Part shown: positions 1 through 32,396 of the stretch, one piece after another
Layout of the letters: every line of letters starts with the position of its first letter
Position numbering within the stretch: the first letter of the stretch is position 1
Source: Bdellovibrionales bacterium
GTDB lineage: Bacteria; Bdellovibrionota; Bdellovibrionia; Bdellovibrionales; UBA1609
Direction: 5' to 3'
Length of the DNA stretch: 32,396 nucleotides
Assembly (NCBI GenBank): GCA_022450595.1
Contig: JAKUPT010000032.1
Span: 1 to 32,396, forward strand
Made by a program: the position numbers and the translations under genes
The notes under the pieces: generated by a model
Seen by the model: the letters and a program-made list of their open reading frames with translations, nothing else
What the model was told of the DNA's origin: nothing
Database searches by the model: none

Positions 1-904
1 GATGAATGTCTGAGGGTAAAAAGAAACCACAATCTGAAGAGGTCAGGTACCTCATAAGCATTTCTTCATAAATTATGCTTTTGTGATGAAAGTAAACCAT
101 TAGGTGCATATGATGACGAGAAAGTAAAAAATCATCAAAGGTGTATAGGGCTCTACGATTTATAGCAAGGTGTAGATGGTTTTTCTTTTCAAAGTAAGTC
201 ATATTGCTTAATAGCCATGACAGTTCAACTTTTCCATAATTGGTTCCACAAAAATAAGCGTCTCGAACCAAATAGTCCATTCTGTCTGCATCTAATTCTG
301 AACTCACAATTTGACTTAGAATAGTTCTAAAGTTTAAATCTTTATCTACAAAATAGTCGTCTTTTTCTTCTAAAGTTTTATCCACCAAACAAGCTATATG
401 ATAAGGAGTCATGTCCGAAAACTGCTCCTTGATGATTTCAGTGAGACTGGAATCAATTAACATTTTGATGGTGTAATCTTCATGATTGGCTTTTCGATCT
501 GGTCGATTTAATTCAGGATCAATAGCTATATCAGTTCTTCGGGAGTTATAAACATCAAGCTTTAAGTTTTTAAGCTTAGGCATAACCTCTTCAGTAGTAT
601 GACTTAAAGGACCATGGCCAATATCATGTAACAAAGCTGCTAACCGCACAGCTTGTCTTAAGCGATTTCTGACCTGACTAGAGCTAAAGGGGAAATCCTT
701 AAAAATGGAGTCAAAAGCCATGCCCGCTAAATGGCAAACTCCAATGGAGTGGATATATCTATTGTGTGTGGCTCCTGGAAAGCTAAACTCGGCAAAGCCT
801 AGCTGCTTAATGGCTCTTAGCCTTTGAAAAGCAGCACTATCAATGATTTTCACCTCTTCCGAAGACAACTCAATGGTATTGTGTATAGGATCCCGAATTT
901 CCAT
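1..904 (-). CDS. HD-domain phosphohydrolase, SAMHD1/COG1078-like (C-terminus cut by window edge)
   Basis: My own translation of the minus strand from the ATG at 904 gives about 301 residues open to the left edge. It starts MEIRDPIHNTIELSSEEVKI and continues with FQRLRAIKQLG, FPGATHNRYIHSIGV and LLHDIGHGPLSH. These are the N-terminal substrate-loop and HD metal-binding motifs of the SAMHD1/COG1078 group of dNTP triphosphohydrolase-like enzymes. A later SSELDADRMDYLVRDA segment supplies the last metal-binding Asp. Relatives hydrolyse dNTPs or similar nucleotides, but substrate cannot be told from sequence. The gene is divergent from thyA-folA, which make dTMP and recycle folate, so a role in nucleotide pool balance is plausible but inferred. 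No allosteric-site call is possible because the C-terminus is missing. Confidence 0.85.
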   Translation of the reverse strand, partial: MEIRDPIHNTIELSSEEVKIIDSAAFQRLRAIKQLGFAEFSFPGATHNRYIHSIGVCHLAGMAFDSIFKDFPFSSSQVRNRLRQAVRLAALLHDIGHGPLSHTTEEVMPKLKNLKLDVYNSRRTDIAIDPELNRPDRKANHEDYTIKMLIDSSLTEIIKEQFSDMTPYHIACLVDKTLEEKDDYFVDKDLNFRTILSQIVSSELDADRMDYLVRDAYFCGTNYGKVELSWLLSNMTYFEKKNHLHLAINRRALYTFDDFLLSRHHMHLMVYFHHKSIIYEEMLMRYLTSSDCGFFLPSDIH

Positions 905-1084
905 AGTATGGATTTAATATAAACAGAGCGTAAGAGGCAGGAATTTCTTTATTACGCAACGCACATATGTCTCATTGAGTTAAATCGAGGAAACTTTTTG
1001 CGATTTTAAAGGCAGAAGACTATGAATATAGATAGAGGCCACCGTCCGGCCCAATGAGTTCACAAACACTTAAAGGATTTCTCA
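905..1084. promoter_or_regulatory. Divergent intergenic region between HD hydrolase and thyA
   Basis: This 180-base spacer must hold the start signals of both the HD-domain gene (leftward) and thyA (rightward). I see an AAAGGA Shine-Dalgarno about 8 bases before the thyA ATG. No convincing sigma-70, sigma-28 or sigma-54 boxes stand out, so promoter positions are not assigned. Confidence 0.3.
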
Positions 1085-1894
1085 ATGCATCAGCAAGATG
1101 AATATCAATACCTAAACCTTATGCAAAAAATTTTAGATGAAGGTGCAAAAAAAGAAGATCGCACAGGAACTGGGACTATTAGTATTTTTGGTCACCAAAT
1201 GCGCTTTCAACTAAAAGACCAATTCCCTTTGCTTACAACAAAAAAGGTGCACTTAAAATCTATCATTCACGAACTTTTGTGGTTTATAAAAGGCGACACT
1301 AACGTGAGCTACTTACAAGACAATGGTGTTCGCATATGGAATGAATGGGCTGGTGAAGATGGAGATCTTGGTCGTGTGTATGGAGCCCAGTGGAGAGACT
1401 GGACCAACTCTCGTGGTGAAAAAGTCGATCAACTCAAACAAGTCATTGAACAAATAAAGACAAACCCTAATTCTCGTCGTCACCTCGTTGTGGCTTTTAA
1501 TCCTGGTGAATTAGATCAAATGGCACTACCACCTTGTCATGCCTTCTTTCAGTTTTATGTGGCAAACAACAAACTCTCTTGCCAGCTCTATCAAAGAAGT
1601 GGTGATGTTTTTCTTGGTGTGCCTTTCAACATTGCCTCTTACGCTCTATTAACACTGATGGTGGCACAAGTAACAGGCCTTGAACCCGGAGAGTTTATTC
1701 ATACACTTGGCGATGCTCATCTTTATATGAATCATCTTGATCAGGCCCGTTTGCAATTAACAAGAACACCAAAAGTATTTCCAAGAATGCTTTTAAACCC
1801 TGAAGTAAAAAATATTTTTGATTTTAAATATGAAGACTTTCAATTAGTTGACTATGATCCCCACCCAGGAATTAAAGCTGAAGTGAGTGTGTAA
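1085..1894 (+). CDS. thyA: Thymidylate synthase
   Basis: A 269-residue protein that makes dTMP from dUMP using methylene-tetrahydrofolate in the cytosol. The family signature is complete: RTGTGT near residue 26, the [11 protein letters not shown] block with nucleophile Cys151, [17 protein letters not shown] for dUMP binding, and [11 protein letters not shown] near the C-terminus. The length matches the E. coli-type enzyme (264 aa). The ATG at 1085 is preceded by AAAGGA at normal distance. The stop lies one base before the folA ATG, so the two are co-transcribed. That makes sense because dihydrofolate released by ThyA is recycled by DHFR. Confidence 0.97.
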
Positions 1895-1895
1895 G

Positions 1896-2405
1896 ATGTT
1901 TAGTATAGTTCATGTCGTTGCTGCCAGTGAAAATAACGTGATCGGTGTTAAGGGCGATTTGCCTTGGCATATCCCTGAGGACTTACAGTTTTTTAAAGAC
2001 GCCACCATTCATAAACCCATTATTATGGGACGTAAAACTTTCGAATCTTTACCAAATAAAAAAGGCCTTCCAAAACGTCTTAATATTGTGATTACAAAAC
2101 AAGAAAATTATAAGGCTGAAAATGCCCATGTTTTTAACTCTTTAGAAAAAGCCTTAGATTTTGCCAAGTCTCAAAAAGATCAATATGGTGAAGAGCTTTG
2201 CATTATCGGTGGTGGAGAAATCTTTAAGCAAAGCTTAGAGTTCACACAGAAAGTTTTTCTGACTCGTGTCCATACAGAGATTCAAGATGGAGATGCCTTT
2301 TATCCTGAGCTACCGGATCATTTTAAAAAAATAGAGTCTATTAAAAAAACTCAAGAAGATGGACTCAGTTATAGCTTTGAGACCTTTGAAAATAAAAAGG
2401 CCTAA
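1896..2405 (+). CDS. folA: Dihydrofolate reductase
   Basis: A 169-residue enzyme reducing dihydrofolate to tetrahydrofolate with NADPH. The N-terminus MFSIVHVVAASENNVIG is followed by GDLPWHIPEDLQFFK, whose Asp29 aligns with the catalytic Asp27 of E. coli DHFR. IIMGRKTFESLP and the CIIGGGEIF glycine turn are the NADPH-binding elements. I prefer the ATG at 1896 over an in-frame GTG at 1887 that overlaps thyA, because the protein family begins at this Met. The spacing of one base after thyA implies translational coupling. Confidence 0.96.
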   Translation: MFSIVHVVAASENNVIGVKGDLPWHIPEDLQFFKDATIHKPIIMGRKTFESLPNKKGLPKRLNIVITKQENYKAENAHVFNSLEKALDFAKSQKDQYGEELCIIGGGEIFKQSLEFTQKVFLTRVHTEIQDGDAFYPELPDHFKKIESIKKTQEDGLSYSFETFENKKA

Positions 2406-2430
2406 GTGCGCCCAAACACTTTAGGCCTTA
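2391..2430 (-). terminator. Rho-independent terminator of flagellin 1, overlapping the folA end
   Basis: The inverted repeat AAGGCCTAA (2397-2405) / TTAGGCCTT (2421-2429), extended inward by GTG/CAC with one bulged base, is followed on the minus strand by CCTTTTTATT. It lies just beyond the flagellin 1 stop. On the plus strand there is no T tract, so it mainly serves the leftward transcript. It sits over the last codons of folA. Confidence 0.7.
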
Positions 2431-2450
2431 AATGAATTAAGCCCGCCCTG

Positions 2451-3277
2451 TTAAGATAGCAATCTCATTGCCACCGCTTTATCGTTATTGGCTTGAGCCA
2501 ATACCGCCGCACCAAACTCTTGCAAAAGCTGTCCTTTAGTTAAATTAGTGACAGACTCCGCAATGTCTGCATCGGCTATTAAGGACCTGGCTTCGGTAAT
2601 ATTCTCTTTTTGAATTTCCAAATTGTTCACAGCATACTGAAACCGACTTTGAGCGGCCCCGAACATGGATCGCGCCTCAAGAACTTTAGATAAAGCTCCA
2701 TCAATGGACTTAATAGAGTCCAAAGCATCATCTTTCTCCATGACATTTAAGTCCTCAATCTCGGTCTCATAGGCTGTTGTGTTGGCATTGAGATCAAATT
2801 TAATAATGTTTTCTTCTCCATTAAAAGGCCCCACATGAAACTCAAACTGCTCATTAGAGCCTGTTAATAGCTGCTTATCACCGTATCTAGAGACTTTAGC
2901 AATACGGTCAAACTCACTAATAAGTTGTGAGAACTCTTTATTCAGATAGCCTCGCTCATTTTCGCCCACAGTATCACTTGCGGACTGAACGGCGAGCTCT
3001 CTCATTCTGATAAGAATGTTGTTTTGCTCATTCAAACTCCCCTCGGCTGTCTGAATTAAAGCCACGCAGAGTTGGCGTTATGTTTTGCTTGCTCCACACC
3101 ACTGAGTTGGCCGCGAAGCCTTTCAGCAATGGCAAATCCTGCTGCATCGTCGCCTGGATTTGAGACACGAGAGCCAGAAGCTAATGCTCTGAGCGCTTTA
3201 TGGGTCATTTTTTGCGAATTACCTAGATGCCTTTGTGCAGACAAAGAGGCGATATTCGAATTGATTCGAAAAGACAT
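2451..3277 (-). pseudogene. fliC: Flagellin 1, broken by a single-base frameshift
   Basis: The N-terminal part (3056-3277, starting MSFRINSNIASLSAQRHLG) and the C-terminal part (2451 to about 3065, with LIQTAEGSLNEQNNILIRMREL and ending AVAMRLLS) are the two ends of one flagellin in different frames. The first frame reads through NANSA and stops at TAA (3056-3058); the second resumes with ALIQTAEG. Adding one base near 3065-3068 restores NANSA-x-ALIQTAEG and gives exactly 275 residues, the length of the intact flagellin at 4751. There is no homopolymer or slippery heptamer at the site. Both D0/D1 ends are otherwise intact, so the lesion is recent or a sequencing error. The start ATG has a strong AAAGGAGG Shine-Dalgarno. 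Confidence 0.85.
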
Positions 3278-3330
3278 GGGCTTTCCTCCTTTTGCCTCTT
3301 AAGCAAAATGCGAGAAGTAAAAAAAGCCCA
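3278..3330 (-). promoter_or_regulatory. Flagellin 1 leader hairpin covering the Shine-Dalgarno
   Basis: In the minus-strand transcript TGGGCTTT (3323-3330) can pair with AAAGCCCA (3277-3284), the final A being that of the start codon. The AAAGGAGG Shine-Dalgarno lies inside the enclosed loop next to a smaller TTTTGC/GCAAAA stem. The fold could hide the start site or present the GGA-containing Shine-Dalgarno to CsrA, as in the known Bacillus hag leader. Seen: the complementarity. Inferred: the regulation. Confidence 0.4.
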
Positions 3331-3336
3331 CAGACA

Positions 3337-3356
3337 GGTTTTATTTTAGCAGTCAC
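3337..3356 (+). repeat. 20-bp direct repeat, left copy
   Basis: GGTTTTATTTTAGCAGTCAC is present here and again at 4491-4510 in the same orientation, without mismatch. The two copies enclose a segment of about 1.13 kb holding the flagellin 1 promoter, the small unknown gene and both family-A hairpins. In flagellin 1 it covers the start of the predicted transcript. Confidence 0.85.
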
Positions 3357-3361
3357 ACAAC

Positions 3362-3388
3362 TATTCGACGCTTTGCGTAATAACTTTA
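3362..3388 (-). promoter_or_regulatory. Sigma-28 (FliA) promoter of flagellin 1
   Basis: The minus strand reads TAAAGTTA (3381-3388), 11 bases, then GTCGAATA (3362-3369). The sigma-28 consensus is TAAAGTTT-N11-GCCGATAA, so the -35 matches 7 of 8, the spacing is exact and the -10 matches 5 of 8. The predicted transcript starts near 3355, about 78 bases before the ATG. Confidence 0.6.
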
Positions 3389-3458
3389 GTGTTTTTTTAT
3401 ATTATGCGTCAAGTTTATGAAAAGACTGCCGAATTATATAATAACAGGACCTTTGTCT

Positions 3459-3803
3459 ATGAAGCTATCTCGAATCGAACCAATGCAAACCCATGAGCCA
3501 GATGAGCAAAAAGAAGAAGCTCTGGCCGTGGCTGACATTGAAAATCAATCTAAGTCCGTCACTGGAGTCAGTGAAAACCAGACGGATCTGGGGGACGTAC
3601 TTAGTGAGGAAACCAAAGGCGGCCTTAAAAGGTTGGCTGAGTTCTTAAACGCCAAATCCAAGCAGAAACAAGAGGATGAAGAGCGGAATCCAACTGGGAA
3701 GTCTCCGTCCCTTAAATTAAGAGCTATTAAGTCTTACCAAGCTATTGATATGTTTGAACTTTCTCAAAATCAAAAAGCGACAAAAATAAAAAAATCGGCC
3801 TGA
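3459..3803 (+). CDS. Small unknown protein divergent from flagellin 1
   Basis: A protein of 114 residues (128 if the upstream in-frame ATG at 3417 is used). I do not recognise it. It has no signal peptide or membrane segment. The N-terminal half is acidic and polar (EPDEQKEEALAVADIENQ), the middle has a short helical segment (GGLKRLAEFLNAKSKQKQ) and the C-terminus is basic (KIKKSA). I prefer the ATG at 3459 because AGGA lies about 10 bases upstream; the ATG at 3417 has no ribosome site. It shares its upstream region with flagellin 1 and lies inside the segment bounded by the 20-bp direct repeats. Function unknown. Confidence 0.5.
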   Translation: MKLSRIEPMQTHEPDEQKEEALAVADIENQSKSVTGVSENQTDLGDVLSEETKGGLKRLAEFLNAKSKQKQEDEERNPTGKSPSLKLRAIKSYQAIDMFELSQNQKATKIKKSA

Positions 3804-3821
3804 ATAATTTTAAGTTAACCC

Positions 3822-3969
3822 GAATTTTATGCGAGGATTTGTGCCAAATTTCTCCCGGCATGGAACGGGTGCGCAGCGTCTTCGTATTGCGTTAACAAGT
3901 TAACGCAACACGGATACGCAGCGCTCGTACATGAGGTCGAAATTTGGCACAAATCCTCGCATAAAATTC
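3822..3969 (-). repeat. Hairpin element A1 (family A core, perfect 31-bp arms)
   Basis: The left arm 3822-3852 and right arm 3939-3969 are perfect reverse complements over 31 bases. The 86-base centre is GC-rich and itself an imperfect inverted repeat, with an inner stem GTTAAC-aa-GTTAAC. Read on the minus strand the centre starts GACCTCATGTACGAGCGCTG and ends GCGCACCCGTTCCATGCCGG. It is about 94 percent identical to the centre of A2 outside the inner loop, but the arms of A1 and A2 share no sequence. There is no T tract, so it is not a simple terminator. Confidence 0.9.
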
Positions 3970-4018
3970 TAGTTCACTTACTGAGGTAATTATTCTCCCA
4001 CTCCAAACCACCAATATA

Positions 4019-4072
4019 TATAGAGAGAAATAGAAAGAAAGAGTTAGAGATAGATAGAGAAAGAAAGAATTA
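4019..4072 (+). repeat. Purine-rich low-complexity tract
   Basis: An irregular AGAGAGAAATAGAAAGAAAG-type run of A and G with few T, lying between the A1 and A2 hairpins. It shows no reading frame worth calling. It could be a spacer or a site of unusual DNA structure. Confidence 0.5.
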
Positions 4073-4131
4073 AAAAGTACAAACAACCCCATCATGAGTT
4101 AAATGAGCTTTCTTTTAATGACAAAGCACCA

Positions 4132-4300
4132 GCACAGGTGGGTGAGATTCAGAAAATGGGGTGAAAATCGACCTCGTGTACGAGCGCTGCGTATCCGTGT
4201 TGCGTTAATCCCAACGGGATTAATGCAATACGAAGACTCTGCGCACCCGTTCCACTCCGGGAGATTTTCACCCCATTTTCTGAATCTCACCCACCTGTGC
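4132..4300 (+). repeat. Hairpin element A2 (family A core, perfect 38-bp arms)
   Basis: The left arm 4132-4169 and right arm 4263-4300 are perfect reverse complements over 38 bases. The 93-base centre starts GACCTCGTGTACGAGCGCTG and ends CCACTCCGGGA, matching the centre of A1 in opposite orientation. The inner loop differs from A1 but is again palindromic (TTAATCCC-aac-GGGATTAA). Apparent reading frames on both strands here are mirror translations of the palindrome and are not genes. Confidence 0.9.
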
Positions 4301-4490
4301 GGGTTCACAAACTCCCCCGAAAACCCTTTGCTGCATTGTGTTACAGCTAATTTCGACAATTTTTTTTAAATTTTTTATTGAGTAATTTCATGCACTAGAC
4401 GCGTTGCGTTTTAAAAACCTAGACCTAAGCCCTAAAGTAAACTGGACCTTGGCCGAGTAGTTACTTGAACATGTTGGATCACCTCTGAAG

Positions 4491-4510
4491 GGTTTTATTT
4501 TAGCAGTCAC
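4491..4510 (+). repeat. 20-bp direct repeat, right copy
   Basis: Exact second copy of GGTTTTATTTTAGCAGTCAC, about 160 bases upstream of the predicted flagellin 2 promoter. A chance 20-base match within 32 kb is very unlikely, so the two copies share a history or a function. Confidence 0.85.
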
Positions 4511-4532
4511 TAAAACAAAAGCTCTTTCGAGT

Positions 4533-4570
4533 ATCAAAGCAGAGGGTCAGTCACCCCTCTTCGCTTTGAT
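4533..4570 (+). repeat. Imperfect inverted repeat upstream of flagellin 2
   Basis: ATCAAAGC pairs with GCTTTGAT and, after a two-base bulge, AGAGGG pairs with CCCTCT. No T run follows, so a terminator is unlikely. It may be a regulator binding site or a folded upstream RNA. Confidence 0.45.
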
Positions 4571-4670
4571 TCCTGTGACTCCCAACAAAACAACAATGAG
4601 AATCTTCTGTTCTATGGGAACAGCAAGGGTGCATAAGCATACGCTATCGTTTGTGGGCGACAGTCAAAGT

Positions 4671-4696
4671 TAAAGGTCCGTCCCTAATGCCGTGCT
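4671..4696 (+). promoter_or_regulatory. Possible sigma-28 promoter of flagellin 2
   Basis: TAAA at 4671, 14 bases, then GCCGTGCT at 4689-4696. The GCCG core and TAAA fit sigma-28, but the spacing is one base short and the -10 tail is poor. The position, about 50 bases before the ATG, is right for a flagellin gene. Confidence 0.4.
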
Positions 4697-4750
4697 GAGT
4701 TTGTGTGTCTGAGCTGGAACATAAGCAGAGTAGTTTTAAAGGGGGCTAAA

Positions 4751-5578
4751 ATGGGCTTACAAATAAATACAAATCTTGCGTCGCTGAACGCACAAAGACA
4801 GTTGTCTAAAAACCAGAACCGACTTGAGCATGCGCAGGCCGCACTCGCATCTGGTAAAAGAATCGTAAACGCTGCAGATGATGCTGCCGGGCTTGCGATC
4901 TCCGAAAACATTCGAGGTCAAACAGTTGGTATTAGACAAGCGCGAAACAACGCCAACAACGCCACATCACTGATTCAAATTAGTGAAGGTGGACTGAATG
5001 AAATTAACAATATTTTAATTCGTCTACGTGAACTTGGTGTGCAGGCCGCATCAGATACTGTGAGTGATACTGAACGAGAATTCTTAAACCAAGAAGCCTC
5101 GCAGTTGATTGAAGAGTCCGAAAGGATTGCACAGTCCACACGTTTTGGTAACAAAGAGTTACTTAATGGTAGTGGTGAAGAGCTTGAGTATCATGTGGGT
5201 CCTTTTGCCGGTGAAGAGAACGTCATTCGATATAAAATCGAAGCCGATGCCACAACTAATAATTTAGGAATTGATGGTGTGGATATTTCATCAAAGGATG
5301 GAGCTCGAGACACACTCAGCGCTGTGGATGAGGCCATACAAACTCTTGGTTCAATGCGTGCCGACTTCGGTGCGGTTCAATCAAGACTGCAAGTGACAGT
5401 GAGTAACTTAGATATTCAATACGAAAACTTATCAGCTGCAAAATCTAGAATTGCTGATGCAGACATTGCCCACGAAACGGCAGAGCTTGCTTCCGCATCA
5501 ATCTTACAAAACGCCGCAGTTGGTGTGCTCGCCAATGCCAACCAAAACGGTAATGCAGCACTAAGACTTATAGGTTAG
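4751..5578 (+). CDS. fliC: Flagellin 2 (filament subunit)
   Basis: An intact 275-residue flagellin. The N-terminal D0/D1 region starts MGLQINTNLASLNAQRQLSK and includes ASGKRIVNAADDAAGLAISE, NNANNATSLIQISEGGLNEI and RLRELGVQAASDT. The C-terminal part has AVQSRLQVTVSNL, then IADADIAHETAELASASILQ and the terminal ANQNGNAALRLIG. The variable centre is short, as in other minimal flagellins. The ATG at 4751 follows AAAGGGGG; an in-frame ATG at 4703 would add residues foreign to the family. It would be secreted by the flagellar type III apparatus and polymerised into the filament. It is the only intact flagellin in the window, its neighbour on the other strand being frameshifted. Confidence 0.95.
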   Translation: MGLQINTNLASLNAQRQLSKNQNRLEHAQAALASGKRIVNAADDAAGLAISENIRGQTVGIRQARNNANNATSLIQISEGGLNEINNILIRLRELGVQAASDTVSDTEREFLNQEASQLIEESERIAQSTRFGNKELLNGSGEELEYHVGPFAGEENVIRYKIEADATTNNLGIDGVDISSKDGARDTLSAVDEAIQTLGSMRADFGAVQSRLQVTVSNLDIQYENLSAAKSRIADADIAHETAELASASILQNAAVGVLANANQNGNAALRLIG

Positions 5579-5595
5579 GTCAGTATTCGTGGCAG

Positions 5596-5730
5596 AGTGG
5601 GTGCCTGGGTGCACCCACCCTACTTTTAAAGTATTTGTATACAAATGATTTAAAGGTTTGCGAGTAGTAGCCCACAGACAAACTACTCTTAAGCCCGCCC
5701 TGGGATCTCACGATTCCAGGGTTTTTTTAT
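5596..5730 (+). terminator. Flagellin 2 downstream hairpins and rho-independent terminator
   Basis: After the flagellin 2 stop come GTGGGTGC-ctgggt-GCACCCAC, a perfect 14-base palindrome ATTTGTATACAAAT (5633-5646), and GAGTAGT/ACTACTC. Last comes CCTGG-N11-CCAGG followed by seven T, ending near 5728. The final one is a standard terminator for the rightward transcript. The earlier stems may protect the mRNA 3' end. Confidence 0.7.
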
Positions 5731-6465
5731 TTAATATCTCACGCCTAAGGCTAAAGAGCTTACCACTGCAGACTCATAAAAATTTAAATTCAAAGTTCCG
5801 TATAAACTCTGAGTCCACCAATGGGTTCCTGAGACAAAAAGATGCATATTGTTCTCAGTCATTGCCACTTCCTGACCTGAAGAGGTGATGTTCACTCCCG
5901 AATTTGTTCCTACAATTCTAGAAGTGTTACGAATAAATCCATAGCCAAAGGCCAAACTGTTTTCATTCCACAGTCGACTCACAATTAGATCAAAACCTAA
6001 ATTTGTTGAAAATAAAATATCTTTGTAATTGGTAGAGTTTACCTGGAAGCTTAGTGATAAGTTATAGTGGTTTCTAAAATTTTCTAAAACAAGCCAACGA
6101 AACTGACCCCCAAAGTCTTTGATGTCCTTGTTCACAAGCAAAGGTGAAAAGTACAAAGACAAATCAATGTCATAATATATCCCTTTTGCTAATTGCAAAC
6201 GTGGTAAAAACAAAAAATCGGAATTTTCTATGGAAGGGTCAATACTATTTAACTCTGACAAACTCAATGCCTCAACAGACATTAGGGCTTCCCAGCCTTT
6301 ATAACCACCTAATGGTGTTGGATCTGACAATTGTTTTTTTTGACTTTGGACACTAAGACTTCCAATCACTTTTTTTTGATTTTGAAAACTTAGATTCTTT
6401 GGAAATTCAAAAGCAAAAACTAAATTTGTGACTAAAAAAAAGATGATAAAAATAATTTTTTGCAT
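5731..6465 (-). CDS. Exported probable outer-membrane beta-barrel protein
   Basis: A 244-residue protein with a classical signal peptide (MQKIIFIIFFLVTNLVFA, cleavage likely before FEF). The mature part alternates polar and hydrophobic residues in many short strands (YYDIDLSLYFSPLL, YNLSLSFQVNS, LYGTLNLNFYES). It ends in the aromatic residue Tyr (SLALGVRY), the usual C-terminal signature of Bam-inserted outer-membrane barrels. I cannot name the family. It is the last gene of the run that begins at prmA and lies 12 bases behind the rfaE2-like gene, so it is probably co-transcribed with it. Confidence 0.7.
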   Translation of the reverse strand: MQKIIFIIFFLVTNLVFAFEFPKNLSFQNQKKVIGSLSVQSQKKQLSDPTPLGGYKGWEALMSVEALSLSELNSIDPSIENSDFLFLPRLQLAKGIYYDIDLSLYFSPLLVNKDIKDFGGQFRWLVLENFRNHYNLSLSFQVNSTNYKDILFSTNLGFDLIVSRLWNENSLAFGYGFIRNTSRIVGTNSGVNITSSGQEVAMTENNMHLFVSGTHWWTQSLYGTLNLNFYESAVVSSLALGVRY

Positions 6466-6477
6466 TCTACTTACAAC

Positions 6478-6945
6478 CTAACTTTGCATCTTTTCAACAA
6501 TCTTAGTTGTTGATTTGCCATCTATAAAGATCAAAGACTTTACTTCGCCCCCATTTTTTAAAACATGCTCAGATCCAACGATCTGTTCGGCTTTCCAGTC
6601 TCCACCTTTGACTAACACATCTGGAGTGATGGCCTCTATGAGTTTTATAGGAGTGGACTCATCAAAAATACAAACAAAATCCACACAAGCTAATGCGGCT
6701 AAAATTTCTGCACGATCTTCTTGTTTTTGAATAGGACGAGTGGGGCCCTTGAGTTCACTCACACTTCTGTCTGAGTTGAGTCCTAGAACTAAAAAATCCC
6801 CCTGAGCTTTTGCTTCTTGCAAGTAGCGGACATGACCTACATGGAGTAAGTCAAAACAACCGTTAGTAAAAACGATTTTTTTTTGCTCCCTTATAGGCTT
6901 GAGAGCGTCTACCAGTTCTTGAACAGAATCAATGACTTTACCCAA
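6478..6945 (-). CDS. rfaE2: D-glycero-beta-D-manno-heptose 1-phosphate adenylyltransferase-like protein
   Basis: A 155-residue nucleotidyltransferase corresponding to the C-terminal domain of HldE. It has [17 protein letters not shown] with the HxGH active site at residues 35-38, [24 protein letters not shown] and LVKGGDW. The reaction is transfer of AMP to heptose-1-phosphate in ADP-heptose synthesis for LPS core. The kinase half is not in this window. The likely start is TTG at 6945, 5 bases after the preceding stop; no nearby ATG fits the family N-terminus. Other cytidylyltransferases share the HxGH fold, but the GPTRPI and KGGDW blocks favour RfaE2. Confidence 0.9.
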
Positions 6946-6950
6946 AGCAA

Positions 6951-7871
6951 CTATCGTCTTTCTTTATAAAGTTGTAATCCCGTAAAATATGAGGCTAGGT
7001 CTTTTCTAAAAATCATAGATAGTAGCGGAAGAACAATAATTCCAGTGGCAGTGATCAGTAAACTTCTCCAAACCACTTGTAAGGGGTACATTCCCGACTT
7101 TTGTTGTTTTTCATCACCTAGTTGATGGTCAAAAGTCCACTCCCCAAGTGTGCGTCCAAAAAAGCTACGAGATACAATCACATACATTTGGTAAACAGCC
7201 ACATAAAGAACAGCCAAGCTTAACTGAGTCGCAATATCGCTTTGTGCTGTGGTCATAACACCAATTAAATCCACTTGAGTCACCCACAGTAAACTGATTA
7301 AAAAGGCTAAAGCAATGGCTACCACAACTAAAGTGTCTAAGATCACACTGCTCAGTGAAAAGGCCGCAGGTTTTAAGCGCCCTTGTTTAGAATCATGAGC
7401 TCCTCTTTTTACAGAAGACTCCGCCAAGTTTGGCTCGGCGATTTTATTTTTATTAAGCTTTGGCTCATCTTTAAAGTCTGGCATTGAAGGTGTAGAAAAG
7501 GGATTTGGAAACTCTGGAGTTTGAGGAATTTCCACTTCAGGAGAGGCTTGTTGTTTTTCATCTTTTCTAGGAAAAGTTGAAGTGATCTCAAGCTGCTTAT
7601 CTAGTTCAGCCCCAAGCCCCATAGAGGATTTAGGCTTTTCTTTTGGCGCGACAGCTTTTGGCTGGGCAATAGAAGCTAGTAAATCCTCGTAAGTGGTTTG
7701 TTCATAATTATTTTTTGATTCTGAAGCACTTGGCCTTTGAGGAACTTTTTTTGGCAAATGATCTTCAGCTAAACGAGACTGTTTTGTCGCTGACTTTAAG
7801 TCCTCTTGCTTTTGATGAAACCCAAGTCCTTTTGTTATTGGCTTAATTTCAAAATCATCAAACGTGTCCAT
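6951..7871 (-). CDS. RDD-family membrane protein with a long disordered N-terminus
   Basis: A 306-residue protein. Residues 1-165 are polar, charged and Pro/Lys/Gln-rich, so probably disordered and cytoplasmic. Residues 170-306 carry three hydrophobic segments ([37 protein letters not shown] and [17 protein letters not shown]). The Asp in the first segment and GRTLGEW after the second resemble the RDD membrane domain. RDD proteins have varied and mostly unknown roles. The gene lies 16 bases behind rsmE and 5 bases before the rfaE2-like gene, so it is in the same operon. The assignment to RDD rests on pattern, not on a search. Confidence 0.65.
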
Positions 7872-7887
7872 GTCCTACCCCAAAATT

Positions 7888-8640
7888 CTAGAATTCGTTA
7901 AACACTTCATACTTTATGACGGCAGCGGCAACCACGCAAGCCGTTTCGACACGAAGAATCTGAGGGCCAAGGGTTAATGGAGGAACCCCGGAGGCGTCGA
8001 TAAGCTTGCGCTCTTGATCGGAAAAACCGCCTTCACTGCCAATAAAAACCCAAATATCTTGGATCTCAGAATTAATGTGGCTCTGTAAATACTCTTTGAC
8101 CGGCGTGGGCGACTCCCCCTCATAAAAGAAAAGACCCAATTGCTCTTTATTTTGGTTAAATTGATTTAAAAAATTCTCTAAAGAAATGGGCTCTGAAACA
8201 GTAAAGGGTTCACAGCGCCCACTTTGCTGCATAGCGGAAAGACTGATCTTTTTCCAACGCTCTTTTTTATTGTTAGACACCTCACTGAGCTTTTTTACAA
8301 AACTAAAATCCGAAACCAACGGCTGAATACTTTTAACCCCGAGCTCCACGGACTTTTCAATAATAAAGTCCATTTTGGCATATCTAGGAAGACTCAGAGC
8401 AATGTGAATATGAGGTCTTTTAAGTGGCGGCACCTGTCTTGTTTCAAGGATTTTGGCTTTGGCTCGCTTTTTACTCTCTTCAATCACTTCGACAAAATAA
8501 GCTTTACCTGTTTCATTCAAAATTTCAAAACGACTGCCCAAGCCCTGTCTGCAGACATCACGGATGTGATGAAGGCTATCTCCTTCTAAATTAACCATGT
8601 CATCTTCAAAATAATTTTCTGAAACCCAGTAACGCCTCAT
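7888..8640 (-). CDS. rsmE: 16S rRNA (uracil-1498-N3)-methyltransferase
   Basis: A 250-residue SPOUT-fold methyltransferase. It has an N-terminal PUA-like domain (MRRYWVSENYF, LHHIRDVCR), FIIEKSVELGV in the middle, and the knot motifs FIGSEGGFSDQE (near residue 200) and LGPQILRVETA (near 224) that bind S-adenosylmethionine. I place the start at the ATG at 8640, which overlaps the prmA stop as ATGA and has GGAG upstream. A longer frame from 8667 would add nine residues inside prmA. It acts on the 30S subunit. Pairing with prmA is common and gives a small translation-apparatus modification operon. Confidence 0.93.
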   Translation of the reverse strand: MRRYWVSENYFEDDMVNLEGDSLHHIRDVCRQGLGSRFEILNETGKAYFVEVIEESKKRAKAKILETRQVPPLKRPHIHIALSLPRYAKMDFIIEKSVELGVKSIQPLVSDFSFVKKLSEVSNNKKERWKKISLSAMQQSGRCEPFTVSEPISLENFLNQFNQNKEQLGLFFYEGESPTPVKEYLQSHINSEIQDIWVFIGSEGGFSDQERKLIDASGVPPLTLGPQILRVETACVVAAAVIKYEVFNEF

Positions 8641-9518
8641 TTTCGCTCCAGTAAAAAACCAACCCATTCATTTTTTTGCAAACGCTTGAGCACTTTAAAA
8701 TCTTTCCTATCAAATTCATTTAAAAATAAAGACTCTCGCTCCTCTAACACACCCGTTAAAAGCATGTACTTTGAGCAGCAACGTTTTAAGTCCTCTTGAA
8801 TACGAACTAAAACACCATCAATAATATTGGCCACAACCACATCAAATGAATCTTGCACTTTTTCAATTTGAAAAGCCGGTATATCAACTTTTACATTATT
8901 CAACTGACAGTTTTCTATGCCCACAAGCCTTGCGTCGTTATCAATTTCTGTGCCCATGATTTTATCATAACCTAAATGTGAGGACAAAATCGCTAATATG
9001 CCCGTCCCTGTTCCTACGTCGATCAAAGATTTTAAATTTGGAGAAATCTCTTTTAAATAAATCAGAAGATCTGCAGCAATTTGCGTGGTTTCGTGAGTGC
9101 CGGTTCCAAAAGCCATTCCTGGGTCAATAAAAATATTAAATTCAGATTGTTTTGGAGCTTCTAACCAACTGGGAACCACCCATATTTTTTTTGTCAGTTC
9201 AAATGGAACAAAGCCTTTTTTCCATTCACTTAACCAGTCTTGAACAGGCTCTTTTAAAATCTTAGTTTCAATTGAAGGATTTAAATTTTTAATTTTTTCA
9301 GTTAAAGATTTTTCATCCGGCTGATTGGAAAAGTAAGCTTCAATGGTTTTAACTTTTTTATTGATGGTTTTAGTTTGGTATTCGCGATCAAGCTGTTCAA
9401 ACTCAAGGTTTTCACTGACTCCCTCTGCACCAAAATCAAAACACCATGAACTGACGATGTCCTCATCGCTTTCAGGAAGTTCAGAAATAATAAATCGGTA
9501 ATAAAACTGTTCTGACAT
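8637..9518 (-). CDS. prmA: Ribosomal protein L11 methyltransferase
   Basis: A 293-residue class I methyltransferase that trimethylates ribosomal protein L11. The N-terminal substrate-recognition domain (residues 1-100) is followed by DPGMAFGTGTHETT (132-145), LIDVGTGTGILAI (165-177, SAM binding) and VVVANIIDGVL, whose NI is in the place of the usual NIL. The length matches E. coli PrmA (293 aa). The Shine-Dalgarno before the ATG at 9518 is weak. It heads the prmA-rsmE-RDD-rfaE2-like-OMP run. Confidence 0.95.
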   Translation of the reverse strand: MSEQFYYRFIISELPESDEDIVSSWCFDFGAEGVSENLEFEQLDREYQTKTINKKVKTIEAYFSNQPDEKSLTEKIKNLNPSIETKILKEPVQDWLSEWKKGFVPFELTKKIWVVPSWLEAPKQSEFNIFIDPGMAFGTGTHETTQIAADLLIYLKEISPNLKSLIDVGTGTGILAILSSHLGYDKIMGTEIDNDARLVGIENCQLNNVKVDIPAFQIEKVQDSFDVVVANIIDGVLVRIQEDLKRCCSKYMLLTGVLEERESLFLNEFDRKDFKVLKRLQKNEWVGFLLERK

Positions 9519-9587
9519 GCCAAAGAGCTTGCCAAAGCCCTCAACAATTAAGCAACGGCTATTCGCTTTTCGGAATTTACTACATAC

Positions 9588-10151
9588 CTACTGAATAGTT
9601 GGCAGTGAAAGATTTTGCGGAAGCTCGGCTTTAGCTTCTGTCTTTTTTACAGTCTCAGGCTCTTTAGCTTTAATTGAGATCGCCTCTATTGAAGGCTCTT
9701 GAAGGGATGAGGCTTTTCTTTTTTGTTTATTTTTTCGGCCTCGATCCATATATGCAGAACTCAAATTCAAGCTATCACCAATCATAATATAATTATAATC
9801 CAGCATGGGACGATTGTCTGCTGAGAACCTTGAATGAAGCCTCCCCACACTTAAGCCCTTTTGAACATGTATAATTTTAAGTTTACCCACGGCCACTCTT
9901 AACTCACCTGGAGACATATTTTGATGATGATCATAGGTTGACTGACGTCTTTCAACAGTGACAATCATTCCGGCTCTTAGACCTTCTTCTTCGCCGGCAT
10001 TAATATAATAATCTCTATAAGTTTTTTCATCTTTGGTTAATTTGAGGTTTTTCTTCACATCAAACACGGTGATTTGCTGTGCCCAAGCTGTTGTAAGATC
10101 AACAGATAAGATAATAAGTATTGTGAAGACACCAATCCACAGTCGGTACAT
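9588..10151 (-). CDS. Exported protein of unknown function behind a sigma-28 promoter
   Basis: A 187-residue protein with a signal peptide (MYRLWIGVFTILIILSVDLTTAWA). The mature part begins QQITVFDVKKNLKL. It contains a compact region resembling a beta-rich domain (INAGEEEGLRAGMIVTVERRQ, GELRVAVGKLKIIHVQKGLSVGRLHSRF), of the kind found in flagellar and secretion-associated periplasmic proteins. A basic stretch (RGRKNKQKRK) and a Lys/Glu/Pro tail follow. I do not recognise a named family. The upstream sigma-28 promoter strongly suggests that it is made with the late flagellar genes, so a motor or envelope accessory role is a reasonable guess. Confidence 0.7.
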   Translation of the reverse strand: MYRLWIGVFTILIILSVDLTTAWAQQITVFDVKKNLKLTKDEKTYRDYYINAGEEEGLRAGMIVTVERRQSTYDHHQNMSPGELRVAVGKLKIIHVQKGLSVGRLHSRFSADNRPMLDYNYIMIGDSLNLSSAYMDRGRKNKQKRKASSLQEPSIEAISIKAKEPETVKKTEAKAELPQNLSLPTIQ

Positions 10152-10219
10152 AACAAAAGCCTTTCCTTAAGCTTGCTTATGGCTTTCTGCCCTATATTCG
10201 TGCCTTCCTAGCTCAATTC

Positions 10220-10246
10220 TTATCGGGCCCTGCTGTGAAAAATTTA
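10220..10246 (-). promoter_or_regulatory. Sigma-28 (FliA) promoter of the exported protein at 9588
   Basis: The minus strand reads TAAATTTT (10239-10246), 11 bases, then CCCGATAA (10220-10227). Against TAAAGTTT-N11-GCCGATAA both boxes match 7 of 8 with exact spacing. This is the best sigma-28 promoter in the window. The expected start is near 10213, about 60 bases upstream of the ATG at 10151. Confidence 0.75.
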
Positions 10247-10439
10247 ATTTTGAGATAGATTCTAAACAAAGGTCAGGGACCGTTCCTTCTTAAAGAAAGT
10301 TCCGTTCATTTTCCAGCTCAGGCCTTATAACACAGGCCTGACACAGACTTCGAATAGTACCGGAACAGTGCCATTGCTCAATTAGTATTAAAAATAATTT
10401 AAACATAATATATATATTGCAAGACTCACAAATCTCCCC

Positions 10440-10467
10440 TTACAAAAGGCTGGTTTTAGGCTATATA
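10440..10467 (+). promoter_or_regulatory. Sigma-70-type promoter of the Tyr/Pro-rich protein
   Basis: TTACAA, 16 bases, TATATA. The -10 lies in a palindromic GCTATATATAGC. A good AAGAGGTGAAG ribosome site and the ATG at 10489 follow. Confidence 0.45.
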
Positions 10468-10488
10468 TAGCTCAAAAGAGGTGAAGTT

Positions 10489-10857
10489 ATGAAAGCTTTA
10501 ATTTTTATAATGGTTTTATTTCCCGCAAGTTTATTGGCCGAAAGCCAATACTTTTACGGCGAAAACAAAGGTGAGGTTGTGGAGTGTAACTCCAACTATG
10601 CCAACTGTGGTCAACTACAAAAATCTCATGATCACAGATACGATAGAGACCCCAGATATGACAGAAACTATAGACCCTACCCACGATATTATCCACCAAG
10701 ATATTACAATCCCTACCCTTACTATCAGTACCAAGTGGGTTATATTTGCAGAAATGGTGCATATTATTGCGGTATGAATTACCCCGCTCCTGTTGGACAT
10801 AGCTGCTACTGCAACTTAATCTCTTGGGGCTTTTGGGGCATAGTGACTAATTATTAA
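10489..10857 (+). CDS. Small secreted Tyr/Pro-rich protein
   Basis: A 122-residue protein with a signal peptide (MKALIFIMVLFPASLLA, cleavage before ESQYF). A charged YDRDPRYDRNY segment is followed by a Tyr/Pro/Arg-rich stretch around residues 60-83. The C-terminus has five Cys within about 35 residues (ICRNGAYYCG, HSCYCN), with one CxC. Two further Cys (VECNSNYANCGQ) lie near the N-terminus. The odd total of seven Cys leaves one unpaired if disulfides form. I do not recognise it; cell-surface or extracellular location is likely. It converges on fliW with only 5 bases between stops. Confidence 0.65.
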   Translation: MKALIFIMVLFPASLLAESQYFYGENKGEVVECNSNYANCGQLQKSHDHRYDRDPRYDRNYRPYPRYYPPRYYNPYPYYQYQVGYICRNGAYYCGMNYPAPVGHSCYCNLISWGFWGIVTNY

Positions 10858-10862
10858 TAATT

Positions 10863-11399
10863 TTATTTATTGAGCTCAGGGCCTTTAGTGGGCTCTGAAG
10901 GCTTAATAGAGACTCCCAAGTCCTGATCAAGATGCTTGATTGGCGATTGAGGGTTTTGTACCACTCTTTGCTGTAACTGATTAAAAATTGGCTCACAGAT
11001 CGCCAGACCATTATCTTGAAGCACACACTGGCGCCCCATTCGTGTTTTCACATTAATAATGATCGGTGCCTTTAAGTTGGCTGTCATCTTAGTTGGGTCA
11101 TCTGGGATAGTGATTATACTAAATGCTCTTGATCCCTCTTTTGAGGATAAGCTCAGAGCTATCAAATCGCTCTTAGACATGTCGTATTTGTATTGATCGA
11201 CAAACAGTTCAGGTTCAAGCACTGGAAAGGCTATAGCCGGCTCCTCGCAGCTTTGAAGCCAAGCGAAGATGTCATCATTTGGATCATCTAAAAGAACAAA
11301 TTTACGTAAGCTATTAAAGCCTAGTAGGCCTTCATTAAAAGTAATTAAGTCTTCGGGTGTTATTTCAACAATTCCAAAGCGGGAAGTATGAATTTGCAT
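10863..11399 (-). CDS. fliW: Flagellar assembly factor FliW (CsrA antagonist)
   Basis: A 178-residue protein with the FliW features: MQIHTSRFGIVEI, ITFNEGLLGFNSLRKFVLLD, FAWLQSCEEPAIAFPV, SIITIPDDPTKMTANLKAPIIIN and GRQCVLQDNGLAICEPI. In characterised bacteria FliW binds CsrA and relieves repression of flagellin translation, and is itself titrated by unassembled flagellin. The protein is about 30 residues longer than typical FliW because of a polar C-terminal tail (VQNPQSPIKHLDQDLGV...). It lies directly downstream of csrA on the same strand, 269 bases away. A GAGGGGGC ribosome site precedes the ATG. Confidence 0.94.
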   Translation of the reverse strand: MQIHTSRFGIVEITPEDLITFNEGLLGFNSLRKFVLLDDPNDDIFAWLQSCEEPAIAFPVLEPELFVDQYKYDMSKSDLIALSLSSKEGSRAFSIITIPDDPTKMTANLKAPIIINVKTRMGRQCVLQDNGLAICEPIFNQLQQRVVQNPQSPIKHLDQDLGVSIKPSEPTKGPELNK

Positions 11400-11668
11400 T
11401 GTTTGAGCCCCCTCTTAGTTAGAGTCTGCCTATAAAATTCAGACACCGCAAGCCAAAATAAGGTTAAAAATTGTATTTTTTTTATAACATTTACCGATGG
11501 ACTCGTGTGTTTTTTGAAGAATTAAAAGGCTCTAGGCTGTGAAATATTAATAATATTAATATCATAACGCGCCACGCAAGCGCCTCACGCACAACATCAA
11601 AGCCAGGCCTTAGGGGCACAGCTATAACATTGTGTGCTGTCACTGGGTTATATAAAAACTTAAAGACA
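11400..11668. other. Intergenic region between csrA and fliW
   Basis: It holds the csrA terminator at its right end and presumably a fliW promoter. TTGGCT-N16-TATAGG just upstream of fliW is a weak sigma-70 candidate. Nothing else is recognisable. Confidence 0.3.
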
Positions 11669-11684
11669 TTAAGGCTTTAAGAGT
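11648..11684 (-). terminator. Probable csrA terminator
   Basis: On the minus strand CTTAAAG-ccttaatgt-CTTTAAG is followed by TTTTTATAT and overlaps the csrA stop. The stem is AT-rich, so termination may be incomplete and some transcripts could read into fliW. Confidence 0.45.
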
Positions 11685-11896
11685 TTTGAAACCGCTCTTG
11701 TGTTTTCCGGATTAGATTTTACTGACTCTTCATTCTGATTCTGAATGGCCATGTAAACTTCTTCTCTATGAATTTTTGTATCTTTTGGAGCTTCGATACC
11801 GATTCGTACCTGACGGCCTTTAATTTTAACCACTCTAATCTTTATGTGGTCATCAATGGCTATACTCTCTCCGATTTTTCTCGTTAAGATCAACAT
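11669..11896 (-). CDS. csrA: Carbon storage regulator CsrA
   Basis: A 75-residue RNA-binding dimer subunit. [20 protein letters not shown] and [19 protein letters not shown] contain the N-terminal strand and the VRIGIEAP segment (with its conserved Arg) that contact GGA loops. CsrA represses translation by covering ribosome sites. The C-terminus extends about 15 residues beyond the core, usual for FliW-associated CsrA. The ATG has an AAGGAG ribosome site within a small hairpin. Its position between flgL and fliW places it in the flagellar programme. Confidence 0.97.
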
Positions 11897-11935
11897 GTGT
11901 TGACTCCTTCAACATCCTGGTCAAAGTTCCAGGTT
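11897..11935 (-). promoter_or_regulatory. csrA leader with two CsrA-like binding sites
   Basis: In the transcript UGUUGA-AGGAG-UCAACA (11898-11914) forms a hairpin with GGA and the Shine-Dalgarno in its loop. Directly upstream ACCAGGAUGU (11912-11921) is close to the CsrA consensus ACARGGAUGU. CCTGG/CCAGG can form a second stem around it. Two adjacent sites over the ribosome site are the hallmark of CsrA autoregulation. Confidence 0.6.
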
Positions 11936-11987
11936 CTTTTTATGCATCCCTACTAATAAACCCCTCGGCCATATTCAAAAAGAACCT

Positions 11988-12016
11988 TAGCTAAATTTCG
12001 TCCATCAAAATGTCAA
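11988..12016 (-). promoter_or_regulatory. Candidate sigma-70 promoter of csrA
   Basis: A perfect TTGACA at 12011-12016, 17 bases, then TAGCTA. The -10 is poor. It would allow csrA to be expressed apart from the flg operon. Confidence 0.4.
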
Positions 12017-12083
12017 GAAGGCTAGAAAAAGTCCAGTGATTTTCTAAGAAAATGAGATGTGCATTATATTAAGTAAAAATTAC

Positions 12084-13196
12084 TTACCTTAAAAAGTCCA
12101 TAAGACTAGGAGTCATAAGTTTCCCTGATGTCTGCAGAGAGGCTTTAAGGGTTTCTTCGGTTTTATTGATATTACTAACAACTTCATAAATGTCTGCATC
12201 TTCTAAGTTTGAGATGGTGGTCTTAGACTGTAATTTACCCTGGGTCAGAGTTTCCTTGGCTGTGTCTAGGGTCATCACTCTGGCGCCTATTTGAGAGCGT
12301 GAGAGAACTACCTGAGAAATGGCCTCATCCAAAACCTCAAGACTTTCTTGAACACCTGTCTTATCATCTGCCATTAAAGAAATCTCTAACTGCTTAAGAG
12401 AGTCAAAAAGATCAATACCTTTATGATAAGCAGGACCAAGCTTATCAACAACGACCTCTTCTCCTTTATCATACACACTGGCCATCCCCCGAAGCTTGGT
12501 TTCAGGCAGTTCTTGTTGTTTTTGACGAATCAATTCTTCTTTGTCTTTAAGCTCTGGACTGATCTGATTATCTGCTTTTAATGCTTCTAACTCTTCTAAG
12601 CTCTCTGGCTGTTCTGTCGTAGAATGACTGACTCCATCACCCGACAAACCTTCACCTAAAAATATTTTACTGCCAGGAATATTCATGGCCACAAACGATC
12701 CCTTATCTATATTGATAAGCATCTCACCGGTATCACCTTTATAATTTCCTTTTTCACTAAATGGGGGCACGGTGGTTTTGTACCCACCAAAAATATAGCG
12801 GTCGCCCATTTTGCGGTTACCAATTCGCACCATTTGTTCATAGATTTGTTTAATCTCTGTGGCCACAACTTCTCTGGACATCTTATTACTGCTTGGGTCG
12901 TTGGCTTGAGAGATGGCAAGCTCTTTAGCTCGCACTAACTGATTGGTTAATTCCTCTAAGGTTGAGTCTGTGAAGTTTAAAAAAGAAAGGGCGTAGTTAA
13001 GATTTTTTTCGTACTGCTTTTTACCCTCTAAGTCCATTCTTTGAGTCAAAACACGGGTGGCAGCCACGGGATCATCAGACGGCTTCGTCACACGCTTTTG
13101 TGTGGCGGCCTGATTTTGATAATTAGACATCTCTGTGCGATTTTTACTCAAGTTATCCTTAACTTGATCAAATCTCATGTTGTCAGAAATGCGCAT
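12084..13196 (-). CDS. flgL: Flagellar hook-filament junction protein FlgL
   Basis: A 370-residue flagellin-like junction protein (HAP3). The N-terminus MRISDNMRFDQVKDNLSKN, with VTKPSDDPVAATRVL and YALSFLNFTDSTLEELTNQLVRAKELAI, is the D0/D1 region. RYIFGGYKTTVPPF is typical of FlgL. The C-terminus SQIGARVMTLDTAKETL... DADIYEVVSNINKTEETLKA matches the flagellin C-terminal helix. It connects FlgK to the filament and is exported with the FlgN chaperone. It is the last flagellar structural gene of the operon, 13 bases after flgK. Confidence 0.95.
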   Translation of the reverse strand: MRISDNMRFDQVKDNLSKNRTEMSNYQNQAATQKRVTKPSDDPVAATRVLTQRMDLEGKKQYEKNLNYALSFLNFTDSTLEELTNQLVRAKELAISQANDPSSNKMSREVVATEIKQIYEQMVRIGNRKMGDRYIFGGYKTTVPPFSEKGNYKGDTGEMLINIDKGSFVAMNIPGSKIFLGEGLSGDGVSHSTTEQPESLEELEALKADNQISPELKDKEELIRQKQQELPETKLRGMASVYDKGEEVVVDKLGPAYHKGIDLFDSLKQLEISLMADDKTGVQESLEVLDEAISQVVLSRSQIGARVMTLDTAKETLTQGKLQSKTTISNLEDADIYEVVSNINKTEETLKASLQTSGKLMTPSLMDFLR

Positions 13197-13209
13197 AGTT
13201 TAATCCCTC

Positions 13210-14637
13210 TTAATAACGCTTTAAATTTAAAACAGTGTCCATCATTTCATCAGCCGCACGAATAAGTCTGGCTGAAGCATCAAAACTTTTTTGAAACTCA
13301 ATCATCTTGGCTGTCTCTTCATCCAAACTCACACCGCTGATGCTTTCTCTAATATTATTTAATTGCTTTAAAACATCATCTTGTGACTCATAAGCCTTGT
13401 TAGCCTTATTGGTCATTATCCCAACCTCACCAACCGTGGTGCTGTAAAAGTCATCGAAAGTGGCGGTTCCGTTTTCCATCATTTGTCGATTTTGAAGTGA
13501 TGAAATAATATTTGCAATTCGGTTATCACCAGGAGAGTTTGGCGATGCTCCTGAAGCCACTAAGCCCACATCACTTGCTACTCGTTCACTGATTCGAATT
13601 TTTTTAGCTGCGTCTTCTTGTGAAGCTAGGGGTTTAAAAAACTCAACACCTTTTTGGTTGTAGCGGTTGTATCCCTCTTTGTGGATACGGTTGACATTTT
13701 CTTGCACACCAAAAGCGAGTTTATCTAACTTATTTTGTAGATCCATAATTGTCTTATCACGAGTTTCTATAAGTCCACCTAATGCTCCTGAGTTGATCTG
13801 CTTTGTAACATTTACGGGAGTGCCTTGCTTGCTCGGCTTATAATAAATGTCTAAATGACCTTCTCGTTTTGCGCCTTGCCCAGTTATAGGGGCAACAAAG
13901 AGCTCTCTTGTGGAATAGCCACTCACTAAAATCGCAGAGTTTCCTGCCGTCACAGTCACAGCTCCATTATCACTCTCAGCCCACTTGATATTCATTTTTT
14001 CACTAAGCTCTTTTAATAAAACATCTCGGCGGTCTCTTTCGTCATTTGGCAAGCCGCCTGAGATCTCAACCTTTTGAATCTTTTCATTTAAATCTGCAAT
14101 TTCGTCGGTGATGGCATTCACTTCTGCCACCACTGTTGTGATTTGATAATCGATGTCGTTTTTAATCTCTGTTAACTGGCCATCCACACGTTGAAAGTCT
14201 CTGGCTAAAAAATCACCGGACTCTTTTACAAGAGTTCTTGAAGCCAAACTCTCTGGATTGTTAGAAAGCTCACGGAAGGCGTTAAAAAATTCGGCCATAT
14301 GTTTATTAAGACCTTTATTCACCTGTTCGTTATACACTTGCTCCACACGAGCCATGGTCTCAGCGCGTGCTTTGTTGTAACCTAAGGCTTTACTTTCTTT
14401 TTTAAGTTGCTTACCAAGATATTCGTTATTGATGCGCTCAACAGATGAAGCTTTCGCCCCCGTACCAATACGAGTTTTACCACTGCCTATGGGCACATTT
14501 GATTGAAAGTTCACTCTTTGTCTTGAGTACCCCTCAGTGGATTTATTAGCAATGTTATGGCTGACGGTTTGAAGGCCGGTTTGGCTATTTTGCATAGCCC
14601 TTTTGCCTATATCCATCATCGACCAAATCTTAGACAT
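13210..14637 (-). CDS. flgK: Flagellar hook-associated protein FlgK
   Basis: A 475-residue HAP1. The N-terminus SKIWSMMDIGKRAMQNSQTG is followed by LQTVSHNIANKSTEGYSRQRV, the rod/hook-family signature. The middle has AEFFNAFRELSNNPESLASR. The C-terminus has DEETAKMIEFQKSFDASARL and ending DTVLNLKRY. It is shorter than the enteric protein (about 547 aa), with a reduced central domain. It forms the first junction zone on the hook tip. Order flgN-flgK-flgL follows the usual chaperone-client arrangement. Confidence 0.95.
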   Translation of the reverse strand: MSKIWSMMDIGKRAMQNSQTGLQTVSHNIANKSTEGYSRQRVNFQSNVPIGSGKTRIGTGAKASSVERINNEYLGKQLKKESKALGYNKARAETMARVEQVYNEQVNKGLNKHMAEFFNAFRELSNNPESLASRTLVKESGDFLARDFQRVDGQLTEIKNDIDYQITTVVAEVNAITDEIADLNEKIQKVEISGGLPNDERDRRDVLLKELSEKMNIKWAESDNGAVTVTAGNSAILVSGYSTRELFVAPITGQGAKREGHLDIYYKPSKQGTPVNVTKQINSGALGGLIETRDKTIMDLQNKLDKLAFGVQENVNRIHKEGYNRYNQKGVEFFKPLASQEDAAKKIRISERVASDVGLVASGASPNSPGDNRIANIISSLQNRQMMENGTATFDDFYSTTVGEVGIMTNKANKAYESQDDVLKQLNNIRESISGVSLDEETAKMIEFQKSFDASARLIRAADEMMDTVLNLKRY

Positions 14638-14680
14638 CCTGTCTTCCTCTCACAAGCTACATCCTGTGCTTGTAGGTCAA

Positions 14681-15193
14681 TTACGCTTCTTTACTTACGA
14701 ACTGAGCATTTGGATTTTTTTGCTCTTTTAATTTTCCTTTTTTCTCGTAAGTGCTTTTTTCCATTAACGTGTCTTTTAAATTCTTTAAAGTCCCCGTTAC
14801 ATTATCAAGAGCCGACTTAATAAGTTGTTCGTTCTGAACATTGTACTCTTGAATTCTTTTTAAAAGTAAAACTAATACTGAGTGGAGGTTTCTGAGCTTA
14901 TCCCCTCTATCACCGCCATAATGAATGGCTAAGTCTAAAAGCCTTGGATCTTCTTTTTTGATCTCTACAGCTTTTGCAATATCGCTCACAAGTTGTAAGC
15001 GTCTTGCATCTAAACCTCTTAGCTTGATTAAAACCTTTTCTTTATTTTGATTATTTTCATTTAGCTCATTAAGATCTGCATCAATAAGGATTTGTTTTTC
15101 TCTCCTCATAACATCTAACAAATGACGATAAACTTTGATCATTTGCTCAATGTTTTGAACTAAATCTGTGTATAAAGTATTCGCATCTGCCAT
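14681..15193 (-). CDS. flgN: FlgN-family flagellar export chaperone
   Basis: A 170-residue, highly charged, all-helical protein (MADANTLYTDLVQNIEQMIK, LDVMRREKQILIDADLNELN, NKEKVLIKLRGLDARR). These are the first helices of the FlgN family. The C-terminal helix ends in a Lys-rich tail. FlgN binds FlgK and FlgL and delivers them to the export gate. Identification rests on the helical pattern plus position directly between flgM and flgK, which is diagnostic. Confidence 0.85.
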   Translation of the reverse strand: MADANTLYTDLVQNIEQMIKVYRHLLDVMRREKQILIDADLNELNENNQNKEKVLIKLRGLDARRLQLVSDIAKAVEIKKEDPRLLDLAIHYGGDRGDKLRNLHSVLVLLLKRIQEYNVQNEQLIKSALDNVTGTLKNLKDTLMEKSTYEKKGKLKEQKNPNAQFVSKEA

Positions 15194-15225
15194 TAAAACA
15201 GTCCTTACCCCAAAGGCTCAATTAC

Positions 15226-15540
15226 TTACATAGTAGATAGATGAGTATCTACCAGCTTGTCGGCAATGTCATTTGCATCGACGCTGTATTTTCCCTCATC
15301 AATCAACTTTTGAAAATGAGCCACTTTGTCTTCATCAACTTCATTTAAGCCTTTAGAAGCTAGTTCTTTGGCTTTGCCCATACGTTGCGCTTCTTCTGAA
15401 AGATTTACTTTTGCAGAAGTGGGATCGCCAACAGTGTTTTGATTCTGACTGTCTTTTGTATTTTGACTATTTGTCAGCTTATCTGTTTTGGCGTTATCAA
15501 TGTTATTCAGTTGATTGCTTACATTGTTATTGATCTTCAT
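15226..15540 (-). CDS. flgM: Anti-sigma-28 factor FlgM
   Basis: A 104-residue protein. The Asn/Gln-rich N-terminal half is disordered, as in other FlgM proteins. The C-terminal half has VNLSEEAQRMGKAKEL and DEDKVAHFQKLIDEGKYSVD followed by ANDIADKLVD, the sigma-28 binding helices. It holds FliA inactive until export through the completed hook-basal body. The sigma-28 promoters seen in front of flagellin 1 and the 9588 gene would be its targets. GGAGG precedes the ATG by 4 bases. Confidence 0.93.
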   Translation of the reverse strand: MKINNNVSNQLNNIDNAKTDKLTNSQNTKDSQNQNTVGDPTSAKVNLSEEAQRMGKAKELASKGLNEVDEDKVAHFQKLIDEGKYSVDANDIADKLVDTHLSTM

Positions 15541-15630
15541 AGATCCTCCATTACTGCTACTAACAGTGTATCATATTGAGTCATATTTCAGCAATAATAG
15601 CGGCTGACAGCGCTTTTTTCATATAAAAGA
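15541..15630 (-). promoter_or_regulatory. flgJ-flgM spacer with possible internal promoter
   Basis: TTGCTG-N18-TACACT is a sigma-70-like candidate. GCCGCTAT (15597-15604) with TATG 15 bases upstream is a weak sigma-28 candidate. Either could give extra flgM-flgN-flgK-flgL expression independent of the operon promoter. Both are weak. Confidence 0.3.
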
Positions 15631-16257
15631 CTAGCTTTTCACTACCCAAGTCAAGCCTCTTGTACCTGGGCTCATCTCTCCCAACTTAAGTCCAGCATCT
15701 AATTGTTGATGATTTTGCTTGGAATGAAGATTTCCATAGAAACTAAGAGTCGATTTTAAACCATTGTCGTGCTTTAAATGGATTATATTTCGTCCTTCAA
15801 TGTTCATTTCACCAATTTTTTGACCACTCCAGGGCATCACCACAGATTCCCCGCCTTTAAATTCTTGTTGAAATTGAATGGCAGCGCCCTTTTGTTTTTT
15901 CAAAGGATGAACTTGGCCTTTGGTGTTTTTATCAACATCTATGGGACCACGGGGGGCATTAATGTTTTGATTGGGAAATATCTTTTCATGCATCTGCTTA
16001 TAAATTAAATCAGCAAGACCAATTCCCCCTTGCTGATTCCAAGTATCTACATACTCTTCATCCATTTTGCTTTTATAGATTTTTTCGGCATAACTCTCTG
16101 GAACCAAATCGCTTTTAGGAACGGTTTTACGCATTTGTTTCACCATCTCATTTAAAAAGTGACGCTCATACATTTTAGAAGCTTGCTTTAGTTTTTCTTC
16201 CTGCTGTTGTTGAGTGGTTTGTTTTTGTGTTGGAATATATTTAGGACCGATGTTCAA
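15631..16257 (-). CDS. flgJ: FlgJ-like rod protein with a degenerate M23-like C-terminus
   Basis: A 208-residue protein. Residues 20-95 (ASKMYERHFLNEMVKQMRKT, YKSKMDEEYVDTWNQQGGIGLADLIYKQM) are the FlgJ rod-capping domain. Residues 130-208 look like a LytM/M23 peptidase fold (VVMPWSGQKIGEM, IIHLKHDNGLKSTLSFYGNL, LDAGLKLGEMSPG). However, the HxH metal ligand position reads GLTWVV, so it should be inactive. Enteric FlgJ instead has a GH73 muramidase. The start is TTG at 16257 with AGGAG 7 bases upstream; no ATG fits. It follows the ncRNA terminator within 20 bases. Confidence 0.85.
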   Translation of the reverse strand: MNIGPKYIPTQKQTTQQQQEEKLKQASKMYERHFLNEMVKQMRKTVPKSDLVPESYAEKIYKSKMDEEYVDTWNQQGGIGLADLIYKQMHEKIFPNQNINAPRGPIDVDKNTKGQVHPLKKQKGAAIQFQQEFKGGESVVMPWSGQKIGEMNIEGRNIIHLKHDNGLKSTLSFYGNLHSKQNHQQLDAGLKLGEMSPGTRGLTWVVKS

Positions 16258-16277
16258 ATCATCACTCCTTTTAAATT

Positions 16278-16478
16278 AAAAAAAAAGGAATGATGAGCTG
16301 AGATTATGTGTGCATCCTGCACTTCACCTAACATTGTTGGTACGTGGTCAATCCTTGACACATACTGAATGTTTTCACCCGTTTCCTGCGAGAAACTGGT
16401 ATCTGGTAACCTTCCTTGGTTTTCGCTCCCTAGCTCACCATCCCTAGAGGAGAAGCACGTCCATGTGCAAGGCTCCTC
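16278..16478 (-). ncRNA. Structured RNA with multiple GGA loops, candidate CsrA-sequestering sRNA
   Basis: In the flgI-flgJ gap the minus strand folds strongly. GGGAUGGUGAGCU (16432-16444) pairs over 13 bases with AGCUCAUCAUUCC (16287-16299), followed by nine U, giving a built-in terminator. Inside are hairpins AACC-AAGGAA-GGUU (16408-16421), a bulged stem with UCA-AGGAU-UGA at its tip (16340-16365) and GUGC-AGGAU-GCAC (16310-16322). Upstream is GAGGAG...CUCCUC with GCAC-AUGGAC-GUGC (16447-16478). About eight GGA motifs occur in 200 bases, at least four in hairpin loops. This is the CsrB/RsmZ plan. A 90-residue frame here (16254-16526) has no family resemblance and is probably spurious. TACTAT at about 16487-16492 is a possible -10; no clear -35 was found. 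Confidence 0.7.
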
Positions 16479-16522
16479 ATAATTAATAGTATTAAATAAA
16501 TTAAAAACACTTAAATGCTTTT

Positions 16523-17515
16523 TCATAAAACTTCAATATCCCCCTGCAAAGCTCCAGCTGCTTTGATATTTTGAAGGATTGTAATCAGGTCTTTTGGAGA
16601 GACTCCTAGCTCATTCATGGCTTTTACAAGTTCTCCCACACTAACCTCAGACTTTAAGTCCATAATTCTTTTGTCTTGCTTTTTTTCTCCATTTCCAACT
16701 TTTAAAGATAGATCTCCATGAGTGATGGCAATCGGAGACACACGAACCCCTTGCCCTATAACCACAGTGCCTGTTTTTTCATTCACAACCACTTTGGCTT
16801 TAGTGTCTGTATCCACATCAATAGACTCAATTAATGCTAACAGCTCTACCCCCTTACCTTCAAAGGCTGGAGGTGAAACCAAATCAATCGTCGAGGCATC
16901 TTTTGCGGTGGCATACTTACCGGCCAAGTCAATGTTGATCACTTTGGCCACACGAGCGGCTGTGGTGAAGTCTGGGTTGTTTAATGTTAATCTAAATAAT
17001 TTTTTTGATGAAAACTCCCCACCAATGTCTCTCTCAATGATCGCGCCATTAGGAATTCTAGCCACGGTTTCATGAACCCCACTTTGACTGTGCCCTACAA
17101 TGGCTGAGCCTTGTGCTACAGCGTAGATTTGTTGATCCGCGGCTCTTAGTGGAGTTTGTACTAATGTCCCTCCACGAAGGCTTGAGGCATCTCCAATTGA
17201 ATTGATCGTGACATCGATTTTATTACCCGCTCTTGCAAATGGAGGTAGCGATGCAGTTAAAAGCACTGCGGCCACATTTTTACTTGCAGCTTCTCCGTTA
17301 ACCTTCATACCTAATTTATCCAACATTCTTGTGATACTTTTATTGGTGTACTCTGACTTACTGTCCCCAGTTCCACTTAGGCCCACAACAATTCCATATC
17401 CCACAAGTTGGTTGGCCCTCACTCCACGAATGCTGGCGATGTCTTTAAGTCTCGCCGCTTCCAGCTGGATCAAAGAAAACAAAGTAATAATAAAAAATAC
17501 TAACTTTAACTTCAT
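16523..17515 (-). CDS. flgI: Flagellar P-ring protein FlgI
   Basis: A 330-residue periplasmic ring protein. Signal peptide MKLKLVFFIITLFSLIQLEA is followed by ARLKDIASIRGVRANQLVGY, GIVVGLSGTGDS, VAAVLLTASLPPFARAGNKI, GDASSLRGGTLVQTPLRA and VVNEKTGTVVIGQGVRVSPI, all hallmarks. It is about 30 residues shorter than enteric FlgI but complete. It forms the peptidoglycan-level bushing of the rod with help from FlgA. It overlaps flgH at its start by a few bases and ends at the ncRNA promoter region. Confidence 0.97.
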   Translation of the reverse strand: MKLKLVFFIITLFSLIQLEAARLKDIASIRGVRANQLVGYGIVVGLSGTGDSKSEYTNKSITRMLDKLGMKVNGEAASKNVAAVLLTASLPPFARAGNKIDVTINSIGDASSLRGGTLVQTPLRAADQQIYAVAQGSAIVGHSQSGVHETVARIPNGAIIERDIGGEFSSKKLFRLTLNNPDFTTAARVAKVINIDLAGKYATAKDASTIDLVSPPAFEGKGVELLALIESIDVDTDTKAKVVVNEKTGTVVIGQGVRVSPIAITHGDLSLKVGNGEKKQDKRIMDLKSEVSVGELVKAMNELGVSPKDLITILQNIKAAGALQGDIEVL

Positions 17516-18261
17516 TCCACCACACTCTTTCTGTTGCTCACGATATCGTATTTAGGATCTAACAATTTGGTTGAGCTCACACCTTCATCATTGAAATCTT
17601 CGGCTTTAATTATTCCTGTCACAATGACTTTGTATTCACGTTTACCGATCATAAACGGCTGACTGCCTTTGACTCGGTAGTTACCGTCCACTGTTCTTTC
17701 CACAATTCTGGTTGGAACTGTTTTTACTTCAAAATCATCTTGTTTTTGTTGAGCTGCGGCTGGGGCTCTGTTGTTTTGCTGAGCTTGTTGTTGATTGCCA
17801 GCCTCTTGCCCTTGTTGCTGATTGTTGCCGGCTTGGTTATTGTTTACAGGCTTTGGATTACGTCTTTGTTCAAAACGGTCCAGTAATGTTTTAATCACGT
17901 CCACCTTTGTGGTCACCTGAGTTCTAGCCTCGCCGTCTAATTGAATCATTAAAGAATCGCCAATCATTCGCACAATGTTTTGTGAGAACAAGTAAGCCCC
18001 TTGACCTTCCATCACCCACAGTGACCCAGAGTTAGAATTTAAATTCGCGTCCTTTTCTAAAGTTGAGCGAGTGGTTCTTTTGTATTGCCTTTTAGGGGCC
18101 ATCATTAAATTGGGATTTTCTGAATAAGTAGTATAGGTCTTTTTTTGTTTTTCATTGGGGTCTTCACCGTTAATAAAAGCCTTAAGCTTTTGACCAAAGC
18201 TCATACATCCCACTTGAGAAATTAATAAAACAAATAATAGGAGAGGCTTAATTAAACTCAT
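17512..18261 (-). CDS. flgH: Flagellar L-ring lipoprotein FlgH
   Basis: A 249-residue outer-membrane lipoprotein. The signal MSLIKPLLLFVLLISQVGC ends in lipobox QVGC with Cys19. The N-terminal region has NSGSLWVMEGQGAYLFSQNI. The C-terminus has TRIVERTVDGNYRVKGSQPF followed by IGKREYKVIVTGIIKAEDF, as in FlgH. A Gln/Asn-rich low-complexity insert of about 40 residues (NNNQAGNNQQQGQEAGNQQQ and onward to AAAQQKQ) sits at residues 140-175. It is where enteric FlgH has a simpler loop. It overlaps flgI and flgA by 4 bases each, implying coupled translation. Confidence 0.93.
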   Translation of the reverse strand: MSLIKPLLLFVLLISQVGCMSFGQKLKAFINGEDPNEKQKKTYTTYSENPNLMMAPKRQYKRTTRSTLEKDANLNSNSGSLWVMEGQGAYLFSQNIVRMIGDSLMIQLDGEARTQVTTKVDVIKTLLDRFEQRRNPKPVNNNQAGNNQQQGQEAGNQQQAQQNNRAPAAAQQKQDDFEVKTVPTRIVERTVDGNYRVKGSQPFMIGKREYKVIVTGIIKAEDFNDEGVSSTKLLDPKYDIVSNRKSVVE

Positions 18262-19187
18262 TGCAGCTCCACCTCTCTGTCACCAACAACTTTTGCAGAA
18301 AATAACTTTCTGTTGCTTTGGCTTCTGACTCGAATCACATCTCCAACAACTCCGTCTTGCTCCGCAATTCCTGCTGTGGATAACTGCCAAGCGCCTCCAG
18401 TTTTTTTCATGGTGATCACATCACCACGTTTAACACTTTTCATAATGTCGACATCTGTTAACCAAACAATTTGATTCTCTGACAAATACCTTCTAGTTTT
18501 ACTGCCGATCAAAGTTTTTATATCTGCAATAGGGTTATAATGATAAGTGATGTTTTTTAACTGTAAGGTTAAATCCGACTCTTTTAAACGCTCACCAATA
18601 GCCACAGACCTTGTGAGCACAGGGGTTTTTTTGTAAATTTCAATTTTTCCTTTAGTCCATCTGATTTTTTCGCTGCCATCATCTAATGTGATTTTTAAAG
18701 CCTGTGTGAAGTAGCCCCTTGGGAGTTTTCGGTAGGAGTCTACAGCCCATGATTTAACTTTTATTTGAGGCACATCTATACTTAAAAACTTAAACTCACA
18801 ATCTTTACAGTCTTGCTTCCATACTTCAACCAGTCTTTGTTTGATGTTTTTTTCATTGAACACATCATTTTCATGAATCAATTTTACAGTTTTTGGAATA
18901 ATAATTTTTAAGTCTTTTTGTCGATTCACTTTTCTCAATATTTTAGAAATCATGGCTGAAGAAAACTCAAGGTTTTCACCAGGCTTTACCTTTGCAGCTA
19001 AAATTGTAGTAGCTAGAGTTTTTTTAGTTTTATTATCAAATTTTTCAAGTTCTTGTTTTGCAAACAGGTCTTTTAAATAAATGATTTTTGAAGTTTTTAA
19101 GACAACAACATCACTTTTTACTGAAACCGAAGAATCAGCAAAAACCAGATTTGTGAGTAGTAATATTGTTAATCCTATTAACTTCAT
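18258..19187 (-). CDS. flgA: Flagellar basal body P-ring formation protein FlgA
   Basis: A 309-residue periplasmic chaperone for FlgI. Signal peptide MKLIGLTILLLTNLVFA is followed by a longer N-terminal domain than usual. The C-terminal SAF-like part has PVLTRSVAIGERLKESDLTL, GSKTRRYLSENQIVWLTDV and SVKRGDVITMKKTGGAWQLS, ending GDVIRVRSQSNRKLFSAKV. It lies three bases after flgG and overlaps flgH. Enteric FlgA is about 219 aa, so the extra N-terminal region is notable. Confidence 0.9.
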   Translation of the reverse strand: MKLIGLTILLLTNLVFADSSVSVKSDVVVLKTSKIIYLKDLFAKQELEKFDNKTKKTLATTILAAKVKPGENLEFSSAMISKILRKVNRQKDLKIIIPKTVKLIHENDVFNEKNIKQRLVEVWKQDCKDCEFKFLSIDVPQIKVKSWAVDSYRKLPRGYFTQALKITLDDGSEKIRWTKGKIEIYKKTPVLTRSVAIGERLKESDLTLQLKNITYHYNPIADIKTLIGSKTRRYLSENQIVWLTDVDIMKSVKRGDVITMKKTGGAWQLSTAGIAEQDGVVGDVIRVRSQSNRKLFSAKVVGDREVELQ

Positions 19188-19190
19188 TTT

Positions 19191-19976
19191 TTACCTCAAG
19201 TTATTCATCTGCTGCAGCATTTGATCTGACGCCTGAATCACTTTTGAGTTTGTCTCATAAGCTCTTTGCGCTGTAATCATATTCACCATTTCATCCACAA
19301 TATTCACATTACTTGTTTCAAGTTGACCTTGAGCAATCTGACCCAATCCGTTGTCACCGGGAACACCTTGCTGAGGCAAACCACTAGCCGGCGAAGGTAC
19401 AAACATGTTTTTACCAATATTTTTTAAGCCTGCGGGATTTACAAAATTCACCAACTGCACTTGTCCGACCACTTGGGGGTTGGTATTGGTTCCTGAAATA
19501 ATACTCACCTGTCCATCAGGCGCTATTTCAACACCAGCGGCATCTGGTGGAATAACAATTTCTGGTTGTAGAGCATGACCATTTTTATCCACAAGTCTTC
19601 CATCAGGGGCCTTTTTAAAGCTTCCGTCTCTGGTATATGCAATTTGACCACTAGGAAGTTGCACCGGTAAAAAACCTGAGCCTTGAATTTCCATATCAAA
19701 AGGGTTTTTAGTGACTTTACTTGATCCCTGATCAAAGTCTTTTTGAACAGCAGCGGTTTTAACCCCAAGACCTACTTGCACTCCATTTGGAGCAACTGAG
19801 TTCTCTCCAGTCCGCGCGCCAGGCTCTTTTTCTGTGTTATAAATTAGATCTTCAAATTCTGCTCGGGCTTTTTTAAAACCCGTAGTTGAAGAGTTGGCAA
19901 TGTTGTTGGATATAACATCCATATTGGTCTGCTGTGCTTTCATACCAGTGGCGGCTGTATTTAGAGATTTTAACAT
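19191..19976 (-). CDS. flgG: Flagellar distal rod protein FlgG
   Basis: A 261-residue rod protein. LKSLNTAATGMKAQQTNMDV and ISNNIANSSTTGFKKARAEF form the N-terminal rod signature. LGVKTAAVQKDFDQGSSKVT, FDMEIQGSGFLPVQLPSGQ and ITAQRAYETNSKVIQASDQM complete the family. I choose the ATG at 19976 over an upstream GTG at 19982 because AAGGA lies 9 bases before the ATG but only 3 before the GTG. It forms the distal rod that passes the P and L rings encoded downstream. Confidence 0.96.
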   Translation of the reverse strand: MLKSLNTAATGMKAQQTNMDVISNNIANSSTTGFKKARAEFEDLIYNTEKEPGARTGENSVAPNGVQVGLGVKTAAVQKDFDQGSSKVTKNPFDMEIQGSGFLPVQLPSGQIAYTRDGSFKKAPDGRLVDKNGHALQPEIVIPPDAAGVEIAPDGQVSIISGTNTNPQVVGQVQLVNFVNPAGLKNIGKNMFVPSPASGLPQQGVPGDNGLGQIAQGQLETSNVNIVDEMVNMITAQRAYETNSKVIQASDQMLQQMNNLR

Positions 19977-19989
19977 AAGCACCTATCCT

Positions 19990-20802
19990 TTATCTGACTC
20001 GCCCAACTTCGTTGACAAGCTTATTATCCATTTCATCAAAAGCCCGTATGGCTTTTTGTGTGCTTTCAAAAGCACGTGTGGTTTTAATCATTTCAGTCAT
20101 TTCTTCCACAACATTCACATTACTGGTCTCCACATAACCTTGGTGAACACGAGCACTTGTTGCTAACTGTAGTTGTGGGTCTTGATTGTCTTTAAATCCA
20201 TATAAAAGTTGCCCTTGCTTTTGCAAAGCTTCTTGGTTTTGCGGGTCCACTATAGACATTTTTCCCACTAAACCACCATCTTGATAAATTTCACCATTAA
20301 ATGCCACAGTGACATTTCCACTGTTAGCCAACTGCATACGACGCTGTTCAGGGTCCACACCAATGCCTTCTGCCAACACCGGGTGTCCGTTATTAGTTAC
20401 AAGATAACCTTCTGGTGAAATTTTAAAATTGCCCGCTCGTTGAAGTTTGACGCCGTTAGGAGTTTGCACTTCAAAAAAGCCACGACCTTCTAAAGCAAAA
20501 TCAAAAGCATTGCCTGTTTGCTTAAGTCCACCTTGACTGAAGTCTGTGTAGGTTCCATTAGTATCTACAAAGGATTTGTCTCCACCTTGCATATCATAAA
20601 AGCTTTCGATAGAGGCTGTGACTCGGGGTACTTGTAGAGTGTCTGGGTACTTTTCATTGGCTGTGAGGTATTCATTAAAGGTTTGTTTGTCTTTTTTGAA
20701 TGCAGCGGTATCTACGTTTGCAAGGTTGTTTGCAATCGTATCCAGTTTGTGTGTTTGAGCCATGGCTCCACTTAACGCTGTGTAAATTCCTTTACTACTC
20801 AT
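19990..20802 (-). CDS. flgF: Flagellar proximal rod protein FlgF
   Basis: A 270-residue rod protein. SKGIYTALSGAMAQTHKLDT and IANNLANVDTAAFKKDKQTF start it. FDFALEGRGFFEVQTPNG, RAGNFKISPEGYLVTNNGHP and YVETSNVNVVEEMTEMIKTT follow, then ending RAFDEMDNKLVNEVGRVR. It is more divergent than the FlgG protein behind it and first in the operon, which is the usual place of FlgF. It sits 18 bases downstream of the expected sigma-54 start. Confidence 0.92.
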   Translation of the reverse strand: MSSKGIYTALSGAMAQTHKLDTIANNLANVDTAAFKKDKQTFNEYLTANEKYPDTLQVPRVTASIESFYDMQGGDKSFVDTNGTYTDFSQGGLKQTGNAFDFALEGRGFFEVQTPNGVKLQRAGNFKISPEGYLVTNNGHPVLAEGIGVDPEQRRMQLANSGNVTVAFNGEIYQDGGLVGKMSIVDPQNQEALQKQGQLLYGFKDNQDPQLQLATSARVHQGYVETSNVNVVEEMTEMIKTTRAFESTQKAIRAFDEMDNKLVNEVGRVR

Positions 20803-20829
20803 ATAAACTCTTTCCCCACCCTCTAAAGC

Positions 20830-20845
20830 AGCAACAGCTGTGCCA
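20830..20845 (-). promoter_or_regulatory. Sigma-54 promoter of the flgF operon
   Basis: The minus strand reads TGGCACAGCTGTTGCT, a near-perfect match to TGGCACG-N4-TTGCW with invariant GG and GC at the correct spacing. Transcription would start near 20819, just before flgF. It implies control by an NtrC/FlrC-type activator with binding sites further upstream. Confidence 0.8.
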
Positions 20846-21083
20846 TACAGACCTTCAAAGAGTTCTCTGGATCAAAGCCGTAAGTATTTCTAGACTCAAG
20901 ACCTCGGGTTTTAAAACCGATAAGCATATTTGGGCGTCAAGCCTTTGACTGCCTGATAAAATTTTGTCGTAAACAACAACTTACAATTCAGGACCTCTGT
21001 TGAGTGTGGGCACATTCAAGACAGAGGGGTTACAGTTTCTTTAAGACACATGGGTTGCATTTTTAGAATATGGAGGCTTCGAG

Positions 21084-21219
21084 TTCTTCATTTTACTTTT
21101 AAGGATTTGACTCTTAACCTCTCAGGATGCGGCCTCCATGCCTCGCTGCTCGCGGTCCGTCCTGGACCGCAGAGGTCCTTCGAGGCTAAGAGTCAAATCC
21201 TTAAAAGCAAAATGAAGAA
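21084..21219 (-). repeat. Hairpin element B1 (family B core)
   Basis: The arms 21084-21116 and 21187-21219 are reverse complements over 33 bases with one mismatch. The centre is strongly GC-rich. On the minus strand it contains CCTCTGCGGTCCAGGACGG and GAGCAGCGAGGCATGGAGG, shared with B2. Its apex is GGTCC-AGGAC-GGACC. The arms do not resemble those of B2 beyond the outermost TTCTTC. Confidence 0.9.
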
Positions 21220-21561
21220 GATCTTACTGGGTAATGAGCTTTAAAGTTTTTAAGTGGGAGTGAATAAAAATTCTGGGTGAAAAGTATGACTGTGTAAGAT
21301 GAGAATATTTATAAACAGGTTTAGTCATAAATGAATATACGATTACAACTCCAGTTTTAGTTAAGGATATTTTATAGATATAAATATAAGTAAATAAACG
21401 TGTATTAGCATTGGTAGAGTACTGTAGCTGTGGTCATGGAAATGAAAGCATTGGCTTTAATTTTATTCTTTTAAAAAATTTCTTTTATATCTCTGACACA
21501 AAACTCTATCTCATTTTTTTATTATTAATCGAAGCAGAAAAATATCAGTCTCAGTAAGATT

Positions 21562-21692
21562 TTCTTCGAAGTGTAGTTCAAAGTTTATACAAGTCTCGAT
21601 GGGCCTCTGCGGTCCAGGATGGACCGTGAGCAGCGAGGCATGGAGCCGTGCGCGGAGAGACTTGTATAAACTTTGAACTACAATTCGAAGAA
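21562..21692 (+). repeat. Hairpin element B2 (family B core)
   Basis: The arms 21562-21597 and 21657-21692 are reverse complements over 36 bases with one mismatch. The centre on the plus strand contains CCTCTGCGGTCCAGGATGG and GAGCAGCGAGGCATGGAG, nearly identical to B1 in the opposite orientation. Its apex is GGTCC-AGGAT-GGACC. It ends about 95 bases before the transglycosylase gene. Confidence 0.9.
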
Positions 21693-21786
21693 CTCGAAGC
21701 AAACAATTCTTCTATTTTTGCCAGATCCTTTGAGAATTATGAACTTCATTTGACAATTGTGAGCAAAATCGTGGTAAAGTTTTTTT

Positions 21787-22779
21787 ATGAACAAACTTCT
21801 TGGAATCCTCAGCCTATGTTTATTTGCAATTCCTAGTCACTCGGCTGTGGACCCTAACTCACATATTAATGCGGGCAAAAAACTCACTTTCACTCCAATA
21901 GATGAGAGTCCTTACTTTGACATTCCAGTGACTTATAATGCTGAAGTCAAAAAGTGGATTAAGCACTTCCAAGGTCCAGGTCGCAAGTGGTATTCGATTT
22001 GGCTTAAAAGATCCCATCGTTATCTACCATTGATGCAAAAGGCATTAGCCGACAAAGGGCTTCCACAAGATTTAGCCTATGTGGCTATGATTGAAAGCGG
22101 GTTCTCGGCAAAAGCGGTGAGCTCCGCCAATGCTGTTGGGTACTGGCAGTTTATCGCGGCCACGGGTAAGCGCTACGGTTTAAAAAAAGACTGGTGGATT
22201 GATGAAAGAAAAGATTTTTACAAAAGCACCATAGCGGCCAGTAATTATCTAGCCGATCTTTATAAGATGTTTAACTCTTGGTACTTGTCGGCCTCTGCCT
22301 ACAACATGGGTGAGAACCGAGTCAAAAGACTGATCAAAAAATATAAAACTAAAAACTTTTGGGTGCTGTCTCGTAAAAAAGACTTTCCCAATGAGACTAA
22401 AAACTACATTCCTAAACTGATTGCGGCTTTAATGATTGCGAAGATGCCAGACATTTATGGCTTTAAAGTTGATCAAAAGTTGAAGCCCTATGAGTACGAG
22501 CAGTTTTATGCTCCGGGCGGGACAGACCTTGTGAATTTAGCCAAACATTTAAAGATAAGTAAAAAAACACTTCTAAAAATTAACCCAGCCCTTCTAAATG
22601 GCTTTATTCCTAAGACTGAAAAAGGCTACTGGATTCGCATTCCAAAAGGAACGCTGGTTAAGGTGTCACAGTATATGGAAGGTCAGCTTAAAGTGGCTAA
22701 AGACGACTCCATCAAGAGGCCTCAGGCTCAATCCCCAGCTCTTCAGAAAGCTCCTGCTCAAGCTGTAAGTAATAATTAA
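21787..22779 (+). CDS. mltD: MltD-like membrane-bound lytic transglycosylase
   Basis: A 330-residue exported enzyme cleaving peptidoglycan glycan strands. Signal peptide MNKLLGILSLCLFAIPSHSA is followed by an SLT domain. YVAMIESGFSAKAVSSANAV carries catalytic Glu103; GYWQFIAATGKRYGL and LSASAYNMGENRVKRL complete it. Residues about 240-295 (TDLVNLAKHLKISKKTLLKI to YWIRIPKG) look like one degenerate LysM-type binding module. The N-terminus has no lipobox, unlike E. coli MltD. It lies beside the flagellar operon in divergent orientation. Its last 68 bases overlap the convergent lipoprotein gene. Confidence 0.88.
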   Translation: MNKLLGILSLCLFAIPSHSAVDPNSHINAGKKLTFTPIDESPYFDIPVTYNAEVKKWIKHFQGPGRKWYSIWLKRSHRYLPLMQKALADKGLPQDLAYVAMIESGFSAKAVSSANAVGYWQFIAATGKRYGLKKDWWIDERKDFYKSTIAASNYLADLYKMFNSWYLSASAYNMGENRVKRLIKKYKTKNFWVLSRKKDFPNETKNYIPKLIAALMIAKMPDIYGFKVDQKLKPYEYEQFYAPGGTDLVNLAKHLKISKKTLLKINPALLNGFIPKTEKGYWIRIPKGTLVKVSQYMEGQLKVAKDDSIKRPQAQSPALQKAPAQAVSNN

Positions 22780-24553
22780 TTGTAGCATCAATATCACCAT
22801 GTCTTCGGATGTCTTCTTTCATATTTGGAAATATCTCGTATAAAAATTCAATCTGTTGAAAGTCAATTTGATCAAGATAATCGTACTTTGCCTTCATAAG
22901 TTTTAAATAAACTTTAGGGGATTGGGTGTGAGAGTTCAAAAATTGCTCAACAGCAATATTAAATTCAACCCACTCACTTGGCTCAAGTTGTGGTTGGTAC
23001 TGACCATGATCTTGTAATCTTAAGTCTTCCTCAATTAAGGCATAATCTTTTGAGGCTTGATAGTTATTCATCATTGGTTGGTAGTCGCTGTGCACTTCAT
23101 CGCGTGCAGCTTCTTCTGCATACATATAAAAAGCAAAAGCTGCAGAACCCATAGGCCATGTCACGCCCAGAAAACGACGAAAGCGCATCTTGTCTTCTTG
23201 GCCTTTTAAAATTTTAATAGCATCATCTAAGTAATTTCGTGAGAAACGGTAAAAGCCCATGCCTGTGGCTTTAGCGGCCTCTATACCAGCAAATACAAGA
23301 AATTCGGCAGCATCTACTAATGATTCTACATGTTGAGCCTGATCTTTAACTACTCGCCATCTGCTACTAAACTCAGAACTGGCTTTTTTTCTAGCCGTTG
23401 ACTCAATGGCATTTTCACTCAACTCTTTAGTGGCCTTGCCCGTTTGTTTGCCCACACCTAAAACTCTTTGACCACCACGCCACATTAAAGAGACTGTTTT
23501 CACTCCTAAGGTGATTGGTAGCATCAAAATGGCTTCAACACCCACCGTCTTCCAGTTCTCCCAGTAAATTTTATCGCGAGCCTGTTCTGCAACATCCACT
23601 AGAGTTTTACCACGGGATTTAATACTTTGAACTCCAAAATAGGCGTTGTAAAAAAGATCTAATTTTAATCCAAGACCAGTGATTTTTTCCTGAAAATCAC
23701 CCTTATCTTCTGGGTTGTTAATACAGGACTGCTGACCAATTCCTCCGCCACCTTCGTTATGAAAAACACTATAGAGAATGTAAGTTCTAATCAGCATATC
23801 AAGGGCGTCTAAGCGAGCTTTGTGCATTAAAATATTTTGCTTTCGACGTGTCTCATCAGTTAATGCTCCGGTTTTAAACCAATGAGAGAAGTGATCACTG
23901 AAGGCGTCTTTTTGAACCAGTTCAACTAAGCCCCCTCGAAAACTGTCCACACCTGTGTAATTAGCATTGTTGTTTAAATACATAAGTTGGATCATGCTAC
24001 TTTGTACATCTTCAATGATACTATTAAAGTTATTAAAAAATCGATAGCAGTTGTAATTGTAGGTACTCTCAAAATCTTCTTTTTCGTACTCTTGCTCCTC
24101 TGGCATAATATCCATGGGGTCCATGTTTTCGTTTTTTGGAAGATGATCATATTGGTATTTGCTTAAAATCAGACTACTGATTTCTGTTTTTGCTTCTATA
24201 AAAGAAAAGATTTTTTCTTCAATTTGTTCTGGACTCAAAGGCTGCTCTTGCCCACCACGTAAACGATCTAAAGAATCAAGACCAGATAAGTAGTATAAAA
24301 TTCCAGCTCTAAACTTTAACTTTTGTAATGTTTCATTGTCTTCTTTAGATTTTAAATGTTTGGCAAAAGCCTGTAGATCAAACTGATTGAAGTCGGCTAT
24401 GACTTCAGCAAGGTACTTGGGCGTATCAAACTGCTCAACAATTTTAGCTTTTCGAGCAGCTTCAATATCAATGTTTTGATTTTGCACACTTGGGCCTGAG
24501 GAATTACAGCCCACAAGAGTTAACAAAATAAACACTAACAATGCATTACGCAC
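22712..24553 (-). CDS. Large lipoprotein of unknown function (second of a pair)
   Basis: A 613-residue protein. I start it at the GTG at 24553 (AAGGAG six bases upstream), giving the textbook lipoprotein signal MRNALLVFILLTLVGC; the longer frame from 24571 lies over the ribosome site. The mature part is mostly helical and acidic. A hydrophobic segment near residue 340 (EAILMLPITLGVKTVSLMWR) is followed by RVLGVGKQTGKATK. Later come AAEFLVFAGIEAAKATGMGF and LGVTWPMGSAAFAFYMYAEE. No known domain is recognised. It lies 31 bases after the 982-residue lipoprotein and shares its overall plan, so both are probably one operon and possibly paralogues. Confidence 0.75.
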   Translation of the reverse strand: MRNALLVFILLTLVGCNSSGPSVQNQNIDIEAARKAKIVEQFDTPKYLAEVIADFNQFDLQAFAKHLKSKEDNETLQKLKFRAGILYYLSGLDSLDRLRGGQEQPLSPEQIEEKIFSFIEAKTEISSLILSKYQYDHLPKNENMDPMDIMPEEQEYEKEDFESTYNYNCYRFFNNFNSIIEDVQSSMIQLMYLNNNANYTGVDSFRGGLVELVQKDAFSDHFSHWFKTGALTDETRRKQNILMHKARLDALDMLIRTYILYSVFHNEGGGGIGQQSCINNPEDKGDFQEKITGLGLKLDLFYNAYFGVQSIKSRGKTLVDVAEQARDKIYWENWKTVGVEAILMLPITLGVKTVSLMWRGGQRVLGVGKQTGKATKELSENAIESTARKKASSEFSSRWRVVKDQAQHVESLVDAAEFLVFAGIEAAKATGMGFYRFSRNYLDDAIKILKGQEDKMRFRRFLGVTWPMGSAAFAFYMYAEEAARDEVHSDYQPMMNNYQASKDYALIEEDLRLQDHGQYQPQLEPSEWVEFNIAVEQFLNSHTQSPKVYLKLMKAKYDYLDQIDFQQIEFLYEIFPNMKEDIRRHGDIDATINYYLQLEQELSEELGIEPEAS

Positions 24554-24584
24554 AAATTTCTCCTTACCCACTCCCCCTTAAAAA

Positions 24585-27533
24585 TCAGTACCGAGTTCTT
24601 TGCCCAGTGGCAGCCTCTTCAAAATCATTGTATTCAGTACTTTCAGTTAAAGACTGCCAATTAACTGCATTTACAGATTCGTCAATAAACATTCCTGAAT
24701 TATAATCAACTTCAGTTAAAGGAATATTTTGTTGTGCCATTTCAGCAATACCAACAGCACCTAAAGCCGCACCTAAAACAATCATACCATTAAAAACTTT
24801 TTTATCCGTCCACTGAGTAATACCTTTTAGGTTACGATCATAATAGCTTGCTGTCCAATGGATGGACTCTTCATCAAATAAATTATTATAAGAGCTTCTA
24901 TTCTTTTCACCTACGACTTTATAAATATCATTGATATGGTCTTTAAGTGCATCATTAATACTATGGTATAAATCAATTAAAATTTGTTTTTCAGCACTCT
25001 CTTGTGTTTTACCGCTTACTCTTTGCCCCTTCAGTGCCAATCGAAAATTTTCTTTTGCAGAACTTGGATCACCAGCTAAGTATTTAACCATCTTAGCTAA
25101 AAAAGCTTCATTTCTTAATAAAGGCCCTACGACTTTATCCATATTTTCATTTTGTGCTTTTATGTGACCTGGTCCTTGCTTTTTTAAATAGGATTTTATA
25201 GCTGTTAAGTTAGGCTCAATTTTTCCATTGTCTATAGCTCTTTCTAAATCATGCTTTAAAGACGTAGCTATTGGAAACTCATTAACATTTTGAATGGCTT
25301 TTTTATAGTTATAAACCTTTATTGAATAAGACGCATCAGAAAGCTTTGCACTTAGACCAAGACTTTTCTCAATAGAGTCATCTGTTAAACCATCAACAGC
25401 CTTAATAAAACCATTAATATCGGAGTCGACACTGTTTTTTGTGATTGAAATAATTTTTTCAACATTTTCAGGCTTTCCTGCCAACTGTTTAATCCAAATT
25501 TCTCCAGTTTCAGTAGCAATTTCTATATCTTTATTGTTTCTAAAGTTGCTCACTCTTTTACCCAGATTTTTAACTCTATCGGTGGTCATACGTGCTAAGA
25601 AACCTTTGAAATTAGTTTTTTTATTTTTAGAAAAATTAAACACATCTTTATATTGTTTTTTTAATCCTTTCGCTATCAAATCTTCACCAACAGTTTTAGA
25701 TAAAGAAACATACCCAACTGGAGTTAAACCATTTTTGCCTAAATTTAATACTCTGGTTAAAACATTTCCTTCACGAATTGACTTTACTGTCTGCCCCATA
25801 AATTCCAAGAATTCTTCTTGGCCCATATCTGATTCTTTGAGGGGCTGAATATCAGAATTAATTTTAACAGTGCTGAGTTCATAAGTAGTACTTTCTTTGT
25901 AACTCATTGGTCGACTGACAAAGACCTTCTCAACTTTCCCTTGATTTTTCTTTAAAATTAATTTCATTCCACTGATATTTAATACATCATACTTTTGAGA
26001 TTTATAAACTAAGTCCAGAGCCTTATTAATAAAGTCTGCATCTACAGCTCCAGCCTTGTCTCTTAGGCTGATCAATCTATTCAGCATAGTATCAGTATAC
26101 ACAACATCAGTTAATAAGATGTTAGAAGGGTCCCATGTGTAATCTAATTCTTCACCATATTCCCCATATTTTTTTCTAGAAGAACCTTTAATCAAACTTT
26201 TCTGAGCTAAAAGATAGTCTTTTTCTGTCACTGCGGCTAAGTCTTTTAATTCCTCAGATATATTTGAATGTTCATTAAATAAGTTTGAGTATTGTCTTTT
26301 AAATTCAGCACGCTGAGATTTGCTTAAATCAATTTCATCAATGGCATCTTGATATAAGTTCTGATACTCTTGACGTGCAAATAGCTGATCACTTGAAACT
26401 CTATGAACATTAAAATACAACAATGCTTGATCTTCTGGGGTTGGATCAACCGCAGCGAATCTTGGATTGAATGCTAAATTATCCAAACCTTTTTTAAGTG
26501 AGCCTGCAGCTTCAGAAATATATTTAATTTCATCAGGTGTTTCTCGAGCCTTTTTTGATTTCCATCGACTTGGTTGTTTTTTTTCTATAGAATATAACAT
26601 GTTCGATAAATGATGTCGTATTTTCAGAGTGTTACTGAAGTGAATTCTAGCGTTACCTTCTAAAGTAAGATGCCTATATCCAAAACTAAGTATTCTAAAA
26701 CCCATAGCTTTAGGGTTTGAGTACTTTACAATGTCTTTTGGCTCAATATCTCCACCTTTTTTAAGTAATTTACCAAGCCCCGGTGTTTTTTGAACTAGTC
26801 CAAGAACTCTATGACTGGCTTCGTTAAAAAAGTGTCTGAAACTCTTAAGAAAACCTTTACTTATTAATGCCCTAGGAATTACAACAAGGGCCAATCCACC
26901 AGTAACGGCGACAACTCCCATGCCAGCTTTTTCAAGATAATAGTTTGTGGTGATCTCATTTTCTCTACGCTGTTGAATCATTTCATTCAATAGCTTTACT
27001 CTTTTTGTATCTCTTGGCCCCCAATAACTTTCACCAAAAGATTGAGTTCGTTTTAATTCCCCAATAATTTGTGTTAGCTGAGCCATAATTGACATAGCAT
27101 CGTATGGAGACATTGTGGTTTGAATCTCCTCTTCATCGTAACGAGTTTGAACGTCTTTGATGTTATTCACTACATTTTTTCTATGATCTAAAGAAAAACT
27201 TAATTGAAAATCAATAAAGGTATTAATAGCTTCTTTTAATTCAGCATCAGAAGCATAGTCTTTGTTTAAAAGCTCCATAAAGCTTGCTGAAATAGCATCA
27301 CCTGCCGGAAACATATTGGCAATGTACTGATCTCTAGAAGTCATCACCTGAGGATCTTCATACTTTTTAGGATCCATTACTTTATAGTTTTTAATTTCGT
27401 TCAAAAGCTCCTGTGTTTCGCGAGGGCTCCAGGTGTCATTGCCTCCACTGTCTTTGTCGCCATTGGAGCAACCAATGCTGAGTAGTGTGAAACATGAAAT
27501 GAGTATGATTTTTATCAGATTCGATGACTGCAT
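24585..27533 (-). CDS. Very large lipoprotein of unknown function (first of a pair)
   Basis: A 982-residue protein with lipoprotein signal MQSSNLIKIILISCFTLLSIGC (lipobox SIGC), anchoring it to the outer or inner membrane. It is long, helical and highly charged. A hydrophobic segment lies near residue 205 (GMGVVAVTGGLALVVIPRAL), followed by RVLGLVQKTPGLGKLLKKGG. Another lies near residue 925 (GMIVLGAALGAVGIAEMAQQ). I recognise no family. The base composition is among the most AT-rich of the window's coding sequence. GGAGGG precedes the ATG by 6 bases. The internal hydrophobic segments in a lipoprotein are unusual and could insert into a second membrane. Confidence 0.75.
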   Translation of the reverse strand: MQSSNLIKIILISCFTLLSIGCSNGDKDSGGNDTWSPRETQELLNEIKNYKVMDPKKYEDPQVMTSRDQYIANMFPAGDAISASFMELLNKDYASDAELKEAINTFIDFQLSFSLDHRKNVVNNIKDVQTRYDEEEIQTTMSPYDAMSIMAQLTQIIGELKRTQSFGESYWGPRDTKRVKLLNEMIQQRRENEITTNYYLEKAGMGVVAVTGGLALVVIPRALISKGFLKSFRHFFNEASHRVLGLVQKTPGLGKLLKKGGDIEPKDIVKYSNPKAMGFRILSFGYRHLTLEGNARIHFSNTLKIRHHLSNMLYSIEKKQPSRWKSKKARETPDEIKYISEAAGSLKKGLDNLAFNPRFAAVDPTPEDQALLYFNVHRVSSDQLFARQEYQNLYQDAIDEIDLSKSQRAEFKRQYSNLFNEHSNISEELKDLAAVTEKDYLLAQKSLIKGSSRKKYGEYGEELDYTWDPSNILLTDVVYTDTMLNRLISLRDKAGAVDADFINKALDLVYKSQKYDVLNISGMKLILKKNQGKVEKVFVSRPMSYKESTTYELSTVKINSDIQPLKESDMGQEEFLEFMGQTVKSIREGNVLTRVLNLGKNGLTPVGYVSLSKTVGEDLIAKGLKKQYKDVFNFSKNKKTNFKGFLARMTTDRVKNLGKRVSNFRNNKDIEIATETGEIWIKQLAGKPENVEKIISITKNSVDSDINGFIKAVDGLTDDSIEKSLGLSAKLSDASYSIKVYNYKKAIQNVNEFPIATSLKHDLERAIDNGKIEPNLTAIKSYLKKQGPGHIKAQNENMDKVVGPLLRNEAFLAKMVKYLAGDPSSAKENFRLALKGQRVSGKTQESAEKQILIDLYHSINDALKDHINDIYKVVGEKNRSSYNNLFDEESIHWTASYYDRNLKGITQWTDKKVFNGMIVLGAALGAVGIAEMAQQNIPLTEVDYNSGMFIDESVNAVNWQSLTESTEYNDFEEAATGQRTRY

Positions 27534-27793
27534 CGAGACCCTCCAACTTCTTTAGATTCCTTTGCTTTTTCGAAACAGCAAGCTTCAACATGTATTAAAA
27601 ATGCAAGAACTAGACCTAAATGAGAAACAATGTAATGGAGACTAGAGAGCTATATATGACCCTCCTAGGGTTTAGTGCCCATTTTTGGCACTTTTACTTT
27701 GATAAAACTTACAAATAAGTAACATTTTTTTGCACCAAGAAATGAAAATCAAATGATTTTGAGGGGCTAGAACTCTCAGTAAAAACCAATAAC
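27534..27793. other. Intergenic region upstream of the lipoprotein pair
   Basis: 260 bases. AAAATCA-TT-TGATTTT at 27745-27760 lies just beyond the aspartokinase stop and is a weak leftward terminator. AGTGCC/GGCACT followed by TTTT (27678-27700) is a second stem. ACCCT-CCT-AGGGT at 27659-27671 is a third. Between them must be the promoter of the lipoprotein pair; no clear boxes were found. Confidence 0.4.
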
Positions 27794-28924
27794 TTAAATA
27801 TTTAGGGACTGAATCACGGAGTGGGAACTTTCCACCAAAAATACCTTTGCGGGAATTTGTGCGCCCGAATAGTCAAAGCTCTCTTTGCTGGATGAGTCTA
27901 ACTTTTTGTGCATACTTTGATCTGATTCTGCACTCAAACTTGTCACTGAAATGGCCTCGAAAATTTTAGTTTTTAAATGACAGGCATCCCAGTCATTAAG
28001 AGCCTGGCTGACATAGGAGATCAACTCCGAATGGGCCGTCAGATACAGAGTGTTTTCGGTTTTGTGTAAAACTCTTGGAATAGGAATTTGTTTAAAAGAA
28101 AGATAGCTCTCCCAATTTGACATTTTTGTGGGATGGTCCGACTCAACTTTTAACACCTGACTTAAAACATTTAGTGCAAAGCCTTTGGCCTGAGTGTCAG
28201 CACGCACTTCGGTGCCTTTACTGTTTTCACCATGAGCTGCAGCAATTTTTAAATTCACCCCTAACTCTTGAGCTAAGGCAATCGCTCTTGGGTGTAAGAC
28301 TTTACAACCCAATTCACACATGGTTTTTAGCTGTTGATATGATAAAGATTTAAAGCAAGTGGCCTTTGAATTTAATTTTGGGTCCAAGTTATAAACACCG
28401 TCGACATCTTTCAGGATTTCACAAGTTTTGGCTTTAAAGTGACCAGCCATGGCAACCGCGGTCACATCCGAGCCTCCTCTGCCCAATGTAGTCACCTCTT
28501 TGGTGTGAGGGTCGACTCCTTGAAATCCAGCCAACACCACCACTTTGTTTTCATCAAGGGCGGCTTGAACACGCACGGGGCGGACGTCAAAAATTTCTGC
28601 GTTGTTATGATGGCCTTTAGTTAAAATTCCGGCCTGACTTCCTGTGAAGCTAATGGCCGGAACATTTAATTGGTTTAAGGCCATGCTCATTAGACTCATT
28701 GAAATTCTCTCACCGGCTGAGAGCAACATATCCAGTTCTCTTAAAGGTGGATGAGAAGAAATTTGTTGGGATAAGCGTAAAAGATCATCTGTGCTCTTTC
28801 CCATAGCACTGACCACAACAAGGAGCTTTTCACCTTGTTTGTGGCGTGTTGCAATTTTTTGGGCAATGGCTTGAATGTCTTTTGTGGTCGACAAACAAGC
28901 CCCGCCAAATTTAAGTACGTGCAC
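27794..28924 (-). CDS. lysC: Aspartate kinase with divergent C-terminal regulatory region
   Basis: A 376-residue protein phosphorylating L-aspartate at the head of the lysine/threonine/methionine pathway. The kinase domain has HVLKFGGACLSTTKDI, LVVVSAMGKSTDDLL, ELDMLLSAGERISMSLMSMA, FQGVDPHTKEVTTLGRGGSD, DVDGVYNLDPK and CELGCKVLHPRAIALAQE. KFGGACL replaces the usual KFGGTSV. The C-terminal 135 residues do not show the tandem ACT pattern of ordinary aspartokinases and end in a Ser/Lys-rich stretch, so feedback control may differ. The start is GTG at 28924. It lies 16 bases after recA, probably co-transcribed. Confidence 0.88.
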   Translation of the reverse strand: MHVLKFGGACLSTTKDIQAIAQKIATRHKQGEKLLVVVSAMGKSTDDLLRLSQQISSHPPLRELDMLLSAGERISMSLMSMALNQLNVPAISFTGSQAGILTKGHHNNAEIFDVRPVRVQAALDENKVVVLAGFQGVDPHTKEVTTLGRGGSDVTAVAMAGHFKAKTCEILKDVDGVYNLDPKLNSKATCFKSLSYQQLKTMCELGCKVLHPRAIALAQELGVNLKIAAAHGENSKGTEVRADTQAKGFALNVLSQVLKVESDHPTKMSNWESYLSFKQIPIPRVLHKTENTLYLTAHSELISYVSQALNDWDACHLKTKIFEAISVTSLSAESDQSMHKKLDSSSKESFDYSGAQIPAKVFLVESSHSVIQSLNI

Positions 28925-28940
28925 AGATGCTCACTCTTAA

Positions 28941-30047
28941 TTAAGACTTTTTCTTTTTGCCTTTTGAACCTGATTTTGGTTGTGGTGCCATCTCTTTTTC
29001 TACAACTTCTGCAGGAGCTTCACCATCTTTATGCTTAATAATACCCGTGGCCTCTAGAAGTTGAGTTCTAAGAGAGGCTTTCATTTCAGGGTTGTCTTTT
29101 AAGAAAGCTTTCGCGGCTTCTCGACCTTGCCCCATGCGCTCGCCATTGATGCTGTACCAAGCACCTGATTTTTCGATCAGGTTGTGTTGAACACCTAAAT
29201 CTAAAATATCACCTTCTACAGAGATCCCTTGGTTGTACATAAGATCAAACTCAATCTTTTTAAAAGGAGGGGCTAACTTGTTTTTTACCACTTTCACAGC
29301 AGTACGGTTTCCTGTGGCCTCATCCCCATCTTTGATCGCTCCAATGCGTCTTACATCTAAACGAACAGAGGAGTAAAACTTTAAGGCGTTACCACCAGTG
29401 GTTGTTTCAGGGTTTCCAAACATCACACCAATTTTCATACGGATTTGGTTAATAAAGATCACAAGAGTGTGACTGCGGTTGATCACAGCAGTTAACTTTC
29501 TTAAAGCCTGTGACATTAAACGAGCTTGAAGACCCATGTGGCTATCACCCATGTCACCTTCAATTTCAGCTCTTGGAGTCAGAGCGGCCACAGAGTCGAC
29601 AACTACCACATTCACAGCACCTGATCTTACTAAGGTTTCTGTGATTTCAAGAGCCTGTTCGCCAGTGTCTGGTTGAGAAATTAGCATCTCTTCTGTGTTC
29701 ACTCCTAGCTTTCTGGCGTAACTCACATCTAGTGCGTGTTCTGCATCAACAAACGACACTGTGGCTCCAGCTTTTTGTGCTTCGGCAATACAAGATAAAG
29801 CCAATGTGGTTTTACCAGAACTTTCTGGCCCATATATTTCTACAATTCTTCCCTGAGGAAGGCCGCCTGTTCCTAAAGCCACATCTAGAGCCAGTGAACC
29901 GGTGCTGTACACAGGAATGTTGTCGTGAATGCTTTCATCACTTCCAAGCTTCATGATTGAGCCTTTACCAAATTGCTTTTCAATGCTTGCAATGGCTAAC
30001 TCTAGTGCTTTGCCTTTATCTGATTGTGTTGTCTGTGTTGATGCCAT
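28941..30047 (-). CDS. recA: Recombinase RecA
   Basis: A 368-residue DNA strand-exchange ATPase. It has the Walker A motif GPESSGKT at 73-80, [20 protein letters not shown] (Walker B and L1 region), [20 protein letters not shown] and [19 protein letters not shown] (L2 and beyond). The C-terminal tail is Lys-rich ([11 protein letters not shown]) rather than the acidic tail of E. coli RecA. AAGGGAG precedes the ATG. It lies 25 bases behind cinA, a very common pairing. No LexA-type box was recognised at this distance; the promoter is probably upstream of pgpA. Confidence 0.98.
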
Positions 30048-30072
30048 AGTTCTTTTCTCCCTTTTAAATTAC

Positions 30073-30561
30073 TTATTCATTGTTTAATGTTTTTATTAAG
30101 GCTTCTAGTGCGTAGTCACAACTTTGAAGCTGTATCTGCTCTCTATCACCTGTAAAATATTTTGTTTTTGTACTTACAAAAGCCGGACCAGCCAAACCAA
30201 AGCAAACAGTGCCCACCGGCTTGTCTTTTGTTCCGCCATTCGGACCAGCGATTCCGGTAATCGATAGGGCCCACTGAGAGTTTAATGCCTCTCTGGCGCC
30301 TATGGCCATAGCTTTTGCTACCGGTTCACTCACCTCACCATGAACTCTTAGTAACGAGTGCGGCACACCTAAAATATTTTGCTTTACCTGACCGGCGTAA
30401 CTTACAACAGCTCCTTGATAAAAGTTCGACACACCACTTAGTTTGGTGATGTAAGAAGACAACAGCCCTCCTGTACAACTCTCAGCCAAAGCCAAAGAAC
30501 TGTTTCGAGCACTCATCAGTGCAGCTATTTTTTTTACCTTTTCTTCTACATTTGCGGCCAT
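30073..30561 (-). CDS. cinA: CinA C-terminal-type NMN amidohydrolase
   Basis: A 162-residue single-domain protein equal to the C-terminal half of CinA (PncC). It has SLALAESCTGGLLSSYIT, VSNFYQGAVVSYAGQVKQNI, GEVSEPVAKAMAIGAREA, WALSITGIAGPNGGTKDKPV and GTVCFGLAG, which are the nicotinamide-mononucleotide deamidase signature. The N-terminal molybdopterin-like half of full CinA is absent. The likely start is the ATG at 30561, overlapping the pgpA stop by 16 bases; an earlier in-frame codon at 30597 would lie deep in pgpA. Confidence 0.92.
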   Translation of the reverse strand: MAANVEEKVKKIAALMSARNSSLALAESCTGGLLSSYITKLSGVSNFYQGAVVSYAGQVKQNILGVPHSLLRVHGEVSEPVAKAMAIGAREALNSQWALSITGIAGPNGGTKDKPVGTVCFGLAGPAFVSTKTKYFTGDREQIQLQSCDYALEALIKTLNNE

Positions 30562-31043
30562 TGCATCCCCAAAACACTGGTTGAATAATACAGCCATTGT
30601 AAAACTAAATTGGCGGCAATACCTGCGGCCATGTCGTCTGCCATAACACCAAAACCCCCACCAATTTTTTTATCAATTTGTCTGATAGGTGGTGGCTTAA
30701 TGATGTCGAACACTCGAAACAAAACAAATGCGTAAACATAGGTTTGCCAAGTGTTGGGCAGCCAGGTCACAGCCAGTAAATAACCGGCCACTTCATCTAT
30801 GACGATTTCAGAGCTGTCGTGTCTTAAGTTGCTTTTCTCAGTGAGATGACAAATATACGTGCCAAATAAAAAAAATGCGAAAACAAAAAGCAAATAGGCC
30901 GCAGATTGACCTAATGCATATACTGCCACCACCGCAAAAGGGATGGCGCCCAAGGTTCCTACGGTTCCTGGCGCTTTTGGACTTAGCCCCAGTCCCATCC
31001 AAGTGGCTAGCCATTTTGCTTTTGTGTTCAATTCAACTCCCAT
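30546..31043 (-). CDS. pgpA: Phosphatidylglycerophosphatase A
   Basis: A membrane enzyme of about 165 residues removing phosphate from phosphatidylglycerophosphate. GLGLSPKAPGTVGTLGAIPF, SSEIVIDEVAGYLLAV, FVLFRVFDIIKPPPIRQIDK and GGFGVMADDMAAGIAANLVL are the PgpA signature, with the acidic active-site residues in EIVIDE and DD. There are three to four membrane segments. The start is uncertain. ATG at 31043 is used here; ATG at 31049 and TTG at 31055 are in frame, and TTG at 31031 has the only good ribosome site (GGGAG). A hairpin ACATAGCC-TTT-GGCTATGT (31046-31064) lies over this region. Confidence 0.92.
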   Translation of the reverse strand: MGVELNTKAKWLATWMGLGLSPKAPGTVGTLGAIPFAVVAVYALGQSAAYLLFVFAFFLFGTYICHLTEKSNLRHDSSEIVIDEVAGYLLAVTWLPNTWQTYVYAFVLFRVFDIIKPPPIRQIDKKIGGGFGVMADDMAAGIAANLVLQWLYYSTSVLGMQWPQM

Positions 31044-31055
31044 ATACATAGCCAA

Positions 31056-31202
31056 AGGCTATGTGTAAGTAATGTGTAAGTCAAGCGACACTTAGTAGTC
31101 ACTGCGTTAAGACTTATAGCCCAATATATTCCTATCAATTTAACTTCAACTCAATGACAAAAGCTTATTAACTCAGCGACTCAATCGTCCGATAGGCCCT
31201 AT
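31056..31202. promoter_or_regulatory. Divergent spacer between pgpA operon and the pilus ATPase
   Basis: 147 bases carrying both start regions. TAAC-N15-TCCGATAG (ending 31195) is a poor sigma-28 candidate for the pilus gene, very close to its ATG. A short tandem ATGTGTAAGTA repeat lies at 31061-31080. No firm promoter is assigned. Confidence 0.25.
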
Positions 31203-32396
31203 ATGCAGCGAGAAACCACACCTCAGTTAGAAAAAATTCTGAAAATGGCCGCCGATAAAGAGGCCAGTGACATCCATCTTAAAGCCGGCGTTATGCCTGT
31301 GATCCGAAAACTGGGAAAACTGCGCCCCATTGATGTGCAAATGCCGCCTTTAAACAACGATCAAATCAAAACCATGGTTTATCCGCTTCTTAGCGAAGAT
31401 CAAATAGAGCGTTTAGAGCAGGGACATGAAATTGACATGGGTCATGGAGTCAGTGGACTGGGGCGATACCGATTTAATATTTTCCAACAAAGAGGCTCCT
31501 TAAGAGCTGTGATCAGAAGCATTCCTCATCAGGTTCCCACATTTTCAAGCCTTAGTTTGCCCAAACAAATGGAGCGAATTTCAAGTTTTGAAAGAGGTCT
31601 TGTGTTAGTCACTGGAGCTACTGGATCTGGAAAGTCTTCCACCATGGCCGCGATGCTGGATTACATAAATACCAATAAAAATAAACACATTATTACTATT
31701 GAAGATCCCATTGAGTTTTTAATTCGCGACCAAAGAAGCATCATCACTCAAAGAGAACTGGGGTTAGATGCTGTCAGTTATGCTCAAGCCTTAAAGTCGT
31801 CTTTAAGACAAGACCCTGATGTGATTCTCATTGGAGAAATGCGAGATCTAGAAACCATTGAAACGGCTTTAATTGCGGCCGAGACAGGGCATTTAGTGCT
31901 CTCCACCCTTCATACCTTAGATGCCAAAGAAGCTATAAACAGAATACTTAGTGTTTTTGAATCTCACCGACAAATGCAAATAAGATATCAGCTGGCTGGG
32001 GTTTTAAAAGCGGTCATTAGTCAAAGACTAGCTCCTAAAAAAAATGAGCCAGGATTTGTTCCCGCTGTTGAAATTATGATTAACAATGCCCGTATACACG
32101 ACATGATTGTCCAACCTGACAGGACACAAAATATTCCTCGCGCTATAGAAGAGGGCAACTCCTCCTATGGAATGCAGAGCTTTGATCAGTCACTGGCGGA
32201 ACTCGTCGCTCAAGAGCAAGTTGATTACAATGAGGCTCTACAACTCGCCACCAACCCTGAAGACTTTGCCATTCAGTTTAGCGGTATCAGCAAAGATGGT
32301 CGACGATGGAGATCCAAAGGGCGCACGGCAACAACCACCCATCAAGATTTAGACATTGCCGTGGAAAGTCTGACGGTGGTAAGACCTTTGAAAAAA
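31203..32396 (+). CDS. pilT: Type IV pilus twitching ATPase PilT/PilU (C-terminus cut by window edge)
   Basis: 398 residues to the window edge, without a stop. The N-terminal PAS-like domain (ASDIHLKAGVMPVIRKLGKL) is followed by the Walker A motif GATGSGKSS (138-146). The Asp box is ITIEDPIEFL, the Walker B RQDPDVILIGEMRD and the His box GHLVLSTLHT. The protein powers pilus retraction at the inner membrane. It is longer than PilT (about 344 aa): about 55 further residues follow the conserved AIEEGNSSYGMQSFDQSL region. In length it is closer to PilU or a second PilT. The ribosome site is weak. Confidence 0.93.
   Translation, partial: MQRETTPQLEKILKMAADKEASDIHLKAGVMPVIRKLGKLRPIDVQMPPLNNDQIKTMVYPLLSEDQIERLEQGHEIDMGHGVSGLGRYRFNIFQQRGSLRAVIRSIPHQVPTFSSLSLPKQMERISSFERGLVLVTGATGSGKSSTMAAMLDYINTNKNKHIITIEDPIEFLIRDQRSIITQRELGLDAVSYAQALKSSLRQDPDVILIGEMRDLETIETALIAAETGHLVLSTLHTLDAKEAINRILSVFESHRQMQIRYQLAGVLKAVISQRLAPKKNEPGFVPAVEIMINNARIHDMIVQPDRTQNIPRAIEEGNSSYGMQSFDQSLAELVAQEQVDYNEALQLATNPEDFAIQFSGISKDGRRWRSKGRTATTTHQDLDIAVESLTVVRPLKK

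Follow-up and report, generated by a model that had tools for sequence, protein, structure and literature searches.

A dispersed hairpin repeat of Bdellovibrionales with a conserved core and private perfect arms that were probably rewritten by template switching

MITEs such as Correia/NEMIS, ERIC, RUP and BOX keep recognisable terminal sequences in their copies, while integron attC sites combine conserved outer R boxes with a variable centre and stand in cassette arrays. REPINs are REP doublets in inverted orientation, with conserved ends and a spacer between them (Bertels and Rainey 2011, PMC3116915). Template switching homogenises the arms of inverted repeats and inverts their spacers (Abraham and Hazkani-Covo 2021, PMC8604942), and a role in both the origin and the maintenance of RNA hairpins has been argued for it (Monttinen and Loytynoja 2022, PMC8794818). 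These earlier reports concern RNA gene stems and short inverted repeats in yeast genes.

Family A, the repeat described here, resembles REP, BIME and REPIN sequences in being a dispersed, extragenic, non-autonomous hairpin. REPINs are conserved at their ends, whereas family A is conserved in the middle and its outer arms are private to the locus; conserved REP sequences are not found at both ends of its hairpins. Bacterial MITEs are likewise small, dispersed, hairpin-forming and without coding capacity, and family A is indeed a short, non-coding, dispersed repeat with inverted ends, but its terminal sequences differ at every locus, unlike those of Correia/NEMIS, ERIC, RUP and BOX. Neither a mobilising enzyme nor a target-site duplication was identified for the family, the flanks having been read by eye for an obvious duplication. 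Integron attC sites are also imperfect palindromes with conserved unpaired bases that lie after stop codons; family A is their reverse, with variable outer arms, a conserved centre and scattered copies, and it has no outer R boxes, variable centre or cassette array. The position after stop codons would also fit an intrinsic terminator, in which a short GC stem precedes a T run downstream of a gene. By these tests family A is not a REPIN, nor is it attC-like, and an Rfam covariance-model search of the window gave no match at gathering score; the repeat is undescribed.

The window is the whole stretch of DNA that was analysed, 32,396 nt, and makes up an entire contig (C83) of a draft genome of 3.06 Mb. 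Its GC content is 39%, and the cores of its two family A elements, A1 and A2, are GC-rich. The features of this region are as follows.

3417..3803, plus strand: ORF encoding 128 aa, with no Pfam match
3811..3980, minus strand: A1, whole hairpin, family A; the GTCTTCG half comes first on the plus strand
3822..3852, plus strand: A1 left perfect arm, 31 bp
3853..3938, minus strand: A1 core, 86 nt, with the conserved internal-loop motifs GCGTCTTCG (3877-3885) and CGGATACGC (3911-3919)
3939..3969, plus strand: A1 right perfect arm, 31 bp
4128..4304, plus strand: A2, whole hairpin, family A
4132..4169, plus strand: A2 left perfect arm, 38 bp
4170..4262, plus strand: A2 core, 93 nt, with the conserved motifs GCGTATCCG (4189-4197) and CGAAGAC (4231-4237)
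4263..4300, plus strand: A2 right perfect arm, 38 bp

The limits of the whole hairpins (3811-3980 and 4128-4304) were obtained by extending the arms with mismatches allowed. The stop codon of the 128-aa ORF lies 18 nt ahead of the perfect arm of A1. The initial annotation had described A1 and A2 as a common GC-rich core in opposite orientations, enclosed by unrelated perfect arms of 31 and 38 bp. The analysis confirmed both parts of this description: the cores match in opposite orientation over 41 nt at 98% and 45 nt at 91%, and the arms of A1 are unrelated to those of A2. Both elements fold far better than dinucleotide shuffles (z = -18 for A2 and -13 for A1), with none of 200 shuffles as good. 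A low-complexity, purine-rich GA/TAGA tract (4015-4080) separates the two elements, and flagellin genes on opposite strands (2451-3065 and 4703-5578) flank them.

The genome of the window holds 11 copies of the core, each inside long near-perfect arms of its own, and pairs of elements in minus/plus order occur on contigs C83, C35 and C101. Common to the copies is the internal loop GCGTATC/GAAGACGC; the arms measure roughly 20-76 bp and the elements about 165-280 bp. A GTTAAC-like motif, seen outermost in some arms, was not kept across copies. Compensatory changes were found in 18 of the 36 pairs of the core alignment fold. A covariance-model search, already suggested from the window alone, recovered the family in 12 of the 141 genomes of the order. 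Its distribution is patchy: the carriers represent 11 of the 66 genera, in three families, and have between 1 and about 28 matches per genome. In a pattern scan of 84,980 species genomes, real copies were confined to Bdellovibrionales assemblies, including UBA1609, SJ826, SI075_bin85, HKST-UBA12 and Co_bin.56; no arms accompany the ten hits in other groups, which appear to be chance matches.

Variations on the layout were seen in two genomes. In several elements of G014 (L061, L065-L069), the inner stem of the core is also long, variable and perfect (22-33 bp), and conservation is confined to the middle segment with the internal loop. G037 contains nested double palindromes (L029:1429-1713 and L039:1422-1717), in which outer arms of 30-34 bp are followed by a short unpaired stretch and then by inner arms, as if the palindrome had grown in two steps.

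Copies are intergenic and usually lie a few tens of bases or less from a stop codon. For 80 elements both neighbours could be called with a codon-trained gene finder, and at least one gene ends towards the element in 68 of them: 25 elements lie between convergent genes, in 29 only the 3' neighbour and in 14 only the 5' neighbour ends towards the element, leaving 12 with neither. The 29 to 14 orientation bias is weak (two-sided p 0.03). A crude ORF scan had suggested that orientation strictly follows the upstream gene, but only this weak bias was left once the genes were called more accurately. The neighbours are ordinary housekeeping genes, such as those for RNase E/G, HisRS, UvrA, urocanase, a GlmU-like enzyme, an M23 peptidase, a SerA-like dehydrogenase, an ABC transporter and Mfd. 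Sites by stop codons may reflect a tolerated location rather than a function.

Variation in the arms was analysed in 29 aligned full elements with 39 outer-arm pairs. All 39 pairs showed changes on both sides, and 98.3% of cells remained paired. The covariation score of the whole structure was 0.499, against 0.161 when shuffled (0 of 500 shuffles as high), and it collapsed once the partners were slid by one column. With the caveat that cell counts over the 29 elements treat related sequences as independent, the arms showed 274 paired double changes (118 transitional, 156 transversional) and, as intermediates, 16 G-U and 14 other mismatches. The core showed 18 double transitions, no double transversions and 40 G-U cells, and its internal loops were not homogenised. 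Insertions and deletions were mirrored across both arms in L078, L086, L103, L106 and L111. Compensation point by point would be expected to leave many intermediates and no mirrored indels; the arm pattern therefore points to a copying process. Because arms and core change so differently, the arms appear to be shaped by copying and the core to be held by selection; being conserved and not homogenised, the core probably carries the function. The conservation of the core, about 90 nt, suggests that purifying selection keeps it at each site.

Several elements also extend into neighbouring genes: one of their arms overlaps the end of the coding sequence. The clearest comparison with empty sites comes from the convergent mfd and outer-membrane protein (OMP) genes, which lie -4 to 53 nt apart in ten element-free genomes, where the OMP C-terminus is conserved with a pattern like AGLKLEF. 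In G017 and G022 an element stands between the two genes; one arm holds the last ~21 nt of the OMP gene (AGFKLEM*/AGLRLEF*), and an inverted copy of this coding end lies on the mfd side. Since the OMP coding end is the older sequence, the opposite arm is the copy. Comparison with empty sites, which had been put forward as a way to see whether one arm pre-existed, thus gives a positive answer at this site. The core has opposite orientations in G017 and G022, which may reflect a spacer flipped in place or, alternatively, two independent insertions.

Taking these observations together, we propose that family A is an old, dispersed, non-autonomous hairpin repeat whose arms have probably been rewritten by template switching, with outward growth, around a conserved core. 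Because the whole unit would fold back on itself, replication would repeatedly take one arm as template for the other, and base changes or indels that arise in one arm would be copied into its partner as mirror images. The palindrome would extend outward into nearby DNA, including the ends of coding regions; the arms would need no particular sequence, and each locus would drift towards perfect arms of its own. The same copying could flip the core between the arms, and the elements themselves would spread by transposition. Replication template switching, also called quasipalindrome correction, is the likely agent as judged from the pattern of change; RecA-type gene conversion between the arms would leave the same footprint and is hard to tell apart from sequence alone. 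Two expectations of template switching are seen in family A: multi-base, transversional mirrored changes with few intermediates, and an arm that is an inverted copy of pre-existing flanking DNA on the other side, here the OMP coding end at mfd. Arm homogenisation, multi-base compensatory changes, perfect stems and, possibly, spacer inversion are shared with quasipalindrome correction as described, whereas the long arms (30-76 bp), the dozens of dispersed copies and the outward growth of arms into coding ends set family A apart. New in family A, accordingly, are its scale, this outward growth, and a conserved core that stands apart from freely mirrored arms.

Alternatively, pairing of the arms might be kept by selection on an RNA hairpin, for example in 3'-end mRNA protection or termination, with changes compensated one by one. 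The location just downstream of stop codons, with a gene ending towards 68 of 80 elements, and the strong covariation are in line with such a role, but the excess of double transversions over double transitions, the rarity of intermediates and the mirrored indels are not; selection on pairing alone, one of two origins weighed in the initial annotation, explains the many double transversions and mirrored indels poorly. The arms, at 30-76 bp, also seem much longer than an RNA would need, and they enter coding ends. In favour of RNA selection, G-U exceeds A-C among the residual mismatches on the strand that reads GCGTATC first, both in the arms (65 versus 22) and in the core (40 versus 2; core of A2). 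In 72 of 90 copies the fold of this strand is the more stable one. The bias is, however, independent of the direction of the adjacent gene, and in most tandem cases the adjacent mRNA corresponds to the other strand, not to the G-U-favoured one. We therefore consider selection on an RNA hairpin an unlikely source of the paired arms, while the G-U bias hints at some selection on the RNA or single-stranded DNA form of one strand, which may be the strand recognised in either form during spread.

As to how the elements move, they could be of REPIN type and be mobilised by a REP-associated Y1 transposase (RAYT). Family A does consist of dispersed intergenic hairpins with a conserved mismatched core, and Y1_Tnp genes are present in the genome of the window (G000), in most relatives and in most carriers. 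Against this, the conserved part is central rather than at the ends, there was no transposase among the neighbouring genes examined, and a RAYT gene is not found in every carrier: G014, which is 99% complete and has about 24 copies, gave no Y1_Tnp (PF01797) match, and neither did the carrier G002. A Y1 transposase as a requirement for family A was rejected on the basis of G014, and we regard a RAYT-driven origin as quite improbable.

Under a further alternative, the arms would be built at each insertion from the target flank, copied in inverted form, for instance through snap-back synthesis starting at the core. The inverted copy of the pre-existing OMP gene end at the mfd site agrees with such a process, as do the arms in the genome of the window, where same-strand similarity between the arms of the 11 copies is not above that of shuffled arms. 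In five other genomes (G134, G133, G014, G037 and G055), however, same-strand arm similarity exceeds that of shuffled arms, and in G134 and G133, which belong to one genus, an alignment of arms from different copies shows one common sequence, CCCAAATCTCTGGATAAATATTT..., as far as a shared boundary. Arms that are related among copies in five genomes must have travelled with the element and diverged afterwards, and for G134 and G133 flank copying at insertion is largely refuted. Beyond the common boundary, pairing is short and seen in few copies (8-10 nt, in L106 and L093). Divergence in place can be followed in an orthologous element that stands after the same gene in G134 and G133 (L088/L100): its core is conserved, while its arms differ along their length yet pair in both genomes. 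At the sites orthologous to L088 in G018 and G031 there is no element, and these sites are too diverged to see an arm. We hold the building of arms at insertion to be very unlikely.

These results bear on the initial annotation, which took unrelated perfect arms to mean that arms are made anew at each insertion or kept complementary by strong selection. It was right that the arms do not belong to the repeat as a fixed component, and inverted copying of a flank does occur, as the OMP gene end beside mfd illustrates. Arms made from scratch at each insertion are contradicted by the ancestry common to copies in five genomes and by the L088/L100 arms, which diverge in place while staying paired. 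Comparison of arms between copies bore out their private nature for 11 of 11 copies in the genome of the window and revealed related arms in the five others. The copies in the genome of the window are presumably older; their unrelated arms most likely reflect fast, mirrored divergence that has run its course. Template copying would account for what appeared to be unrelated perfect arms.

An amplification or assembly artefact (inverted chimeras) has a negligible probability: the carriers named in the pattern scan are metagenome assemblies and some contigs end inside or beside elements, but the same core and plan recur in assemblies from different projects, orthologous elements exist in two genomes, and conserved coding ends are intact.

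The plan of family A is not restricted to one core. A second family, B, is represented twice in the window.

21085..21217, plus strand: B1, family B, with perfect arms 21096-21116/21187-21207
21560..21695, minus strand: B2, family B, inverted, with arms unlike those of B1 and perfect arms 21572-21597/21657-21682

The core of family B is unrelated to that of family A, and the plan of private perfect arms is the same. About 20 copies occur in the genome of the window (L194-L213), those read having perfect arms of 20-39 bp, and none was found in 44 relatives. Reverse-complementing the outer left flank of B1 (GCTTCGAGTTCTTC) yields the outer right flank of B2. That two unrelated core families of one genome follow the same plan raises the possibility of a general process in these bacteria. 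Hairpins of a third group, having cores of the GAGTTC...GTCTGAG type and private arms, were observed in G134, G010 and G038, at the following loci.

L088:4096-4217, third-group hairpin
L086:1779-1903, third-group hairpin
L089:2471-2601, third-group hairpin
L217:1255-1435, third-group hairpin
L235:1329-1446, third-group hairpin

At the orthologous site in G133, a third-group hairpin is missing.

A more speculative reading, which we consider rather unlikely, is that these elements form a class of mobile hairpins in which the conserved core acts only through its structure and the arms are continually rewritten from host DNA. If this were true, a copy would come to hold the end of the neighbouring gene in inverted form; read-through transcription would produce an RNA antisense to this gene, and every copy would by default regulate its own locus.

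The origin of long perfect palindromes, and the reason why RNA stems stay paired through double changes, are old questions, and covariation is routinely taken as proof of RNA function. Family A offers a natural experiment in which copying at the level of DNA, not selection on RNA, appears to make the covariation, and it thereby counsels caution in the covariation-based discovery of non-coding RNAs.

Follow-up and report, generated by a model that had tools for sequence, protein, structure and literature searches.

The small RNAs CsrB/CsrC and RsmX/Y/Z (Rfam clan CL00106, for example RF00018) are stand-alone sRNAs with several A(N)GGA hairpins and a terminator hairpin; the repeat in CsrB is CAGGA(U/A/C)G and the SELEX consensus is RUACARGGAUGU (PMC7652899). 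A second known system is the FliW-CsrA-flagellin switch of B. subtilis and C. jejuni, in which csrA and fliW lie in the flagellar locus, CsrA carries N55 and an extended C-terminus, and there is no dedicated antagonist sRNA. The fliW gene is absent from Gammaproteobacteria and tends not to co-occur with the two-component system driving the Csr sRNAs, according to a 2020 review in which joint action of FliW and an sRNA on CsrA remains undecided for any species (PMC7652899). Two attack-phase RNAs of Bdellovibrio bacteriovorus HD100 are also relevant. One, merRNA, contains a c-di-GMP riboswitch and is listed at 1,073,741-1,074,185 on the minus strand (PMC3627812). The other, APsRNA1, is a 207-nt transcript with a mapped start, located at 499,375-499,581 on the plus strand and enriched 16-fold in the attack phase (50,451 RPKM, versus 3,181 RPKM in the growth phase); no FliA promoter is marked for it in the source table (Karunker et al. 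2013, PMC3627812). In the portions of that report available to us, APsRNA1 is an orphan sRNA for which no significant homology outside B. bacteriovorus, no function and no link to CsrA are given (PMC3627812), and an open-licence literature search found no further paper that mentions it.

The window analysed here, a 32,396-nt stretch of DNA from a Bdellovibrionales bacterium, combines elements of these systems in a single flagellar locus. A sequence-only reading had placed a candidate CsrA-titrating RNA between flgI and flgJ, with csrA 4.4 kb downstream beside fliW. Both the gene positions and the presence of a folded GGA-loop RNA in the gap, on the minus strand, were borne out, with Pfam matches for CsrA, FliW, FlgI, the FlgJ-type rod-binding protein, FlgM and FlgN. 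The features of the locus are the following:

16523..17515, minus strand: flgI, always immediately upstream of the RNA
16481..16497, minus strand: -10-like box TTTAATACTAT, 5' of the presumed start; putative promoter, with a spacing to H1 equal to that of HD100 TTTAATACAAT
16278..16480, minus strand: complete CsrA-sponge-like RNA, 203 nt including the terminator; 5' end placed at 16480 from the mapped start of HD100 APsRNA1
16447..16478, minus strand: hairpin H1, GCACAUGGACGUGC; loop GGA at 16462-16460
16427..16445, minus strand: closing helix, 5' arm (14 bp plus inner 4 bp)
16408..16421, minus strand: hairpin H2, AACCAAGGAAGGUU; GGA at 16415-16413
16377..16400, minus strand: hairpin H3, GUUUCUCGCAGGAAAC; GGA at 16386-16384, partly in the stem
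16347..16359, minus strand: hairpin H4 core, GUCAAGGAUUGAC; GGA at 16354-16352
16310..16322, minus strand: hairpin H5, GUGCAGGAUGCAC; GGA at 16317-16315, exact CsrB-type repeat CAGGAUG
16278..16303, minus strand: closing helix, 3' arm, and U9 tract, together an intrinsic terminator
15631..16257, minus strand: flgJ-type gene (rod-binding domain), immediately downstream; TTG start, AGGAG ribosome-binding site
11904..11926, minus strand: leader of csrA, with hairpin CUUUGAC-CAGGAU-GUUGAAG ahead of the Shine-Dalgarno AGGAG; probably the site of CsrA autorepression
11669..11896, minus strand: csrA, 75 aa (L4, R44, N55), proposed binding partner
10863..11399, minus strand: fliW, CsrA protein antagonist in other bacteria

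The RNA was assigned to the minus strand because the flanking genes run on it; after the RNA they follow in the order flgJ-type, flgM, flgN, flgK, flgL, csrA and fliW. The minus-strand fold of 16278-16478 reaches -70.6 kcal/mol (z = -4.61), a value that none of 200 shuffles matched, whereas a plus-strand RNA, which would fold more weakly (z = -2.42) and run antisense to the genes, was rejected. The RNA contains exactly eight GGA motifs, in line with the approximate count proposed at the outset, and four of them lie in hairpin loops, compared with a mean of 0.48 in shuffled sequences and with no shuffle out of 500 reaching four. No second 210-nt stretch with four GGA-loop hairpins was found on either strand of the window. 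The U9 tract of the sequence-only reading stands (16286-16278, directly after the closing helix), while its 13-bp closing helix measures 14 bp plus an inner 4 bp, with arms at 16445-16427 and 16303-16286; its loop motifs, AGGAU twice, AAGGAA and AUGGAC, had to be replaced by the set ACAUGGACGU (H1), ACCAAGGAAGGU (H2), CGCAGGAAAC (H3), GUCAAGGAUUGAC (H4) and GUGCAGGAUGCAC (H5). Elsewhere in the window, the flgK-flgL junction (13190-13240, minus strand) also carries GGA-containing hairpins, including UCAAGUUAAGGAUAACUUGA, and may be a further CsrA site.

A transcript of about 200 nt had been suggested as a check, and published RNA data supply one. In genome G059, which we take to be that of B. 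bacteriovorus HD100, the element lies at 499,327-499,607, overlapping the coordinates of APsRNA1 with the same strand and ends; a TACAAT box precedes the reported start by about 6 nt, H1 follows closely after that start, and the U tract contains the reported end. The HD100 copy of the flgI-flgJ RNA is APsRNA1, the orthologue itself, and the RNA is therefore real and separately transcribed. In the window, a TACTAT box occurs at the same spacing as the HD100 box, which places the likely start at about 16480. Since enrichment of a -10 box across the homologue family is weak (4.52 versus 4.39), the window promoter is drawn by analogy with HD100, the source of all start-site and expression data used here. 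The sequence-only reading had seen no GEMM-I signature and left a relation to merRNA open. Although merRNA is likewise an attack-phase RNA of B. bacteriovorus, it differs from the flgI-flgJ RNA in locus, strand and length; it lies at another HD100 locus and the RNA has no Rfam match, so identity with merRNA or another c-di-GMP riboswitch was rejected.

The RNA is far more widespread than the published description of APsRNA1, confined to B. bacteriovorus, would imply, with homologues in ten families and a second order. A DNA search of 59 relatives recovered homologues at about 67-78% identity, and in every case with both flanks present they lay between flgI and flgJ. When public genomes were scanned with a pattern, 30 of the 32 matches lay beside flgI and/or flgJ in records of Bdellovibrio and its relatives; the matches in a Myxococcaceae bin (L029) and in Lautropia (L048), which have neither flgI/flgJ nor the scaffold, were dismissed as chance. 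With the covariance model R1, the RNA was found in 105 of the 141 genomes of the order, which represent the ten families, with one convincing copy each, and over the whole phylum in just three further genomes, which belong to a second order of the same class and again carry it between flgI and flgJ. The figure of 105 is a lower bound, because genus g33 has a diverged version (7 of 14 genomes). Some g33 species (L129, L132, L133, L136 and L140) have lost the RNA outright, leaving a flgI-flgJ gap of 55-92 nt, and keep csrA, fliW and flagella; they are natural knock-outs. A relocated copy in the g33 species without the RNA would have favoured a role in trans, and none that was convincing was found there with the g33-specific model R2. 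Separately, in genome G047, two near-identical structured elements with GGCCACGGAUGGCC and GACAGGAUGUC hairpins (L114, 39-199, plus strand; L115, 2544-2704, minus strand) matched R1 weakly and away from flgI, and were treated as a second structured element unrelated to the RNA.

Conservation of the GGA loops in relatives and covariation across the flgI-flgJ gaps had both been named as tests of the original proposal, and both came out in its favour. Among 41 sequences, changes on both sides were seen in 23 of 42 pairs, and 91.8% of cells pair, compared with 42-48% when the partners are slid. For 100 sequences, a purpose-written test was used (tree-aware G-test with average-product correction, and null alignments evolved on a FastTree tree). 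Across all column pairs, five reached E<0.05, all five structural; the six top-scoring of about 19,000 column pairs were likewise all structural, and 16 of 42 pairs passed the structure-only test. The 100-sequence alignment behind these results was fitted to the model; an unfitted MAFFT alignment gave three significant pairs, again all structural. Nested covariation outside the model was also observed at A4 columns 5-42, 6-41 and 7-40, which probably lengthens the H1 stem at its outer end. As the covariation shows, the RNA forms a closed, multi-branched scaffold from which four to five hairpins with GGA project. Distant families have fewer or altered hairpins (three remain in G047) and keep the closing helix and U tract.

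The pattern of change within the hairpins bears on what the loops are for. Across the 100 homologues the GGA triplets of H1-H5 are 89-100% conserved (median column, 74%), and the stems around them switch, from CAAGGAUUG to CACGGAGUG in H4 and from GUGCAGGAUGCAC to GCACAGGAUGUGC or GGCGCAGGAAGCGC in H5. A structured RNA with some other job, be it a base-pairing sRNA, an RNA stabiliser or a processed flgI 3' UTR, might display GGA loops that are not meant for CsrA, and structure and expression alone do not identify a partner. Yet selection on the loop GGA while the flanking stems change freely is the recognition mode of CsrA, and the single-stranded seed regions are poorly conserved among homologues, so that we regard such another job as quite improbable.

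A conserved protein encoded by the 90-residue frame (16526-16254, minus strand) deserves practically no credence. That frame is open in the window and some frame is open through the RNA in 61 of 100 homologues, but the other 39 are closed in all frames and the homologue hairpins occur in many different relative frames. Synonymous-biased conservation of the frame had been named as grounds for abandoning an RNA; substitutions by codon position are instead 502/635/376, as against 2320/749/12502 in the neighbouring flgI; in the frame, non-synonymous codon changes (992) outnumber synonymous ones (185), and it has no Pfam match. The codon-position comparison with flgI led us to reject a conserved small protein.

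The presumed partner is present throughout. Every one of the 103 good-quality genomes of the order has CsrA; of all 141 genomes, 118 have FliW and 121 have FlgI. When set against the E. coli and B. subtilis proteins, the window CsrA keeps L4 and R44, residues for RNA binding, and has the N55 and long C-terminus of FliW-regulated CsrA. CsrA may in addition control its own synthesis, a point that unexpectedly favours the CsrA reading: the csrA leader hairpin presents a CAGGAU hexaloop followed by a GGA in the Shine-Dalgarno sequence, the classic double site for CsrA repression, and is probably an autorepression site. The leader CUUUGACCAGGAUGUUGAAGGAG or a close variant occurs in 13 of 21 genomes sampled (L191-L200, L202 and L205 among the loci); within that sample it was absent from genus Bdellovibrio and from g33.

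Against this background, the RNA resembles the CsrB/RsmZ class in two of its features, namely multiple conserved GGA loops above chance (4 versus 0.48; 89-100% conserved) and a discrete untranslated transcript with an intrinsic terminator, its expression being known from HD100 only. Its hairpins match the CsrB repeat and the SELEX consensus, with exact CAGGAUG repeats, and by this likeness it would also work in the same way, binding and sequestering CsrA. Unlike CsrB and RsmX/Y/Z, it sits in a flagellar operon and co-occurs with FliW; unlike the FliW-CsrA-flagellin switch, the locus has a sponge-like RNA. Membership of a known Rfam family was rejected, as neither the window RNA nor six homologues had an Rfam match, with RF00018 (CsrB) scoring 10.3 bits (E 0.86) against a gathering cut-off of 71.

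The chief doubt is whether the RNA acts in cis or in trans, because it stays in the flgI-flgJ gap in all loci examined and vanishes with the flagellum: it is missing from all 20 genomes that lack FlgI, though many of them keep CsrA, most without FliW. In the window's family, genomes of 1.2-2.0 Mb (G016, G030, G013, G029, G028, G137, G012, G001 and others) have no FlgI and no RNA, most have no FliW, and CsrA is kept. The constant position and the loss with the flagellum would also fit a CsrA-responsive mid-operon terminator or leader that sets read-through into flgJ-flgM-flgN-flgK-flgL-csrA-fliW and so gives CsrA feedback, all the more as the terminator precedes flgJ, with csrA and fliW downstream on the same strand. 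On the other hand, HD100 makes the RNA abundantly, as a separate 207-nt molecule whose own start has been mapped, which argues for a role in trans, and about five sites exceed what an attenuator needs. We therefore consider such a cis-acting device unlikely.

The probable explanation, in our judgement, is a conserved small RNA that titrates CsrA and is built like CsrB/RsmZ, analogous to these RNAs and outside the CsrB Rfam family. The titrating reading made from the letters alone is thus upheld by those of its own refuting tests that could be run, on the frame and on the GGA loops. Such an RNA would start at the end of flgI and stop at its own terminator, as the HD100 orthologue does; CsrA dimers would bind the hairpins and be drawn off their mRNA targets. 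As the RNA is enriched in the attack phase in Bdellovibrio, its most likely effect would be to free flagellar and attack-phase mRNAs from CsrA repression while cells swim, together with FliW, the RNA and FliW then being two separate inputs to one CsrA. Three further observations speak against a sponge: H3 is less canonical, with its GGA partly inside the stem; some g33 species have csrA, fliW and flgI but no RNA; and no GacA/UvrY box (TGTAAG-N6-CTTACA) was found near the promoter, matches in the window being at chance level.

In a lineage that includes a cultured predator, csrA and fliW share a single flagellar locus with a sponge-like RNA that is strongly conserved, although FliW had been the presumed antagonist of CsrA in these bacteria. 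The transcript itself had been reported before; we found no account of its conservation, structure or likely function in the open-licence papers searched, and subscription papers could hold more. Since the review leaves joint control by FliW and an sRNA open (PMC7652899), the lineage offers a directly testable case. We hold it at even chances that CsrA of the Bdellovibrionales-type lineage has two antagonists, FliW acting allosterically and the conserved flagellar-operon RNA (APsRNA1) by competition, and that this RNA, being enriched in the attack phase, could contribute to the change between swimming and growth in prey. The present analysis proposes a function for the orphan attack-phase sRNA of 2013, and points to post-transcriptional control as one layer of the predator's switch between attack and growth.

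Follow-up and report, generated by a model that had tools for sequence, protein, structure and literature searches.

Dispersed hairpin repeats with conserved structured tips and copy-specific stems in a Bdellovibrionales genome, and a possible link of one family to CsrA

Introduction

B1 and B2, an inverted pair of long hairpins in a 32,396-nucleotide stretch of DNA from a Bdellovibrionales bacterium (hereafter, the window), belong to a family of sequences, B, which is almost certainly a structured repeat dispersed through the genome. As intergenic palindromic repeats, these hairpins are ordinary members of their class. They are unusual in the rule that they follow: a conserved, structured tip is carried by a stem whose sequence is free but whose two arms remain matched, with a length typical of the genome, and this holds for three families with unrelated cores. 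As the best explanation of the whole we tentatively favour a REP/BIME-like repeat that would encode a structured RNA, with a stem free in sequence but kept paired, and that would serve in the titration of CsrA.

The B1/B2 pair in the window

The two hairpins occupy the divergent region between flg and a transglycosylase gene (Table 1). Their cores match at 91% over 54 nt, and this match includes the 42-nt stretch with two mismatches which an earlier note, made from the letters of the window, had recognized within a shared centre of about 60 bases. The opposite orientations described there were confirmed as well, the GGA strand being the minus strand in B1 and the plus strand in B2. The arms of 33 and 36 bp with one mismatch each were likewise recovered, although the former represent only the outer part of the 38-bp arms of B1 and hold one of their two mismatches. 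Beyond their first bases, the arms of B1 and B2 bear no relation to each other. The motif just outside the left arm of B1, GGCTTCGAG, is common to the copies w1 and w2, the pair on contig C57 and the copy on C113, the arms of which are otherwise unrelated. No Rfam family reached its gathering score anywhere in the window.

Table 1. Features of the B hairpins and of related elements in the window
Feature	Position	Strand	Remarks
B1 outer motif GGCTTCGAG	21075..21083	+	left of B1 left arm; subgroup T2
B1 left arm, 38 bp	21084..21121	+	pairs with 21182-21219, 2 mismatches
B1 core, 60 nt	21122..21181	- (GGA strand)	three-way junction; alignment of 19 cores
B1 covariance model match	21108-21195	-	97.7 bits
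B1 terminal loop AUGGAG (ANGGAN)	21134..21139	-	ANGGA in 19/19 aligned copies
B1 terminal loop AGGAC	21159..21163	-	GGA in 18/19 aligned copies
B1 right arm, 38 bp	21182..21219	+	partner of 21084..21121
B1 outer motif GATCTTAC	21220..21227	+	right of right arm; common to B subgroup T2
B2 outer motif AGTAAGATT (reverse complement AATCTTACT)	21553..21561	-	
B2 left arm, 36 bp	21562..21597	+	pairs with 21657-21692, 1 mismatch
B2 core, 59 nt	21598..21656	+ (GGA strand)	orientation opposite to B1
B2 covariance model match	21584-21670	+	84.1 bits
B2 terminal loop AGGAU	21616..21620	+	
B2 terminal loop AUGGA	21640..21644	+	1 base shorter than B1 counterpart
B2 right arm, 36 bp	21657..21692	+	partner of 21562..21597
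B2 outer motif CTCGAAGC (reverse complement GCTTCGAG)	21693..21700	-	
Family A hairpin A1	3822..3969	+	B-like architecture, unrelated core
Family A hairpin A2	4132..4300	-	inverted partner of A1
csrA	11669..11896	-	Pfam CsrA, E 8e-25; proposed binder of B GGA loops
fliW	10863..11399	-	Pfam FliW, E 1.2e-36; CsrA antagonist

A different repeat, GTTACAG...AAGACACATGGGTTGC, adjoins B1 at 21028-21060. Sequence related to it is present at L018 and L022 (C113:4366 and 5688), where it flanks the two halves of the split B copy of that contig, and for this reason the repeat looks like the end of an insertion sequence.

Three families of hairpins in the genome

The genome (G000) is available as a fragmented assembly of 3.06 Mb in 156 contigs, 2.35 Mb of which were covered by our survey of long-arm hairpins. 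A genome-wide search with the B core, as proposed in the earlier note, found many further copies: the 60-nt query recurs in 22 places, with E values down to 2.8e-25, and the covariance model recovers 20 full-length copies at 83-107 bits, so this recurrence is not due to chance. Two other copies are damaged, one being degenerate (C91) and one split by an insertion (C113). Of the hairpins in the 2.35 Mb whose arms reach 26 bp or more and whose loops measure 40-130 nt, essentially all belong to A, B or C; small palindromes, mainly AAAAGGTACGGACTACCTTTT pairs, stand outside these families. Family A has 11 copies in the survey. Family C, absent from the window, has at least 12, with the core GAGTTCGGAGCGCA..GGGCGAAGCCCGAGCACCGCTTGTCTGAGC and the architecture of B; it is found on contigs C112, C146, C73, C24, C91, C87 and C77 (loci L236, L211, L216, L181, L154 and L246). 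The claim that B has a core unrelated to that of A in a design common to both is therefore supported, neither of the two outcomes named as refuting in the earlier note having occurred, and a third family is built likewise. That the arms differ between copies is borne out genome-wide. Inverted pairs, claimed for both A and B, are common (10 of the 20 full B copies, 6 of the 11 A copies) but not universal, and most copies lie in gene-free DNA as stated, except that a few arms overlap a predicted gene end by 4-19 bp. The association with flagellar loci, on the other hand, is a property of this window only, other copies lying beside many unrelated genes.

The copies of B can be divided into subgroups by the short motifs just outside their arms: GCTTCGAG...GATCTTAC, which includes B1 and B2; GTGCCNG...TTAAAC; and AACCC...TAGTT, a type common to B and A. 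Inverted neighbours carry one shared motif type. All seven occurrences of GTGCCNGGTTNA in the 2.35 Mb accompany a B core, which indicates that the outer motifs belong to the element; no solo target motifs of the GTGCC subgroup were found without a core.

Both A and C extend to other genera. Among related genomes, core A is present in G025, and core C in at least five, G025, G011, G038, G043 and G109. Wherever the surroundings of these copies could be examined, nearly all proved to be hairpins whose arms are peculiar to the copy, apart from fragments in G011 and copies cut by contig ends. Several contigs of G025 end inside an A hairpin (L262, L266, L268, L272); assemblies break at these hairpins, and copy numbers may consequently be underestimated. 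Sequence search did not find the B core in 97 relatives. The B covariance model, which comprises the core and 14 bp of arm, matches 33 of the 140 genomes of the order, G000 included; in the relatives these matches, known by position and score only, amount to 1-7 places each at 28-64 bits. The same model does not match the A or C hairpins even though they are equally long, which means that a long stem alone is not enough for a match. The B core was not found in plasmids. A single match in viral contigs, without a hairpin, and scattered matches of a 19-base core pattern in genome contigs, mostly of G+C-rich genomes, were both taken as chance.

Structure of the B core

The B core folds into a three-way junction, in which a short hairpin and a bulged one stand on a closing stem continuous with the arm. 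Across 15 copies of the stem, 99% of the alignment cells pair and 18 of the 32 pairs change on both sides (107 such cells), with a covariation score of 0.614 against 0.157 in shuffled and at most 0.11 in slid alignments. Inside the core itself, three copies have C-G in place of a U-A pair, and four copies, B1 and B2 among these, have U-A in place of an A-U pair.

On the GGA strand, the loop of the short hairpin reads ANGGA(N) in all 19 aligned copies, the N positions alone being variable, and that of the bulged hairpin reads AGGAN, with GGA in 18 of the 19; the two GGAs are about 22 nt apart. When the loops of the covariance model are randomised, the copies of G000 lose 8.9 bits (range 7.3-10.2), and the median loss in the relatives is 2.8 bits, with 27 of 31 values positive and the extremes at -0.4 and 7.4, in a comparison restricted to places matched by both models, G090 being an example of a match by one only. 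These losses suggest that the loop letters are in part kept in the relatives, which falls short of proof of a GGA in both loops.

Placement and comparison with known repeats

Bacterial MITEs such as NEMIS, ERIC and RUP are small, non-coding hairpin elements of 70-300 bp with conserved terminal inverted repeats. The hairpins described here are likewise small, non-coding and hairpin-forming, but their arms are copy-specific and conserved terminal inverted repeats are absent. With REP and BIME elements they share a broader set of features, being intergenic palindromes in many copies and inverted pairs, favoured behind genes and disfavoured in divergent regions (PMC3733652). According to a simple ORF caller, which filed the B pair of the window as tandem though its genes diverge, 13 of the 33 placed hairpins come within 40 bp of the 3' end of a gene, against 4.6 +/- 2.0 expected at random and no more than 11 in any of 300 draws, and only 2 of the 33 lie in divergent regions, where 10 +/- 2.7 would be expected; this placement is the distribution of REPs (cf. 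PMC3733652). Classical REPs, however, measure 20-40 bp, conserve their stem and bear a tag, GTAG or CGTC (PMC3733652), whereas the hairpins here measure 100-200 bp, conserve the core rather than the stem, and carry no such tag but the outer motifs GCTTCGAG/GATCTTAC, GTGCCNG/TTAAAC or AACCC/TAGTT. Contrary to a REP system, moreover, the RAYT of this genome is flanked by another repeat, of the AAAAGGTACGGACTACCTTTT type, and not by A, B or C. A further parallel is found in the LIMP and HyLIMP elements of an algal mitochondrion, with their invariant loop, complementary stem changes, both orientations and strictly intergenic position; LIMP stems consist of pentanucleotide repeats (PMC4524435), while those of B are unique sequence and its core is a structured junction.

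The RAYT-like Y1 transposase is encoded at L141:5469-5798 (C125), with the short palindromes AAAAGGTACGGACTACCTTTT / AAAAGGTAGTCCGTACCTTTT on its flanks. These palindromes occur at about ten further places, in inverted pairs across the genome, and together with the RAYT they form an ordinary REP system that is apparently undescribed for this genome. A second gene resembling a Y1 transposase (L142:15082-15270, C93) stands among sigma-factor-like and other genes, without flanking A, B or C. In view of the different repeat on its flanks, the RAYT was rejected as a partner enzyme of the three families. An autonomous partner between inverted pairs was discarded as well, the gene enclosed by the C77 pair looking tryptophanyl-tRNA synthetase-like, as we presume from reading the sequence by eye.

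The REP-like placement, the patchy distribution and the presence of the same outer motifs within inverted pairs are all in agreement with a purely selfish origin, in which A, B and C would be non-autonomous mobile hairpins comparable to REPs or MITEs, tolerated behind stop codons and devoid of a host role, and the core would be conserved as the recognition target of a mobilising enzyme. The use of one architecture for three unrelated cores fits as well. At a locus occupied by a 115-bp C hairpin in G038, the flanking genes are the same in G018 and the gap there, compared by length only, is shorter by about 108 bp, which an absence of the hairpin would explain. We nevertheless regard this explanation as possible but doubtful: no partner enzyme was found for it in this genome, where the RAYT is flanked by another repeat, the orientation of A and C is biased relative to genes, matches to the B model extend in low copy across 33 of the 140 genomes, and the GGA loops are conserved.

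The excess behind genes could otherwise reflect a function at mRNA 3' ends, where co-transcribed copies would stabilise the mRNA, block exonucleases or be cut by RNase III, in the manner of NEMIS or REP. Orientation relative to the upstream gene is constant in A (8 of 8, p 0.008) and nearly so in C (10 of 11, p 0.012), which is in favour of such a role; in B it is not constant (5 of 7). Against it, no terminator-like site, that is, a G+C-rich stem followed by a T-run, is present in 20700-22000, and B1 and B2 stand in a divergent region rather than behind a gene. Furthermore, when the arms of A and C are read on the sense strand of the upstream gene, 9 of 11 transition mismatches take the form A-C and not G-U, which is not the look of selection on RNA pairing, and the conservation of the core would be left unexplained. 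A role at mRNA 3' ends is for these reasons rather unlikely.

Arms paired without being conserved

In G000 the arms measure 26-51 bp, mostly 31-44 bp, with a median of 37. Their length goes with the genome and not with the family: both A and C have arms of about 60 bp in G025, as measured on copies uncut by contig ends (p 0.0002 against G000). Mismatches are scarce, amounting to 33 in 2107 pairs (1.6%) over 54 hairpins from this and related genomes. Between copies, in contrast to this internal agreement, the arms are mostly unrelated, few of 630 arm pairs exceeding dinucleotide shuffles, and copies with identical 47-nt cores carry unrelated arms. In the GTGCC subgroup of B, the interior arms are related beyond such shuffles (z 4.6). 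T is abundant in the 5' arms but not in the flanks. G-U pairs, where they occur in the arms of B, prefer the GGA strand by 7:1.

At L281:1467-1780 in G038, three C cores form a tandem array in which the first has perfect arms and the others have lost the left one, a natural experiment on how arms are homogenised. The right arms of copies 1 and 2 differ at 7 of 33 positions and the two arms within copy 1 at none of 33, a pattern to which our own calculation assigns a chance probability of about 4e-4 at equal rates. This array, the relatedness of arms in the GTGCC subgroup and the A-C mismatches of A and C together point to a process in the DNA itself by which one arm is copied from the other (cf. 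PMC8794818), and on balance we consider it somewhat more likely than not that the stem is kept matched at that level. Template switching is known to produce hairpins and to keep them perfect by copying one arm onto the other; it was described for RNA genes in general (PMC8794818), whereas here it would be the rule across families of dispersed bacterial repeats. In the explanation that we favour, only the core, with its three-way junction and two small hairpins, would be constrained in sequence, and the long stem would only have to pair. Template switching during replication would probably copy a change in one arm into the other, so that the stem could drift and still stay near-perfect. The unrelated arms around identical 47-nt cores speak against pure drift, and a renewal of the arms at or soon after insertion is possible.

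Carried further, this last point becomes a different explanation, by which the core alone inserts and snap-back DNA synthesis copies some 36 (or 60) bp of flank in reverse, the arms representing target sequence and its inverted copy. Such an event would suit the unrelated arms around identical cores, the dependence of arm length on the genome, the low number of mismatches and the lack of any other genomic source of arms. It would hardly produce conserved motifs outside the arms that are found only with the core, mutually related arms in one B subgroup, or T-rich 5' arms beside flanks that are not, and we consider it improbable. Arms copied from other loci of the genome were rejected, the best matches being no better than those of shuffled arms, as was a phage origin (best match E 0.8). 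Even though variable stems with kept pairing resemble attC sites and the arm lengths are spacer-like, the idea of a recombination site or of stored foreign sequence is largely refuted and very improbable, given that no integron integrase (TIGR02249) scores over the cut-off in the genome and that the arms match neither phages nor their own genome beyond shuffles.

As a separate observation, the A hairpin at L149:8811-8987 and the C hairpin at L154:1154-1285 have similar arms around unrelated cores (p 5e-5 when this pair is taken singly and about 0.02 when all cross-family pairs are corrected for), either by chance or by an exchange of cores between stems.

A candidate link of B to CsrA

Some B copies weakly match plant or animal miRNA models, as is the case with any long hairpin. 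The tip offers a more specific comparison. CsrA-type proteins recognise ANGGAN loops with variable N, and one dimer can span two sites separated by 10-63 nt, ideally by more than 18 nt (PMC7652899); a GGA in a 5-nt loop is still bound, about 2-fold more weakly (PMC3791407). By this rule (PMC7652899), B offers two loops at bridging distance, about 22 nt, of which one has ANGGA (19/19) and the other GGA (18/19); the latter has no A in the second position ahead of its GGA and hence is not ANGGA. Judged by its letters, the tip appears to resemble a CsrA docking site, and binding by CsrA, a reading formed after sight of the sequence, seems possible though doubtful.

Several B copies also match the full model of the TwoAYGGAY RNA (RF01731) on the GGA strand at 33-38.4 bits (B1, 33.0), all below the gathering score of 43 bits. 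No A or C hairpin matches it, and in G026, G090 and G112 the best TwoAYGGAY match coincides with a match of the B model on the same strand. The preference of the G-U pairs in B for the GGA strand and the presence of both csrA and fliW in the window also speak for a link to CsrA. TwoAYGGAY (clan CL00106) has been proposed to bind CsrA, and its external stem is poorly conserved (PMC4333381). B resembles it in its long, poorly conserved basal stem and its two terminal hairpins with GGA loops, but differs in scoring below the gathering threshold, in having about 20 dispersed copies, and in its loops, which are not AYGGAY twice: one reads AYGGA followed by G or U in nearly all copies and the other AGGAN (AUGGAG and AGGAC in B1). 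The ANGGA(N) hairpin loops and the pairing of sites at bridging distance are also features of CsrB/RsmY/RsmZ-type sRNAs. These sRNAs are single genes with many GGA sites each, while B offers two candidate sites in each of its many copies.

In 5 of the 7 unambiguous cases of a B copy close to a gene end, the GGA strand runs antisense, and a transcript of it would thus need a promoter of its own; none stands out. In our proposed explanation, the repeat to which B1 and B2 belong would be dispersed, non-coding and REP/BIME-like, and would specify a structured hairpin RNA. Its GGA strand, once transcribed, would hold one CsrA dimer across the two loops and so titrate it, and many copies together would act as a CsrA sink. 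The full form of this proposal, in which a CsrA-binding RNA has been multiplied as a REP-like repeat and its approximately 20 paired-GGA copies, each on a stem of free sequence, determine together with FliW how much CsrA is free, is one that we hold to be unlikely. Families A and C share the architecture of B without its GGA loops, and the common architecture therefore needs another explanation in their case.

Significance

The stems of dispersed palindromes are usually conserved. Here, three unrelated cores obey one rule, with a conserved tip and a copy-specific yet near-perfectly matched stem of genome-typical length, and the copies of A, B and C provide dozens of independent natural cases of the upkeep of pairing in long stems. 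As for CsrA, a review regards a joint action of FliW and sRNAs as a point not yet decided for any species (PMC7652899). The link between B and CsrA is testable and possibly important: if B does bind CsrA, it would represent a CsrA-binding RNA in a FliW-bearing bacterium, and the question of FliW and sRNAs acting together would become testable.
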